Assembly (NCBI GenBank): GCA_017640785.1 | Contig: JAEPPZ010000002.1 | Location: forward strand, 219,748 to 283,747 | Direction: 5' to 3' | DNA length: 64,000 nucleotides | DNA from: Balneola sp. | GTDB taxonomy: Bacteria > Bacteroidota > Rhodothermia > Balneolales > Balneolaceae | Shown here: positions 1 to 64,000 of the stretch, piece after piece | Layout: each line of letters opens with the position of its first letter | How positions within the stretch are numbered: position 1 is the stretch's first letter | Notes under the pieces: generated by a model | Seen by the model: the letters and a program-made list of their open reading frames with translations, nothing else | Told to the model about the DNA's origin: nothing | The model's database searches: none | Made by a program: the position numbers and the translations under genes

Positions 1-2
1 CT

Positions 3-1493
3 ATCTTTAAATTTCCGAATGACTTAATTGGTGAGACCAGTTTTTCAGATGAAAAGATGATAACTATAGATTCAAAAAACTGGTATATCCTTTCTTCACG
101 GTTTGAAACAATTCCTTTTTGGCATCTGGTAGCTGTAGAAGATGCTTTCATACTTGAACCCGTAAATCAACTACTGCTTTTTTCTTACTACACAGCTGCT
201 GTGGTATTACTATTTATGTTCGGATTTAGCTGGTATGTAAGTTTGCGTGTAAATAAACCCATAAAACTTCTTTTAGAAGATGTGGAGTATTTAGGGAATC
301 TGGATTTCGACCACCGTATCAAACAAGTCTCTCTTCCTGAATTCCAGCCAATGCATGATACACTTGAAAATATCAGAGCTACCTTAAGCCGGTATCAAAA
401 GCTAAACGTTGAAAAGATCATATTAGAAGAGTGGAAAAATAAATATATGGTAACCTATTCTGAAGATCTGATAGGTATAATCGGTGAAGAAGAAACATTT
501 ACTTTTATCAATAATCAGTTTATTTCATTTTTAGAAGAACTAGAACTGAACCCAAAGAATACATCGCTGGAAAAAATCCTTAATCATCCTAATATCAAAG
601 TTTCAGAATCCAGCCAGGCTTTACATTATCCGGATCCTTTCACCATTAAAGTAAACCAGTCTTCATTAACTCACTCAACCAATGAAGGCACAGATTACTT
701 CTATGACTTTCAGTATCTATCCATTCTGGATGAAAACAACAAAGAGATCGGAGCCTATGTGATCATCCATGATAAGACTGAAGACCGCTTGTTGGACATC
801 AAACGTAATGATATGATCAATGTGATTGTTCATGAGCTTAAGAATCCGATCACAGGTGTTGTTGGATTATCCAGACTGATTATTGAAACTGATGATATGG
901 AACCTGCAGAATCGAAAACACTGATGCAGGAAGTACTTAATTCTGGTGAGCGTATGAATGAATTAGTAAACCGCTTTCTGGAAGTTCAAAAACTTGAAGC
1001 AGGAAATACTTCCCTCAACGTTTCGGAAATTGATGTGAAAGCAGTGATTGAAGACGTTACGATGTTGTCTAAACCATTGCTTTCTTCCAAGAGTTTGTCG
1101 CTTTCAGTTTCAGAGACCGGAAAAAAGTTTAACATCGAGGCAGACAGAGATCTAGTGTTTGATGCCATTCAAAACATTCTCAGCAATGCTGTAAAATATG
1201 GAGAACCGGAAAGAGTCATTGATATAGACCTTAAATCAACTCGTGATTCCGTTATCGTTTCAATTACCGATTACGGCTACGGAATAAGTATTGAAGATCA
1301 GAGTAAAGTATTTGAGAAATTTTTCAGGGTAAAATCCAATATCAAAGCTGCTCGTGAAAAAGGTACAGGACTCGGTTTGGCATATGTGAAACAAATTATG
1401 CAACGTCATCATGGTGATATTGCTTTAGAATCTTCAGCTAATATTGGAAGTAGATTTATACTAACTTTCCCCAAAAAATATAAATCAGGATAA
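3..1493 (+). CDS. Sensor histidine kinase (Cache-TM-HAMP-PAS-like-HisKA-HATPase), 5' end missing
   Basis: The frame is open to the left edge, so the true start lies outside the window; the Met at 57 is internal. Numbering from that Met, residues 1-40 look like the end of an extracytoplasmic Cache-type sensor domain. A membrane segment follows (about 43-64), then HAMP (65-115), a PAS-like region (about 125-245), and HisKA with the phospho-acceptor His259 in HELKNP. The ATPase domain has its N box (NILSNAVKYG), G1 (DYGYGIS), F box (FEKFFRV) and G2 (GTGLGLAYV). It should autophosphorylate and pass phosphate to a response regulator, which is not visible here. The stop overlaps the next gene's ATG by 1 nt, so it is probably translationally coupled to the FecR protein. 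Confidence 0.93.
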   Translation: MFKFPNDLIGETSFSDEKMITIDSKNWYILSSRFETIPFWHLVAVEDAFILEPVNQLLLFSYYTAAVVLLFMFGFSWYVSLRVNKPIKLLLEDVEYLGNLDFDHRIKQVSLPEFQPMHDTLENIRATLSRYQKLNVEKIILEEWKNKYMVTYSEDLIGIIGEEETFTFINNQFISFLEELELNPKNTSLEKILNHPNIKVSESSQALHYPDPFTIKVNQSSLTHSTNEGTDYFYDFQYLSILDENNKEIGAYVIIHDKTEDRLLDIKRNDMINVIVHELKNPITGVVGLSRLIIETDDMEPAESKTLMQEVLNSGERMNELVNRFLEVQKLEAGNTSLNVSEIDVKAVIEDVTMLSKPLLSSKSLSLSVSETGKKFNIEADRDLVFDAIQNILSNAVKYGEPERVIDIDLKSTRDSVIVSITDYGYGISIEDQSKVFEKFFRVKSNIKAAREKGTGLGLAYVKQIMQRHHGDIALESSANIGSRFILTFPKKYKSG

Positions 1494-3250
1494 TGAAATT
1501 ACTAACCATAGCTTTTCTAATAAGTTTTATTTCTTTGGATGTAAGAGCTCAGACTCCTGTGTCTTTTTCAAGCGAGAAGCTTCAACAAATTTCACAAAGA
1601 TATGCAGGAAGTTCTTTGAATTGGCCTGTTGTTGTAAGTCTTGCTGAGCATAATATTACGAATAACACATTTACACTTTCGAGTAGTGATCTACTTAAAC
1701 TCAGAAGCCTCACCAATTCCACAATCATTTTTGAAGATCAACAAAAAAGAACTAATGAACTTATTGGTGAGGGAGCTACCATTTTTGCTACTAATCAATT
1801 AAATGATACCAATAAGTTGTTTAGTGATTACCTAGATGAGATCAGAAATGGAAACTTAGAAAATGCATTGGCTATCAGCGAACAACTAAAGCCCTCTGTT
1901 GATGCTTTGGAGAGAACCCTGAATAGTAATCGGTTGGTAGCCATTCAGGCGCAATTGATTTCCAAAAACGGACTTGTTGATAAAAGATTGGGATTGCTTG
2001 CCGGTTGGAATGAAGCTTTTGTGGGTGATCTGTTTGAAGAATCGCATGGCGTTAGAACTCAAGAAGAAAGTTATGCTACTTTAGCTTTTACAGATGGAAG
2101 TAATATCGTTGTTAACCCCAGTACAACAGCAATTATCCGAAAGTCCAGAATAGATAAACTTGATAAAAGTGCCGATGCAGAAATAACATTGGTGGAAGGT
2201 GGCTTGCTTTCAAAGCTGTCCGCTGTTGGTAAAGAGAGAAGCAGCTATGTTTTGAATGCAGGAAATTCTACTACCGAGTTGAATACACAAAATTTCCTGG
2301 CAGAAAATTCAGGTGGAACAAATGTTAGGCTCTCTAATTATGATGGCGAGGCTCTGGTTTCAGCGAATAACGTTATTGTAACTATTAGAAAAGATGAAGG
2401 GACAATCATTCGCGGAAATACGGCTCCCTTACCTCCTGTAAAACTTTTGCCCGCGCCCAAATACTTAACCTCAAAGTTGGACACCATTATTTATCAAAAT
2501 GATTTTCTTCTGAATTTCGAAGGAGTTGATGACGCTGTAAGTTATAGAGTAGAATATAGTACTGCTTATAACTTTGATGAAAATGTAGTTATTAAAGAAG
2601 TAACTAATAGCAGGGTCGTGGCAGAAAATCTTCCCCTTGGTACTACTTATGTAAGAGTCCAGTCCGTAGATAATCTGGGGCTTAAAGGTCCATTTTCTGA
2701 TAAATTTTTGGTTATAAGAAATCAGGACACAAAGTCTCCCCCAATTTTTGGTGATCAATTTGACCAAAAGGTTCATTTTGTATTATCAAACTCAGTAACC
2801 ATATCAGGTGTAACCGAACCGGATGCTGCTGTATTAATAAATGATAAAAATACTGAGGTTTCAAGTTCCGGGGCTTTCAACAGAGTTGTTTCGTTAGAAT
2901 CAAATGATCAGATCATAAATGTAACTTCAACAGATGGCTCTCAGAATACCACTCGCAAAGAACTTCGTGTTGTACATTTAACTGAGGAATATCTTTTTAA
3001 AGTTAAACTTGATGGGCTGGATATAAAAGAAGATATTCCTGCCGCAAATTCTACAAAAACAATAACGGGGCGTGCTTTTCCTGAAATGGAAGTAGAGTTA
3101 AAAAATGGCGATACTATAAAAACTGTAAAAACTGATTCGCAAGGAAGATGGGGTGTAACAATGAACGTGCAACAAGGCAAACTTTCCATTACATTTAAAG
3201 CAAATCAAACAGGTATAGAAACATTGTCCAAATCTTATACGGTTAAGTAA
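1493..3250 (+). CDS. Secreted FecR-domain protein with Ig/FN3-like modules
   Basis: An N-terminal signal peptide of about 19 residues ends in RAQ. Residues about 165-290 carry a FecR-type domain (GWNEAFVGD, then TLAFTDGSNIVV and VEGGLLSKL). A fibronectin-like stretch follows (about 320-410), then two bacterial Ig-like units (about 430-500 and 510-585). The product is probably periplasmic or surface located. FecR domains of this kind act as envelope scaffolds or sensors; no sigma factor or TonB receptor partner is adjacent, so a classical FecIR role is unlikely. The gene overlaps the kinase by 1 nt and lies 16 nt before the PKD protein, so the three probably form one envelope-sensing operon. 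That functional link is inference. Confidence 0.85.
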   Translation: MKLLTIAFLISFISLDVRAQTPVSFSSEKLQQISQRYAGSSLNWPVVVSLAEHNITNNTFTLSSSDLLKLRSLTNSTIIFEDQQKRTNELIGEGATIFATNQLNDTNKLFSDYLDEIRNGNLENALAISEQLKPSVDALERTLNSNRLVAIQAQLISKNGLVDKRLGLLAGWNEAFVGDLFEESHGVRTQEESYATLAFTDGSNIVVNPSTTAIIRKSRIDKLDKSADAEITLVEGGLLSKLSAVGKERSSYVLNAGNSTTELNTQNFLAENSGGTNVRLSNYDGEALVSANNVIVTIRKDEGTIIRGNTAPLPPVKLLPAPKYLTSKLDTIIYQNDFLLNFEGVDDAVSYRVEYSTAYNFDENVVIKEVTNSRVVAENLPLGTTYVRVQSVDNLGLKGPFSDKFLVIRNQDTKSPPIFGDQFDQKVHFVLSNSVTISGVTEPDAAVLINDKNTEVSSSGAFNRVVSLESNDQIINVTSTDGSQNTTRKELRVVHLTEEYLFKVKLDGLDIKEDIPAANSTKTITGRAFPEMEVELKNGDTIKTVKTDSQGRWGVTMNVQQGKLSITFKANQTGIETLSKSYTVK

Positions 3251-3266
3251 ATTCGATCGGGTTATT

Positions 3267-6200
3267 ATGATAAAACGACTAACACTCGTTCTTACTTTAT
3301 TATTTGTCTCGCACTCTATTTTAGCTCAGGAAGTCTACCTTTCTATATCTGGTAGAAATACTTCTATAGTTAGTGGTGACAGCCGAAATCAGTACGATAT
3401 TTGGATCAAACCATCCGGCACTCCTCAAAATGGAAAAATTGAGATCTTTGATGCAGGTTTGGGCGGTGCTGTAGATATAGTTACTCAAAACGGTGCCAAT
3501 ACTTCTACTTCATTTTCATTATTCCCTTTCGATGAAGTTTACAGCATTGAAAGCGGAACTCTGCGATCTAAGTCCAATCCAACAAATAGAGTTACTCAGT
3601 TAACAACCCAAAACGAAGAACGGTTTAAAAACAGATGGGTTGCTTTATCTGATATCGATAATGCATCATCCAACGGTTATATAATCCGTGTCACAACTGA
3701 CAACGGAGATGACGTAAATAGTTTTAACTTCAGAGTTAGTTCGCCAACCGGACAAATTTTATCCGGCCAAAATTGGCAAATTATTGGAGTTGATCTCTCA
3801 ATAGGGCTATTTAATTCGCAAAGAAGTTCTGTATTTCAACTCAAACCTTATTTGTTGCAGGAAACTTCAGACTCACCCCGGTTGGTTGCCAGTGGACAAG
3901 AAGACTCCAGAGTTCGTAAAATAGATTCTTTTGGCGAGATCTTTGACCTGTCACGTTCCGGTATCCCTTCATCAAAATTTGGTTTAAAAAATAATTGGGG
4001 ATTGAATATTACAGGATCAGCAGAACGAATCAATACAATGACAGTATATGGATTTGATGCCCCGGTTCTTTGGTTGCTTGAGCCCTTTGTAAGTGAGAAT
4101 AACAGAAAACCGAATCTAGGCATTAATGAAGTGCCTACTCAACAGTGTACAGAGAAAACATTTGAATTAGCCGGGAACGACTTTAATAACTCAGAAATCA
4201 GCAACTCCAGATGGATATTGGATAACCAACAAGTTGCTTCCGGTAAGACGCCAACTATTTCCTCTGATACTCCCGGTGAGCTTCAGTATACAGTACTCAT
4301 TCCAAATCAAAGATCACTTTTTCCCGAATACTGGACATATTCTAAATCAGTGTTTATAAATTCACCACCTGTTGCGAGAGTATCTGTATCAAAAAGAGTG
4401 ATCTCCCCTACTGAAACTATTTTGCTGTCAGGTTCAAATTCTTATGATATTGAAGGCAAACCTTTGACGTACCAATGGTATGTGAATGGTTCACCAAGAG
4501 GTAATTCAGAGTCTTTCCGGTTTACGAGTACAATTTCCGGTACTTATAATGTAACCCTCAGAGTTTCTGATGGTGGTTCCAATCCCACTTGCGCTATTGA
4601 TGAGCGTCAAATTCAAATGCGGGTTAACACACAGCCATATGCTGAATTAAATATTGCTTCATTAATTGGTACAAATGAAAATGTTACTGCTACCGTAAGT
4701 AATCAAACCGACGCTGATAATGATTCTTTAGTCTATTCCTGGAGAGGAGTTGGTATAACGGGTTCATCAAATGGTAAAACGGTAACTGTAAGTCACTCAG
4801 AGCCGGGTTCATATACAATTAACCTTACTTTAGATGATGGATCAGGATCCAGTAACGGCTTATACTCCATTAACAAAAGATATGAAGTTAATGCCCCTCC
4901 GGTGCCACAATTCACATTAAGGGAAAAAGCAGCTCCGGGAGACAATCTCACTTTTGATGGCCGAAGTTCTGCGGATGGAAACAACAACCCATTGACTTAC
5001 AAGTGGTTTGTGAACGATAATTTAATAGCTTCTGAAGCCGTAACAGAATTTCGATTTTCAGATCCTGGTACTTACCGTGTAAAACTTATAGTTGATGATG
5101 GCAGAGGTGTTTCAAATTCGGTGCAGGAACTAACTAAAACTGTTCGGATAAATACTCCTCCACAGCCGATTATTACTGCTGCAAAAGTAACTTCAAGTTC
5201 TAGAGTAACATTTTCTGCGGAGCAAAGCAGCGATTCGGAATCTACGCTAAGTTCATACCGTTGGGATTTCGGTGATGGAAATACAGGAACGGGACCAAGA
5301 GTTCAACATACTTATTCTAAGACGGGAGAGTACAGAGTTACTCTTCAGGTAAACGATGGCGAAGGACTTTCAAACAGCACCAGAACTACCGAGCATATCT
5401 TATTGATCAACCAATATCCGATTGCAGATTTTAATTCACCTGTAGTTGTTGCTCCGGGACAGGAGTTCACTTTAGATGGTTCTTTAAGTACAGACAGCGA
5501 CGGATTGATTACCAGTTATGAGTGGTATAATGAAGGAGAATTAATTGGGACAGGCAGTACAATTACCACCAGCTTAAGTAAAACAGGAAACGCAAATATC
5601 TCGCTAAGGGTAAAAGACGATTCCGGTTACGAACTTGCGGAAGGAATTAAAACTAAAAAAGTTCGGGTAAACACCCCTCCTACCGCTGTTTGGGTTTCTG
5701 ATGCAGATTATGTTGCTCCAAACAAAGAAATCAGATTCTCTGCCGCAGAATCATACGATCTGGATGGTAGTATAGCTCGATACAGATGGGAATTTAATGA
5801 TGGTGTAACGCTTCGTGGACGTGTAATACAACGAACTTTCAGAGAAAGCGGAACCAAGTCTTTCACATTAACAGTAACAGATAATGACGGTTTATCTAAT
5901 TCCAGCTCTTCAGTATCCGGTGAACTGAAAGTAAATCACCAGCCTTTGATTGTAACTGAAACCGTTTTGAGATCTAATGCGCTTTCAGTAAAACTTGATG
6001 CAACCTCAAGTTATGATCTGGATGAAAATCCATTGACTTTTGAATGGACTTTACCGGACGGCACAAAACGAAATGAATCTTCATTTACATGGCAAGCAAG
6101 TGAGCCCGGAGTGCATTTCATTGGGCTTACTGTTGATGATGGTTTGGGGCTTGAAAATAGTATAGCAGAGGAATCTATCAGAGTTTTGATAAACAGACCG

Positions 6201-7985
6201 GTTAAAGCAGTGGTAGCATCTGAAATTGCCTCCTGTACAGGACAAACCGTTCTATTTAACAGCTCACAGAGCTACGATCCAGACGGAGATCCTTTCAGTG
6301 TAAACTGGAGCTTTGGAAATGGAGCTTCTTCTGATCAGGCTAATCCATCTTATGTGTATGAAACACCGGGAATTTATGAAGCCAAACTTACTTTGAATGA
6401 TGGCTTTACCGAAGAACAAACTGTAGCTACTATTCCTGTTATCATTGAAGGTTCTCCCGTAGCAAAATTAAATTTATCCGATACTACAATTTGCGTAAAT
6501 AACAGCATCAGGTTTGACGGCTCCTCAAGTACAGATCCTTCCGGCTCCCTCCCCTCCTTTAGTTGGGATACCGGCGATGGAAAAACAAAAACAGGAGCTG
6601 TGATAGATCATATTTTTACTACTCCCGGAGTGTATACCGTTTCATTAACCGTTGAAGGTTCGGGCTCAGGACGCTGCAGCAACATTAGTCAAACAACCGC
6701 AACAGTTACCGTGGTTGAAGGTCCTGAAGCAAGTTTTGAACTTCCTGAATATACAATTCCCGGAAAAGCTGTAACACTGGACGGATCCGCATCATCAGCT
6801 GACGGTGGTTTTAAATCTGCTAAATGGGTTATTGATTCTGAAAAAGGACAAGAAGTTGTAGAAGGACTCAATACCACTTATACCTTTGAGGAACCAGGTG
6901 AATATCTTGTAAGCCTTGAACTGGAAACCAATTCAGAAACAAATTGTAATACCGTAAGCATAACCAAAAGTATAAAGGTCAATGCACCACCGGTTATAAA
7001 CTGGAATTTACCTACGAATATACCGGCCGGAACAGATCTAAAACTGGACGCTTTGAGTTCCAGAGATCCTGATGGCTTCGTTAAGTCTTACAAATGGTAT
7101 ATGGACGGGCAACTGATCAGTGAAAATGCTGCTGAGATCATTAAGGCAATTCAGCCCGGAGATCATACCGTTAAACTGGAGATCACCGACAATACTACAG
7201 CAACAAATAACACTGTTTCAGTCGAAAAAACATTCTTTGCCAATAGTAAACCTTCTCCTGCAATTATTGCTCCTGAAGCAGTCTATCTGAATGAGACTGT
7301 CAGTTTCAGAAATGCATCAACGTTAGACAGAGATGAAGATGTATTGACATCAACGTGGAAGCTAGATGGAAATGTAATTCCAAGCCCGACTTTTGAAGTA
7401 ACAAACCCACAAGGTCATAAACTTGTTCTGATTCAGAATGACAACAGAGGGCTTTCCAACTCAGTAGACAGTGCTGTAATTCGTGTAACACCAAAAGTAT
7501 TACCTGTTGCAAATCCTGACCTTCCAAAACTGATAGCTGTTGGCGGAGCTTTATCATTAGCTGATATCAGAATGGAAAACCCTTGGAGATTTAAGAATCA
7601 GGGACAATTCTCACTAACCTGGGCATCAACAACTCCGGGTAATAAGACTCTAACTCTTGCATATGTTCAAAATGGTTCTGAGTTAGTATCACAAGAATTT
7701 ACTCTTCAGGTTGTTCCCCGACTTAGTTTCACTGAAAGCCCGGAAACACAAACTATTGAATGGAATCCTGCAAATCCATCGATGATACTCAGAGCTCCTT
7801 CTGTTAACCGGGAAGACTCAGACGTACTTTATACATGGAAGCAAAGAGGAAGCACTCTTGGAACCGGAAAACAGATTGGCGTTCAACTGGTTAAAGGTGA
7901 GAATAGATTTACAGTTCAGGTAACTGATCAACGGGTAGCAAGATCAAGCCCAATAACTATTGACGTGGTTATTATAACCGAATAA
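3267..7985 (+). CDS. Large exported protein with about 12 PKD-like repeats
   Basis: This 1572-residue protein starts with a signal peptide ending ILAQ. Residues about 25-360 are a non-repetitive beta-rich region I do not recognise. From about 365 to 1420 there are roughly twelve PKD-type units, each opening with a linker such as VNAPP or INTPP, followed by SYDxDG or SSxDxDG and a Y.W..GDG core. The last 150 residues are again non-PKD. I see no type A T9SS sorting domain at the C-terminus and no lipobox, so how it is retained is unclear. PKD arrays usually act as rigid extracellular spacers or adhesive modules. Its position after the kinase and FecR genes suggests a shared envelope function. 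Confidence 0.85.
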   Translation: MIKRLTLVLTLLFVSHSILAQEVYLSISGRNTSIVSGDSRNQYDIWIKPSGTPQNGKIEIFDAGLGGAVDIVTQNGANTSTSFSLFPFDEVYSIESGTLRSKSNPTNRVTQLTTQNEERFKNRWVALSDIDNASSNGYIIRVTTDNGDDVNSFNFRVSSPTGQILSGQNWQIIGVDLSIGLFNSQRSSVFQLKPYLLQETSDSPRLVASGQEDSRVRKIDSFGEIFDLSRSGIPSSKFGLKNNWGLNITGSAERINTMTVYGFDAPVLWLLEPFVSENNRKPNLGINEVPTQQCTEKTFELAGNDFNNSEISNSRWILDNQQVASGKTPTISSDTPGELQYTVLIPNQRSLFPEYWTYSKSVFINSPPVARVSVSKRVISPTETILLSGSNSYDIEGKPLTYQWYVNGSPRGNSESFRFTSTISGTYNVTLRVSDGGSNPTCAIDERQIQMRVNTQPYAELNIASLIGTNENVTATVSNQTDADNDSLVYSWRGVGITGSSNGKTVTVSHSEPGSYTINLTLDDGSGSSNGLYSINKRYEVNAPPVPQFTLREKAAPGDNLTFDGRSSADGNNNPLTYKWFVNDNLIASEAVTEFRFSDPGTYRVKLIVDDGRGVSNSVQELTKTVRINTPPQPIITAAKVTSSSRVTFSAEQSSDSESTLSSYRWDFGDGNTGTGPRVQHTYSKTGEYRVTLQVNDGEGLSNSTRTTEHILLINQYPIADFNSPVVVAPGQEFTLDGSLSTDSDGLITSYEWYNEGELIGTGSTITTSLSKTGNANISLRVKDDSGYELAEGIKTKKVRVNTPPTAVWVSDADYVAPNKEIRFSAAESYDLDGSIARYRWEFNDGVTLRGRVIQRTFRESGTKSFTLTVTDNDGLSNSSSSVSGELKVNHQPLIVTETVLRSNALSVKLDATSSYDLDENPLTFEWTLPDGTKRNESSFTWQASEPGVHFIGLTVDDGLGLENSIAEESIRVLINRPVKAVVASEIASCTGQTVLFNSSQSYDPDGDPFSVNWSFGNGASSDQANPSYVYETPGIYEAKLTLNDGFTEEQTVATIPVIIEGSPVAKLNLSDTTICVNNSIRFDGSSSTDPSGSLPSFSWDTGDGKTKTGAVIDHIFTTPGVYTVSLTVEGSGSGRCSNISQTTATVTVVEGPEASFELPEYTIPGKAVTLDGSASSADGGFKSAKWVIDSEKGQEVVEGLNTTYTFEEPGEYLVSLELETNSETNCNTVSITKSIKVNAPPVINWNLPTNIPAGTDLKLDALSSRDPDGFVKSYKWYMDGQLISENAAEIIKAIQPGDHTVKLEITDNTTATNNTVSVEKTFFANSKPSPAIIAPEAVYLNETVSFRNASTLDRDEDVLTSTWKLDGNVIPSPTFEVTNPQGHKLVLIQNDNRGLSNSVDSAVIRVTPKVLPVANPDLPKLIAVGGALSLADIRMENPWRFKNQGQFSLTWASTTPGNKTLTLAYVQNGSELVSQEFTLQVVPRLSFTESPETQTIEWNPANPSMILRAPSVNREDSDVLYTWKQRGSTLGTGKQIGVQLVKGENRFTVQVTDQRVARSSPITIDVVIITE

Positions 7986-8073
7986 CTATTCAGTTATACC
8001 GCTTCAAAATCTTTCATTTCACTCAAAAACACAGTAGTTTAATTCGTTAACAAATTACGAAAAAAGGCTCTTT

Positions 8074-9432
8074 TTGAAGATCATAATAATTGGTGCCGGA
8101 GAAATTGGGTACGACCTTGCTAGTGTACTCTCCAAAGAAAAGCACGATGTAATAATTTTAGATCGCGACAAAGAATCGTTATCAAAAGCATCAGAAACTC
8201 TGGATGTACTATGTAAAGAAGGAAATGCTACATCAGCTAACGACCTCAACAAAGCAGGTGTTTCTGAAGCAGATATTGTGATCTCTGTTACCAGTGTGGA
8301 TGAAGTAAATATGATCGCATCCATGATCAGTAAAAAACTGGGCGCCAAAATGGTGATCGCCAGAGTTAGAAATGATGAGTTTTCGCATCGTGATTCCCCT
8401 TTAAAAGCTACCGATCTGGGAATCGACGTAATGATCAATCCGGAGCTAAGTGCCGCTCAGGAAATAGCTCAGCTTTTAAAACGTTCAGCCGCTAGTGATG
8501 TGATCAATTTGGCTGATGACCTCATGCAGCTTGTTGGAATCCGGTTAGACAGAAACGCTCCTTTGATAGGAAAATCGCTGATCGAATACGCATCTGAAAA
8601 CGAAGATATAACCTTTCGTGTAGTTGCCATTGCACGTCGTGGAAGAACGCTGATGCCTCGCGGGCCCATGAAGCTCCAAACCTTTGATCAGGTTTTTATT
8701 CTGGCAAAAACGGAAGACATCCCTGCTATCATAGCCACTACCGGTAAATCGGAAACAGATCTGAATAGAATTATGATTGCCGGAGGTACAGGAATTGGAA
8801 CAACCATAGCGCGTATCTTGTGTGGAGATGAAAAAAAGGACTGGTCAGTAAAGCTGATCGAGCCGAATTACGAAAGAGCAGAAGAACTCGCCATTGAATT
8901 AAAAAATGCAATGATCCTGCATGGAAATCCAACCGATCCTGATCTGTTAGCATCTGAGGGAATTACGGATATGGATGCATTTATTGCGGTAACCGATGAT
9001 GAAGAATCAAATATTATTTCCTGTTTGATGGCGAAGCACTTGGATGTAAAAAAGACTGTTGCGCTCGTTTCCAAACCTGATTTTATTCCTCTTTCACAAA
9101 CCATTGGTCTTGATGCAGTCGTAAACAAAAAAGTAGCTGCTTCGAATGAAATTCATCGCTACGTTAGAAGTGGAAATGTGATTTCTGTAACAGAACTTCG
9201 GGGAATTAAAGCAGAAGTAATTGAGCTGTTGGTTTCAGAAAAATCTAAAGTGGCAGATAAACAAATTCAAAAGATCAAACTTCCTGACGGCTGTATAGTT
9301 GGTGGAGTTCTTTGTGATGGATCGGTAGAAATTGCTACCGGTAAAACCGTTATACAAGCAGAAGATCGGGTAATGGTATTCTGCTTACCTGAAGCCATAG
9401 ATAAAGTAACTAAGCTGTTCAGCAATGCCTAA
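8074..9432 (+). CDS. trkA: Trk potassium uptake regulatory protein TrkA
   Basis: This is the cytoplasmic NAD-binding gating subunit of the Trk potassium channel. It has the usual duplicated RCK layout of about 450 residues: Rossmann motif GAGEIG at 7-12 with acidic strand-end D (VIILDRD), TrkA_C, a second Rossmann motif GGTGIG (about 237) and a second TrkA_C. The chosen start is a TTG codon with an AAGG ribosome-binding site about 6 nt upstream; no ATG gives a complete first beta strand. It overlaps trkH by 8 nt, so the two subunits are coupled. Confidence 0.95.
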   Translation: MKIIIIGAGEIGYDLASVLSKEKHDVIILDRDKESLSKASETLDVLCKEGNATSANDLNKAGVSEADIVISVTSVDEVNMIASMISKKLGAKMVIARVRNDEFSHRDSPLKATDLGIDVMINPELSAAQEIAQLLKRSAASDVINLADDLMQLVGIRLDRNAPLIGKSLIEYASENEDITFRVVAIARRGRTLMPRGPMKLQTFDQVFILAKTEDIPAIIATTGKSETDLNRIMIAGGTGIGTTIARILCGDEKKDWSVKLIEPNYERAEELAIELKNAMILHGNPTDPDLLASEGITDMDAFIAVTDDEESNIISCLMAKHLDVKKTVALVSKPDFIPLSQTIGLDAVVNKKVAASNEIHRYVRSGNVISVTELRGIKAEVIELLVSEKSKVADKQIQKIKLPDGCIVGGVLCDGSVEIATGKTVIQAEDRVMVFCLPEAIDKVTKLFSNA

Positions 9433-10945
9433 AAGTAAAAGTGTTATAAGCGCTTTTAACCGCCCTACCATTGATTTTTTGGTTGTATTGGGAATTCTGG
9501 GTGCGTTCATCTTTTTTATGGGCTTCGCACTTCTGTTACCCGCAGGTATTGACCTGATCTATGGACAGGATACCTGGTATACTTTTGTAGTTTCTGCCGG
9601 AATCGCATTCATATTAGGTGGTTTGCTATGGTTTTTCTTTAAACCTAAAGAAGAACTCAGAATTCGGGAAGGATTTTTGGTCGTTAGTTTAACCTGGCTT
9701 GTTCTTTCATTGGTAGGCGCACTCCCCTTTACTATTTCAGGTATTCTGCCAAATTATACCGACGCTGTTTTTGAAACCATGAGTGGTTTGTCTACTACGG
9801 GTTCAACTATTATGGGTGGAACCACCAGTACTGGAATTGTAAACCCTGCCATTGAGGATCTCCCAAAAAGCTTTTTGTTCTGGAGATCCCTTGCTCATTG
9901 GCTCGGTGGAATGGGAATCATTGTGCTTTCTCTGGCTATTCTACCGCTTTTGGGAATTGGTGGAATGCAGCTTTTTCAAGCGGAGTCACCGGGACCTACT
10001 GCCGATAAATTAACGCCCAGAGTTCAGGAAACTGCGAAATTACTCTGGGTAGTGTATGTAGCTTTTACAGCAGCTGAGTTTTTACTTCTGTGGCTCCACC
10101 CTTCCATGGATTGGTTTGAAGCGATCAATCACGCTTTTGCCACGCTTGCAACCGGAGGTTTCTCCACCAAAAATACTAGTATCGCTGCCTTTGATTCTGC
10201 TTACATCGATACCATCATTACCATATTTATGTTTTTGGCAGGAATTAACTTCGCTATGCATTTCCGATTGCTTCGTGGGGAATTTGAACCCTTTTTTGCA
10301 AACAGGGAAACCAGATTCTACACTCTGATCACTATGATCGGTATTCTGGGGATTTCCTTTTCTCTCTGGTTTTTTGATGGATACACTATTCTTGAAGCTA
10401 TTCGGTCAGGAGCATTTCAGGCGGTAGCTATTATTACTACTACAGGATTTGGTACCGATGATTACGAACTCTGGTATTCTTTCGGGGCTTTTTTACTGCT
10501 TCTGTTTTTCTTTACCGGAGGAAGTGCGGGCTCTACCGGTGGCGGAATCAAAATGATCCGCTGGATGATTCTTATCCGAAACACAGGACGCGAGATCAAA
10601 CAGATCATTCACCCGAAAGCCATTCTTCCTGTCCGAATTGGAGATCAGGCCATCAATCAGAATATTCAGCGAACAGTATTGAGCTTCTTCATTCTTTATA
10701 TGTTCATATTTGGATTGGGAGCTTTTATCATTTCACTATTCGGATATGATATCATGTCCTCGGCCGGAGCAAGTATAGCTGCACTTGGGAATATCGGTCC
10801 GGGTTGGGGTGAATTCGGTCCCACCGACAGTTTTGCAAAAATGCCTTATCTCGGAAAATGGGTTATGATCATGCTGATGATGATCGGTCGACTTGAGATC
10901 TTTACCGTTCTTATCATATTCTCTCCTGCTTTTTGGAAGCAGTAA
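9425..10945 (+). CDS. trkH: Trk potassium transporter membrane subunit TrkH
   Basis: A 506-residue polytopic inner-membrane protein of the TrkH/KtrB superfamily with four pore-loop repeats. The selectivity segments are recognisable: SGLSTTGST (about 120), TLATGGFST (about 240), TTTGFGTDD (about 340) and ALGNIGPGW (about 460). The GSAGSTGGGIK segment belongs to the gating loop. It forms the K+ channel whose opening is controlled by TrkA, encoded by the overlapping upstream gene. The gene is complete and ends about 25 bp before a REP-like palindrome that may help terminate the transcript. Confidence 0.95.
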   Translation: MPKSKSVISAFNRPTIDFLVVLGILGAFIFFMGFALLLPAGIDLIYGQDTWYTFVVSAGIAFILGGLLWFFFKPKEELRIREGFLVVSLTWLVLSLVGALPFTISGILPNYTDAVFETMSGLSTTGSTIMGGTTSTGIVNPAIEDLPKSFLFWRSLAHWLGGMGIIVLSLAILPLLGIGGMQLFQAESPGPTADKLTPRVQETAKLLWVVYVAFTAAEFLLLWLHPSMDWFEAINHAFATLATGGFSTKNTSIAAFDSAYIDTIITIFMFLAGINFAMHFRLLRGEFEPFFANRETRFYTLITMIGILGISFSLWFFDGYTILEAIRSGAFQAVAIITTTGFGTDDYELWYSFGAFLLLLFFFTGGSAGSTGGGIKMIRWMILIRNTGREIKQIIHPKAILPVRIGDQAINQNIQRTVLSFFILYMFIFGLGAFIISLFGYDIMSSAGASIAALGNIGPGWGEFGPTDSFAKMPYLGKWVMIMLMMIGRLEIFTVLIIFSPAFWKQ

Positions 10946-10970
10946 TACTATTTATCAATTCATTCATTAT

Positions 10971-11000
10971 CCGTCAGATGGCTCCAAGCCGTCCGACCGA
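10971..11000. repeat. REP-like palindrome, left copy flanking the MmeI-like gene
   Basis: An imperfect palindrome with GTCAGATGGCTCC facing AAGCCGTCCGACC. Its reverse complement matches the sequence at 13996-14026 at nearly every base. The two copies are therefore inverted around the restriction-modification gene. It can fold into a stem of about 10 pairs (with G-U pairs) and a 7-nt loop. Confidence 0.75.
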
Positions 11001-11099
11001 TTCAAAGTGATATTCTTTAGCAATATCTTTTGTTATTCTCTTTAAATTATTCATCTTAGCATGAAATTTTAAAAGCAATAAATGTAAATTACCTGGCTA

Positions 11100-13838
11100 A
11101 TGGCTTTAAGTTGGAATGAAATAAAAGATCGGGCTCTAAAATTCACAAAAGAATGGGAAGGTGAAAGCCGTGAAAGAGCGGAAAAAGACACATTTTGGAA
11201 CGACTTTTTCCATGTTTTTGGTATTAGTCGTAGAAGACTTGCCACATTTGAAGAACCTGTTAAAAAACTTAATGACCATCAGGGTTTTATTGATCTTTTC
11301 TGGAAAGGAACACTCTTAGTAGAACACAAATCCAGAGGTAAAGACCTTGATGCCGCCTTTGAACAAGCCACAGACTATTTTTATGGCATAAAAGAACATG
11401 ACCTTCCTAAATATGTTCTGGTATCAGATTTTGAGAACTTTCGATTATATGATCTGGATGAGAAAACGGAGCACGAATTCAAGCTCAAAGACTTCCATAA
11501 AAATATAAAACTCTTTGGTTTTATAGCAGGTTATCAAAAACGAAGCTTTAAAGACGAAGACCCGGTAAATATAAAGGCCGCAGAGTTGATGGGTAAATTC
11601 CATGACCAGCTGGAAGAAAGCGGTTATGAAGGTCACCCACTGGAAGTGTTTCTTGTTCGATTACTTTTCTGTTTGTTTGCTGATGACACCGGAATATTTG
11701 AAAAAGATACCTTCAAAGAACTTATTGAAGTTAAAACTGCTGATGATGGAAGTAATCTTGGTGGTTTGTTGGCTCAATTCTTTCAAGTATTAAATACCCC
11801 TGTTAACAAGCGTCAAAACAATCTGGATGAACATTTGCAGGCTTTTCCTTATGTGAATGGGAAACTCTTTGAAGAATCATTACCTATTGCGGCTTTCGAT
11901 TCCCGAATGCGAGAGATTTTATTGGAATGCAGTGCCTTAGATTGGGGAAAGATCTCCCCTGCAATTTTTGGAAGTATGTTCCAAAGTGTGATGAATCCCG
12001 AAGAGCGCAGAAATTTAGGAGCTCATTACACCTCTGAGAAAAATATCCTCAAGCTCATTAAACCTCTCTTTCTGGATGAACTTCATGAGGAATTCGAAAA
12101 GATTAAAACCAACAAAAAGCAGCTGAAAGAGTTCCATAAAAAACTGGGAGAACTAAAGTTTCTTGACCCTGCTTGTGGTTGCGGTAATTTCTTAATTATT
12201 ACCTACCGTGAATTGCGATTGCTGGAATTGGAAGTGCTAAAAAAGCTACACGGTAAACAGCAGATCATTGACATTGAAGCCATATTAAATGTAGATGTCG
12301 ATCAGTTTTTTGGCATTGAATATGATGAATTCCCCGCACGAATTGCAGAAGTTGCTCTATGGCTCATGGATCACCAAATGAACTTGGTCATTTCCGAAGC
12401 ATTTGGGCTGTATTTCGCACGTTTACCATTAAAAAAATCTGCCACTATTGTTCATGGAAATGCCTTACGTACAGATTGGGAAGATGTAGTTCCAAAAGCT
12501 GAACTTTCATACATTCTTGGTAATCCACCTTTTTACGGAAAGCAGTACCAAAGTAAAGAGCAAAAAGAAGATATGGCACTTGTTTTCAATGGTGTAAAAG
12601 GAGCTGGTGTTTTGGACTATGTAACCGCTTGGTATTTAAAAGCATCAAAACTAATCAAGGATACATCCATTAAAACCGCTTTTGTATCTACAAATTCTAT
12701 TGCCCAGGGTGAGCAAACAGGAATCCTGTGGAATGAACTTTTTAATAATTACGGTATTAAAATACACTTTGCACATAGGACTTTTAAATGGAGTAATGAA
12801 GCAAAAGGAAATGCAGGAGTATATGTGGTAATTATTGGCTTTGCCAATCATGACATAAAAAACAAACGGATTTTTGAATATGAAAACGTAAAATCAGAAC
12901 CTCATGAAATTTCCGTAAAGAATATAAACCCTTACCTAGTTGAAGGTAATGACCTTGTTATTTTAAAAAGAAGAAAACCAATCTGTAACGTATCAGAAAT
13001 TTCTTTTGGCAGCATGCCTAATGATGGAGGCTATTTGTTGCTCAATGATTCTGAAAAAGATGAATTAATAAGTTTAGAACCTAAAGCGGCTCAAATTATC
13101 AAACCGTTACTCTCGGCAAATGAAGTTTTAAATAACAAAACAAGATGGTGCATTTGGCTTGAAGGGGTTTCGCCTGCCTTACTTCGTGAATTGAAATTAG
13201 TAAATCAAAGAGTTCAAAAAGTAAAAGAAACAAGAGCCAACAGCTCAAGAGCTGCAACTCAAAAGTTAGCGGAGTTTCCTACTCTGTTTGGTGAAATAAG
13301 ACAACCAAAAAGTGATTTTGTTTTTGTCCCCCTTACTACTTCTGAAAATAGGCGTTATATACCAATGGCTTTTTTTGATAGCTCACATATACCTAACAAT
13401 ACAGCAAGTGTAATTCCAGATGCAACTCTTTATGAGTTTGGTGTAATGCATTCTATTATGCATATGACTTGGGTAAACTATGTATGCGGTAGGCTTGAAG
13501 GTCGCTATAGATACAGCAATGAAATTGTTTATAACAACTATCCTTGGGCAAAAGAGCCAAGTGCAAAAAATAAAAAACTGGTAGAGACCAAAGCCCAAAA
13601 AGTGTTGGATGTGCGTGAACAATTTCCGGACAGCAGCTTAGCCGATCTGTACCATCCGCTAACTATGCCACCCAAATTGGTAAAAGCGCATCAGGAACTC
13701 GACAAAGCGGTAGATCTGTGTTACCGCCCACAGCCTTTCACCACCGAGACCAATCGAATTGAGTTTTTATTCGAGCTGTATAACGAATACACCAGTCCGC
13801 TATTCAAAAAAGAGAAGAAATCGAAAAAAAAGAAGTAA
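11100..13838 (+). CDS. MmeI-like Type IIL (IIG) restriction endonuclease/adenine methyltransferase
   Basis: One 912-residue polypeptide, close to the 919 residues of MmeI, joins nuclease, helical spacer, methyltransferase and target-recognition regions. The nuclease motif is intact: Asp65 (GFIDLFW), Glu75 and Lys77 (VEHKSRGKDLD), the D-ExK signature of this family. SAM motif I is DPACGCGNF from residue 356 and catalytic motif IV is NPPF from 475, as expected for N6-adenine methylation. The C-terminal third should be the recognition domain; the target sequence cannot be read from here. Such enzymes need no separate methylase or specificity gene, and none is nearby. It is flanked by inverted REP-like copies and lies in opposite orientation to the next gene block. 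That suggests acquisition as a unit. Confidence 0.93.
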   Translation: MALSWNEIKDRALKFTKEWEGESRERAEKDTFWNDFFHVFGISRRRLATFEEPVKKLNDHQGFIDLFWKGTLLVEHKSRGKDLDAAFEQATDYFYGIKEHDLPKYVLVSDFENFRLYDLDEKTEHEFKLKDFHKNIKLFGFIAGYQKRSFKDEDPVNIKAAELMGKFHDQLEESGYEGHPLEVFLVRLLFCLFADDTGIFEKDTFKELIEVKTADDGSNLGGLLAQFFQVLNTPVNKRQNNLDEHLQAFPYVNGKLFEESLPIAAFDSRMREILLECSALDWGKISPAIFGSMFQSVMNPEERRNLGAHYTSEKNILKLIKPLFLDELHEEFEKIKTNKKQLKEFHKKLGELKFLDPACGCGNFLIITYRELRLLELEVLKKLHGKQQIIDIEAILNVDVDQFFGIEYDEFPARIAEVALWLMDHQMNLVISEAFGLYFARLPLKKSATIVHGNALRTDWEDVVPKAELSYILGNPPFYGKQYQSKEQKEDMALVFNGVKGAGVLDYVTAWYLKASKLIKDTSIKTAFVSTNSIAQGEQTGILWNELFNNYGIKIHFAHRTFKWSNEAKGNAGVYVVIIGFANHDIKNKRIFEYENVKSEPHEISVKNINPYLVEGNDLVILKRRKPICNVSEISFGSMPNDGGYLLLNDSEKDELISLEPKAAQIIKPLLSANEVLNNKTRWCIWLEGVSPALLRELKLVNQRVQKVKETRANSSRAATQKLAEFPTLFGEIRQPKSDFVFVPLTTSENRRYIPMAFFDSSHIPNNTASVIPDATLYEFGVMHSIMHMTWVNYVCGRLEGRYRYSNEIVYNNYPWAKEPSAKNKKLVETKAQKVLDVREQFPDSSLADLYHPLTMPPKLVKAHQELDKAVDLCYRPQPFTTETNRIEFLFELYNEYTSPLFKKEKKSKKKK

Positions 13839-13863
13839 CGGTACTGTAAACCATCATCTCTTT

Positions 13864-13905
13864 CCCAAGCTCCTGCTTGGGAGAATACATAGGAGCTCCT
13901 GCTCC
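13864..13905. repeat. Pair of small perfect hairpins sharing a TCCT loop
   Basis: Two neighbouring perfect hairpins lie 26 bp after the MmeI-like stop codon. The first is CCCAAGC-TCCT-GCTTGGG (13864-13881) and the second is GGAGC-TCCT-GCTCC (13892-13905). Same loop, different stems and a close spacing give the look of a BIME-type doublet. They may also act as a terminator or mRNA 3' stabiliser, although no U-tract follows. Confidence 0.6.
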
Positions 13906-13995
13906 GAATACTGCTAAATAAGAATCACACAAAAATAGAGAGATCACTTCAATATCACTCTTGAATGAGGTTTTTGAATCTATTTCGATTGCTTA

Positions 13996-14026
13996 TCGGC
14001 CGGACGGTTTGGAGCCGTCTGACCGA
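13996..14026. repeat. REP-like palindrome, right copy flanking the MmeI-like gene
   Basis: This palindrome (arms CGGCCGGACGG and CCGTCTGACCG, loop TTTGGAG) is the inverted counterpart of the copy at 10971-11000. It lies between the convergent MmeI-like and radical SAM genes, about 30 bp past the latter's stop, so it could also serve as a transcript end. Confidence 0.75.
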
Positions 14027-14054
14027 TGTCGTAGAAACGGAATAAATTAATGAC

Positions 14055-15911
14055 CTAACTCAAAAAACTCTCGATAAGATCTTCAGGATGGCTGGTTGGA
14101 GTAACGGGAAAATCAAACCATTCTTCAATGTCTCTTTCAAGCCCTTCTCTATTCAAATAAGAATTTAAAGCTCGATTTAGTCCTTGTGTGTAGGTAGTAT
14201 GCTCGGTTCCTTCGGGATCTTCGTGCCACAGATCATTCTGAGCAAAGCCCTGAAATTCCGGTCCGGTTATTTTTATACCAAATTCATCCGGATTATTACC
14301 AATCGGACTATGAACCGTTGTTGTGAATAGATGCCAAAATCCCGACTGAATGCAGTTTTTCTCAAACAATTGCCTTACAACCTCCAAAGAGTCAATGGTT
14401 TCCTGCTGAGTTTCGGTTGGAAATCCATACATCAGATAAGCGTGAACCATAATGCCATTTTCAGAGAAATTATTGGTTACTCTGGTAACCTGAGCGATAT
14501 CCACTCCCTTTTTCATCTTTCCCAATAATCTGTCTGATGCTACTTCCAATCCTCCAGTAACCGCAATACAACCTGCTTTTGCCATTAATTCACACAACTC
14601 AAAATTGAACGTCTTTTCGAATCTTATGTTGGTCCACCAGGTAACCGACAGATCTCTTTTTATCAATTCTTTTGACATCGCCTTCAACATTTTAGGCGGA
14701 GCGGCTTCATCAACAAAATGGAATCCTGAAATTCCTGTATCCGCTATAATTTTTTCGATCTTATCGACTAAAATTTCAGCCGTTGTATTTTGGTAATTCC
14801 CGATGTAATCCAAACTCACATCACAAAAGGAACATTGTCTCCAGTAGCATCCATGTGAGATCGTCAATTTATTCCATCTTTTATCTGTCCACATACGATG
14901 CATGGGATTTACCACATCCAGAAAAGAGACGTATTTATCATACGGTAAACCTAAATAATTTGGAGCGGGCAAGTCCTGATGATGATGAATAGTATTCGGC
15001 AGTTTGTTTTTAAAAACAACTTTCTCATCTTCTAAAACGTAGGTTCTTTCCAGCTCATCTATCTCAACCTTTCCATCCAGATACTCGAGCATTTTCAGCA
15101 AAGGCCCTTCCCCATCGTCCAGAGAAATGAAATCAACGATCTCAAAAATTCTTGGATCTTCTAAACTGCGTAATTCGGTATTGCAATATCCACCGCCGAA
15201 AGCTACCTGAATATCCGGATAGAACTGTTTAATGAATTGAGCGCATCGCAGGGCTGCAAATAAATTTCCAGGAAAAGGAATAGTAAAGCCGATCAGATTT
15301 GGAGCATGGGTCTCGATGTGCTCTTCCAAAATATTCAACATCTCATCTTCAATAAGCGTAGGCTGATATCTCAAAAATTCGTCTAACTGATCAAAACTAC
15401 TGGCTGATGTGGCAATCTGTTCGGCGTACTTTGTGAATGCAAAGAATTCATCCACATTCGCCTGAATAAAATCTCCTATCTCTTCAATAAATAGCGTTGA
15501 ATAATGCTTTGCCTTATCGATAATACCTTCATCTCCGGCTTCCCATTTGATCTCTGTGTTCACGTCCTTCAGTCTATGACCGACAGGCAAGAAATCAGTT
15601 TCTAAGATCTCATGAGCAGTTTCGATGTCGTTCTTTTGAAGAAAACCAATGACTTTATCAACTCGGTAAATGTATTGTTTTTTCATTTCTCTCATTTCAG
15701 GATAGAGATCATTTCCCAGATCTTCGGCTTCCTGAAAAATGTCGGCCAAGAACTCACCTGTAAAAACGGAAGTAAAAAGCTCAATACTCAGATCACAATG
15801 AGAAACTGAAACATCGTGTTCTTCCAAAAATCCTTTCAGATAAGCAGTTGCGGGATATGCCGTATTCAACTGAGTAAATGGTGGCGTAACTAAAAGGAGT
15901 TTTGATTGCAT
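14055..15911 (-). CDS. B12-binding-type radical SAM protein
   Basis: A 618-residue protein with an N-terminal cobalamin-binding-like Rossmann region (LLLVTPPF at the start; about 200-265 continues it with IGFTIPFPGN and VAFGGGYCN). Radical SAM follows (about 340-560). The cluster motif reads GCYWRQCSFCD, so the three cysteines are spaced CX4CX2C instead of the usual CX3CX2C. An acidic helical insertion of about 130 residues (60-190) interrupts the N-terminal domain. The GGLEVASDRLL and YLMYGFPTET segments are normal radical SAM core elements. The substrate is unknown and no biosynthetic partner genes are adjacent. Such proteins typically perform methylation or rearrangement on unreactive carbon. 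Confidence 0.82.
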   Translation of the reverse strand: MQSKLLLVTPPFTQLNTAYPATAYLKGFLEEHDVSVSHCDLSIELFTSVFTGEFLADIFQEAEDLGNDLYPEMREMKKQYIYRVDKVIGFLQKNDIETAHEILETDFLPVGHRLKDVNTEIKWEAGDEGIIDKAKHYSTLFIEEIGDFIQANVDEFFAFTKYAEQIATSASSFDQLDEFLRYQPTLIEDEMLNILEEHIETHAPNLIGFTIPFPGNLFAALRCAQFIKQFYPDIQVAFGGGYCNTELRSLEDPRIFEIVDFISLDDGEGPLLKMLEYLDGKVEIDELERTYVLEDEKVVFKNKLPNTIHHHQDLPAPNYLGLPYDKYVSFLDVVNPMHRMWTDKRWNKLTISHGCYWRQCSFCDVSLDYIGNYQNTTAEILVDKIEKIIADTGISGFHFVDEAAPPKMLKAMSKELIKRDLSVTWWTNIRFEKTFNFELCELMAKAGCIAVTGGLEVASDRLLGKMKKGVDIAQVTRVTNNFSENGIMVHAYLMYGFPTETQQETIDSLEVVRQLFEKNCIQSGFWHLFTTTVHSPIGNNPDEFGIKITGPEFQGFAQNDLWHEDPEGTEHTTYTQGLNRALNSYLNREGLERDIEEWFDFPVTPTSHPEDLIESFLS

Positions 15912-16212
15912 AGCTTAAATATAATGCTCTTTCTAATGAAAGTTTTAAATAGCCTTCTAGACGTTTATTGATAATCTAATCTTTATGTTGATCCGGATCT
16001 CGGGCATACGCCGCGAGACGACACATAAGCAGCAAATACAAGATGGTCAATAAGGCGGACATAAATATCCTTCTAGCGTAAAATTAGTTCCGTAAATAGA
16101 GCTTAAAACAACCAAAAATATCATCTCCACAAGCTTATTTTAGTAGCTCCTCAATAAATTATTGAGCAATGGAACTTGAATGTTGGAAATTGGCTGTTGA
16201 ATGTTGCCTTTC
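15912..16212. other. Intergenic region between rho and the radical SAM gene
   Basis: No convincing gene in these 301 bases. It holds an imperfect hairpin at 15998-16018 (TCTCGGGC facing GCCGCGAGA with one bulge). An AT-rich 17-nt palindrome lies at 16150-16166 (CTCAATAA/TTATTGAG around one A). Neither is followed by a clear T-run in the direction of rho transcription. The promoter of the radical SAM gene should lie in the first 100 bases, but I cannot assign it with confidence. Confidence 0.5.
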
Positions 16213-17880
<1,668 letters not shown>

Positions 17881-18002
17881 ATAAAATTGTGGATATTATT
17901 ATTGTATAAATAATGATTCTTACTGAGTTTGGGATGAGCCTCACATTATCAATTTTGGATAATTCCTGCGAAGCTCTATCAGGTAAGGAAAGATTGATGG
18001 GA

Positions 18003-19250
18003 CTAACAATTACTAACCCATCGCTTAACTGTGCTGTAAAAGTAAAAACTTCCTGTAAAAATAACTAATGAAGTCTCAAATTCCTTCAAAATACTTTTGT
18101 AGGTGTTTTCATCGATCTTTTCTGCTGGAATTCTCAGCCTAACTTCTTTAAACGATGCTGCGCGGTCTGTATTTAGTTCGAAGTAAAATTTATGTTCTCT
18201 TTCTTTAATAGTTTCAATTACTTCAGGTACTAATTTATCTTTCATCAGAGAAAAGATGATTACTCCTTGCTCACCCCCAAAGCCATCCATTGTCTTGAGA
18301 GTGGATGTAAGCGCCTGAACATTATGAGCCCCGCTAAAATACCAGTTCTTGTTTTCATCCAGTTTTTCAAACCGAGCCGGAACGCCTTTGAACTCTTCAA
18401 AAGCTTCCAGAAGATTATTTTCAGCAACCGGGAATTTATCATCTAAAACTTTAACCGCCTGATAAACTGCTGCAAAATTCCATTTATTCACTTCTTCTAA
18501 CAGCCGGGTTTGAACAGAAAGTGATTCATTTTTTAATGAGAATAAGCCTTTATTGAACTCAGGATTTAATTCTGAAGTCTTGATCATTTCTGCATTGTTC
18601 ATGTTCGCAATCTCTGAAATCAATCTGGAATTTTCATCTGAAATATTTCCCAAAACCACCGGTTTTTCTGATTTAATAATTCCGGCCTTTTCTTTTACAA
18701 TCTCTGTTTCAGTTGCCCCTAGAATATCCTGATGATCCAGACCGATGCTCGTTATAATAGAGAGCTCAGAATGAATGATATTTGTGGAATCCAACCTCCC
18801 TCCTAATCCGGTTTCAATAATTGCGATATCAACTTCTTCTTTTGCAAATATCCAAAAAGCCAACGCGGTGCTTATTTCAAAATAAGTCAACGGAACTTCT
18901 TCCAGTTCTTCCGAATAGGATTGGAAAAATTTCAGGATCAACTCGTCTTGAACCTCTTCTCCGTTAATGCGAAATCGTTCTTGATATCTGAGTAAATGTG
19001 GGGAAGTAAACAATCCGGTTCTATAACCTGCTTTTCTGTAAACCGTTTCCAGTAAATGACACGTAGTTCCTTTTCCATTGGTTCCTGCAACATGAATAGA
19101 TGGAAATGAATTTTGAGGATCACCAATCGATTTACAGAACTGGGTTATATGCTCCAATTCAAAGTTCGATGCTGACGCTCCCTTATCCTGAAATTTCGGG
19201 ATCTTATCCAGGTATTCCCATACATCTTTAATGTTTTTGAATGTTTTCAT
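18003..19250 (-). CDS. folC: Dihydrofolate synthase/folylpolyglutamate synthase FolC
   Basis: A Mur-ligase-type ATP-dependent enzyme that adds glutamate to dihydropteroate or folates. The P-loop is HVAGTNGKGTT (about 52-62). The family segments GLFTSPHL, ETGLGGRLDSTN, ITSIGLDHQDILG and KAGIIK (substrate/metal site) are all present, as is the C-terminal domain with GAHN. Its 415 residues fit the bacterial family. It lies in the same orientation as the pabC-like gene (20068-20916), which also feeds folate synthesis. A repeat-rich gap of 0.8 kb separates the two. Confidence 0.94.
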   Translation of the reverse strand: MKTFKNIKDVWEYLDKIPKFQDKGASASNFELEHITQFCKSIGDPQNSFPSIHVAGTNGKGTTCHLLETVYRKAGYRTGLFTSPHLLRYQERFRINGEEVQDELILKFFQSYSEELEEVPLTYFEISTALAFWIFAKEEVDIAIIETGLGGRLDSTNIIHSELSIITSIGLDHQDILGATETEIVKEKAGIIKSEKPVVLGNISDENSRLISEIANMNNAEMIKTSELNPEFNKGLFSLKNESLSVQTRLLEEVNKWNFAAVYQAVKVLDDKFPVAENNLLEAFEEFKGVPARFEKLDENKNWYFSGAHNVQALTSTLKTMDGFGGEQGVIIFSLMKDKLVPEVIETIKEREHKFYFELNTDRAASFKEVRLRIPAEKIDENTYKSILKEFETSLVIFTGSFYFYSTVKRWVSNC

Positions 19251-19691
19251 TTAAGGAAGTTAAGGGTCATTTCATAAGATTCTAAGGTAAGATGAGTATT
19301 TGATAAGTTAATTATTTTGTTAACAATTTTAGTATTGATAGTTCAAAAAAACTGCACTTAGTATTTAAGACGGAGAAGAGAGCATTATGCGTATGCGTCT
19401 ACGGAGCAGGAATAATTCCTTAAAATGAGGAGCTTAGAAAATATATCTAAAAGAACAAAGATCTTTGGAATTATTCAGCGTAGAGTCAGTGAACCTGTGT
19501 TAAATACTAAGGGCATACTTATTTCAGCAATATTAAAACTCTAAACGCTGGTTGATGGACTGGATATTCAACTAGAAATGAACCTCGCGAAGATCCTGAA
19601 ACAAGTTCAGGATGACCTATTAATGTAATTTTGTGTTTATCAAAAAGGTTCTGACATGAAATAATCAGCATCAAAAAAATACAATCAAAAC
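19251..19691. repeat. Gene-free region with degraded REP fragment and a solitary ATCCTGAA hairpin
   Basis: No supported coding sequence. AT-rich DNA before folC (19261-19345) probably carries its promoter. At 19370-19400 the string ACGGAGCAGGAAT resembles one arm of the hairpin doublet at 13892-13905. At 19593-19613 there is a perfect 8-bp stem (ATCCTGAA/TTCAGGAT) with loop ACAAG, followed by GACC. It belongs to the same repeat type as the elements at 50261 and 50674. Confidence 0.6.
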
Positions 19692-20066
19692 CGACCTTTA
19701 GAATTATTGGCGAGACAAGAACGCAATGAAATCGACGGCTCCCCAGGAGCAATCATTACACTCAGGCTGATTCTTGAATATGTATCACACGTCCGAAGAC
19801 CTTTTGTAATGATTAGTCGATGTAATGAAGTTCGCGCCAATAATTCTTGCCGGGAGCTTTTGGTACTGGAGCCTGTGCTGAGGAAGCTCAGTATCGGCAC
19901 AAAAGTACATAGAACCAATAAATTGCTTCTTAGCCGGGGGGGCTTATTCCTTCCTAAACAACCAAAATCCGTCGGCCGTGCAAAGCCCGACAGACGGCGA
20001 AGTAGCTTATCCATCACTTCGCTGAAATCGGGATGATGGAGTTGGTGAAAATAATTCTAAAGGTCG
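19692..20066. mobile_element. MITE-like element with 17-bp terminal inverted repeats
   Basis: A perfect 17-bp inverted repeat, CGACCTTTAGAATTATT at 19692-19708 and its complement at 20050-20066, bounds 375 bp. The interior is markedly more GC-rich and palindromic than the surroundings. It includes a second inverted use of GAATTATTGGCG (19701-19712 against 19837-19848). It also has stem-forming strings around 19855-19920, where GGTACTGGAGCC and GCACAAAAGTAC lie near each other. Open frames exist on both strands but they look like no protein I know. I see no convincing target-site duplication. The right end falls 2 bp beyond the pabC-like stop codon. Confidence 0.55.
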
Positions 20067-20067
20067 T

Positions 20068-20916
20068 TCAACAAAGCCTTTTCTCTTTATACACTTTAAA
20101 ATCATCTTTTAGCTTCTCAAACACAGAATGTTCGGTTTTGTACAAATGATCATCTACACTAGATACAGACTTCATCTCCATTACTGAATTAGTACAGAAA
20201 ACAGCTTCAGCACTATAAATATCTTCCAGCCCGAAAGCTCCTTCGATTAACTGTAATTCCGAATCCTGATCAATTAATTTAATTAATATCGATCTGGCTA
20301 CACCGGGCAAAAGGTCGCAATTGACGGATGGTGTAAAAACCTGATTGGCTTTTATCCAGAAAATATTTGAAATGCATGTCTCGCTGATCTTTCTATCAAT
20401 AGTCAGAATTAAAGCATCGTCTCCTCCCTTCTTCTTGGCTTCCTGAGCAGCTTTGATATAATTGATGGAATTGCTGAGTTTCACCTTTCTTTCTAAAGCA
20501 ATGGAAGGAATAGTCGGTATTGAAACTGTTTTTAGCTTGATCGATTCCGATCTTTCCGGAATTGATCGATTTGAAATAATGAACCCTGAACGATCTGAAA
20601 TATCAAAATAGCCGGAATGTCCTTCTCTATAGCATTGAATTCGAATTACAGAATTTTCGTCTTCAATTACATTCTCTTCCAACAACTTTTGGACCTCTGA
20701 CTTTAGTTGATCTATTGTCAGATCAAGATTCATTTCCAGATACTTCAAACCGGATTGGAGTCGGGCAAAATGATCTTCAAAATGCAGGAATTTACCTTTG
20801 TAGCTAACTAACGTTTCAAAACATCCATCACCATAAGAAAGCGCTCTTGAAGTTGCAGGAAGTGAAGCTTCTTCTTCAGGAATTAAGGCTCCATTTATGT
20901 TTACAAAACTACTCAT
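20068..20916 (-). CDS. pabC: Class IV PLP enzyme, probable 4-amino-4-deoxychorismate lyase
   Basis: A 282-residue fold-type IV PLP enzyme. The N-terminal segment RALSYGDGCFET is the family signature. The alignment RKVKLSNSINYIKAAQEA places the PLP-binding lysine at Lys146. ALILTIDRKISETCISNIFW is the phosphate-cup region, and the C-terminal EAVFCTNSVMEMKSV completes the active site. Class IV also includes branched-chain and D-amino-acid aminotransferases, so the exact reaction is inference. The nearby folC favours p-aminobenzoate synthesis. The start overlaps the upstream thioredoxin-like gene by 4 nt (ATGA). The C-terminus ends right at the MITE-like element. Confidence 0.8.
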   Translation of the reverse strand: MSSFVNINGALIPEEEASLPATSRALSYGDGCFETLVSYKGKFLHFEDHFARLQSGLKYLEMNLDLTIDQLKSEVQKLLEENVIEDENSVIRIQCYREGHSGYFDISDRSGFIISNRSIPERSESIKLKTVSIPTIPSIALERKVKLSNSINYIKAAQEAKKKGGDDALILTIDRKISETCISNIFWIKANQVFTPSVNCDLLPGVARSILIKLIDQDSELQLIEGAFGLEDIYSAEAVFCTNSVMEMKSVSSVDDHLYKTEHSVFEKLKDDFKVYKEKRLC

Positions 20917-21440
20917 TCGGTGAGTTTACTTCTCAACAAACTATATCCCGCGTTCTCCTGATATCCTACATGAGCGTATTTCAAAGCACCTTTTTTATCT
21001 AATAGTACATAAGACGGAATTCCGGGAACCTTTAGTTCATTATATAAGGAAGCTCCATCTACATGTACAAAACCATCTAGAAACTTAGTGTTAGAAATAT
21101 CATCGGTTGCATCCAGAACCAAAGCTGAGATCACTACCAGTGAATCCGTTTGATCCTGTAGTGTATATATTTCCTGAAGTAGCAGATCAGATTTTTCGGA
21201 CCAACTTGACCAGAAAACCACAACAATATCATTTCCTGTGTACTCATCGATAGAAACAGAATCACTTTCATTAATAACCAGCAACGGCTTTGTTAGTAAA
21301 GAATCACTTTCCTGAATTGCTTCAATAAATCGCTCTTTTTGAGTTTCTTTGTATCTCAATGAAGAAAAAACGATGGCTAAAGCAGTAAGCACAGCTACTA
21401 CCGCCATAAATGCTGGGAAGTATTTGGTATCTAATCTCAT
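20913..21440 (-). CDS. Membrane-anchored TlpA/thioredoxin-fold protein lacking the CxxC
   Basis: 175 residues with one N-terminal membrane segment (about 8-27) and a thioredoxin-like domain facing the periplasm. The fold signature is clear: the VVVFWSSW strand and turn, the cis-proline loop VPGIPSYVLLD, and a final helix. At the active site, where TlpA proteins have WCxxC, this protein reads WSEKS, so both cysteines are serines (Ser81, Ser84). It cannot do dithiol redox chemistry. A binding or chaperone-like role is possible. It overlaps the pabC-like gene by 4 nt and lies 63 bp after the pullulanase stop. Confidence 0.8.
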   Translation of the reverse strand: MRLDTKYFPAFMAVVAVLTALAIVFSSLRYKETQKERFIEAIQESDSLLTKPLLVINESDSVSIDEYTGNDIVVVFWSSWSEKSDLLLQEIYTLQDQTDSLVVISALVLDATDDISNTKFLDGFVHVDGASLYNELKVPGIPSYVLLDKKGALKYAHVGYQENAGYSLLRSKLTE

Positions 21441-21503
21441 GATCTGAAATTAAGGAAATCTGTCTTCAATGATTAAGCTATTTCAAAAAGAATATTTCTG
21501 AAA

Positions 21504-23783
21504 TTACTTGGCTTTTATTACTACAGATGTAAGTGGATCCACTATAATTGAATCCGAATTGATCCGAATCCCCGAAACTTCAGATACAGCTTCAGTTCCT
21601 GATTCATCAGAATCTACCAGCACAGTTCCTGAAGAAAGATCGATATTTAAAGAGATCGTTCTTTGTTCTGAATCCGCATTTACAATAACATAATAAATCT
21701 CGTTTGTAGTAGATTCAGCTTTGAATATCAGAACCAGATCTTCTTCTTTGATGTCTTTACTTTCTATCAATGTTACATTTTCTGAGACAAGCTTTTCATT
21801 TCCTAATCGGAATGCATCTGTGGATCTTCTCAAAGCAACAAGACCGCTTGTGTATTCCATGGTTTGTTTGTGAATTCCTTCCTCAGTCACCTTATCCCAA
21901 TCAAACATATTCACAGCAGCTGAAGCGTCGTAGGAGTTTCGAATCAAGTAAGGATATTCAAACTCATCTGCTTTCATAAATTCTCTTTCCGGTGGAGTTG
22001 AAGAAAACCACTGTTTAGTTCTCCCGTATTCCTGACCTGCATGTAAAAAGGCAGCTCCCTGACTGGTTAACACAATCGCATTCGCCAATCTGATCCTTTT
22101 ATGAATTTCTTCCTGGTGATCTTTCGGATCTTTTTTGATAGAATAAGCGATCATATCATGAAGAGTAAGTCCATCGTGCACAGTTACATACTGTAGCACG
22201 TCTCCCGGATCATCTTCAGTCATGTTATCAGGCTTGGCAATTACATTATTGAAGATGTTTTGGATCGGTCTTGCACCGCCTGTAACAAATCTAGGTTCGC
22301 CTTCAATACCATGACCGGATTTCAATTCATTTCTGATCTCATCAGAAAAACACACTACGCTATTGGTTTGATCCATCCAGTCCTGATCGGCAGGAGTAAC
22401 TGATTCTCCATCATCTCCGGCAAAAGTTCTCCAGCACTCTCCAACCATAAGAATATCCGGATTGATCTTTTTGGCTTCATCGTATGCTATTTGAATAGTT
22501 TCAGCATCAAGATCTCCCATAAGATCGTATCGAAAACCATCTACTTTATATTCTTGTGTCCAGTATATGATTGAATCAATGATCAGTTTTCTGGCCATTG
22601 CGTGAGTAGAACCCGGACGCCCTCCTCCATAACTTTGTTTTGCGACACCCTTCGCATCCATGAAGTGATAATAGCCAGGAACAATATCTTCCAAAAATTC
22701 CAGTCTGGCGGTGTGATTATAAACCACGTCCAAAGTAACACCCATTCCCTTTTCATGGATGCTTTTAATGAGTTCTTTCAATTCTTTAATTCGCAATTCC
22801 GGATCTGTTGGATCGACGGAATACATTCCTTCCGGAGAAAAATAGTTATCGGGTCCATAACCCCAGTTATAGTTTGCTCCCAATTCATAGTTCAAATTTC
22901 GCTCCCGATCTATTTCATCTGAATAGGTGTAACTGAGTACCGGAAGCAATTGAATATGGGTTATTCCAAGATCTTTGATATAATCGAGTCGTTCTGAAAA
23001 TGCATCGTATGTTCCATAAGGAGCTTTTGTTTGAATATCAGGATCAACGGTAATATCCCAAACATGAGCTTCCCAAATAATGGCATCTTCTCTTTTTTCA
23101 TATCCTTCAATTTGTGCGTAATCTAAACTTGGACCTGTGGAAGATTGATCTACAATTGCCCCTCTAGGTGTAAAAAATGTTTCTCGTACTGTTTCAGCCA
23201 TTGATTTGGCATAGGGATCCATTACTTCTTTAGTTACTCCGTAATTAGTTATAGAATAGGTGTAATACTTTCCCTTCAGATTTCCGGGAACTGAAGTATG
23301 CCAGACTCCTTTATCTTTTCTGCCTAATTCAATTGTTTCATATGGTTCTTCATCCAATCCCTTCTCATACAAATTCAGAACTACTTTTGAAGCGAGTGGA
23401 GCCCATAATTTAAAGTCAGTTTTGTTCCAATTATAGAATGAGCCTAATTCTCCTTCGTATGTATAAAGCTTGTCGATAGCTTTCCAGTGAGGTTGAGCCT
23501 GCTTTTCGGTATCACCTGCTCTTACCACATATTTTTTAGTAAAATCCAAAGTCCGGTTTACAGTAAGACGATATTCCTTAGATTTGATTTCCTGAATATC
23601 TGAAACAGTAAGAGATTCTCCTCCTGATATAATCTGAATATCATTTGTGACAATTTGATTACTGAATTTTACTGCGATGGTTTTCTCATTGGTTATAAAA
23701 GCCGAAACGATATTTTCATTTTCCTGACTATATAAGCTACCTGAAAAAACTAATGTTATAAGAACGGAATAGAGTACTTTCAT
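21504..23783 (-). CDS. pulA: Type I pullulanase (GH13), exported
   Basis: A debranching enzyme hydrolysing alpha-1,6 bonds of pullulan and branched dextrins. A signal peptide (about 1-19, ending LYSQ) is followed by a beta-sandwich, then a CBM48-like domain (about 105-195, YNWNKTDFKLWAP). The GH13 barrel then carries YNWGYGPDNYF (the pullulanase signature), DVVYNHTA, nucleophile Asp in DGFRYDLMGD, acid/base Glu in MVGECW, and VTVHDGLTLHD. It has no lipobox or T9SS tail, so periplasmic action is likely. The ATG overlaps the vapC stop (ATGA), which couples its translation to the toxin gene. Confidence 0.93.
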   Translation of the reverse strand: MKVLYSVLITLVFSGSLYSQENENIVSAFITNEKTIAVKFSNQIVTNDIQIISGGESLTVSDIQEIKSKEYRLTVNRTLDFTKKYVVRAGDTEKQAQPHWKAIDKLYTYEGELGSFYNWNKTDFKLWAPLASKVVLNLYEKGLDEEPYETIELGRKDKGVWHTSVPGNLKGKYYTYSITNYGVTKEVMDPYAKSMAETVRETFFTPRGAIVDQSSTGPSLDYAQIEGYEKREDAIIWEAHVWDITVDPDIQTKAPYGTYDAFSERLDYIKDLGITHIQLLPVLSYTYSDEIDRERNLNYELGANYNWGYGPDNYFSPEGMYSVDPTDPELRIKELKELIKSIHEKGMGVTLDVVYNHTARLEFLEDIVPGYYHFMDAKGVAKQSYGGGRPGSTHAMARKLIIDSIIYWTQEYKVDGFRYDLMGDLDAETIQIAYDEAKKINPDILMVGECWRTFAGDDGESVTPADQDWMDQTNSVVCFSDEIRNELKSGHGIEGEPRFVTGGARPIQNIFNNVIAKPDNMTEDDPGDVLQYVTVHDGLTLHDMIAYSIKKDPKDHQEEIHKRIRLANAIVLTSQGAAFLHAGQEYGRTKQWFSSTPPEREFMKADEFEYPYLIRNSYDASAAVNMFDWDKVTEEGIHKQTMEYTSGLVALRRSTDAFRLGNEKLVSENVTLIESKDIKEEDLVLIFKAESTTNEIYYVIVNADSEQRTISLNIDLSSGTVLVDSDESGTEAVSEVSGIRINSDSIIVDPLTSVVIKAK

Positions 23784-24202
23784 TTTAAATAAGGTGAAAT
23801 CAAGTTGAGTTTTTTTCCTTGAGAATCTCGATAGATCAGGAAATCAGAATCAGTGGAGATAATTACAGACTTTTTATCATTTTCAAACATTGCCAGTAGG
23901 TTTGCATCGGCAAATGCGCATGGCACGTCATTGTATTTATTCATTACATCCAAAACGAATCTCTGATTTGAAGAAAATGGATCTTGAATATCTAAAAAGC
24001 CACTATTTATCATTTTCATAAGTCCCTCCTCTCCTCGATTCGATCGCTTCAAAAGAAAGAACGCTTCTGTAATTACTGCCGTATTAGTTTTTAATGAAGC
24101 ATCAATTTCAGAAAAAACAGACTTGATCCAAGTATGATGATATTCCCTCTTGTCGATGAAAGAGACTAATGGACCGGTATCAAGAAAGGCTGTCTTTGCC
24201 AA
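23780..24202 (-). CDS. vapC: PIN-domain toxin, VapC-like ribonuclease
   Basis: A PIN-fold RNase with the expected acidic residues: LDTGPL, ITEAF, FADANL and STDSDF. I prefer a TTG start at 24202 (product begins MAKTAFLDTGP). An in-frame ATG at 24247 would add 15 residues lying deep inside the antitoxin frame and preceding the first beta strand. With the TTG start the toxin overlaps its antitoxin by 23 nt. About 140 residues is normal for VapC. The stop overlaps the pullulanase start, so the pair sits inside the starch locus between the transporter and the debranching enzyme. Confidence 0.85.
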   Translation of the reverse strand: MAKTAFLDTGPLVSFIDKREYHHTWIKSVFSEIDASLKTNTAVITEAFFLLKRSNRGEEGLMKMINSGFLDIQDPFSSNQRFVLDVMNKYNDVPCAFADANLLAMFENDKKSVIISTDSDFLIYRDSQGKKLNLISPYLK

Positions 24203-24455
24203 AATCTTCCATGTATTTAGGATTCGTTGAAAGATCTCCTGGGCCATCAGCTATACCAACAATATGTTGCAATTTTTCTAATGTTGACCCCGGTTTGGCT
24301 ACAATCTCGTATTCTGTAACCTGTTCATTTACAGCATTCATTACTGCTTCTTTTTTAGAAACACCTTTTCTTTCAGCAAGTAACTCGATCTTTTGCTTTT
24401 CCTCAGGAGTTAATTTCATCCCAAACCAAACAATATCTTTGTCTTTCTTTGCCAT
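24180..24455 (-). CDS. vapB: VapB-like antitoxin
   Basis: A 91-residue protein starting MAKKDKDIVWFGMKLT. A short beta strand is followed by helices typical of ribbon-helix-helix DNA binders (LTPEEKQKIELLAERKGVSKKEAVMNAV). The C-terminal tail (LSTNPKYMEDFG) would wrap the toxin. A longer frame to 24512 would read through the operator, so I chose the ATG at 24455. It precedes and overlaps the PIN toxin, and perfect inverted repeats lie just upstream. The assignment rests on gene order and fold pattern more than on direct similarity. Confidence 0.8.
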   Translation of the reverse strand: MAKKDKDIVWFGMKLTPEEKQKIELLAERKGVSKKEAVMNAVNEQVTEYEIVAKPGSTLEKLQHIVGIADGPGDLSTNPKYMEDFGKDSLS

Positions 24456-24471
24456 AATGATCACATAAAAT

Positions 24472-24509
24472 AATAGTTGCAACCAATTTAAATAAAAGTT
24501 GCAACTATT
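24472..24509 (-). promoter_or_regulatory. Candidate autoregulatory operator of vapBC
   Basis: A perfect 12-bp inverted repeat, AATAGTTGCAAC at 24472-24483 and its complement at 24498-24509, lies 16 bp upstream of the vapB ATG. Each arm contains the 8-bp palindrome GTTGCAAC, and the two palindromes are 22 bp apart, about two helical turns. That is a typical layout for cooperative binding of RHH antitoxin dimers. Confidence 0.72.
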
Positions 24510-24525
24510 CAAATCAAGGTTACTG

Positions 24526-25893
24526 CTACTTAATGGCTTCCTCTTCTGTAATAAGGAAGTTACTGAAGGCGGCGATTGCTAAACAAACTCCGGCAAGAAG
24601 CATGGTTCCTATCGTAGCTTCTCCAAAGATCGTTTTATAGAGGAAGTTGATTCCGCCTAAAGCTGCAATGATCTGTGGAATTACTATAAACATGTTAAAG
24701 AGTCCCATATACAAACCCATCTTCTTTGGATCTATACTACTCGAAAGCATGGCGTATGGCATAGAGAGAATACTTCCCCAGGCAATTCCCACGCAAATAA
24801 AACTCAAATTCAGCATTCCGGTATTTTCAGGAGAAACGAAGTACATACTTATAAATCCTGCTCCGCCAATTAAAAGCGAACCAAAATGAACCAACTTTCT
24901 GTTGATCCTGATCTTGCTGGTTACAAAAGTCAAAAGCAGCGCAAAAAACATGGAAGACAATCCATAGGTCCCCATATAAGAACCAACAAGATTTGCAGCG
25001 TTGTTATAGGCCACATTGGCTGTATCAAAATCTACTGCATCCGGCATTGGAACGGGAGCCAAAAAAGCATGTTCTGTAAGTGCCGGAACGGCAAAACTCC
25101 ACATGGTAAAGAAAGCGAACCAACTAAAAAACTGAACCACTCCCAATTTTCTCATTACAACCGGCATATTACCGATATTCGAAAATATCTCCTTTACTCC
25201 GGTAAAAAATCCAGAGTTTTCTTTTTTCTCTTTCTCGAAAGCTTCCATGTCTTCCGGTGGATACTCTTCGGTAGTGAAAATCGTCCACAGAATACTTGAA
25301 ATAAAAACAAAAGCACCTATTCCAAATGCCACTTTTACCGACATAGGAACCACTCCGGGAGCTGCATCATTTGCAACACCAAGCTGGCTCACCATCCAAG
25401 GCAAGTTACTGGCAATCCAGGTACCGATACCAATGATCAGCGTCTGCACAACGAAACCATATGAGCGTTGCGACTCAGGAAGTTTATCAGCAACAAGAGC
25501 TCTGAACGGTTCCATATTAATGTTGATGGATGCATCCAGAATCCACAAACAACCTGCAGCAACCCAAAGAATAGGTGAATGAGGAACAAACAATAAAGTA
25601 ATTGAACTAAGAATTGCTCCAATCAGGAAATAAGGTCTGCGGCGACCAAACTTTACGCTCCAAGTACGGTCACTCAAATATCCGATAATTGGCTGGACTA
25701 ATAATCCGGTTAACGGAGCCGCTATCCAAAGTAAAGGAATATCATCTTTAGCAGCACCTAGTGTTTGGAAAATCCTGGACATGAATCCACCTTGTAGTGC
25801 AAATCCGAATTGGATTCCCAAAAACCCAAAACTCATATTCCATATTTGCCAAAAACTCAGGCGTGGCTTAGTATCTTGTTGCTGTTCAGACAT
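24526..25893 (-). CDS. MFS sugar transporter, SLC45/maltose-symporter type
   Basis: A 455-residue inner-membrane protein with about 12 membrane segments. The N-terminal region [19 protein letters not shown] and the loop [18 protein letters not shown] are hallmarks of the SLC45/glycoside-pentoside-hexuronide-related branch. That branch imports sucrose, maltose or maltodextrins with protons. It starts 23 bp after the alpha-amylase lipoprotein stop and lies 70 bp before the vapB start, so it is the last structural gene before the toxin-antitoxin insert. Import of maltose or short dextrins made by the periplasmic GH13 enzymes is the likely role. Exact substrate is inference from context. Confidence 0.88.
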
Positions 25894-25916
25894 TTAAGTA
25901 TCCCTTTTATTAGTTT

Positions 25917-27275
25917 TTAATTTGTTGAAATGATGATCCATTCATTCGCCGGCAACTCTATTGAAGAAAATTCCGACATACCAACCAATTCTCCATATAC
26001 ATTAAGTTTGTCTTGGTTCCACTCAGGGAAACTGATTGTAGAAGTCTCAGAATTATTATTGATCGCTACCCAAATCTCATGATCTCCTTTCTTTCTTTTA
26101 AAAGCATAAGTGCCTTCAGGTGATTCAACTCTGATCGTTTCTCCACCAAAATCTCCGTTCCAAAGTGCTTCGTTTTCTGTATTCAAAGTCAGCAACATCT
26201 TATAGAAGTCAGCATACTTATAGTTTTTCCACTCTATTTCGTCTTTTTCGAAGAACTCCAATCTTTTATCCAGATCACTTTCTTGCCCGTTATAGATCAA
26301 CGGCATTCCTTTCACGGTAGCAGACAAAACTGCAAAATTCTCAAAATTATCGCCATACATTTCAGGATCGGTTCCATTCCATGAATTTTCATCATGATTG
26401 GAAGTGAAATACATTCGGTATGCATTGTCAGGAAATCGTTTACTGTCTCTTTCAAAAAGTGAGTCCAGATCTTCGAATGTTTGCTCTCCTTTAGCAATCT
26501 CACGAATTACATGAGCATATTCCCATGCATAATTCATATCAAACGCTTTGTGAAGTAATTCAGGCTCTCCATCTTCAGCCAACATAAATACCGGCTTAAT
26601 TTTGTCCAGCTCTACTCTGGCATTTTCCCAGAAATCTGTTGGAACCATTCCTGCAACATCACAACGATATCCGTCTATATCAAATTCTCTAACCCAAAAT
26701 TCGAGAGCATCTAACATTGCTGCACGCATTTCTTCACTTTCATAATTCAACTGAATAACATCAGACCAATCTGTTCCCCTTGGAGGCATGAAGTTTCCAT
26801 CTTCTGTCAACTCATACCAATCTTTGTTTTCAGTCCATGGATTATCCCAAGCTGAATGATTAGCAACCCAGTCAATGATCAGCTTAAAGCCTTGCTCATG
26901 GGCTGCATCAACCAAATTCTTAAAGTCTTCTTCTGTTCCAAAGTTAGGATTTACTTTTTTGTAGTCCGCTACAGAATAATAACTGCCTCTGCTTTCTTCA
27001 GTTTCCTTTCTGTTGATCTTTCCAATCGGATGAATAGGCATCAACCATAAGATCTTAACACCCATTTCTTTTAATCGCGGAAGATCTTCCTGAAAAGCTT
27101 TGAATGTTCCTTCTTCAGAATACTGACGGATATTCACTTCATAAATATTCGCATTTTTACTCCATTCAGGATGTACTACCTGACTTGGTTTTTTCTCAAC
27201 CGGTTTTTCTGCAGGTGAACAAGCCGCAAATACCGAGGCTACAAAAATGGATAAAAGTAAAGTTCGCTTAAGCAT
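25917..27275 (-). CDS. Alpha-amylase family (GH13) lipoprotein
   Basis: A lipobox (VFAAC, Cys about 19) predicts lipid anchoring. The short 452-residue enzyme is almost only the barrel: WSKNANIYEVNIRQYS at the start, DWVANH, nucleophile Asp in DGYRCDVAG, acid/base Glu in MLAEDGE, and TSNHDENS, then a small C-terminal beta domain. The catalytic triad is intact. Small alpha-amylases of this type act on maltodextrins. Because a T9SS amylase is encoded upstream, this one probably works in the periplasm or on the inner face of the outer membrane. Gaps of 9 and 23 bp to its neighbours place it inside the operon. Confidence 0.9.
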   Translation of the reverse strand: MLKRTLLLSIFVASVFAACSPAEKPVEKKPSQVVHPEWSKNANIYEVNIRQYSEEGTFKAFQEDLPRLKEMGVKILWLMPIHPIGKINRKETEESRGSYYSVADYKKVNPNFGTEEDFKNLVDAAHEQGFKLIIDWVANHSAWDNPWTENKDWYELTEDGNFMPPRGTDWSDVIQLNYESEEMRAAMLDALEFWVREFDIDGYRCDVAGMVPTDFWENARVELDKIKPVFMLAEDGEPELLHKAFDMNYAWEYAHVIREIAKGEQTFEDLDSLFERDSKRFPDNAYRMYFTSNHDENSWNGTDPEMYGDNFENFAVLSATVKGMPLIYNGQESDLDKRLEFFEKDEIEWKNYKYADFYKMLLTLNTENEALWNGDFGGETIRVESPEGTYAFKRKKGDHEIWVAINNNSETSTISFPEWNQDKLNVYGELVGMSEFSSIELPANEWIIISTN

Positions 27276-27284
27276 ATTTATTTT

Positions 27285-29633
27285 TTAAAGCGTTAAAATT
27301 TCGAATGAATTTGAAGGTAAAGTCACAGTCAAAGTATTTCCTTCAACTGAAAAAGAATTACCAAAATGATTTGCCAAACTTGAATAATCAAAACCCGGTC
27401 TCAGGTCAACTGAAACTTGTTGTTGTGTTTTGCTTTTGTTGAAAACTACAATGGTTTGCTGTGCAAAATAAGCTCTGGAATATGCCATAACATCATCTTC
27501 AACTTTATGGAATTGGAAGTCACCAAAAAGAATGGACATTTCTGATGTTCTCAACTCCGACAATTTTGAATAGATGCTTCTGTTCCTTAACTCAAGCTGA
27601 CTCAGTTCAGAATCTTCGAACCGCATCCATCTTCTGTTGTCAGGATCGTTGGCGCCGGGCATTCCAAATTCGTCGCCCATATACGTAACCGGAATTCCGG
27701 GAATAGTCAGATTAAAAGCCAGAAGTAAACTTAATCGGTCATAAGCAAAAGCCTGAGGTGAACCGATCTCTCTGGTCCATCCTGCTAGTTTAGAATCTTC
27801 ATTCCATTTTACTTCGCCACTGGTTAGCGTTATGAATCGAGGTTTGTCATGATTTCCTGAAATGACTCCCATCATATTGTGATAACCAAAGTAATTGAAG
27901 CTTTCCTGAAGCTGGCTTTGTAATCCTTCAAAAGAAAGATCCTGACCAAATGCATTCAAGCCTGCATCGTACATGCTGAAATCGAACTGACTTTCAAGCA
28001 TTCCGGAATTGATATAACTGGCTACCAACTCACGACTTCCGTAAGTCTCTCCCACCTGAAATACTTGTCTGTTTTCAGGAACTACGATTTCTTCTTTTAC
28101 TTTTCTGGTCAATGTTCTCCAAAACTCTAACTGAATGTGCTTTGTGGCGTCATGACGAAAACCATCCAATTCATATTCTTCAACCCAGAATAGTGCTGAA
28201 TCTGTCATGGTTTCTATTACTTCAGGATTTGAAAAGTCCAGCGAAGGCATGAAAGTATCAAACCAAGTTGTTAGACGTTGTTCATCCCATAATTCCGTAT
28301 TCATTCTTCCGTCGGGTAGATACAGATCAGTTGCCCATTCAGGATTTCTTTGATAAACCGGATGATTTTTATGAACGTGATTGGCTACATAATCAAGAAT
28401 CACTGCCATTCCGTTTTCATGGGCTACGCTAAGTAATTCTTTAAACTCTTCTGATGTTCCGAATCGATCGTCGATCTTAGAAGATGAGATTGGCCAGTAT
28501 CCGTGATAACCCGAAAATTTAGTTTTTACACCTCCTTTGTCCCATAATCCCCATGCGTCTTCCGGATTTTGAGAAATGGGTGAAAGCCAAAGCGCATTTA
28601 CATTGATCTTTTCAAAATATCCATCTTTGATCTTTTGTGTAATTCCGGCAAGATCTCCACCATAATAATTAGCTTTAGGATGGATATCAGGATCGTCAAC
28701 TTTTCTGGTGTTTGATGGATTTCCATCTTTGAAGCGGTCAATAAGAACAAAATACATGTTCCAGGCTCTTACGTCCTTTCGGGTAAGACTTTCAGAACCT
28801 TCCAGGACTTTGCCGTTTTCCAAAGGAATAAGCACATCGTTTGAGATTCCATTTTCATTAAAAGTCCATGCGCGAATATGCGTTCTCCCTTCAAGATCAG
28901 AATTCTCCGGTAAATACACTCTGATAATATCATCCTTAAATTCTGTTTTCAGCTGATGATTTTCCCAAAGAGCGATTACATTCTCGGCTTCATCAGACTG
29001 CAAATACACTCGTTCGTCTGAAAAATCATATGTATCTAATTTCGGCTTTTCAGCATCAGTATTACCAACTATAAGCAGATTATTAAATCCGCCCATCCCA
29101 TTTGAAACAGTTTCTGAATTAGATGGATCTTTCATTTCATCTCCATCAACCACATACAGATACTGATATAAACCTTCGTTCACCAACATGCTGAAAGTCC
29201 ACGCGCCATTTTCCTTTTTGAAATCCGAAGCATTAGGATTCCAGGCATTCATCTCTCCTTTTATCTGTACAAGATCATAACCTTTATCCTCTAAACTAAA
29301 AGTAACTTCCTGTTTTGAAGTCTTTTTTAACAGTATATCGTAAGAAACATCGCCGTCATGAAAAGAAATGATATCAAGTTTTCCTGAGATATCACCTTTC
29401 AAAACTAATTCTGAATTGTCATCAGTCAAATAATACGTGATAGAAGAAGGTGTAGAAATATCATCGATTGCTGATGGATCCATGAAATAGTCTTCCATGA
29501 TCACAACCGTGGAATCATATCCTAAAGTAATTGGAGATCCCAATCCAACGATCTGATCTCCGTAATTGATATTACTTTCTGAGGAGCATCCCCAAATCAA
29601 AAACAGTACTAATAACCCGGTTAATTTCCTCAT
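27285..29633 (-). CDS. GH13 lipoprotein, neopullulanase/cyclomaltodextrinase-like
   Basis: A 782-residue lipoprotein (lipobox LIWGCSS, Cys about 16). The N-terminal part contains an early strand-rich region and a glycogen-binding E-set module (about 110-190, IKGEMNAWNPN). Another beta domain follows, then the GH13 barrel from about 290 (WNMYFVLIDRFKDGNPSN). Catalytic elements are the Asp in LDGFRHDATK, the Glu in FQVGETYGS, and SGNHDKPRF. The last 100 residues form the C-terminal beta-sandwich. The layout resembles SusA/neopullulanase, which cuts maltodextrins and cyclodextrins. It lies 15 bp after the T9SS amylase gene. Confidence 0.9.
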   Translation of the reverse strand: MRKLTGLLVLFLIWGCSSESNINYGDQIVGLGSPITLGYDSTVVIMEDYFMDPSAIDDISTPSSITYYLTDDNSELVLKGDISGKLDIISFHDGDVSYDILLKKTSKQEVTFSLEDKGYDLVQIKGEMNAWNPNASDFKKENGAWTFSMLVNEGLYQYLYVVDGDEMKDPSNSETVSNGMGGFNNLLIVGNTDAEKPKLDTYDFSDERVYLQSDEAENVIALWENHQLKTEFKDDIIRVYLPENSDLEGRTHIRAWTFNENGISNDVLIPLENGKVLEGSESLTRKDVRAWNMYFVLIDRFKDGNPSNTRKVDDPDIHPKANYYGGDLAGITQKIKDGYFEKINVNALWLSPISQNPEDAWGLWDKGGVKTKFSGYHGYWPISSSKIDDRFGTSEEFKELLSVAHENGMAVILDYVANHVHKNHPVYQRNPEWATDLYLPDGRMNTELWDEQRLTTWFDTFMPSLDFSNPEVIETMTDSALFWVEEYELDGFRHDATKHIQLEFWRTLTRKVKEEIVVPENRQVFQVGETYGSRELVASYINSGMLESQFDFSMYDAGLNAFGQDLSFEGLQSQLQESFNYFGYHNMMGVISGNHDKPRFITLTSGEVKWNEDSKLAGWTREIGSPQAFAYDRLSLLLAFNLTIPGIPVTYMGDEFGMPGANDPDNRRWMRFEDSELSQLELRNRSIYSKLSELRTSEMSILFGDFQFHKVEDDVMAYSRAYFAQQTIVVFNKSKTQQQVSVDLRPGFDYSSLANHFGNSFSVEGNTLTVTLPSNSFEILTL

Positions 29634-29648
29634 GCTATGCTTTCTAAA

Positions 29649-32561
29649 TTATTTTAGTAATGTCATTTTCTGAACCTGCACTGTATTTCCGGCTGTAAAT
29701 CGGGTGAAATAAACCCCACTTGAAAGTGAAGACGCATCGAATGTTAATGTATGTGTCCCAACAGATTTCTTACCATCAAAAAGCGTGGCGACTTTTCTTC
29801 CAAGTATGTCAAACACTTCCAGTTTAACTACTCCCGTCTTCGCAACATCAAACTTGATGTTTGTAGATGGATTGAATGGATTTGGGTAGTTGTTGTAAAG
29901 CTTAAATGATTCAGGACCTTCGCTTGGCAACTCTTCAGTTGAAGTAGCTATTCCCATTTCAGGTGCATCAAATTGCTTAGTTGTATATACCTTAAATTCT
30001 CCCGGTTCTAGCTTAATTGCTTGTTCGGAATCCGTTACTTCGTACTCTGATCCTTCAAAATAATCGTACCAAGTTCCAAGTTGCGGGAAATCCCCAGTTG
30101 TTGTGATTGCAGTGACATCAAAATTTCCTACAACGACCACATCCGTATCAGAGTGTTCCAAAATTATTCGCTTAATGCGATTGGAAAGTGCATACGTAGT
30201 GCTTTCCGGTTCAGTAAACGCCGGACTGCTGTTACGAAGATTGATGAGAGCTGCCCATGTTTTGTATAGTTTAACTCTTTCCGTTCCTTTGGTATTCCAA
30301 TAGTCCCATCGAATTGGCTTATTTGCAACTCTACCAGGAGCACTAGCCGGACAATCTTCAGAATCATTCAAACATTGTTCTCCATTGTCTCCGTATCCAT
30401 ATCCAACTTCACCAAACTGCCATATCATTTTGGGGCCAGGAAGTGTAAAGAAAAAAGCACCGGCAAGTTTTTGTCTTCCAAGAGCTGTGTTCAGATTTCT
30501 TATGTTGTAATCCCCGGATGAATTCCCAAAGCTGATATTCTTGAACATCAACCATTGCTCATCATGACTCTCCATGTAACCGATCAATCTTTCTTCCTGA
30601 AATCCTCTTGATTCAGAAAGCACTCCATATAAGTTTGAGTTTGTTATGTACCCCATCGTTGCTTCATTGTATGGATGGTTCATCTTTCCCCATAGCATGA
30701 TTCCCTTTCCTTCATCAACACGGTAATCAGCCCATTGCTTTTCTTCATTCGAAGTTCCTAAATGTTCAAAGATCACGTAAAAATCCGGATCAGCAGCCCA
30801 TTGATAATCTGCGTATTTCTTTAAAAGATCGACTCTGTCTTGTTGATATGAGCTTGTACATCCATTGCCTGCCGGGCTACAATTCTGTGTAAACCCTTTG
30901 GTAAGATCCCATCGGAAACCATCAATATTGTACTCATTGATCCAATGCTCGATCATTTTTTTGTTGTAGTACTGAGTTCCCGAATACTGATGATTGAAGT
31001 CATTAAACACATTAAACTCATGTTTAGCTTCCACATTGAAATATGGGTTGCTTCCCACTTCATACATTCTGTACAACGAATTTTGTCCCGTAGCGTGATT
31101 CATTACCACATCCAAAATAACCGCTATTCCTCTTTTATGCGCTTCATCAATAAACTCTCTGAATTTATCAGGAGTACCATAATATTTATCCAATGCTAGA
31201 TGGAAACTTGGGTTATATCCCCAGCTTTCATTTCCGTCAAACTCGCTTACAGGCAATAATTCAATGGCATTAATTCCAAGTCTGTCTACATAGTCCAGAG
31301 TGTCTATAAGTGACGAATAGCTGTGATCAGCTAAGAAATCTCTGACTAAAAGTTGGTAAATAACTAAATCTTCTTTTTTGGGTCTCTCATAACCTGTAGC
31401 TTCCCATTGGTACGGGGTTTTTCCGGGAAACAGAACACCTACATAGTTTGTGGTTTTTCCGTTTGGATACTCTTTTAAATTTGGAAATATGGATTCAGAA
31501 ATGAAATTATCATCATTAGGATGAAGTACCAATTCTGAATAAGGATCAGCGATTCTTAAACTCCCATCAATTTCATATTGGAAGCCATATTCTTCTCCCG
31601 GAATTAAGCCGGTAATCTCAGTCCAGAACCAAACACTGTCTGCTTTAAGAGAATCTTTTTTCATTTGGTAGTTGAAATCTAATTCCCAATCCGAAAAATC
31701 TCCAACTACAAATACTTCCCTCTTACCCGGGGCAAAAAGTGATAAAGTAACAGACGTCCCGTTTTCACCATAGGTAATTCCGTCTTCAAGTCCTGCTGGT
31801 CGGGCTTCCATAACTGCGCCATCCGTCACAATTATTGTAACAGAAGTTGAATCCTCTTCACCAGCCCCGTCATCACCTATAAGATCAAACCTATAATTCC
31901 CTTCAGATTCCGCTGAAAAAACGTACCTTACTGTATCAGAAACAGAAGCTTGTGCAACTTCAGTACCATTCAGTTTCAAACTTAAATTCAGGTTTCCTGC
32001 AGGAGAATTTCCAATCCCTTCGATCTCAATTTCCTCATTTGTTTTAACGATCTTAGACTTTTCTCCCGGATTCAAGAACTGCACAGATACTTCATTCTCA
32101 AAAAGTTCAAGAAAAATATCTTCACCTCCTGACGCCCTTCCAACCTTGTCAGGTGCTCCGGCTCCGTCAAGCGTGCCTCTGAAAAGCAATGTTATTTCTT
32201 CAGCTTTATCTGCAGCTGAAACATTATAGAATTCTCTTACCGATGACGGATATTTAAATTCCCATTTATCATTTCCAAGAGGTGTGGCTTTCAATTTAGC
32301 AGGATAAGATTCCCAACCTGATTGAACATATTTCCAGTCTGATGGACTTGAACTTTTATCAGTAATTAAGCCCGTATGTAAATACACATCTCCTGAAAAA
32401 CCAGCTAACTCTCCATTTCCTTGAGTTGCATCAAAAGTAAGAGTTAATGTATCGTTCTGAGTTGCAAAAGAGGGTTCAAATGTAACTACCTGAGATAAAG
32501 TAATTACAGGTAAAAACAGAAATGCTAAAAATAGTGATGCTGTTGCTAAAAAATTCTTCAT
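29649..32561 (-). CDS. Surface-exposed alpha-amylase with T9SS type A sorting domain
   Basis: 970 residues. A signal peptide (about 1-23) is followed by two N-terminal beta domains (to about 250) and a CBM48-like E-set module (about 260-350, VFVVGDFSDWELD). The GH13 barrel has LVIYQLLVRDF, DVVMNHA, nucleophile Asp in DGFRWDLTKG, acid/base Glu in FEHLG, and ESHDEQW. The C-terminal 80 residues are a type A sorting domain (NNYPNPFNPSTNI, LGRKVATL, SGVYF.R). It should be secreted through T9SS and attached to the cell surface, where it makes the first cuts in starch. It begins 7 bp after the LacI regulator stop. Confidence 0.94.
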   Translation of the reverse strand: MKNFLATASLFLAFLFLPVITLSQVVTFEPSFATQNDTLTLTFDATQGNGELAGFSGDVYLHTGLITDKSSSPSDWKYVQSGWESYPAKLKATPLGNDKWEFKYPSSVREFYNVSAADKAEEITLLFRGTLDGAGAPDKVGRASGGEDIFLELFENEVSVQFLNPGEKSKIVKTNEEIEIEGIGNSPAGNLNLSLKLNGTEVAQASVSDTVRYVFSAESEGNYRFDLIGDDGAGEEDSTSVTIIVTDGAVMEARPAGLEDGITYGENGTSVTLSLFAPGKREVFVVGDFSDWELDFNYQMKKDSLKADSVWFWTEITGLIPGEEYGFQYEIDGSLRIADPYSELVLHPNDDNFISESIFPNLKEYPNGKTTNYVGVLFPGKTPYQWEATGYERPKKEDLVIYQLLVRDFLADHSYSSLIDTLDYVDRLGINAIELLPVSEFDGNESWGYNPSFHLALDKYYGTPDKFREFIDEAHKRGIAVILDVVMNHATGQNSLYRMYEVGSNPYFNVEAKHEFNVFNDFNHQYSGTQYYNKKMIEHWINEYNIDGFRWDLTKGFTQNCSPAGNGCTSSYQQDRVDLLKKYADYQWAADPDFYVIFEHLGTSNEEKQWADYRVDEGKGIMLWGKMNHPYNEATMGYITNSNLYGVLSESRGFQEERLIGYMESHDEQWLMFKNISFGNSSGDYNIRNLNTALGRQKLAGAFFFTLPGPKMIWQFGEVGYGYGDNGEQCLNDSEDCPASAPGRVANKPIRWDYWNTKGTERVKLYKTWAALINLRNSSPAFTEPESTTYALSNRIKRIILEHSDTDVVVVGNFDVTAITTTGDFPQLGTWYDYFEGSEYEVTDSEQAIKLEPGEFKVYTTKQFDAPEMGIATSTEELPSEGPESFKLYNNYPNPFNPSTNIKFDVAKTGVVKLEVFDILGRKVATLFDGKKSVGTHTLTFDASSLSSGVYFTRFTAGNTVQVQKMTLLK

Positions 32562-32568
32562 AATAAAG

Positions 32569-33558
32569 TTACTCAGTGGAGTCTCTTAAAATTAATTCTG
32601 GTGTATAAACGGTTTGTGAAACTGCTTTTTTCGGATTTTCTAATCTGTCAATTAGATTTTGAGTGGCAAAAAATCCCATATCTCTCATTGGTTGCCGAAT
32701 CGTTGAAAGCCCCATGTACTCAGCTAGTTCAATATCATCATAACCGATAAGAGGAATACTTTTATTCATATCCTGCATGGCTTTTAAAGCTCCAAATGCC
32801 TGAATATCAGAAGCGCAAAAACAAGCCTCTACTTCAGGCTTCATAGTTAGGATCTTAACCATCGCCTCGTATCCTCCTCTTTCAGTAAAACCATCTCTGT
32901 AAGTGGAATCTCCGGCTACGATCAATGAAGGCGAAAAAGCTTTTCCTGTTTCTTCATAGGCTCTTCTAAAACCCTTTATTCGGCTTTGGATAGGTTTAGA
33001 AGTAATTAAAGCCGAAAGCATTGCTACACGGTCTAAACCGCTGTTTAATAGATATTTTGTTGCTTTATAAGCGCCCTCAGTATTATCAACACTTACAGAA
33101 TCAAATCCTTCGTAGTATTCATCTATCAAAGTAATTGGAATGTTGTAGCGCTTTAATTGATGCCATTCTTCCTGCTCTAAATGAATTGAAATGAATAAAC
33201 AACCTTCTGAAGCTCTTCTCTTTAAAACATGCTCTACTTGAGAAAACGTATCCTTACTCGGACTGATATTGAAAATAGTGAGTTCATAATCAAAGCTATT
33301 AAGCTTATCCTGAATGCCTCCTAATACTTCCATAAAGAAATAGTTAGAGATCACAGGAACAACAACGGTAATGTTATTGGTTTTTCTGCTTGCAAGACCC
33401 TGAGCATTAGCCTGTGGATGGTAACCCACTTCTTCTGCTATCGCCATAACTTTTTTTCGTGTCCGTTCAGAAACACTCTCTCTCCTGTTAAAAACTCTGG
33501 AGACAGTAGCTATGCTTACTCCTGCTTTTTCTGCAATATCGTATATAGTTGATGCCAA
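32569..33558 (-). CDS. LacI-family transcriptional regulator of the starch locus
   Basis: 329 residues. The N-terminal helix-turn-helix TIYDIAEKAGVSIATVSRVFN (within 3-24) is followed by the hinge helix (PQANAQGLASRK) and a periplasmic-binding-like effector domain with DSVSVDN, GFRRAYEETGK and PLIGYDDIELAEY. It should bind a palindrome and respond to a sugar such as maltose or maltodextrin. A fitting operator lies between -35 and -10 of a candidate promoter at 45826-45854. The gene lies in the middle of the operon, which would give autoregulation. It is separated from the preceding T9SS gene by a strong hairpin. Confidence 0.93.
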   Translation of the reverse strand: MASTIYDIAEKAGVSIATVSRVFNRRESVSERTRKKVMAIAEEVGYHPQANAQGLASRKTNNITVVVPVISNYFFMEVLGGIQDKLNSFDYELTIFNISPSKDTFSQVEHVLKRRASEGCLFISIHLEQEEWHQLKRYNIPITLIDEYYEGFDSVSVDNTEGAYKATKYLLNSGLDRVAMLSALITSKPIQSRIKGFRRAYEETGKAFSPSLIVAGDSTYRDGFTERGGYEAMVKILTMKPEVEACFCASDIQAFGALKAMQDMNKSIPLIGYDDIELAEYMGLSTIRQPMRDMGFFATQNLIDRLENPKKAVSQTVYTPELILRDSTE

Positions 33559-33579
33559 ATTTCTGTATCAGATTAAATA

Positions 33580-33605
33580 CGCAGATGCCGATCAAAGCAT
33601 CTGCG
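33580..33605 (-). terminator. Intra-operon hairpin upstream of the LacI gene
   Basis: A perfect 9-bp stem, CGCAGATGC and GCATCTGCG, with an 8-nt loop, lies between the stop of the T9SS starch-binding gene and the LacI start. In the direction of transcription it is followed only by TATTTA, not a long U-tract. It may be a partial terminator or an mRNA-stabilising 3' end that sets different levels for upstream and downstream genes. Confidence 0.55.
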
Positions 33606-33624
33606 AAGACTTATTAGAGAAAAA

Positions 33625-36258
33625 TTATTTGATTAAAGTCATTCTCTTTTGACTTACAAAAGAACCAGCTTCAATACGGTAGATATAAATACCTGAAGCA
33701 AGGTTGCTTGCATCAAAACTAAGTGTATGGCTACCAGAAGTATACTTTCTGTTATTTAGCAATGTAGCAACACGCTGTCCAAGAACGTTATACACAGTTA
33801 GAGACACATCTGCTGCATTTGGCAGGTTGAAACTAATGTTAGTACTTGGGTTAAACGGGTTTGGATAGTTTTGATTTAATCTGAATGATTCTACACCACC
33901 AATTACTTCTTCGTTAGAAACAGTATGGTAATCAGGTGGAGTTTCCCATGGAAGATCAGATGCTTTCCACGTTAATTCCGGGAAAGTAAATGATGAAGCC
34001 CATGTAACATTACCTTGTGCATCTACTTGTGGTGAAATGTATTGGTAATATCTACGACCGGCATCAAATCCACCGCCATTAACAACCAGAGAACCATCAG
34101 CTGAAGTTGGCTCACCATAAGCTATTCTAAAACCAATATGGTTTAGAGTTGGTAATACCAGATCCAGAGTTAGCTCATAAACCATATCTCCATCACCATC
34201 AGTAAACTGAAGTCTTTCTTTTTCAGCATCCGAAGTTGTGATAAAGTTCTCACCAGTATCACCAGGAACTGTAATTCCATTTGTTAATGCAAAGAATGGA
34301 GTATCTACAAAAAGGTATACTGAATCAGATGCAGGAACAAACGGAGTTGTATGCTGAAGCGCAGGTGACATGTCAATACTGAAAGTAACACTGATAGCAC
34401 CTGACTCAACATTGTTTGCAGTTAATAATGCTTCCGGTTCTACACCATTATAGAATTCAGAAAGCTTATCCTGATTGTCTTTATTCTCAACGGTAAAGGT
34501 TCTGTCAGCACCACCGGTTACTCCGGGCTCTTCCCAACCTGTATTTGCCGATTGAATTCCTTCTAAGAAAAACTCACTTTCAGAGGAATCTCTTCGAGCA
34601 TCCCACTTAATGTAGTATTTGTATTTCTCTTCGGTTCCTTCAGCTTTTGTGTAAGGCAAGTTGTTTGCTTCATAAGTACCCAACACCTGATTGAAGTTCA
34701 TTCTATTCTCTCCCCAGCTATTGAATGTACCTCTTACAGATACTGTATCAATACTTGAATTAAATAGATTCAGACCTTCCAAAATTCCAACATTAACTTC
34801 GAAGCTAAGTGTAGTATTTACAATTACAGCATCCGTTGGAGGAGTATTATTGAAAAATACCCAGTGTACTGTAGAATCCTGAGCAGGAATAGTTATCGGT
34901 CTATCAGGAGTTGATTCCCAGGTTACTGTTCCATCAGCTGCTTCAAAAACAAATTTATAATTTATGGATCCATCAATTGCTGCAGCAGAGTCTTTCTGAG
35001 CTCTTACAACACCTTCATAGAATAAATTATCACCCGTTTGTCCACCTTTTTCAAGGAAGTCTCCAGTTCCCCAGTCATTAGTAAAGAATGAACCAGCTCC
35101 TCTTACACCTACTTTAAAGGTTTCCGGATCAAATGATCCATCCTGAGCTTGTGCTCCAACATTAACTCTGAAGAAAAGAGAAACACTGTCTTCTTCTGAA
35201 GTAAATGGAGCCATTCTGGTTTCATACCAATTCATTGGAGCAACCGTGTCAGAAGCTTGATCAAAATCTAAAGTGAACACTCTGTTATCTCCACTTTCCC
35301 ATCCACCTGCTGGAAGTTCTGTATCTTTATCCGAACCTAACCAATACTTATAGTTATAAGTATCACCAGCTGCCATATCAAAAGTAACTGACCAATAGTC
35401 ACCACCTTGATTCTCAGCAACAATATCGGTAGAGTTATTCCAATCAACAGTTTGACCTAAGTATGGATTTCCTGCACCGTTTGGACCTGAAATAGCTCCA
35501 AACACGCCAACATAATGGTTTTCCATTACAGTATCAGCTGCAGTTGAAGTATTAACCATGAAAGTAACTTTAACGATGTTCTGAATATCGGTAGAGTCAA
35601 ACGGCATAACTTGTACATCAGAATTAAATCTGGCAAGTAGTCCTGTTAGATTAAACGCTTCTGTAGGAGCTGGTGCACCGTCATAATAGGATTCATCTCT
35701 GTCGATCCTTAATATAAATGTACTATCAGCTGTAGCAACATCTACACTTACTCCTGATGATGTTTGAGCATCAGCCGGCCATGTTTCGCCATCAGCCAAA
35801 CCAACTGATTCAATTTTCACTAACATACCTTGATATTTGGAATCTACACTAAGATCTGCTTGTGCTATTGTTGCTACAGGAACACTTGAAGCATCTCCTG
35901 TACCTAAAATGGTTACAGAACTTGGGGCAATTTGTATTTGCTGTCCAAAAGAACCAATTGTTCCTGTAATTTGAAGAGTATCACCTTTAGTCCAACCTAA
36001 AAATGCTGAACTATCCTGATTGTTCGCTCCTCCAACGTCATCATAAAATACGTTTATACCTCCGGTTGTATCCTGAACAAAAAATTGTCCATCATTAAAA
36101 CCGTAGTCTGGCGTATTCATGATACCTACGATCGTAACTTCCTGGCCATCCATGCCACGTGCGTCACGTATTTTTGTTACCTGAGCCATAGATGTAGCAG
36201 AGATCCCGAAGACCATCAGCAAACATGTTAGCACAAGTTTAGTAGCTTTATTCATCAT
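33625..36258 (-). CDS. Secreted starch-binding-like protein with OB-fold, E-set modules and T9SS tail
   Basis: 877 residues. A signal peptide ending SMAQ is followed by an OB-fold-like domain (about 30-220, DARGMDGQEVTIVGIM and GQFFVQDTTGGINV). Several beta-sandwich modules come next (about 225-740); one has VSVRGTFNSWGENRM, the pattern of starch-binding E-set/CBM domains. The C-terminus is a type A sorting domain (NQNYPNPFNPSTNI, YNVLGQRVATLLN, MTLIK). I see no GH13 catalytic residues, so it is probably a non-catalytic surface glycan-binding protein, comparable in role to SusE/SusF but unrelated in architecture. It lies 32 bp after the PorV-like gene. Confidence 0.82.
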   Translation of the reverse strand: MMNKATKLVLTCLLMVFGISATSMAQVTKIRDARGMDGQEVTIVGIMNTPDYGFNDGQFFVQDTTGGINVFYDDVGGANNQDSSAFLGWTKGDTLQITGTIGSFGQQIQIAPSSVTILGTGDASSVPVATIAQADLSVDSKYQGMLVKIESVGLADGETWPADAQTSSGVSVDVATADSTFILRIDRDESYYDGAPAPTEAFNLTGLLARFNSDVQVMPFDSTDIQNIVKVTFMVNTSTAADTVMENHYVGVFGAISGPNGAGNPYLGQTVDWNNSTDIVAENQGGDYWSVTFDMAAGDTYNYKYWLGSDKDTELPAGGWESGDNRVFTLDFDQASDTVAPMNWYETRMAPFTSEEDSVSLFFRVNVGAQAQDGSFDPETFKVGVRGAGSFFTNDWGTGDFLEKGGQTGDNLFYEGVVRAQKDSAAAIDGSINYKFVFEAADGTVTWESTPDRPITIPAQDSTVHWVFFNNTPPTDAVIVNTTLSFEVNVGILEGLNLFNSSIDTVSVRGTFNSWGENRMNFNQVLGTYEANNLPYTKAEGTEEKYKYYIKWDARRDSSESEFFLEGIQSANTGWEEPGVTGGADRTFTVENKDNQDKLSEFYNGVEPEALLTANNVESGAISVTFSIDMSPALQHTTPFVPASDSVYLFVDTPFFALTNGITVPGDTGENFITTSDAEKERLQFTDGDGDMVYELTLDLVLPTLNHIGFRIAYGEPTSADGSLVVNGGGFDAGRRYYQYISPQVDAQGNVTWASSFTFPELTWKASDLPWETPPDYHTVSNEEVIGGVESFRLNQNYPNPFNPSTNISFNLPNAADVSLTVYNVLGQRVATLLNNRKYTSGSHTLSFDASNLASGIYIYRIEAGSFVSQKRMTLIK

Positions 36259-36290
36259 GTACCTTGTTTTGTTGTTATTGTTTAGTAGTA

Positions 36291-37313
36291 TTAAAAATAA
36301 ATCTGAAGGCTAAGTTTGTTAACGTCGCCTAAGTATTCATATCCGTGATATGCGTAGTTAAATCCAAGTTTTAAAGAACTGTCTACCTGATATTTAACCC
36401 CTATCCCGGCATTGAATGTCTCTTTGCTGTTGTTTTGACCGATATAAGGAACTCCTCCTCTAAGAAATACCGTATCATTTAACAGCGAAATTTCTCCTCC
36501 CACACTAATGCTCTGCACATTATTTGATGGATTATTACCATCAATAGTCAATGTTGCTCTGATATCGTCACTTGTGTAAGCATCCCAGGCAAAACCAACT
36601 CTCAGCATTAATGGTAAATCATATTCTCTGGTAGCTAAATTACAATCAGTATCACCATTTCCGGAGCTACTATCATCCAGATCACATTCTGTGATCAATC
36701 CATTTCCAGTTAGCTGCATTTTTGAACCAATATTTGTAACACTTACCCCAAATCGGATATCATCAAATGGAGTGATAAATAAGGTACCAACATCAAAGGC
36801 CAGACCTGAAGCTGATACATCTTCAATTTGTTCGTGCAGGAATTTTATAGTCCCACCCACCGATAATTTATCTGTTAGTTTTTGTGCGTAAGAACCCCCA
36901 ACTGAAACTGAATATGCCCCAAAAGTTCTCCCGGTTTTGCCTTGAGCTTGCTCGGTAGTTTCTTCAAACTCACCATAGTTCATTGCTAATACATGAATTC
37001 CGGCTACCCCTTTTTTTGTTGGTAAACCGATTCCTACGTAACTATGGGTAAAATCCAAATAGTAGTCGGTGAACTCGATCTGTATTTCCTGACCGTTTAA
37101 TTCTGCCAAACCTGCCGGATTTAATACCATTGCAGAAGGATCATTTACGATGGCTGCAAACGCAGATATCGCAGAAGACCTGGCACCAACCGGCATTTCT
37201 AAAAAATTACTTGCCGTTGTACCTACTTTTGAAATTTGTGCAAAACTACTGTTCCCAATCCCTGACAACAATACAACTAAACCAGTGTAGAATATTTTTC
37301 TCATAGCATTCAT
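36291..37313 (-). CDS. PorV/PorQ-family outer-membrane barrel
   Basis: 340 residues with a signal peptide ending SSFAQ. The N-terminal signature is GTTASNFLEMPVGARSSAISAFAA, then DPSAMVLNPAGLAEL, which marks the PorV/UPF0164 family. Alternating beta strands end in an aromatic residue (LSLQIYF), as for FadL-like barrels. PorV is the T9SS shuttle that carries cargo to the attachment complex. This copy is encoded within the starch locus and overlaps the 1280-residue protein by 1 nt. A locus-specific shuttle or anchor for the neighbouring T9SS cargoes is a reasonable inference. Confidence 0.88.
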   Translation of the reverse strand: MNAMRKIFYTGLVVLLSGIGNSSFAQISKVGTTASNFLEMPVGARSSAISAFAAIVNDPSAMVLNPAGLAELNGQEIQIEFTDYYLDFTHSYVGIGLPTKKGVAGIHVLAMNYGEFEETTEQAQGKTGRTFGAYSVSVGGSYAQKLTDKLSVGGTIKFLHEQIEDVSASGLAFDVGTLFITPFDDIRFGVSVTNIGSKMQLTGNGLITECDLDDSSSGNGDTDCNLATREYDLPLMLRVGFAWDAYTSDDIRATLTIDGNNPSNNVQSISVGGEISLLNDTVFLRGGVPYIGQNNSKETFNAGIGVKYQVDSSLKLGFNYAYHGYEYLGDVNKLSLQIYF

Positions 37314-40300
37314 TATTTGATCACCGCAAATTTACCGGTTTTGTTTCCTACACCGTTAGCTTCCACATGATATATGTAAATTCCGTATGCGATTTCCAGA
37401 TTATCTTTAGTTAACAGATCCCATATATAGGTTCCTCCGTTATCTCCCTGAACATTTCTTGAGGTCACCTCGATTTCTCTCACTAAAACTCCCGCTGAAG
37501 TAAATATCTTTAGATTTGAAGGAACCGGTAAACCAGTAAAATGGATCTCCCTGTTTTGTTGTCTGCTACCTCCTGCTGCTTCCTGTTCATAGATACTGGA
37601 AACTTTATATGGATTAGGTATAACTAAAATATCATCCAAAGCACTTTTTGCAGAATCTGCATCAACTTTTGGAAGATTCTCAGGGTCCATTCTGAATTGG
37701 AAGCGATCGTTTCTGGAAAAAGGCTTGGTAGTAAATACTTCTAAAGTATCACCAAATTCAGGATTTCGAGTCGCTAATATATTATTAGAAATCAGTGTCC
37801 TTAATTCAAAACGATAAGTTAGAGTATCTTGAAACTCTCGAGCATCTTCAATTACATAAACTAAATCTGAACATTGACCAGTAATACTTGAAACTGAAGA
37901 AAATACACCTTGTTGAGGGGCTTGGTATACTGAATCAGGTTGCTGTGGATCCCTAGGAGCATTATTACCAGAAGGATCACATGACTGAGCTCTAATAGTA
38001 GCTCCATCTCTGTTTAAATCAAAGTATGCAAAATCAACCTCTTCATTTGTGTAAATATTGAAGACTTTAAAATTAGTATCTATTGATGGAGCTGTAAGAA
38101 AAATTCCTGTACCTACTTCAACTTCCCTCTCAGTTGATCTTCCGAAACCTATATTTTCACCTATTACAATTCGGTAATCGGAAACTTTCGAAACACCTTG
38201 AGTTGCAAAAAAGTACTCGTGCGGTTTTGGATTTCCTGTCTCATTCCAGCCTGACCTTGACTCATTCACTCCAAAAGACTCAATATTGGTAAGCGAAACT
38301 GAAAAACCTTCCGTAATAGGGTTATTTCCTCCATTTACATTTGGAGAACGTGCAATTAATGTATCATTAGCTCCTTCCGTAACATTTCGAAGAGTAAAGT
38401 TTTCTGTTCTCAAAGTATCCGGATCAGAACCACCATCGATAAGTGTATCTTCAAATGTAATTTCATATAAGTTATCAGCCTTTAATTCATACGGATCAAT
38501 AATATCTACTGTTACTGTACCTCCCGGAGAACCCTGAACAATTGTAGCTTGTGGCTTATCAGGAGCTATATAACCCGCTTGTGAACGTGACGGACGAACC
38601 TGAACTACATTTACACCATAAGTGATCGATCCATCCGGACCCTGACTGATTTGAATAGGAGATTCCGAAGGTGAAATTCCCGCAGGAACATATCCAAAAT
38701 CAAATCCTGTTACTGCGTAATAGTAGGTCTTACCATTTACAACATCTGTATCTACATATGATCTGCGGAGTCCACTATCATTACCCAAGTCAAATTTAAC
38801 ACCATTTACATCAACCGGATGCAATCCCTGGATACCGTTATTTTTATCGAAAATGGCTATATCGCTATAATAAGTTGCGTTTCCATAAGCGTCAGTAACA
38901 TTAAAAATGTCTTCAAACGATGGATCGGTTGATCTGTAAACTTTATAACCTTCAAAATCAAAACCATTTCCTGAAATGTTATTCAAATATCGGTCGAATG
39001 AAGACTCTGAATTTGTTTCCCAATACAAAGTTACTTTACCATCTCCCGGAACAGCTGTTAAAACCGGTGGGTCAGGTGCTACTGCGAATTGATAATCTGC
39101 TTCATATGCAACACGTGCCTGATCTAAATTATCATTAAGCTGAGCTCTGTCCTGAGCGGCGGTCCCTGTTGGAGAAGTTGAAGCTGCTGCAGATACCGCA
39201 ACTGCAAAACTTTGAGATTCACCAACTCTAAGAGGGAACAAACCTGAAGAAACATAGATATCCTGATCAGTGCCCGGATCTCCAACTACATCAAATTCAC
39301 CCGGTATCAAATAGTTAAACCAAATATCAGAGTCTAAACTAACTTGAAGTGCTCCCGCTGAAAATATTATAGCTCTTGAAACCCCGATAAGATCAGTTTC
39401 ACTAACATCTGTTTTATCAATATTAGGTTCTCCGGGGAAATTAGAACCTGCTCCTGAAGTCGCTTTTCCATCTCCTTGTCCATCACTTGGGGAGTCAGAA
39501 TCACCTTCTATTCCAACGTCATCAAAATTTTCATTCCAATCATTATCATTATCGAAGGAATCTCCTCGACCTTCATCAATCATTGGAGCACTGGTAAAAT
39601 GATTTTGGAATCTTCCATCATACGTATCATTAACCAGATCTTCAAAATCTTGATCAGATGACATTCTGTTTCTGATTTCCTGATTGGATACGATCAAGCC
39701 TTGCTGGAGACTGTCTCCATCATTGAAGTATAAATAATTAATGAATCTTACCGGCTTGGTAATCGAAACTCCATTAACAAAAGTAGTTTTCTCCAGATGG
39801 TTTGGCGTATTTTCATCGATCAATCCATCGAAATCATTATCCAGCCCATCAATATGAACTCCAAAGTTTGGGTCTGAAAGAGGTAGTGTTTCTTCCTGAA
39901 CAGTAAAAGATGCACCTAAATTATACGTGATTCCCTGAGATTCAAACGCATTTCCATCATATTCTTTAATGATTCTGGTACCATTCTCATCGATCAATAC
40001 AATTTTATCCCCAATATTTATAGTTCTGGAATCAAAGTCTGTAGCTATAAATTCCCGAACTACTGTATCTCTGAGCGTTTCACTTGAATAAAACCCTCCA
40101 TTTGGTTCTAGCAATAAACTAAAAAGATCTGCATTGTCCGGATCATAAAACTGAGCATTTTCTACATCGTAAGTATCACTATCACCATCATTGTCAATAC
40201 CATCGCCTGCATTTCCGGGAGTCTCCAGAAAACTAAGTCCCATTTCACCTATGGGTAATCCATCGAATGAAGATGGTGCATTGCTTCGGTCTGTATCCGT

Positions 40301-41155
40301 CAAATATGCAATCGCTCTAAGGTTATCAAATACGGGCTGGTCTGTTGGTCCACCTCCGGCAACGAAATCTGCAATCCAAAGTCCGAATGACATTCTCGGA
40401 TAATCATAACTTCCATCATTAGTTATTTCAAAAATGTTAAAGTGTACAGAGTTGATCAGGATTTGAGACCAAGCTAATACTCTTGTATCCATAACTATTG
40501 CTAAACCACCTCTTGTAGGGTCTGTATCATCAGGTCTGAATGCTCCGGTATTACTATAACGTGTATATCTGTCATCTCCGGCTTTGTAATAAAACTCTAT
40601 ATCAGCGTTAAATTGATCGCGACCAAAGAAACCATTCCATGAGCCTGCCCATCCATCTCCTCCATCCTTAAACTTATCCGGCCAGGAATCAGGCCAAGTA
40701 TTACCTAGTGGAGAACCTGGACCTCTGTCACTTCTTGCTAATTCTTTAGAATCGTCTCTGGAATACCCTTCTATCGGATTGAGAGACCAGTTCTGACTAC
40801 CATCTCGGTTTGTTTTGAACGATGCTACATCAACTAGCTGTAGAACATCAGAACTGTTTTGAGCTTCTACTTCTGTTCCAAAGTGAACACTCATGAAGTA
40901 CATATATTCACGGTTTGTATTTCTTGGAAATTCAAAGATCAGCTCATCTAAACTGGTACTATTTCTACGCCCTGCATGTCCGGTATTGAAATAAGATGCT
41001 CTTAATCGGTTGGCATCCATCGTAGACTTTTTTCTGTCTTCAAAAGAAGATCTTTCATCACTTGGAGTATAATCCTGAGCCGCTAAAATTACAGGGATCA
41101 TCGATACCGTAAGAAAAATGAATAAGCCTTTAATATTAAATGTGTTTTTATTCAT
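37313..41155 (-). CDS. Large FlgD-like/T9SS-type surface protein partnered with the TonB receptor
   Basis: 1280 residues with a signal peptide ending LAAQ. Three aspartate-rich stretches (about 320, 435 and 545; for example GIDNDGDSDTYD and GLDNDFDGLIDE) look like calcium-binding loops of thrombospondin-type repeats. A fibronectin type III-like segment follows (about 700-830, PPVLTAVPGDGKVTLYWET). The final 90 residues form a FlgD-like/type A-like tail (VIPNPYKVSS, LKIFTSAGVLVREI, YGIYIYHVEANG, TGKFAVIK). Function is not established. It lies 3 bp after the TonB receptor gene and overlaps the PorV-like gene, a position where Bacteroidota loci would have SusD. Confidence 0.8.
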   Translation of the reverse strand: MNKNTFNIKGLFIFLTVSMIPVILAAQDYTPSDERSSFEDRKKSTMDANRLRASYFNTGHAGRRNSTSLDELIFEFPRNTNREYMYFMSVHFGTEVEAQNSSDVLQLVDVASFKTNRDGSQNWSLNPIEGYSRDDSKELARSDRGPGSPLGNTWPDSWPDKFKDGGDGWAGSWNGFFGRDQFNADIEFYYKAGDDRYTRYSNTGAFRPDDTDPTRGGLAIVMDTRVLAWSQILINSVHFNIFEITNDGSYDYPRMSFGLWIADFVAGGGPTDQPVFDNLRAIAYLTDTDRSNAPSSFDGLPIGEMGLSFLETPGNAGDGIDNDGDSDTYDVENAQFYDPDNADLFSLLLEPNGGFYSSETLRDTVVREFIATDFDSRTINIGDKIVLIDENGTRIIKEYDGNAFESQGITYNLGASFTVQEETLPLSDPNFGVHIDGLDNDFDGLIDENTPNHLEKTTFVNGVSITKPVRFINYLYFNDGDSLQQGLIVSNQEIRNRMSSDQDFEDLVNDTYDGRFQNHFTSAPMIDEGRGDSFDNDNDWNENFDDVGIEGDSDSPSDGQGDGKATSGAGSNFPGEPNIDKTDVSETDLIGVSRAIIFSAGALQVSLDSDIWFNYLIPGEFDVVGDPGTDQDIYVSSGLFPLRVGESQSFAVAVSAAASTSPTGTAAQDRAQLNDNLDQARVAYEADYQFAVAPDPPVLTAVPGDGKVTLYWETNSESSFDRYLNNISGNGFDFEGYKVYRSTDPSFEDIFNVTDAYGNATYYSDIAIFDKNNGIQGLHPVDVNGVKFDLGNDSGLRRSYVDTDVVNGKTYYYAVTGFDFGYVPAGISPSESPIQISQGPDGSITYGVNVVQVRPSRSQAGYIAPDKPQATIVQGSPGGTVTVDIIDPYELKADNLYEITFEDTLIDGGSDPDTLRTENFTLRNVTEGANDTLIARSPNVNGGNNPITEGFSVSLTNIESFGVNESRSGWNETGNPKPHEYFFATQGVSKVSDYRIVIGENIGFGRSTEREVEVGTGIFLTAPSIDTNFKVFNIYTNEEVDFAYFDLNRDGATIRAQSCDPSGNNAPRDPQQPDSVYQAPQQGVFSSVSSITGQCSDLVYVIEDAREFQDTLTYRFELRTLISNNILATRNPEFGDTLEVFTTKPFSRNDRFQFRMDPENLPKVDADSAKSALDDILVIPNPYKVSSIYEQEAAGGSRQQNREIHFTGLPVPSNLKIFTSAGVLVREIEVTSRNVQGDNGGTYIWDLLTKDNLEIAYGIYIYHVEANGVGNKTGKFAVIK

Positions 41156-41158
41156 TGT

Positions 41159-44110
41159 TTAAAAAGAGATTGAAAGTCCTAGTTGAATTCTTCTTGGTTC
41201 TGCATAGAAAGTCGGATTGGAATAAAATCCGGGATCGGCAGAACTAACAGTGTTTATTGGTAAAGGAGCCGTTGCCTCTCCTGAATCTCCATATACACTA
41301 TTGATAACTTTGCTGTCGAGCAGGTTATAAATATTTAGAAAAAGCTCCATACTGGAACCGTTTGGCAAATTAAAGTTCTTATATGTATTAAGATCCACAG
41401 TTAGACGCGTCGGTAGACGTGAAGTGTTTCTAAGATCTCTTGTACTCGCTCCAACACCAATTTCCACACCCGGGATGTCTGTTTGTGGAGTATATGGCGT
41501 ACCTGTACTGAATCTGGTTACCAAGTTAGCTCCCCAATTATTTCCGGAATAAAACATTGAACCATTTACTATATGAGTTCTGTCCCAATTGAGAGGCTGT
41601 ATCAACTTAGTTGTTGATGAAGTTTGATTAGTTGAATCAATTTGAGTTCCTGCATTAACAATATCAAAATACTCTGAATTAGGATCTGAGTTACTTCCTT
41701 CAACCGAACTGAATGTGTAATCCAAACCAAAATTAAAACGTTGACTTACAAATTGGTTGAACGCGAATGTGAATCCAATTGATTTTGAAAAATCTCTGTT
41801 AAAATAAATACCATAGTTTGTAGATGCTGCTCCAGTAACCTGAGGTCTACTTGAAACATAATCTCTGGTGTCTTTATAATAACCGGTAAGCTCAATTGCT
41901 GTCCCATCAAAAATTTCCTGCTTTAAACCTAATTCGTACTGAGTAGATCGTTCCGGTTTCAGGTCCGGATTTCCGAATAAACCTAAATTTCCGCTTCTTT
42001 CACCTACAAAAACCCTGCTGTTTGTATACATAAAGCTATAAGAAGGCACCTGAAAGAAGTAACCGTAAGAGAAATACAAAACCCCACGATCATTGATCGG
42101 GTAAGCTACTCCGATTCTAGGACTTAACTGAGTTTTAACACTGGTATCCTTATACCAATATTCCTGACGTTCTTCTAAAGTAACATCAGGTTCGCCCGGG
42201 TCTTGCTGGCCATTTCCGTTTTGATCTCTGTACTGATTCTCTTGTTTTGTAGGTGAAGTGATATCAGGATCTTCAAGATCAGAAACCACTCTGGAATTCG
42301 GATCAAAGTAATCGAATCTTAAGCCAACATTTATGATCAGATTATCAAATTCGATCTTATCCTGAACATAAGCACTAAAATTTCTCGGCGACTCAGAATA
42401 TTTTTGATAACCGGGTGTATTCAACTCCGGATAACCTAACTTTACAAATGGTTTCAGTTCCTCAGGTGTGCCGGGAGGTAAACTTATGGATGGATCAGTA
42501 AAAGGAACTAAAGAGATATTTTCGAAGCTGACTTCATCAAACTGAAGGTTAATACCTGCTTTAACATAATGGTTCTCATTTACCTGGCTTGAAATTTCTG
42601 CTTTTCCAATAAATGTATCCGTAGATCTGAAAAACCTGTTGTTATCAGTTCCGTAAAAACTAAACTGTGCCGCGCCCGGTATACTGCGTTCGCCCGGTGA
42701 GTAGAAATCTGATACCCGATCAAAATTAAAATACCGTGGATCCCATGGATTTTCATACAAGTAGCTTTTTTGCTCGTTGTATCTGTTAGCAAGATTTATG
42801 GTTAGGAAAGTTTTGGCCGAAGGAGTAATGGTAGTTTTAAAATTTAAAGCATAATTATTTCTATAATTCGTACCTCTGCCAAGGGGAACTAATTTATTTT
42901 GGTGATCATATCCCTGCCCTTCTTCAAGGCCATAAGAGCCTATTAAATTGAATTTCAGTAACTTAGAAAAACGATACTCCAGGTTCCCTTGAAAACTGGA
43001 ACTTTGAAAGTTATTCATGTTTACCAAAGAACTATCTCTGGTACCGTCATCAGTTAACACCAATCGGTCGGTACCTTGAAAATTCACTGTATCAACTGAA
43101 TACCAAGGCTTATCAAAATCAACTCTCTCATTGTATATAGTTCTGTAAGAATCAAAATCAGTTCCCAGTGCTAGTGTATCTCTGAATTGTCCATGAGGTG
43201 AAAAAGCATTTCTACCTGTTAAATGACCTTCGTTCTCAAATCTTCGGGCTGTTACAAAAAATGTAAGTCTGTCTTTTATAATAGGACCTGATACAGAAGC
43301 AGACAGGTTATACATTCTGTTCGGATTTAAATTATTAAAACCCGTTCCAATACCATCGTATATACCACTTTGCGAGGTTGCCATATAGCTACCTGTCCAG
43401 GCATTTACAGAAGCATCGAACTGGCTGCCTCCCGATTTGGTAACTACATTTACAATTCCTGAAAGTGCCTGGCCATGTTCTGCATTAAAAGAGCCTGATA
43501 TAACTTGTAATTCCTGAACAGATTCATTTTCGATTCTTACACCGTTTGATCTGTCATAATCATCTGTAACACGGATTCCATCCACTACATAGGAAACCTC
43601 TGAAGTTCGTCCACCTCTGATATGGATTCCACCTCCATTATCAACATTAACTCCCGCCTGTAAACCAATCACATCTGAAACTTCCTGAACAGGTAATTTT
43701 TTAATTTCTTCGCTGCTTACTCTGGATTCAGAACTGGTCACATCTTTTAAAACTGGTTGACGAGTTGCCACTACCACAATTTCTTCACCTTCAAATGCTT
43801 CCAGCTCTAACCTGAAATCCTGTTCCGTAGTTAGATCAGTCCTTACAATCACTTCTTGTACAGCCAGAGTAGCATAGCCGATGTACCTTGCTTCCAGCGT
43901 ATATGTCCCCGGAGCTACATTTAACATCAGATAATTACCATCAATATTGGCAACTGCGCCTTTTGTGGACCCTTTTATACCAACTGTTGCACCTATCAGA
44001 GGCTCTCCGGTTTCAGCATCAAGAATTTTACCTGTAATTTTCCCTGACTGCGCCTGCACCCCAACACTAACTAATAGAAATAATACCGGTAGTAGCTTTT
44101 TAATGTTCAT
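41159..44110 (-). CDS. TonB-dependent receptor with carboxypeptidase-regulatory-like domain
   Basis: About 983 residues. I chose the ATG at 44110, which gives a clean signal peptide (MNIKKLLPVLF, ending VQAQ); a TTG at 44122 is also in frame. A CarboxypepD_reg-like domain (about 25-108, GKILDAETGEPLIGATV) and a TonB-box-like EEIVVVATR precede the plug (IHIRGGRTSEVSYVVDGI). The 22-strand barrel follows, ending in an aromatic (LGLSISF). It should import maltodextrins across the outer membrane using TonB energy. It is shorter than classic SusC and has no SusD gene after it. The ppiC-like stop lies 8 bp upstream. Confidence 0.92.
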   Translation of the reverse strand: MNIKKLLPVLFLLVSVGVQAQSGKITGKILDAETGEPLIGATVGIKGSTKGAVANIDGNYLMLNVAPGTYTLEARYIGYATLAVQEVIVRTDLTTEQDFRLELEAFEGEEIVVVATRQPVLKDVTSSESRVSSEEIKKLPVQEVSDVIGLQAGVNVDNGGGIHIRGGRTSEVSYVVDGIRVTDDYDRSNGVRIENESVQELQVISGSFNAEHGQALSGIVNVVTKSGGSQFDASVNAWTGSYMATSQSGIYDGIGTGFNNLNPNRMYNLSASVSGPIIKDRLTFFVTARRFENEGHLTGRNAFSPHGQFRDTLALGTDFDSYRTIYNERVDFDKPWYSVDTVNFQGTDRLVLTDDGTRDSSLVNMNNFQSSSFQGNLEYRFSKLLKFNLIGSYGLEEGQGYDHQNKLVPLGRGTNYRNNYALNFKTTITPSAKTFLTINLANRYNEQKSYLYENPWDPRYFNFDRVSDFYSPGERSIPGAAQFSFYGTDNNRFFRSTDTFIGKAEISSQVNENHYVKAGINLQFDEVSFENISLVPFTDPSISLPPGTPEELKPFVKLGYPELNTPGYQKYSESPRNFSAYVQDKIEFDNLIINVGLRFDYFDPNSRVVSDLEDPDITSPTKQENQYRDQNGNGQQDPGEPDVTLEERQEYWYKDTSVKTQLSPRIGVAYPINDRGVLYFSYGYFFQVPSYSFMYTNSRVFVGERSGNLGLFGNPDLKPERSTQYELGLKQEIFDGTAIELTGYYKDTRDYVSSRPQVTGAASTNYGIYFNRDFSKSIGFTFAFNQFVSQRFNFGLDYTFSSVEGSNSDPNSEYFDIVNAGTQIDSTNQTSSTTKLIQPLNWDRTHIVNGSMFYSGNNWGANLVTRFSTGTPYTPQTDIPGVEIGVGASTRDLRNTSRLPTRLTVDLNTYKNFNLPNGSSMELFLNIYNLLDSKVINSVYGDSGEATAPLPINTVSSADPGFYSNPTFYAEPRRIQLGLSISF

Positions 44111-44118
44111 ACACTGCT

Positions 44119-45792
44119 TCAAATTTGAATAGTAACTTCATTTAATTTTTCGATATCAATAAGAGCATTATGCTTTTCTTTAACATCCTTAATTGTCTTG
44201 TCCTTTAAGGCATTCAATTTCTTATTCGACAAAAACGCATCAACTGACTCTTTGGCTTCATCAAATGTCAAATGGCGACCTTCGATCTTTCCATTCATTT
44301 TATAAATGGTGTATTGACCTGTTTGATAATTGATCACTTCTGAAATATCACCTACTTGTAGTTCAGAAATTTTAGCGGCATAGGAACCATAATTTTTGAT
44401 ACTTTCAAAACCCAACTCCCCATTTGTAAGCAAGTCTTCATTTACAATAGTGTGCTTTTCCACCAATGCTTTGAAATCAGCCCCACTCTTTAGCTCAGAG
44501 ATTAAAAAATTTGCTTTTTCTTCTGTATCAACAACTATTCTGGAAAGATTAACCTCTATGGGCTTATAAAAGCGTTCACTGTTGTTTTGATAAGCAGTTC
44601 TCAATTCCTGATCTGAGTTTGAAATGGAACTTCTAAGATCTTTAACCGCGCTTTGAGCCAAATAAGTATTAAAAGTTTCCTGAATCGACTCATTCACAAT
44701 TTCCTGATCATCTATTCCTGCTTCTTTTGCATTCTTAAATAAATAAGCTCTTAAAGCAGTCCCAATTACGAAGTTTTCGAAACCCTGCTTCCCTTCTATT
44801 GCATTGATTTGAGCTAATGGAGTAAATCTGTATTCCAAAGCATAATCATCAAGAGTAAATTCGAATTCGTTATACACAGCTAAAATTTCATCTGAAGCCA
44901 GATTAGATAAGAATTCAGCATCCTTAGAAACAGCTGAGGAATAATTCTCATTCATCTTATTCCAAAGTGCGTCAAAAACATCAGAATTGAATTCTAAATT
45001 ATCTCTGAAATTGTATAAATGTTCTCTGGTTGCAAGCTCTTTCTTCTTTTTATAGACATAAGAAGCAATTTCAGCTTTTTTAATAGCGAATTCATTTTTG
45101 GTGAGTATAGGCTTTGTGAAACGGTTAGTAAGCTTGATTATACTATATCCCTGAGCTGTAGGAACAGGCTTTGAAATTTCGTTGATCTTTAATCCAAAAG
45201 CAGCTTCCTCAAAAGCGATATCCATTTCATCGGTAGTAAAACGACCTACATCTCCACCATTGTTTGCCAGATAAGGAGTCTGGAATACTTCTTTTGCTAA
45301 TTCCTCAAATTTTTCGCCGTTTTGTAACCTCTTATATAATTGATTCGCTGATTCAAGATCATGAGCAAATAAATGCGAAGCTCTTAGTGTTGTATTGAAT
45401 CGAACAAAGTATTGATTGAGTTCGGCATCATCTACCTGTATATCTTTAAGAATGATCTGATTGAGATATTCCTCGTTCAAAACTCTCCTCTCGATCTCCC
45501 CCTTTTTTTGAAAAGCTTCTTCCGTTTTATCCAAACCTCTGTCTTCAGCGTAGGTTGCTAGTACGTAATTATCGAATTTTGCATTTAAAACGGAAAGTTT
45601 AGTAGAAGGATTTGCACTTATGGCTCTTCCGGTGCGGTAATAATATTCCTTGAAAGCATTCTCGAAATGAATCTTGGTAATCGAGTAATCGTTAATTTGC
45701 GCCAATACATTATCATCAACTTTTTCTTTACAGGAAAGCGCTCCCATAAAAAGAAACAGCAAACCGGATAATAAAATTAAATGATCACGCAT
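44119..45792 (-). CDS. Parvulin-type peptidyl-prolyl isomerase lipoprotein
   Basis: 557 residues with a lipobox (MGALSCKE, Cys about 21), so it is membrane-anchored in the periplasm. It has a SurA-like N-terminal helical region. A parvulin domain follows (about 130-220, RASHLFAHDLESANQLY, then NGGDVGRFTTDEMD), then a helical linker. A second, more divergent parvulin domain (about 395-490) has NLSRIVVDTEEKA. As the first gene of the starch operon, directly before the receptor, it is probably a chaperone for the outer-membrane barrels encoded downstream. That dedicated role is inference. Confidence 0.88.
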   Translation of the reverse strand: MRDHLILLSGLLFLFMGALSCKEKVDDNVLAQINDYSITKIHFENAFKEYYYRTGRAISANPSTKLSVLNAKFDNYVLATYAEDRGLDKTEEAFQKKGEIERRVLNEEYLNQIILKDIQVDDAELNQYFVRFNTTLRASHLFAHDLESANQLYKRLQNGEKFEELAKEVFQTPYLANNGGDVGRFTTDEMDIAFEEAAFGLKINEISKPVPTAQGYSIIKLTNRFTKPILTKNEFAIKKAEIASYVYKKKKELATREHLYNFRDNLEFNSDVFDALWNKMNENYSSAVSKDAEFLSNLASDEILAVYNEFEFTLDDYALEYRFTPLAQINAIEGKQGFENFVIGTALRAYLFKNAKEAGIDDQEIVNESIQETFNTYLAQSAVKDLRSSISNSDQELRTAYQNNSERFYKPIEVNLSRIVVDTEEKANFLISELKSGADFKALVEKHTIVNEDLLTNGELGFESIKNYGSYAAKISELQVGDISEVINYQTGQYTIYKMNGKIEGRHLTFDEAKESVDAFLSNKKLNALKDKTIKDVKEKHNALIDIEKLNEVTIQI

Positions 45793-45825
45793 TGATTGCT
45801 AACAGTTTTTTACCAAGGTTCAATA

Positions 45826-45854
45826 ATGATAATGAAAGCGCTTACATTTTTCAA
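45826..45854 (-). promoter_or_regulatory. Candidate promoter of the starch operon with LacI-type operator in the spacer
   Basis: Read on the minus strand, TTGAAA (45854-45849) and TATCAT (45831-45826) are 17 bp apart. Within this spacer lies the near-perfect palindrome TGTAAGCGCTTTCA (45846-45833), which fits the LacI/CcpA-type consensus with a central CG. It ends 41 bp before the ppiC-like ATG. A LacI protein is encoded in the same locus, so repression by blocking polymerase is likely. The promoter boxes are assigned by eye. Confidence 0.72.
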
Positions 45855-45972
45855 CATATTTTTAAAGATTTCTTAAATAATCTTTAATACCACCTTAACT
45901 AAAAGGATAATATTCTGAGAAAGGGTAAATAACTGATTGTTTTTATGTAACCGATCTTTCGCTTACAAAAAC

Positions 45973-47187
45973 CTAGTTCTTGTAATTTTTTACAATGTAA
46001 TCATTCAGAATAGATTTAAACTCTTTTCCTATCCCCTCACCTTTAAGGGTTTTGAAATGCTCTCCATCTACATAAACCGGAGCTTTGGGCTCTTCAAATG
46101 TTCCGGGAAGAGAAATCCCTATATTTGCCGCTCGTGATTCTCCGGGGCCGTTTACTACACAACCCATTACCGCAACATCCATTTCTTCCACACCGGGATA
46201 TACTTCTCTCCATACCGGCATAGATTCCACTATGTAATCCTGAATTTCTTCAGCTAATTCCTGGAAATATGTACTTTTTGTACGTCCGCATCCCGGGCAG
46301 GAAGTCACTTGTGGAATAAAACTCCTGATTCCCAGCGATTGAAGTACTTGCTGAGCAACCTGAACTTCCAATGCTCTGTCAGCGCCTGGCTGAGGTGTTA
46401 ACGAAACTCTTATCGTGTCTCCAATTCCTCTTTGTAAGATCACCGAAAGCGCCGATGCACTTGCCACTATACCTTTCATACCCATTCCGGCTTCCGTTAA
46501 ACCAACATGGAGCGGGTAATCAATAACTTCAGCAATTCTTGTGTATACATTTACCACATCCTGAACACCACTCATTTTGCAACTGATGATGATCTTATCC
46601 GATGCCAATCCAACATCTTCGGCTAATTTGGAAGAACGCTTTGCACTTTCAACCATAGTATCCAGCATCACTTCTTTGGCTGATTTTGGTTCTGGAAGAT
46701 CGTTATTCGCATCCATTTTTTGAGCCAGTAACTGCTGATCCAGCGATCCCCAGTTTACACCAATTCGAACAGGTTTGTCATATTTGATGGCTTGTTCTAC
46801 AATGGTGGTAAAGTTCTCGTCTCGTGTTTTCGTCCCTGTATTACCGGGATTGATACGGAACTTTCCCAAAGATTCCGCCATGTCGGGATATTTCGTCAAC
46901 AGCACGTGGCCATTATAATGAAAGTCTCCAACGATAGGCACGGGAACTCCACGATTCATCAATTTCTCTTTGATATGAGGAACTGCTTTCGCTGCCGCGT
47001 CATTATTTACGGTAATTCTGACGATCTCAGAACCTGCTTTGTGCAGATGATCAATTTGTTCTACCGTTTCATCAATGTCGGCGGTATCTGTGTTCGTCAT
47101 TGACTGCACCACGATCGGAGCTCCCCCACCAACCGGAACATCCCCAACCATTACTTGAATTGACTTTCTTCTTTTTATAGAAGCCAT
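45973..47187 (-). CDS. ispG: 4-hydroxy-3-methylbut-2-enyl diphosphate synthase IspG (GcpE)
   Basis: This [4Fe-4S] enzyme reductively converts MEcPP to HMBPP, the penultimate step of the MEP isoprenoid pathway. The 404-residue sequence has the N-terminal [19 protein letters not shown], a TIM barrel, and cluster cysteines in [10 protein letters not shown] (two) and [11 protein letters not shown] (third). It is the short two-domain bacterial form, without the inserted domain seen in plants and some Bacteroidota. It is followed 7 bp after its neighbour's stop in a minus-strand run with two rhomboid genes. Confidence 0.96.
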
Positions 47188-47194
47188 GTATGCC

Positions 47195-48052
47195 CTAATT
47201 TTTCTTACTTAATTCGAATAATTTCTGTTTTTCTTCCTTCGTCAAAGCATCGTATCCGCTCTTGGATATCTTTTCTAAAATTTCATCTAGTTCAGTCTGA
47301 TCAACTTCTTCAACGATCTCAACATCCTTCACAATGCTCATATTTTTATTTTTCGGCTTTGAAGAAGGATTTGGTTTCAAACGACCAAAAAGATACTCAA
47401 AATATCGAATTACTTTACTCAGATCTGTTCCTGATTTATGGGCTGTAGTCAATAAATATCCAACCGAAGCTCCACCAATATGAGCAAAGTGAGCAACATT
47501 ACTTCCACTGTTCAGAAGCAACACATCGATCGCAACCAATCCGGCGACTAAATATCTGGCTTCAATCGGTGGCAAAAGCAAAAGCATGATCGGCGTTCTT
47601 GGAAAAAGAACAGCGAACGCTACCATAATTCCGTTTACAGCTGCAGATGCGCCAATCACTAAATTATAGTCAAATACAAATGCCGATGAAAAATGAAAAA
47701 CTGCTCCGGCAACCAATGCAGAAAAATAGATCGTTAAAAATGATCTTGGTCCAATTGTATCTTCCACCGCTCTTCCCATCCACCAAAGCCAAAGCATGTT
47801 GAATAGAAAATGCATGAAATCACCGTGCAGAAATCCATAGGTAATGATTCTCCAAGGCTGAGTTATTGCTGTAGAAGGATCAGGTGAAAAGCCTAAGGTT
47901 CCTATTATCAGAGAATTGATACTTGGACCTACCAACAATTGAATTATAAATATAACTGCATTGATAGCTATGATCGTACGAATGGCAACAGGCATTCGCA
48001 TGAAGCCTCGCTTAAAAGTATTTCCGAATGAATCGTATGATTGATTTCTCAT
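47195..48052 (-). CDS. Rhomboid intramembrane serine protease with cytoplasmic tail
   Basis: 285 residues with six predicted membrane segments (about 22-205). The catalytic serine lies in GASAAVNG and the histidine in [27 protein letters not shown] is the usual L1-TM2 region. The GxSG motif is GASA here, an allowed variation. A hydrophilic tail of about 75 residues, acidic near the end, follows the core. It ends 7 bp before ispG's start and lies next to a second rhomboid gene, so the two are probably tandem paralogues. Substrates unknown. Confidence 0.9.
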
Positions 48053-48071
48053 CTTATTTTCTTATCCAAGC

Positions 48072-48698
48072 TTAAGCGTAATCCGAAGGTTTTTTTAATC
48101 CCCACAACTTGATCAAAATAAAACCTACTAATAATCCACCTAAATGTGCAAAGTGTGCCACACCGCTATCAGCTCTGGTTAATCCATTAAATAATTCAAG
48201 TGCACCATAAAAACCAACAAAATATTTAGCTTTTATTGGTATTGGCGGGAATAAAAGCATGATCCTACGGTTTGGGTACATCATTCCGAAACCTAACAAG
48301 ATCCCATACACAGCACCGGAAGCACCGATAGTTGAACCACTACTCACAAATAACTGAATCAAACCTGCTCCGATTCCTGTTAAAAAATAGTACATCAAAA
48401 AGCGCTTAGTTCCCCATAATTGTTCTAGTGCCTGACCAAATATCCAAAGCGCAAACAAGTTGAAAAAGATGTGATAAAAGTCCGCATGTAAGAACATGTA
48501 AGTTACCAGCTGCCATGGCATAAACCCATCACCGAAAGGCTGCAAAACAAGTAACGGAGCCAGAGCCGAACCCATTGGAGTCCATCCTGAACCAAAAATG
48601 TTAATGGTGGCCAAAAAGAAGATCCCGTTCCAGATCAATAAGTACTTAATTGCAGGAGGAAAAAATGAAAACTGAGTATTTGGAGAAAATTGATTCAA
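48072..48698 (-). CDS. Rhomboid intramembrane serine protease (core only)
   Basis: 208 residues, the minimal six-helix rhomboid. The catalytic serine is in GASGAVYG and the histidine in VAHFAHLGGLLVGF; HADFYHIFFNLFALWIFG is the TM2 signature. It lacks the cytoplasmic tail of the adjacent paralogue. A 19-bp gap separates the two genes. Tandem rhomboids could form a pair with different substrates or act as a hetero-oligomer; the sequence alone cannot decide this. Confidence 0.9.
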   Translation of the reverse strand: MNQFSPNTQFSFFPPAIKYLLIWNGIFFLATINIFGSGWTPMGSALAPLLVLQPFGDGFMPWQLVTYMFLHADFYHIFFNLFALWIFGQALEQLWGTKRFLMYYFLTGIGAGLIQLFVSSGSTIGASGAVYGILLGFGMMYPNRRIMLLFPPIPIKAKYFVGFYGALELFNGLTRADSGVAHFAHLGGLLVGFILIKLWGLKKPSDYA

Positions 48699-48726
48699 TT
48701 GAAAACCTTATCGCTGATTTTTAATT

Positions 48727-50217
48727 CTATTCTGATTTTTTTTTGATACGCCAATATACGTTGATACCACTTAAAGTTACGCCCGGAATTCCTTGTCCGG
48801 GATAAGTTGTATCGCCCACAAGATATAATCCTGAGAATGGCGTTTGGTTTGGTGTCCATTTAAGCAAGCTGCGTGCCATGCTTTGCGGGATACCACCAAC
48901 CCTGCCTTTTTTGCGGTATACCCAATTTTGCCACGTAATGGGAGTAGCCGTATGAATTGTTTCGATATCACTTTGTTCAAAACCCGGTAGTTTCTGTTTT
49001 AGTGCTTCAACTATAAACTCTTCCGTTTGTTTCTTAGCAGATGCATAATCACCATTTAATGAAAACCAATATTCGGGTGAAGCGTGACATGATATATTGA
49101 GCGTTCGTTTTCCATCCGGAGCTCGTTCGACATCTCCTCTTCTTGACATAGATACAAATATCGAATCTGAATTTGTAAACGGAACAGTATCTCCTTCTTC
49201 CAAATGAATTTGATGGTGTAAACTCATTTCATTGGGATAAGTATCCGTGGTTGCAATGCCTAATGTTACCGCTCCCCACGCTTCATCAAAATCTTCAGAT
49301 TCTTCTACAAAATACTCTTTCATTTCTGATGAAGTTATGTCTTTCATATTCCATATCGGGATGTTGGAAACCACGATCGGAGCTTGGTAAATATTTCCTT
49401 TTTTGGTTTGAATGATGAACTCTTCTTCTTTTTTACTCAGATGAGTAACTGCTTCTCGAGTATGAAGTGCCCCTCCTTTTTCCTGAATAAAACTTCGGAT
49501 GGAGTTGATCATTTCCAACAATCCACCGGGTACATAAAAGTTAGAATAATTGGTATAGGTCAAACCGGCTGCACCAAATAAAAACGGTGTGTCTTCTGCT
49601 TTGGATTGAGCTGTGATCATTAACTGTTCGTCTACAAACCGACGAAACTTAGGTGTATCCACACCGAACTTTCTCATCACATCCTCAACCGACTGAATTG
49701 CATAAGGTAACACCCAAACATCTAAGGGAGAATTTGAGATCGCCAGTCTTCCCCAATCGGTTATATTCTGCGGTGGGAAAAAGGGATTTTTGAGTGATAC
49801 ATCCCAAACGGTATCAGAGACTTTTAACGCTTCTTCCCAGAATGCTTGTTGTGCCTGAGGATTTCCAAAAACTCGTCCGGCTTCTTCTATCCATTCTTCC
49901 CGATCTTTATACCGGATTATCTCCTCCCCATCTAATCGAACTGTCATGCTTGGAGTGATCTCTTCTCTTGGAATCTGAATTCCAGTTTCTTTCTCCAGTT
50001 TCCACAATGGTTGATTTTCATCAAATCCGATAAGTGTAGTCGCACCCGACTCAAACGTGAATCCCTTTCGGTAATACGATGAACTGCATCCGCCCGGAAC
50101 TGCCGCGGCTTCCAGGATCAACACTTTGTATCCGTCGTTGGCAAGCATCGCCCCTGCACTCATTCCACCCATTCCCGAGCCAATAATAATTACGTCGTAG
50201 TCTTTTTTGATAGTCAT
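48727..50217 (-). CDS. FAD-dependent oxidoreductase of the carotenoid desaturase/isomerase family
   Basis: About 496 residues from the ATG at 50217 (MTIKKDYDVIIIG). An upstream ATG at 50268 would add 17 residues rich in Cys/Asn that precede the FAD-binding strand and lie in repeat DNA, so I reject it. The Rossmann motif is GSGMGG, followed by PGGCSSSYYRKGFTFESGA. The C-terminal LVGDTTYPGQGIPGVTLSG is typical of CrtI/CrtISO/CrtD-type enzymes. A role in carotenoid desaturation or isomerisation fits the nearby isoprenoid gene ispG, but no other crt gene is visible, so substrate is unknown. Confidence 0.82.
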   Translation of the reverse strand: MTIKKDYDVIIIGSGMGGMSAGAMLANDGYKVLILEAAAVPGGCSSSYYRKGFTFESGATTLIGFDENQPLWKLEKETGIQIPREEITPSMTVRLDGEEIIRYKDREEWIEEAGRVFGNPQAQQAFWEEALKVSDTVWDVSLKNPFFPPQNITDWGRLAISNSPLDVWVLPYAIQSVEDVMRKFGVDTPKFRRFVDEQLMITAQSKAEDTPFLFGAAGLTYTNYSNFYVPGGLLEMINSIRSFIQEKGGALHTREAVTHLSKKEEEFIIQTKKGNIYQAPIVVSNIPIWNMKDITSSEMKEYFVEESEDFDEAWGAVTLGIATTDTYPNEMSLHHQIHLEEGDTVPFTNSDSIFVSMSRRGDVERAPDGKRTLNISCHASPEYWFSLNGDYASAKKQTEEFIVEALKQKLPGFEQSDIETIHTATPITWQNWVYRKKGRVGGIPQSMARSLLKWTPNQTPFSGLYLVGDTTYPGQGIPGVTLSGINVYWRIKKKSE

Positions 50218-50260
50218 GGATGCAGAACAACAATTATTAGCTAAAGTGTTCCATTTAATT

Positions 50261-50313
50261 GACGTCATCCTGAACCATGTGCTGAACTTGATTCAGTATT
50301 GTTTCAGGGTCTT
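50261..50313. repeat. ATCCTGAA-type palindromic repeat, left of the GIY-YIG gene
   Basis: Starts GACGTCATCCTGAA, contains a small inner hairpin (CTGAA-CTTGA-TTCAG) and ends GTTTCAGGGTCT, which pairs imperfectly with the start. It is the inverted counterpart of 50674-50700. Confidence 0.65.
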
Positions 50314-50344
50314 ATGAGCTACCTCATATCTATGAATCAATAAT

Positions 50345-50635
50345 TCAACCTCTTAAAGTCTCATACCAATCTTCCAGCTTTGGATTGTGTTGCTTTACCA
50401 AATTCCATTTCCATTCTTTATGCCAATTCTTTAATTGCTTTTCGCGATCAATGGCATCCACTATTGAATCGAACTCTTCTGCATAAACCAGAATAGTTAG
50501 CTTATACTTTGAATTGAACTCTGATCCTTTTCCTTGCTTATGCTCCCAGATTCTTCTTGCAAGATTTGAAGTAAACCCTATATAAAGTGTAGTTCTTTGA
50601 AAGTTAGTAAGAAAATATACATAGCCTTTGCTCAT
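50345..50635 (-). CDS. Small stand-alone GIY-YIG nuclease
   Basis: About 96 residues from the ATG at 50635 (MSKGYVYFLTN). The two halves of the family motif are GYVYFL and LYIGFTS, followed by the conserved Arg (NLARRIWEH), a Glu region (YAEEF), and the terminal REKQLKNWHKEWK helix. It is the URI/YhbQ-like single-domain type whose function is poorly known. Inverted copies of a palindromic repeat frame the gene at 50261-50313 and 50674-50700, so the unit of about 440 bp looks like a cassette inserted between polA and the carotenoid gene. Confidence 0.88.
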   Translation of the reverse strand: MSKGYVYFLTNFQRTTLYIGFTSNLARRIWEHKQGKGSEFNSKYKLTILVYAEEFDSIVDAIDREKQLKNWHKEWKWNLVKQHNPKLEDWYETLRG

Positions 50636-50673
50636 GCTTAGTAAGACAGATTGGACTACCATTCCTTACAAAG

Positions 50674-50700
50674 ATCCCGAAATAAATTCGGGATGACGTC
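50674..50700. repeat. ATCCCGAA-type palindromic repeat, right of the GIY-YIG gene
   Basis: A perfect 8-bp stem (ATCCCGAA/TTCGGGAT, loop ATAAA, 50674-50694) followed by GACGTC. The end TTCGGGATGACGTC is the reverse complement of the left repeat's start with one mismatch in 14. Confidence 0.68.
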
Positions 50701-50781
50701 CTTTTTGGGTCATGAATTTGTAAATCAGAATTATTACTAATTGAAAAATTCTTAATTCTTCATTGAGCCATTCTTAATTGA

Positions 50782-53532
50782 TCAATGCGCTTCCAGCCAA
50801 TTCTCTCCAATCCCCGCTTCAACTTTTAACGGAACATCCATCTCAAACGCCGATTCCATCAATTCTTCGATCTTCTTCGGAACTTCATCCAGTTCGCTTT
50901 CATGGATCTCAAAGATCAGTTCATCATGAACCTGAAGTAACATCCGGCTTTTTTTGTTGTTGTCTTTCAGCCAGTTGTGGATATTGATCATCGCCAGCTT
51001 TATCACATCTGCAGCCGTTCCCTGAATAGGCATATTGATCGCTACACGTTCAGCGAAACCACGGACATTCCAGTTTCCTGAATTGATATCCGGCACATAC
51101 CGACGTCTTCCGATCAATGTTTTCACATAACCATGTTCTTTGGCAAACTGTTTGGTGTCATTGATGTAATTCAGAATATTCGGAAATCTCTCGAAATACT
51201 CATCGATCATTTCCTTCCCTTCGGAATTTTCGATGCCGAGATTTTGAGCCAATCCATATGCACTTAATCCGTAAGGAATTCCAAAATTCACTTCTTTCGC
51301 TTTACGCCTGTGATCAGCAGTTACATCATCCAGTGAATCTAAGTGAAAGATCTCCTTAGCTGTTCTGGAGTGAATGTCTTCTCCGTTTTTAAACGCTTCT
51401 ATCATCGCTTCATCTTTAGCGATATGAGCGATCACCCTCAGTTCAACCTGCGAATAATCCGCAGACATCATTTTAAATCCTTCATCAGCAATAAATGCTT
51501 TCCTGATCTCACGACCTCGCTTTGTTCTGATCGGAATATTCTGAAGATTCGGATTGGAAGATGAAAGTCGACCGGTTGCCGCAACACTTTGATTGAAATC
51601 TGTATGAATTCTTCCGGTTGTTTCGTCAACAATGGAAGGCAAAGCATCTACATAAGTAGATTTTAGTTTCGCCAACTGACGATATTCCAAAATCAGATCC
51701 GGCATTTCGTACTTCACAGCCAGTTTTGTCAACACCGATTCATTGGTAGAATACTGACCTGTTTTGGTTTTCTTTCCTGCCGGTAATCCCAGTTTATCAA
51801 ATAAAATGGTTCCCAACTGTTGCGGAGAATTGATATTAAACTCCTCTCCAGCCTTCTCATAGATCTGTTTCTCCAATTCTTTAAGATCCATTGCCAGATC
51901 TTCGGAAAACCCTTCCAGCATGCCAACATCCAGCTTTACTCCCTGATATTCGATCTCGGCAAGTACTTCCATCAACGGAAATTCCACTGTTTTCGCAACT
52001 TCATCCAATTCATCTTTGGTGAGCTGTTCGCTAAAGATCTCATACAATCGTAAAGTTATATCTGCATCTTCACACGCATACAAATACACTTCTTCAGGAG
52101 TCAGATCTGCCATGGAAATTTGTCGCTTTCCCTTTCCGATCAATGCTTCAATCGGAACAGGCTCATAATTCAGATACTTTTTCGACAGTTCATCCATCTT
52201 GATCTTTTGAGTTGCATCAATGAGATATGCAGCGATCATGGTATCAAATGGCTTTCCTTTGATCTGAATTCCTGCTCGATGGAGAATCAGCCAATCGAAC
52301 TTATAGTTATGTGCCACAAGGGTTTTACTTTCATCTTCAAACAACGGACGAATAACTTCCACCACTTCTTTTTCATCCAAAGCTCCTTCAACATTTACAG
52401 GAATATAAAACCCCATTCCGGGCTTGGCTGAAAATGAAAATCCTACCAATGAAGCCGAAACAGGATTCGGAGAATTTGTCTCTGTATCAAAACAGATCAC
52501 GGACTCTTTCTTTAGATCCTCAACAAGCTTTTTAACCCCATCTATGTCTTTGATCAGCTCATATGCATTCTTTTCTTCGTCGAGCTTTTCAATCGGTTCT
52601 TCTTCAACAAAAGTCCCGAAAAGATCTCCCTGACCACCTGCTTTATTTTCGATGGGCTCTTCGCCTAAATATCTCTTTGTCAGAGTTCTGAACTCCATTC
52701 TTTTGAAAAAAGCTCCCAGATCATTCTTATTGGGGCCATTCCATTCCAACTCTTCCCATTCGACCGTATTTGGCACATCCGTTTTGATGGTAACCATGAA
52801 TTTGGCATGCATCGCCTGATCTGCAAATTCCTGTAATCCCTCACGCTGTCTTTTTGCGGAAATGGTGTCCGCTTTGGCGATGGCTTCTTCCAAAGAACCA
52901 AATTCATTGATCAGTTTAGGAGCTCCTTTCTTTCCGATGCCCGGAACTCCCGGTATGTTATCTGAAGCATCACCGATTATTGCCAGCACATCGATTACCT
53001 GATCCGGATACACTCCGAAATAATCATGTACTCCTTCTCTGTCGATAATATTAAATCCGCCGTCTTTGTTATCGGGTTTCATCATTCTCACATGATCGTG
53101 CACCAATTGCATAAAATCCTTATCAGGAGTAACCAGATACACATCCACATCATCTGCATTTGCACCTGAAGCAATGGTTCCGATGATATCATCAGCCTCA
53201 TAACCATCCTGCTCAATATTCTTGATTCCCCAATTCTCTACCATTTCCTTGATCAGAGGAATTCCCACTTTTAGTTCATCAGGCTGTGGTGGCCGTTGAG
53301 CTTTGTAGGTTTCGTCGGCATCATGACGGAATGTAGCAGCTTTGGTATCCCAGGCAACGGCAATGTGTGTAGGTTTTTCTTCGTCCAGCATACGAACCAA
53401 TGTGTTCGCGAATCCAAGCACAGGACCGGTGGCTATTCCTTCAGAATTTTTAAGTCGAGAATTAACAAATGCGAAATGAGCACGATAAGCCAGTGCCATC
53501 CCATCAAGTAAAAAAAGAAGTTTCTTTGACAT
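50782..53532 (-). CDS. polA: DNA polymerase I
   Basis: The 916-residue enzyme has all three domains. The 5'-3' flap nuclease (1-290) has LLFLLDGMALAYRAHF, DGYEADDIIG, TPDKDFMQL and GDASDNIPG with a helix-hairpin-helix. The 3'-5' proofreading domain (about 330-520) keeps its acidic residues (CFDTETN, ACEDADITLR). The polymerase domain has motif A DYSQVELRV, motif B RRKAKEVNFGIPYG and motif C VHDELIFE. It works in Okazaki-fragment maturation and excision repair. Proofreading appears active, unlike in Taq-type enzymes. Confidence 0.97.
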   Translation of the reverse strand: MSKKLLFLLDGMALAYRAHFAFVNSRLKNSEGIATGPVLGFANTLVRMLDEEKPTHIAVAWDTKAATFRHDADETYKAQRPPQPDELKVGIPLIKEMVENWGIKNIEQDGYEADDIIGTIASGANADDVDVYLVTPDKDFMQLVHDHVRMMKPDNKDGGFNIIDREGVHDYFGVYPDQVIDVLAIIGDASDNIPGVPGIGKKGAPKLINEFGSLEEAIAKADTISAKRQREGLQEFADQAMHAKFMVTIKTDVPNTVEWEELEWNGPNKNDLGAFFKRMEFRTLTKRYLGEEPIENKAGGQGDLFGTFVEEEPIEKLDEEKNAYELIKDIDGVKKLVEDLKKESVICFDTETNSPNPVSASLVGFSFSAKPGMGFYIPVNVEGALDEKEVVEVIRPLFEDESKTLVAHNYKFDWLILHRAGIQIKGKPFDTMIAAYLIDATQKIKMDELSKKYLNYEPVPIEALIGKGKRQISMADLTPEEVYLYACEDADITLRLYEIFSEQLTKDELDEVAKTVEFPLMEVLAEIEYQGVKLDVGMLEGFSEDLAMDLKELEKQIYEKAGEEFNINSPQQLGTILFDKLGLPAGKKTKTGQYSTNESVLTKLAVKYEMPDLILEYRQLAKLKSTYVDALPSIVDETTGRIHTDFNQSVAATGRLSSSNPNLQNIPIRTKRGREIRKAFIADEGFKMMSADYSQVELRVIAHIAKDEAMIEAFKNGEDIHSRTAKEIFHLDSLDDVTADHRRKAKEVNFGIPYGLSAYGLAQNLGIENSEGKEMIDEYFERFPNILNYINDTKQFAKEHGYVKTLIGRRRYVPDINSGNWNVRGFAERVAINMPIQGTAADVIKLAMINIHNWLKDNNKKSRMLLQVHDELIFEIHESELDEVPKKIEELMESAFEMDVPLKVEAGIGENWLEAH

Positions 53533-53611
53533 GTAGTCTTTTATTTGTCGAAATTGTAGTCTTTGAAACTAAAGGTTTTGACATTAATTCCGAATTCAGA
53601 TTCTAAATCAT

Positions 53612-54610
53612 TTGAATAATTTTACTCAACAACTTCAACAACTCCCAAAAGTAGAACTGCACGTTCATCTGGATTGCTCACTGAGCTTTCAGGTAGTTCA
53701 GAAATTACTCCCCGGAACAACTCAGGAAGAATACAACGAGCGTTTTGTAGCTCCCGAAAACTGCGGTAGCTTAGTTGAGTACATAAAATGTGCCTCTGCC
53801 AGCATAGACATCATGCAAACCAGAGAGCAACTGGAATTAGTTACACTGGATTTTATTGAGCAGCTAAAAGCGGATAATGTTATTTATTGTGAAGTTCGCT
53901 TTGCACCCCTTCAGCACTTGAATCAAGGATTAACTGCAAAAGAAGTTGTTGAAACCGTCAACGAAACCATTTCGAAAGCCACAGCTGAACTGGAGATAGA
54001 AGTTCGATTGATCTTATGCTCTCTTCGCCATTTTTCGGAGTCACAGAGTTTAGAAACCGTTCAATTGGTTCGTGATTTCAAAGGCACAAATGTGGTTGGT
54101 TTTGATCTTGCAGCGGATGAAGCCGGCTATCCAATTGATGAGCATAAATCAGCCTTCGAATTTGCAAGAGAAAACGAAATTCCTTGCACTTGTCATGCAG
54201 GAGAAGCATGTGGACCTAAAAATGTATGGGAAGCCATTGATGAGCTTCATGTCCGGAGAATCGGTCACGGAGTGCGAAGTTATGAAGACTCTACACTGAT
54301 GGAATATCTCAAAGAAAAAGATATTCATCTGGAAGTTTGCCCAACTAGTAATATCAAAACGGGAATCTATCCGAAACTGGCAAATCATAATATCGATAAG
54401 ATTTACAGATCCGGAGTTTCTCTGAGTGTGAATACAGACGGCAGATCACTTTCCAATGTGAGTTTGTTTGATGAATACAAAAACCTGAACACCCATTTTG
54501 ACTGGAAGCTTAAAGACTACTTAGCAACCAATCTCTTCGCCATCGAAGCTGCCTTTGTGGATGAGGAAACTAAAACCAGTTTGAAAAAGAAGCTTCTTGA
54601 TCAATATTAA
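53612..54610 (+). CDS. add: Adenosine deaminase family protein
   Basis: 332 residues from a TTG start (MNNFTQQLQQLPKVELHVH). The metal-binding HxH is His17/His19. Other active-site segments are CHAGEACGP (catalytic Glu), RIGHGVR and LEVCPTSNIKTG. The last metal aspartate lies in NTDGRS. The usual HLDG(S/A) motif is HLDCSL, with Cys22 in place of glycine. The enzyme should deaminate adenosine or a close analogue in purine salvage. No purine genes are adjacent; a set of REP-like repeats follows directly. Confidence 0.88.
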   Translation: MNNFTQQLQQLPKVELHVHLDCSLSFQVVQKLLPGTTQEEYNERFVAPENCGSLVEYIKCASASIDIMQTREQLELVTLDFIEQLKADNVIYCEVRFAPLQHLNQGLTAKEVVETVNETISKATAELEIEVRLILCSLRHFSESQSLETVQLVRDFKGTNVVGFDLAADEAGYPIDEHKSAFEFARENEIPCTCHAGEACGPKNVWEAIDELHVRRIGHGVRSYEDSTLMEYLKEKDIHLEVCPTSNIKTGIYPKLANHNIDKIYRSGVSLSVNTDGRSLSNVSLFDEYKNLNTHFDWKLKDYLATNLFAIEAAFVDEETKTSLKKKLLDQY

Positions 54611-54612
54611 AT

Positions 54613-54899
54613 TGATTCCGGACGTAAACGTCCTCCTAGTTTAATCTCTATGATTATATTCAGGAATTTTAACCAGCAGATCCTTTAGGTTCTGCGCTTT
54701 TCTAACAACGCCTCTTTCCATTTCCAAACTCTTCTGTGCCACCAACACGGACGTAAACGTCCTCCTAGTTTAATCTCTTTGATTAGTTGCAGACATTTTA
54801 ACCAGCAGATCCTTTAGGTTCTGCGCTTTTTCAACAACGCCCCTTTCCTTTTCCAAATTCTGTACCACCAACACGGACGTAAACGTCCTCCTAGTTTAA
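54613..54899. repeat. Composite tandem REP-like array (two full units plus one arm)
   Basis: Two near-identical units of about 127 bp contain the palindrome GGACGT-AA-ACGTCC at 54620, 54749 and 54875. It is always followed by TCCTAGTTTAA. A second hairpin, GCAGATCCTTTAGGTTCTGC, lies at 54676-54695 and 54805-54824. Read on the minus strand, each first palindrome is preceded by GGAG, the tetranucleotide typical of REPs mobilised by RAYT transposases. The spacing is 129 and 126 bp. No gene lies inside. Confidence 0.8.
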
Positions 54900-54909
54900 A
54901 GCCGATTTT

Positions 54910-54954
54910 AACTCCTAACTCCTAACTCCTAACTCCTAACTCCTAACTCCTAAC
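54910..54954. repeat. Heptamer microsatellite (AACTCCT)6
   Basis: Six perfect copies of AACTCCT plus AAC lie 83 bp before the RsbU-like gene. Such a run could vary by slippage. It is upstream of, not within, the coding region, so any effect would be on promoter spacing. Confidence 0.9.
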
Positions 54955-55037
54955 ATCGAAAGATTAATCAAGCCAATTCAAAACTTTTTGACTATTATTA
55001 CGAACAAGGCACAAATAAATAATCACAAGCACATACT

Positions 55038-56177
55038 TTGAGTTTAAAAAACGAAGCACAGTCGGGTTACGGAACCAAGAAATTCTATCAGGAATATGTT
55101 TCCGGAATGTCAAAAGACCGTATTTCCAAAGAGCTCACCGCCGATACCGATCGTTTAAAACTGTTATACAAAGAAGCTGTTGAAGACATTGAACGCCAAC
55201 AAGGACAAAATCTTCCGGGACATGTTAAATTCCTTCGAGTATTTTCAGATCTGACTCAACGCCTTAATCCTACAAGAAGGTTAGCATTCGGTTTAGGCTC
55301 TGTTGGATTTGTATCTCACTATTTAGTAAATATTTTTGGGTTAGAGGGAATTGTTTTCTTTTCTGAGTTACTTCTCCCCTTTGGTTTTGTATCTATGTTT
55401 CTGCTGCTATTAGTAGAGTTACTTGAGAAATCTGACGTACAAAAAGAGATCGATCTTGCCAGGGATATTCAGTTAAGCCTGTTGCCAAGCACATCACTTA
55501 ATAAGAAGAATTTAGAAGTCTATTCCTTTGCGCACACAGCTAAAGAAGTAGGCGGTGATTATCTGGATGTGATCGATACTGAAAAAGGTACCTATGTAAT
55601 TATTGCTGATGTTTCCGGAAAAGGACTTTCTGCGGCTCTGTATATGGTAAGGATGCAGGCGTTAGTAAATATGTTGGTCACCAAAGAACACCCTTCACCA
55701 AAAGATCTGTTCATTCAATTAAACGATTACGTAAAAAGTAACAGCCGTGATAAGACCTTTGTAACCGGATGTGTGGGATTTTTCCCAAATGACAAAGAAG
55801 AATTCGAATATGTTCGCGCCGGACATAATATTCCGATCTACTACAGCAGAGAAAGAGATACTACGTTTAATTTAAAAGCTGAAGGATTCGCTTTAGGAAT
55901 GACTAACAGTGCCTTGCTTGCAAAACATCTTGAAGTAAAGAAATTTCATTTCAAACCCGGTGATTCTGTTCTTTTTTATACAGATGGGTTAAACGAATCC
56001 AGAAACTATCGTGGTGAAGAATATGGTGAAGAACGTATTCAGTCCTTGATGGAGATCTATGGTTCACTTCATGCCAAAACCATTGTTAAAAAACTCCAAA
56101 GCTCTTTAGAAGCCTTCATCGGTCAGGAAGCTCCTCTTGATGACGTGACTTTTACGTGCGTACACAGGCCTGAGTAA
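55038..56177 (+). CDS. RsbU/SpoIIE-type PP2C serine phosphatase, membrane-associated
   Basis: 379 residues from a TTG start. A basic, helical N-terminal region (1-85) is followed by two membrane segments (about 88-130). The linker DIQLSLLP precedes a PP2C phosphatase domain (about 165-375) with metal-binding GGDYLD, DVSGKGLSAAL, AGHN and FYTDGLNES. Such phosphatases dephosphorylate anti-anti-sigma proteins in partner-switching stress pathways. No anti-sigma or STAS gene is adjacent, so the partner is elsewhere. Confidence 0.88.
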   Translation: MSLKNEAQSGYGTKKFYQEYVSGMSKDRISKELTADTDRLKLLYKEAVEDIERQQGQNLPGHVKFLRVFSDLTQRLNPTRRLAFGLGSVGFVSHYLVNIFGLEGIVFFSELLLPFGFVSMFLLLLVELLEKSDVQKEIDLARDIQLSLLPSTSLNKKNLEVYSFAHTAKEVGGDYLDVIDTEKGTYVIIADVSGKGLSAALYMVRMQALVNMLVTKEHPSPKDLFIQLNDYVKSNSRDKTFVTGCVGFFPNDKEEFEYVRAGHNIPIYYSRERDTTFNLKAEGFALGMTNSALLAKHLEVKKFHFKPGDSVLFYTDGLNESRNYRGEEYGEERIQSLMEIYGSLHAKTIVKKLQSSLEAFIGQEAPLDDVTFTCVHRPE

Positions 56178-56260
56178 GGATCACTGATTGCATTGATTTT
56201 TTTTGATTTACGCTGATTTCCCATCCGCGAAAATTACTAACAATCACAAAACCAGCCATC

Positions 56261-56294
56261 AAAAAAAGCCAACCCGATTTCTCGAATTGGCTTT
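56261..56294 (-). terminator. Rho-independent terminator of the tmRNA gene
   Basis: On the minus strand an 8-bp stem AAAGCCAA/TTGGCTTT with a 14-nt loop is followed by a run of seven Ts, 8 bp after the mature tmRNA end. A few Ts on the other side mean it may also stop the RsbU-like transcript. Confidence 0.82.
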
Positions 56295-56301
56295 AATTTT
56301 G

Positions 56302-56668
56302 TGGAGGTGCGGGGAGTCGAACCCCGGTCCGAAACAGTAAACCTACAAACATCTACATGTTTAGTTACTGATTAAATTTCGCGAGAAGCCGAGCCCAGTA
56401 ACAAAGCGACTTCAAGCTATTCTGTTTAAGTTTTACGCATTGCAGACAGAAAACACCAATACGCTATCCTATCTTGTATGATGTTCAGCCCGGCACTGAT
56501 AGGCACGCTAACCGGGGGAACAGCTTAGTCAGCTTACGCTGCTAGGCGGTATGAGTAATTATTGTCAATTACATTAATTTCCATAATGGTTATTATTACG
56601 AGATCCATTGGACAATCTCGACATGCAACCTGCGATATTACGCGTCCCGTCGAAGCCAGAACACCCCC
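56302..56668 (-). ncRNA. ssrA: Transfer-messenger RNA (tmRNA), one-piece
   Basis: The 5' end reads GGGGGTGTTCTGGCTTCGACG and the 3' end GTTCGACTCCCCGCACCTCCA. The acceptor GGGGGTG pairs with CACCTCC (one G-U), and the T arm has GGTTCGACTCC. CCA is not encoded (the next bases are CAA). The tag frame is at 56572-56534: GTA ATT GAC AAT AAT TAC TCA TAC CGC CTA GCA GCG TAA. It gives VIDNNYSYRLAA if GTA is the resume codon. It rescues stalled ribosomes together with SmpB. The gene is 367 nt, a normal size. Confidence 0.95.
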
Positions 56669-56845
56669 ATCTTTGTTGCGCACCTAAAATACGAATAATT
56701 TGAGACAATATTTTCCTCTATAAAATAAGAATTTTGAATGCGTGAATTCTAAATTTTGAATTTGGGTTACACATTTAATACTAAGATCTTCTTTAACTAG
56801 AGGGCAAATTCAAAATCCATAATTTAAAATTCATAATTCAATACA

Positions 56846-57739
56846 ATGAAATTCGGAAGCGTTGACGACCCTGGAAATTTAGACCTCTCACTCCCTCAAG
56901 ACCATCCTGATACATATAAAGTGTTGGAATCGAATAAACAGGGAAAGCTGGAAGGAATATATGTGGGTTGTGCTAAGTGGAACAAGAAAGATCTGAAAGG
57001 GTTTTATCCTCGTGGAACTAAAAATGAGCTTACATACTATGCACAACAGTTCAACTCTATTGAATTAAATGCTACACATTACAAAATATATGGTGAGGAT
57101 GTAATTTCCGGATGGAGAGAGAAATCCGGAGATAATTTTAAGTTCTTCCCAAAAGTGGTTAACAGTATTAGTCACTTTAAAAGACTTAAAGGCGTTGAAG
57201 CATTAGTTGAAGAATACACACTTCCTATTCGAGCATTTGAGGAAAAATTGGGAATGATCTTCCTGCAACTTCGGGATGATTTCAAACCCAAAGATTTTGA
57301 ACGAGTGGAACGCTTTCTTGAAATTTGGCCGAAGGACCTTCCATTGGCAATAGAACTCCGACATACAGATTGGTACAATGATGAAACCGTGGCTGCCCGA
57401 ACTTATAAATTGTTCGAAGAGCATAACGTGTCAAATATCATCACTGATACTGCCGGACGACGGGATCTTCTTCATATGCGACTTACAACTCCGGATGCTT
57501 TTATCAGATATGTAGGTGCAAATCATGAAACAGATTATTCCAGATTGGATGAATGGGTAGACAGACTTAAGATCTGGAAGGATCTTGGTTTAAGAAATCT
57601 GTACTTCTTTGTTCATCAAAATGTAGAGAAGGAATCTCCTTTACTCTCAGCTTATTTCATTGAGAAATTAAACAAAGCTCTAGGCACAGATCTGGATTTA
57701 CCTAACAAAGATCCTGAACCCCCAAAACTGGATCTATAA
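56846..57739 (+). CDS. DUF72 (YecE-like) protein
   Basis: 297 residues with the DUF72 TIM-barrel signature: YVGCAKWNKKDLKGFYP near residue 40, YYAQQFNSIELNATHY, FKFFPKVVNSISH, and a C-terminal LYFFVHQN. The biochemical function of this widespread family is not known. It appears to be monocistronic, preceded by AT-rich DNA with the loosely repeated string AAATTCAAAAT and followed by a 95-bp gap. Confidence 0.9.
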   Translation: MKFGSVDDPGNLDLSLPQDHPDTYKVLESNKQGKLEGIYVGCAKWNKKDLKGFYPRGTKNELTYYAQQFNSIELNATHYKIYGEDVISGWREKSGDNFKFFPKVVNSISHFKRLKGVEALVEEYTLPIRAFEEKLGMIFLQLRDDFKPKDFERVERFLEIWPKDLPLAIELRHTDWYNDETVAARTYKLFEEHNVSNIITDTAGRRDLLHMRLTTPDAFIRYVGANHETDYSRLDEWVDRLKIWKDLGLRNLYFFVHQNVEKESPLLSAYFIEKLNKALGTDLDLPNKDPEPPKLDL

Positions 57740-57834
57740 ATCACATATTCTTAACAATAAAAAGCTCTTTATTTCGCTAACTTTTTGAGCGCTTTATCGT
57801 TAAAGACCAAAAAAATTATTACCGACTCTAATTT

Positions 57835-60093
57835 ATGATAAAACAACTTGCTGCATTTTTGATGCTTTTTATGCCAACAATGCTGATCGCCCAAAATGCT
57901 TCGGTAAACGGTTACATAACAGATAAAAGCTCAGGAGAGACTCTTATAAGTGCTAACGTAGCCCTACTCGAAAATAACCGGGGTACATCCACAAACACCC
58001 TTGGCTACTTTTCACTCACGAATCTGGAACCCGGCACTTATACCATTGCAGGCTCTTACATCGGATTTAAGCTCTTCAGAAAAACTATCACTCTTTCGGC
58101 TAATGAAACGCTTCGACTGGATATTGAACTGGAGCCGAATGTTGTATCAACCGACGAAATTGTTGTAACCAGCGATCGTGTGAAAGAAGAGCAAAAAGAT
58201 ATTGGAACCGCAGAAATTAATACTGAGCTTATAAAATCACTTCCCAAAGTTTTTGAAGCAGATGTCTTTCGTTCTATACAATTGCTCCCCGGTGTAAAAG
58301 CGGCTTCTGACTTTTCAAGTGGTTTGTATATCCGAGGTGGAAGTCCTGATCAAACCCTGATCCTGCTTGACAGAAATACTGTTTATAACCCGAGCCACTT
58401 TTTCGGATTTTTCTCGACCTTCAATCCGGATGCTATTAAAGATGTACGCCTTTACAAAGGTGGATATCCTGCAGAATATGGCGGGCGGTTAGGTTCAGTG
58501 CTTACCATTTATAACAAAGACGGAAATAGAAATGAAACAGAGGGAACGGCAACGTTGGGGATGCTGGCATCTCGTGTATCAATAGAAGGACCTTACAAAA
58601 AAGGATCCTGGATGTTATCAGCCAGAAGAAGCACTTTAGAACCGGTGCTTGCTGCTTTAAGAAGTACAAGTGATAACATCCCATCCAGCTTCTATTTCTT
58701 AGATTTTAACGGTAAAGTAAATTTTGACGCTTCTAAAAACGACAAGCTGTCTTTGGCTTTCTATTCCGGACAGGATAAAGTGAACTTCCCCTTTTCAGAT
58801 GACGCTGAATTCAAACTCAACTATGGTAACAGGACACTGAGTACAAACTGGACTCATATTTTCAGCGATAAACTTTTTTCGAATTTTGTTCTTACTGGTT
58901 CTCAATATTTCAATTACCCGGAAGTTGAACTGGGCGGCACTCCCATCGAAAGAAGAAATAATATTTACGACTATTCAGTAAAAGCAGACTTGGAATATCT
59001 TCCTAACGAAAAGCATGAACTTGCCCTAGGAATTTGGGCGGGAACACTTACTATTAGATTAAACGATCGCTTTGATGACGAACCAAGTTTTAGTTCCAGA
59101 AGCCATTCCAAATATGGTTCGGTGTATTTATCCGACACTTGGCGCCCATCAAATAAATGGAAAATTGTTAGCGGTATTAGAACCTCTTACTTATCTGATG
59201 GAGATTATTTTCGTTTAGAGCCTCGTTTATCCCTCGAATATAAAGCTAACGATAGAATTCGGCTCCAAACCGCTTATGGGCGATACAATCAATATCTGAC
59301 ATTGATAACAAATGAAGCCTTTTCCGGATTTGATGTTTGGCTGACTGCTGATGATGGAGTAAAACCTTCTTTCGGGGATCAATTTATTGTAGGAGCAAAA
59401 ACAATTCCTTTTTCTGGTTATGGTTTAGATATAGAATTCTACTACCGTACTATGAATGATATATTTGAGCTGGATCCTTTCTTACAAGATGTTTCGGGTT
59501 TAGATTATCCTGAACTCTTTAGAATAGGAAATGGTGATGCATATGGAGCTGAACTCTTCTTTGAAAAAAGAGTCGGTGATCTTACAGGATTTATAGGATA
59601 TACATTTGCTTACACGTGGAAAAAATTTGATGACTACAATAATGACATTGGTAATCCAGACGGAGCAGGCAGAAAATATCCGCCAAAGTACGATCGTAGA
59701 AATGATGTAAATCTGGTTCTTTCATACCAGCTTAGTAAACGTTGGAAATCTACTTTGTCTTTTAATTATGCTACGGGGCAAGCTTACACCCAAGTATTAG
59801 GTCGCTATTCTGTCAGCAACACTCCTTGGTCAAATGCCGATTTTAACACTTTTACGGTGGGTAAGATCAATGCATCCCGACTACCGGCCTATCACAGAAT
59901 GGATGTTTCGTTTGCTAGAAGCGGCACCTTTTTTGGGATGGGTGAAGCCGAATGGCAGTTCCAGATAATCAATGTATATTCAAGAAGAAATATATGGTTC
60001 TATAATTTCGATTTTGATGAAAACCCCGTTTCCAGATCAGCAGTCCCACTACTCCCACTACTCCCTACAATTTCTTATACCGTAAATTTTTAA
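57835..60093 (+). CDS. TonB-dependent receptor paired with a DUF4249 lipoprotein
   Basis: 752 residues with a signal peptide ending LIAQ. A carboxypeptidase-regulatory-like domain (about 22-105, VNGYITDKSSGETLISANV) and a TonB-box-like DEIVVTSDR precede the plug (LYIRGGSPDQTLILLDRNTVYNP is the key region). The barrel ends in an aromatic (ISYTVNF). This small SusC-related class usually pairs with DUF4249 lipoproteins, as here with a 3-bp gap. The ligand is unknown; iron or small organic molecules are possible. Confidence 0.9.
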   Translation: MIKQLAAFLMLFMPTMLIAQNASVNGYITDKSSGETLISANVALLENNRGTSTNTLGYFSLTNLEPGTYTIAGSYIGFKLFRKTITLSANETLRLDIELEPNVVSTDEIVVTSDRVKEEQKDIGTAEINTELIKSLPKVFEADVFRSIQLLPGVKAASDFSSGLYIRGGSPDQTLILLDRNTVYNPSHFFGFFSTFNPDAIKDVRLYKGGYPAEYGGRLGSVLTIYNKDGNRNETEGTATLGMLASRVSIEGPYKKGSWMLSARRSTLEPVLAALRSTSDNIPSSFYFLDFNGKVNFDASKNDKLSLAFYSGQDKVNFPFSDDAEFKLNYGNRTLSTNWTHIFSDKLFSNFVLTGSQYFNYPEVELGGTPIERRNNIYDYSVKADLEYLPNEKHELALGIWAGTLTIRLNDRFDDEPSFSSRSHSKYGSVYLSDTWRPSNKWKIVSGIRTSYLSDGDYFRLEPRLSLEYKANDRIRLQTAYGRYNQYLTLITNEAFSGFDVWLTADDGVKPSFGDQFIVGAKTIPFSGYGLDIEFYYRTMNDIFELDPFLQDVSGLDYPELFRIGNGDAYGAELFFEKRVGDLTGFIGYTFAYTWKKFDDYNNDIGNPDGAGRKYPPKYDRRNDVNLVLSYQLSKRWKSTLSFNYATGQAYTQVLGRYSVSNTPWSNADFNTFTVGKINASRLPAYHRMDVSFARSGTFFGMGEAEWQFQIINVYSRRNIWFYNFDFDENPVSRSAVPLLPLLPTISYTVNF

Positions 60094-60096
60094 TTC

Positions 60097-60996
60097 ATGA
60101 GACATTTAACTTTAGCCTTACTGATTTTTTCTGCACTTCTCATTTCATGTGAACTTTATCCTCAGGATGAATATGAAGAGTTTTATGTTGTTGAAAATTA
60201 TTTAACAGCGTTGGATGAACTATCAAATTTATATCTTTCAACTACTGCACCTGCAAACATAGAATACAGTTTTGAAGACTTCGCTGTCAGAAATGCCAGC
60301 GTTCAGGTAAACCTGCTTTCTGAGGGAGTTGGCTCTTCTATCGAAGATGAGTTTCCTTATGAAATGAATGACCCGGGTGTTTATAGCCCTCTGGTAGCTC
60401 ATAGAGCTTTACCGAATAGAACTTATCAATTGACGATCTATAATATTCCCGGAGATATTGAAGCCTCTATTGTAGCTTACACTACTGTACCGGATACCTT
60501 CAGCACCGTAAGTCAGGTTCAGGATACCGTGATTTATCAGTCTGAGAATCAGATTGAAATAGACATTACTCCTAGCAAAAATTCTGAGCGTCAAAGTTAT
60601 TTTGTATTTACAACAATATCCCAGAACCCAAGCATTGAAAATCTCACTCCTCTTTATGCTGATTTCTTCGAGGAGGAAGAAGGAGATATAAAAGAATTTG
60701 CTAAAACAAGTTCTGGCATAGTTAATGAAGCGAATTTTGAACAAACACCAAATGGAACCATCAGGTTGAAATATCCTTGGTTGGCAGTGGCTTTCTTTGA
60801 AGACAATAAGATCGTAGCAAATATAATTGATGATAATATTTATGATTACCTGCGATCACAATCTGTTCAACTAGGTGGTTCTACACTTTCTCCGGGAGAA
60901 ATCCCGAATGCCCTTTACAGAATTGAAGGTGGAATTGGTGTATTCGGATCGCTTGCTGCAGATACCATTCAAACCTATATTAAAAGACCTGAATAG
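60097..60996 (+). CDS. DUF4249-type outer-membrane lipoprotein
   Basis: 299 residues with a lipobox (LLISCEL, Cys about 18). A beta-rich body starts YVVENYLT and includes ALPNRTYQLTIYN, the usual pattern of DUF4249 proteins. These accompany TonB-dependent receptors and probably act as their surface lids or ligand binders, in analogy to SusD. It is coupled to the receptor gene by a 3-bp gap and followed after 12 bp by the DUF4159 gene. Confidence 0.82.
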   Translation: MRHLTLALLIFSALLISCELYPQDEYEEFYVVENYLTALDELSNLYLSTTAPANIEYSFEDFAVRNASVQVNLLSEGVGSSIEDEFPYEMNDPGVYSPLVAHRALPNRTYQLTIYNIPGDIEASIVAYTTVPDTFSTVSQVQDTVIYQSENQIEIDITPSKNSERQSYFVFTTISQNPSIENLTPLYADFFEEEEGDIKEFAKTSSGIVNEANFEQTPNGTIRLKYPWLAVAFFEDNKIVANIIDDNIYDYLRSQSVQLGGSTLSPGEIPNALYRIEGGIGVFGSLAADTIQTYIKRPE

Positions 60997-61008
60997 AATT
61001 ATTATTGT

Positions 61009-61671
61009 ATGAAATACTGCTTATTACTTTTTTTTCTTTTCTTTCTCAGCCAACCCGCTGTTTCTCAAGTATCCGGAGAATTTGAAATAGCGCGGGTAAA
61101 ATACCGTGGTGGCGGAGATTGGTATAATGATCCTTCTGCTCTTACAAACTTAATCAGGTTTGCAAAAAATCAGATCCCGATCAGTATTGCTGAAAAATAT
61201 AAAGATGTCTCCATTGGCAGCAGTGATTTACATAGCTATCCTTTTTTATTTTTAACGGGACACGGAAACATCGCTATTAATTCGTCTGAGGCAAATAATT
61301 TAAGAAGCTATCTTGATAATGGAGGTTTCTTATTTATTGATGATGATTACGGCATTGATGAACACGCTAGAAAAATGATGAAGCAAGTGTTTCCCGATGA
61401 AGATTTCATTGAGATCCCTTTTGCTCATCCGATCTATACGAATGTATATAAATTTGAAAACGGCTTGCCAAAGATCCACGAGCATGACAATCAGTCTCCG
61501 AGGGGTTACGGGCTGTTCAGAAATGGAAGATTAGTTGTCTTTTATGCTTATGAATCTAATTTGGGAGATGGTTGGGCTGATCCGGAGATCCATAATAATC
61601 CCGCCTCTGTTCGTCAACAAGCTTTAAGGATGGGGACGAATATTTTAGTATATGCGCTTACAACACTTTAA
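61009..61671 (+). CDS. Exported DUF4159 protein
   Basis: 220 residues with a signal peptide ending AVSQ. The family pattern is clear: IARVKYRGGGDWYNDP at the start, FLFLTGHGNI, YLDNGGFLFIDDDYG, FEIPFAHPIY-like region near 145, RLVVFYAYESNLGDGW, and GTNILVYALT at the end. The fold is related to glutamine-amidotransferase-like proteins without an obvious catalytic triad. Function unknown. Its stop overlaps the next ATG by 1 nt, so it belongs to the receptor operon. Confidence 0.85.
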   Translation: MKYCLLLFFLFFLSQPAVSQVSGEFEIARVKYRGGGDWYNDPSALTNLIRFAKNQIPISIAEKYKDVSIGSSDLHSYPFLFLTGHGNIAINSSEANNLRSYLDNGGFLFIDDDYGIDEHARKMMKQVFPDEDFIEIPFAHPIYTNVYKFENGLPKIHEHDNQSPRGYGLFRNGRLVVFYAYESNLGDGWADPEIHNNPASVRQQALRMGTNILVYALTTL

Positions 61672-62090
61672 TGGATAAAATTATGGATTTAATTTCTCCC
61701 TATATAATCTTTCAAGGAAATTGTGAAGAAGCAGTCAATTTTTATCATCAATGTTTAGGAGGCGAACTGTCTGTAAAACGTTTTGGGGACACTGAAATGC
61801 CTGTTGATGAAGATTATAAAGACAAAATTATGCATGCGGAATTAAGCATTGGTGATCGAAAGATCATGTTTTCTGATGGTGCCCCACATAAAAAGGTAAC
61901 GGTTGGAGATAATATTCAGATCAATCTGAACTTTGAAAGTGAGGACCATATGGAGAAAGTGTTTAACAATCTGGCTAAAGGTGGTAAAGTTACAATGCCT
62001 ATAGATGTAACTTTCTGGAATGCTAAATTTGGTATGCTTGAAGACAAGTTCGGAATTAAATGGATGGTAAACTACTCCCTTAAACCCTGA
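61671..62090 (+). CDS. VOC-superfamily (PhnB/glyoxalase-like) protein
   Basis: 139 residues, or 135 from the second ATG at 61683. The PhnB-like pattern is ISPYIIFQGNCEEAVNFY, MHAELSIGDRKIMFSD and FWNAKFGMLEDKFGIKW. These proteins have two beta-alpha-beta-beta-beta modules and often bind a metal; the C-terminal Glu-based ligand is not obvious. Substrate unknown. It ends the receptor operon and is convergent with the aminotransferase gene 7 bp away. Confidence 0.85.
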   Translation: MDKIMDLISPYIIFQGNCEEAVNFYHQCLGGELSVKRFGDTEMPVDEDYKDKIMHAELSIGDRKIMFSDGAPHKKVTVGDNIQINLNFESEDHMEKVFNNLAKGGKVTMPIDVTFWNAKFGMLEDKFGIKWMVNYSLKP

Positions 62091-62097
62091 CCCTTAT

Positions 62098-63276
62098 TCA
62101 GTAATTGTTTAGCGCTGACAAAATAGTATTGATAACAAAATTTAGTTGTTCATCAGAAATTATCAATGGTGGAGCTAGTCTGATCAGTTGATTTGAGTGG
62201 AGAGTCCAACCTAATAAAATTTCATTCTCAAAACAGTGATCAACAACGTGCTTTGTTAGCTCAACACTCTCTAGCTCAAGACCAAGCATAGCTCCCATTC
62301 CACGTACTTCCTTGATCCCTTTACCTTTTAAGCCGGACTTCATAATCGTTTCAATTTCCTGTGCTCTGTTAAAGTAACTTCCCTCCAGAAGTTCTTTTAA
62401 ATTTGCATGAGCCGCTGCACAACTAACCGGATGTCCACCAAAAGTTGTTACATGGTTTAAAGGTGGATCGTATTTAAAAGTCTGGAATATCTGTTTTGAT
62501 GAAACAAATCCTCCAATTGGCATTCCCCCACCCATCGCTTTTGCCATGCATAAAATATCCGGTGTCACTCCATAATGCTCAAAGGCAAAAAGTTTTCCTG
62601 TTCTTCCAAATCCACTTTGTATCTCATCAAAAATTAAAAGAGCACTATGTTCATTGCATTTCTTTCGAAGTGATGCCAACCATTCTTTATTTGCCGGTAT
62701 TATTCCACCCTCTCCTTGAATAGGTTCCAAAATTACAACAGCTGTTTCATCATCGATCAAATCAAGAGCCGAGTCAGAATTGAATTCCCCAAAATGCACA
62801 TCAGGAAGTAAAGGTAAATACGGATCTCTGTAAATATCTCTTCCGGTTACGCTCAAAGATCCCTGAGTGTCACCATGATAGCTATTCTTAAAAGCCACAA
62901 GTTTAGACCTTCCCGTATATTTCTTAGCTAATTTTAAAGCACCTTCATTAGCTTCTGTACCACTATTAACCAGATAGATCTGTTCCATTGAGTCAGGAAG
63001 TTGATCCAAAAGTAACTGAGCAAATTCAAGTTGGGGCTTTTGAATATACTCCCCATATACCATAACATGTAAATGGCGATCAATCTGTTCGTGTAGTGCT
63101 TTAATTATCTTTGGATGTCCATGCCCCAAACTACTTACAGCAATTCCTGATATAAAATCCAGATACGATTTTCCGGAACTGGTATAAATATAACAGCCCT
63201 TTGCTTTAGATATCTCTAATGCCATTGGAGAATCACTTGTTTGTGCAATTATGTGTTGGAATAAGTGTTTATTCAA
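62098..63276 (-). CDS. Class III PLP aminotransferase, acetylornithine aminotransferase-like
   Basis: 392 residues of the ArgD/GabT group. The signatures are LDFISGIAVSSLGHGHP, VNSGTEANEGALKLA, KNSYHGDTQGSLSVTG, EPIQGEGGI, LIFDEIQSGFGRTGKLFAFEH with the PLP-stacking Asp, and CMAKAMGGGMPIGGF with the Schiff-base lysine. THFGGHP-like THTTFGGHPVS supports an omega-amino donor. No arginine genes are adjacent, so acetylornithine is only the most likely of several substrates. Confidence 0.85.
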   Translation of the reverse strand: MNKHLFQHIIAQTSDSPMALEISKAKGCYIYTSSGKSYLDFISGIAVSSLGHGHPKIIKALHEQIDRHLHVMVYGEYIQKPQLEFAQLLLDQLPDSMEQIYLVNSGTEANEGALKLAKKYTGRSKLVAFKNSYHGDTQGSLSVTGRDIYRDPYLPLLPDVHFGEFNSDSALDLIDDETAVVILEPIQGEGGIIPANKEWLASLRKKCNEHSALLIFDEIQSGFGRTGKLFAFEHYGVTPDILCMAKAMGGGMPIGGFVSSKQIFQTFKYDPPLNHVTTFGGHPVSCAAAHANLKELLEGSYFNRAQEIETIMKSGLKGKGIKEVRGMGAMLGLELESVELTKHVVDHCFENEILLGWTLHSNQLIRLAPPLIISDEQLNFVINTILSALNNY

Positions 63277-63368
63277 AGTTGCTGTTATTAATCAAAATAT
63301 TATAAATTAATACGGTAATAGTTGCTGTAAATTACAATATTGTATCAACTATTAAATCATCATTTTAA

Positions 63369-63773
63369 ATGAAAAAACATGTTCTTTTAGCTATTTGTGC
63401 TCTCCTTTTAATAAGTTGTGCGAATAAAAAAAATACAACCGATACATCCCAACCAAGCCCACAAGCTGAACTAAGCTTGGCTCCCGGTTATATTCAAGCT
63501 TATCTAAAGATTTTGAATATAGAGGATAACGGTGAACAAAAGATCATTTCTTCTGAAGTTTTAGAAATTCTAAACTACGGAAGTTCTACAGACCCCGTAC
63601 CCAAAGGAACTTATCTTAAATTTACTATTGATAAAGAACTTTACAATAGTTCATCTTCCAAATTCAAATCGAATGGCACTCTTACCGCAATACTTTCTAA
63701 ACAAGCAAGTGGTATGATGATGGGAGGACAAGAAAAGCCAAAACTTTGGAAACTAATAACTATCAACAACTAA
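63369..63773 (+). CDS. Small lipoprotein of unknown function
   Basis: 134 residues with a lipobox (LLISCANK, Cys about 17), a short Ser/Thr/Pro linker and a compact beta-rich domain of about 95 residues (GYIQAYLKILNIEDNGEQ, then YLKFTIDKELY). I do not recognise the family. It ends 2 bp before the next ATG and probably forms an operon with that exported protein. Confidence 0.75.
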   Translation: MKKHVLLAICALLLISCANKKNTTDTSQPSPQAELSLAPGYIQAYLKILNIEDNGEQKIISSEVLEILNYGSSTDPVPKGTYLKFTIDKELYNSSSSKFKSNGTLTAILSKQASGMMMGGQEKPKLWKLITINN

Positions 63774-63775
63774 CA

Positions 63776-64000
63776 ATGAAGAGAAGATTACAAACCATTT
63801 CAAGTGCTCTTTTATTAGCTCTTACGCTAGTTTTTTTGACCACTTTAACAACTTTCAAGAATTCTGAGAATTCGAATGATAGTTTTGTTCCTGATCAGGA
63901 AAAGTCCGTCAACGACAGAGCTGAAAATTCGCAAGCCCGCAAAGAACACTTTTTCAGATTAACAAGAAGCCCTCACACTAATACTATCCCTGAAAATATT
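63776..64000 (+). CDS. Start of an exported protein, 3' end outside the window
   Basis: 75 codons are visible. A signal-anchor or signal peptide (MKRRLQTISSALLLALTLVF) is followed by a polar stretch and then RKEHFFRLTRSPHTNTIPENI. The pattern R..FF..TR.P..N.IP resembles the N-terminus of large exported BNR/sortilin-like beta-propeller proteins in T9SS bacteria. This is a weak resemblance. The gene is cut by the window edge. Confidence 0.6.
   Translation, partial: MKRRLQTISSALLLALTLVFLTTLTTFKNSENSNDSFVPDQEKSVNDRAENSQARKEHFFRLTRSPHTNTIPENI

Follow-up and report, generated by a model that had tools for sequence, protein, structure and literature searches.

A GIY-YIG nuclease gene between inverted CGTC-tagged REP hairpins in Balneola: a candidate nuclease-based counterpart of the RAYT/REP module

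Is a small nuclease gene that lies between two inverted palindromes a chance neighbour of these repeats or their partner? The question is raised by a segment of the Balneola sp. genome (assembly GCA_017640785.1, contig JAEPPZ010000002.1), which we analysed within a stretch of 64,000 nucleotides, hereafter the window. As a previous sequence-only reading had claimed, the segment is bordered by inverted 14-mers, GACGTCATCCTGAA (50261-50274) and TTCGGGATGACGTC (50687-50700), with one difference in 14, and the GIY-YIG gene is the only ORF of at least 60 aa between them. The 14-mers are the outer parts of complete hairpins (Table 1), built at both ends on the same plan: GTC, an 8-bp stem starting with AT, a loop, the return stem and then C. 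ACGTC-AT is read in both hairpins and the tags face outward, and the gene together with these two CGTC-type REPs makes up a cassette of ~410 bp, in which the right REP starts 62 nt upstream of the ATG of the gene. The gene-less repeat which the same reading had placed at 19593-19613 is present as well, as a full hairpin with no GIY-YIG gene near it. This solitary REP sits within a longer dispersed repeat (window about 19500-19616) shared with C12:304738, which resembles its flank also beyond the hairpin, and seen again at L034 (loci, contigs and genomes are designated here by our own L, C and G numbers). A Rfam search of positions 50000-51000 gave nothing above the gathering score.

Table 1. 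Positions in the window of the cassette components and of the solitary repeat
Feature	Position	Strand	Basis
Left REP hairpin, tag GTC outward	50264..50311	+	sequence and hairpin scan
GIY-YIG nuclease gene, 96 aa	50345..50635	-	PF01541, E 8e-15
Leader between REP and gene, including the conserved tail CTTTGTAAGGAAT	50636..50672	-	common to cassettes L006, L007, L008, L010
Right REP hairpin GTC-ATCCCGAA-TTTAT-TTCGGGAT-C, tag outward	50673..50697	-	pattern search and hairpin scan
Solitary REP GTC-ATCCTGAA-CTTGT-TTCAGGAT-C, gene-less	19592..19616	-	pattern search and hairpin scan

The left REP, with the stem ATCCTGAA/TTCAGGGT, has an enlarged loop. Nested in this loop, in the window and also in genome G002, is a REP-like core, GCTGAACTTGATTCAG; the orthologue of the left REP in G007 has a plain CTTGT loop, and this difference suggests that REP cores may insert into the loops of other REPs.

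Judged from its sequence, the repeat itself is already known. CGTC-tagged REPs were described as a superfamily by Di Nocera, De Gregorio and Rocco in 2013, in Bacteroidetes and in Neisseria (PMC3733652). According to the accessible parts of that survey, they carry a CGTC, TGTC or CCTC tag, an 8-9-bp stem starting with AT, a 4-5-nt loop and a short unpaired tail, in 'most' cases CCA; HH dimers predominate, the Neisseria CGTC-1 repeat is equated with dRS3, and the elements 'apparently lack a dedicated transposase' (PMC3733652). Compared with this description, the window hairpins share the CGTC tag, and the right and the solitary repeats share also the 8-bp stem from AT and the 5-nt loop, whereas the left loop is enlarged and the tail differs, being CTT in the Balneola copies and CCA or CCAG in Proteobacterial copies. 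In the same parts of the survey the repeats stand without an enzyme, whereas here a clade of GIY-YIG genes adjoins them.

Sequence and structure prediction place the product of the window gene in the GIY-YIG nuclease superfamily. The ORF comprises 105 aa from the first ATG (50345-50662), and the 96 aa of Table 1 are counted from the ATG conserved in relatives. Its conserved residues are Y7, Y18, G20, R28, E65 and N84; Y7, Y18, R28 and E65, which are invariant among 16 sequences, correspond to the GIY tyrosine, the YIG tyrosine, the arginine and the glutamate that have catalytic roles in GIY-YIG nucleases. The AlphaFold2 model (pLDDT 89.4) finds its best PDB match in a UPF0213 protein, followed by the GIY-YIG fold of Slx1. 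The protein is thus similar in fold and length to the small UPF0213 or YhbQ-like GIY-YIG proteins (PDB 1zg2, 1ywl), from which it differs in sequence (28% identity in the 1zg2 fold match), and the match of the gene to TIGR01453 is far below cut-off. The closest named matches of the cassette proteins belong to Balneolaceae UBA3186 and Balneola sp. EhC07. Relatives at less than 60% identity were found in 33 of 72,556 plasmid records, and none in 50,697 phage records.

The 3.39-Mb host genome contains a population of these repeats. With up to 2 mismatches, the pattern GTCATCCYGAAN5TTCRGGATC occurs at 60 distinct places, leaving out overlapping duplicates of perfect palindromes and 3-mismatch rows; the reversed pattern, even with up to 3 mismatches, occurs at none. 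Counting the copies and their adjacency to GIY-YIG genes was the check proposed by the sequence-only reading, and the result agrees with it: 8 of the 60 repeats lie within 250 bp of one of the 13 PF01541 genes, against an expected 0.11, or about 1 if all repeats are taken as intergenic. Four of these genes (L006, L007, L008 and L010) each stand between two outward-tagged REPs of the CCYGA type, that is, the type of the window, as does a truncated cassette copy on contig 10 (C10). L003 has REPs on both sides, one of the window type and one of a related type, in mixed orientation, and L011 is flanked by two REPs of a different stem type. The fetched flanks of L005, L009 and L013, other GIY-YIG genes of the host, contain no GTCAYNSYGAR motif.

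The association was measured around 148 clade genes from Balneolota, other Bacteroidota-level relatives and 26 named loci, retained from 167 after the removal of duplicates by gene and flank. The fetched DNA included 30 loci and 60 further stretches, some of them from genera of the same family, and contig-edge matches as well as part of the listed phylum matches were left out. We adopted a count of the GTCAYNSYGAR motif with shuffled motifs and intergenic DNA as controls; a strict hairpin scan missed the long-loop types GTCATTGCGAG and GTCATTCTGAG. These two classes were recognised from flanks within the same sample, and the GTCAT tag and the Balneola stem earlier, from other loci. Up to 250 bp from the 148 genes the motif was counted 220 times, compared with 31 times in three bins at 750-1500 bp, and shuffled motifs near the gene give a mean of 0.7. 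After masking of coding DNA, 195 motifs remain in the 49.8 kb within 250 bp of a gene (3.91 per kb) and 39 in the 56.0 kb lying more than 500 bp away (0.70 per kb), i.e., the repeats are 5.6-fold denser beside the clade than in intergenic DNA further off at the same loci. The later-fetched loci alone (L168 on, some from genera of the same family) give a comparable picture, with 3.70 per kb near (109 in 29.5 kb) and 0.66 per kb far (21 in 31.6 kb). Within 250 bp, both flanks carry the motif in 62 genes, a single flank in 25 and neither in 61, some of the latter carrying other tagged stems. Among the 69 genes whose flanks could be classed, 58 have one and the same repeat class on both sides, compared with a mean of 15.5 and a maximum of 25 in 1000 shuffles. 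The sequence-only reading had made its proposal depend on an enrichment beyond the intergenic background; such an enrichment exists, and it is confined to one clade of GIY-YIG genes. Intergenic repeats of the form GTCATTGCGAGG...GCAATC and GTCATTCTGAG...AGAATC were seen to flank the family genes L062, L065, L067, L185, L188, L200 and L206, which suggests a common explanation for both.

These values bear on the simplest alternative, a passive association in which REPs gather in any intergenic gap, or serve as terminators, and a small gene merely offers two such gaps. REPs are intergenic and numerous, and the far intergenic DNA has its own background of 0.70 per kb. However, the excess over intergenic DNA of the very same loci and the agreement in class between the two flanks mean that passive association fails as the sole explanation; together with the fixed -62 position and the bare flanks of distant GIY-YIG genes (see below), they leave it hardly credible.

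Close to the genes, the tagged sequences form hairpins. With a 5-nt loop, at least 7 of 8 pairs are formed by 86 of 717 GTCA occurrences near genes, compared with 6 of 2029 far away; with a 4-nt loop, 37 of 717 and 9 of 2029 pair, respectively. A C directly follows the stem in all 86 cases (86/86). The stem is conserved by compensatory change: of 34 distinct stems with a 5-nt loop, 15 have C-G as their third pair, 13 have G-C, 2 A-T and 2 T-A, and pairs 2, 5 and 7 switch as well. Since the choice of stems itself required at least 7 of 8 pairs, the contrast between near and far DNA is fairer evidence than this covariation. In addition, the repeat class agrees with the phylogeny of the neighbouring protein, requiring 25 changes on a tree of 140 proteins (those shorter than 75 aa left out, genes with disagreeing flank classes unlabelled) versus 47.1 after shuffling (minimum 42, 200 shuffles). 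When labels were shuffled within genomes only, a comparison of low power with 5 informative genomes, 47 of 500 shuffles were as low; the agreement is then weak, and compatible also with co-inheritance of repeat and gene with the species.

The behaviour of the cassette looks mobile, as it is found at unrelated loci, its homology ends at the tag, and there are dimers, decayed copies and orthologous sites at which some genomes have the gene and others lack it. In 12 of 17 comparisons between the window cassette and cassettes elsewhere (excluding two orthologues of the window site), homology ends at -62/-63 from the ATG, at the G of the GTC tag; the comparisons with L006, L007, L053, L076, L077 and others end at the REP tag, mostly at -61 to -64. 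Neighbouring REPs up to 600 bp apart are oriented tag-outward in 15/18, 21/25 and 9/14 cases in three genomes, so that, taking outward-tagged pairs as HH, outward dimers predominate here as in the accessible part of the 2013 survey. Their spacing peaks at 81-83, corresponding to dimers without the gene, and at 382-397, with the gene present. The gene-less pairs of hairpins are ~107 bp long with fixed spacing, and between dimers from different loci the best matches mostly reach a similarity of 75-80%. Copies that bear stops or are fragments are common, and matches at E <= 1e-12 number 2-10 per genome in eight genomes of the genus, fragments and distant paralogues included. In separate cases (L167, L078, L079) the tags face the gene instead of pointing outward, with hairpins of a similar class, and L192, L230, L247, L171 and L308 are runs of two or three adjacent family genes or remnants.

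Sites with and without the gene can be compared directly in two instances. Downstream of polA, the cassette is present in G002 and G007 and absent from G004, which reads AAGGATGAAGTCATTT where the others have AAGGAC-cassette-GTCATTT. The gene-less allele of G004 can be a deletion through AGGA as well as a nearly empty site that was never filled. This polA site was the one clear presence/absence difference when 362 kb of the host's own C11 were compared with 400 kb of G002 and 100 kb of G004. The place just downstream of polA is a recurrent landing site, with REPs there in another species and in another genus. At L105 (G003) and L108 (G012), the place of the window cassette is taken by other REPs, namely a symmetric palindrome and an outward dimer. 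The second instance comes from Sinorhizobium, where K101 has one symmetric REP and Ak57 has two REPs enclosing gene DNA. Both the polA and the Sinorhizobium sites fit gain by homing into a REP, and equally fit loss by recombination between stem arms.

In one cassette sub-lineage, the shared sequence extends further. L008, L010, L048, L050 and L051 have sequence in common to at most about -114 (some to -71) and +115 from the gene, and terminal inverted repeats CTTGTAGATGTTAGATAATTCGTTGACA of an outer element surround L008:1381-1905, L010, L023 (C10:1-411), L048, L050 and L051. Sharing beyond the REPs, by ~115 bp or less, together with these outer repeats suggests that another element may have moved this sub-lineage. 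Generalised to all cassettes, this would mean that REPs and gene travel as passengers of a larger mobile unit, a MITE or IS bounded by outer terminal inverted repeats (CTTGTAGATGTTAGATAATTC...). The inverted repeat near the limits of the shared sequence in these five loci is what such an element would leave, but the outer repeats are absent around most cassettes, and the other comparisons end at the REP tag, which confines the outer repeat to one sub-lineage. We therefore regard this explanation as improbable.

The sequence-only reading had proposed to look for the pairing in other phyla, and it does recur there, in Gammaproteobacteria, in Alphaproteobacteria and in Neisseria, whose repeat is of the dRS3 type. 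A second sample comprised 41 genes, taken from 29 further loci that a search of Kangiella's class had given, from the three genomes to which L062, L064 and L065 had led and from six named records. With coding DNA unmasked, tagged hairpins number 65 in the 19.9 kb up to 250 bp from the gene, versus 14 in the 80.0 kb beyond 500 bp. Short tagged hairpins are on both sides of 18 genes, on one side of 6 and absent from 17, i.e., 24/41 have at least one. Among the named cases, Sinorhizobium meliloti pSymB, Azospirillum lipoferum and Neisseria gonorrhoeae have such hairpins; the scan found none in Planktothrix and Novosphingobium. In the class of Kangiella, a family match at E 1e-20 is present in 39 of 185 genomes, and at least 5 REPs of one pattern occur in 20 of the 39 family-positive and in 21 of the 146 family-negative genomes (P 4e-6, ignoring shared ancestry). 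Co-occurrence among relatives was 9/1/3/25 (P 1e-5, again ignoring shared ancestry). At 1e-5, 14 of the 21 REP-rich family-negative genomes have only weak matches, distant GIY-YIG genes or contig-edge fragments, and 7 have none; genomes with no visible intact family gene can still retain REPs. In the DNA fetched around distant GIY-YIG loci of the 14 repeat-rich genomes, a tagged hairpin was found at 0/17, which ties the association to this particular clade rather than to GIY-YIG genes or REP-rich genomes at large. The recurrence of the pairing in other bacterial phyla suggests that the nuclease is probably a dedicated partner of the repeat.

What this partnership is for can be approached through Neisseria. 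A frame of N. gonorrhoeae matches the window protein with 39% identity (E 1e-13) and may be Ssn. Reportedly, in a study published in Nature Communications in 2025, the GIY-YIG protein Ssn of N. meningitidis was found to cut such a repeat in single-stranded DNA and to modulate transformation. Ssn and the window protein are alike in being short GIY-YIG proteins tied to a tagged palindromic repeat, and the Neisseria homologue has dRS3-type flanks; the Ssn work is said to focus on cleavage and transformation, whereas the present analysis concerns the anatomy of mobility and the link to CGTC REPs. To our knowledge, cassette mobility, REPIN-like dimers and the CGTC-REP link do not appear in it. These data give rise to the main alternative, a host function: by cutting repeats in single-stranded DNA, the nuclease would restrain or direct recombination or transformation, and the repeats would be kept as its sites and have been spread by something else. 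The CGTCATTCCCGCGCAGGCGGGAATC-type (dRS3-type) repeats on both sides of the N. gonorrhoeae family member L306, the identity of dRS3 with CGTC-1 noted above and the reported activity and transformation role of Ssn are in line with it. On the other hand, the copy number varies within the genus and some copies bear stops, the cassettes stand at unrelated sites, and in Azospirillum lipoferum the family gene lies inside an operon, between sufB and sufC, all of which point to selfish turnover rather than to a conserved host gene. We consider a host function as the full explanation unlikely, yet worth serious attention; it and selfish spread are not mutually exclusive.

We thus moderately favour the reading of the locus as a selfish module that resembles a REPtron, with a GIY-YIG nuclease in the place of the RAYT. 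In RAYT/REP systems the enzyme is an HUH Y1 tyrosine transposase, the tag is GTAG, and REPINs form the non-autonomous population. The sequence-only reading had drawn this parallel, and its anatomical part stands: as far as the RAYT/REP and REPIN arrangement is set out in the accessible part of PMC3116915, both systems have inverted REPs around the gene, a genome-wide population and inverted dimers of fixed spacing, to which the enrichment beside the gene is added here. They differ in enzyme, a GIY-YIG nuclease versus an HUH tyrosine transposase, and in tag, CGTC versus GTAG, and the comparison gave no support to the other part of the parallel, that the nuclease spreads the repeats. Perhaps it does so nonetheless. 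The nuclease would recognise the hairpin with its tag and cut beside it, the DNA being probably single-stranded at this point, as on the lagging strand, during repair or when it enters the cell. Repair from another copy would then transfer REPs, dimers or complete cassettes, in which the gene is copied along with the two REPs around it. The ~107-bp gene-less pairs would represent the non-autonomous population, as REPINs do for RAYTs. The proposed hairpin cleavage is suggested by the fold, the conserved catalytic residues and the reported activity of the Neisseria homologue, and the step from cleavage to spread by the anatomy. GIY-YIG homing endonucleases have a comparable arrangement, a catalytic domain encoded by a gene flanked by its presumed target, those of group I type lying inside a self-splicing intron. 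The present family resembles them in catalytic domain and flanking presumed target, but the target here would be a dispersed hairpin, and no intron or intein was seen.

A literature search, its scope set by licences, found nothing tying GIY-YIG nucleases to REPs, or this clade to CGTC REPs in general, and the available text of the 2006 GIY-YIG phylogenomics paper (PMC1564403) does not contain 'palindrom'. The sequence-only reading had expected a new kind of REP system. The type of repeat, as described above, is not new. Since cleavage by the Neisseria nuclease has reportedly been published, the pairing of enzyme and repeat may not be wholly new either; as far as could be checked, what is new is the REPIN-like anatomy and the tie, in several phyla, between this clade and CGTC REPs. 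More tentatively, and with slightly less than even confidence, we propose that this clade supplies the dedicated mobiliser that the CGTC REP superfamily as a whole has been missing, also for the widespread GTCATTGCGAGG, GTCATTCTGAG and dRS3 types. Besides RAYT/REP there would then be another REP-enzyme system of independent origin, present in several phyla, whose site-specific nuclease, rather than a transposase, multiplies REPs, REPIN-like dimers and the nuclease gene itself through cutting and repair.

REPs rank with the most common repeats of bacteria, and the 2013 survey named no enzyme for those with a CGTC tag. With a dedicated GIY-YIG partner, a single small protein and a single oligonucleotide would suffice to test how these repeats arose and spread, and REP populations would have a second, non-transposase route of formation. 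The family may also offer many paired nuclease-hairpin specificities for single-stranded DNA tools.
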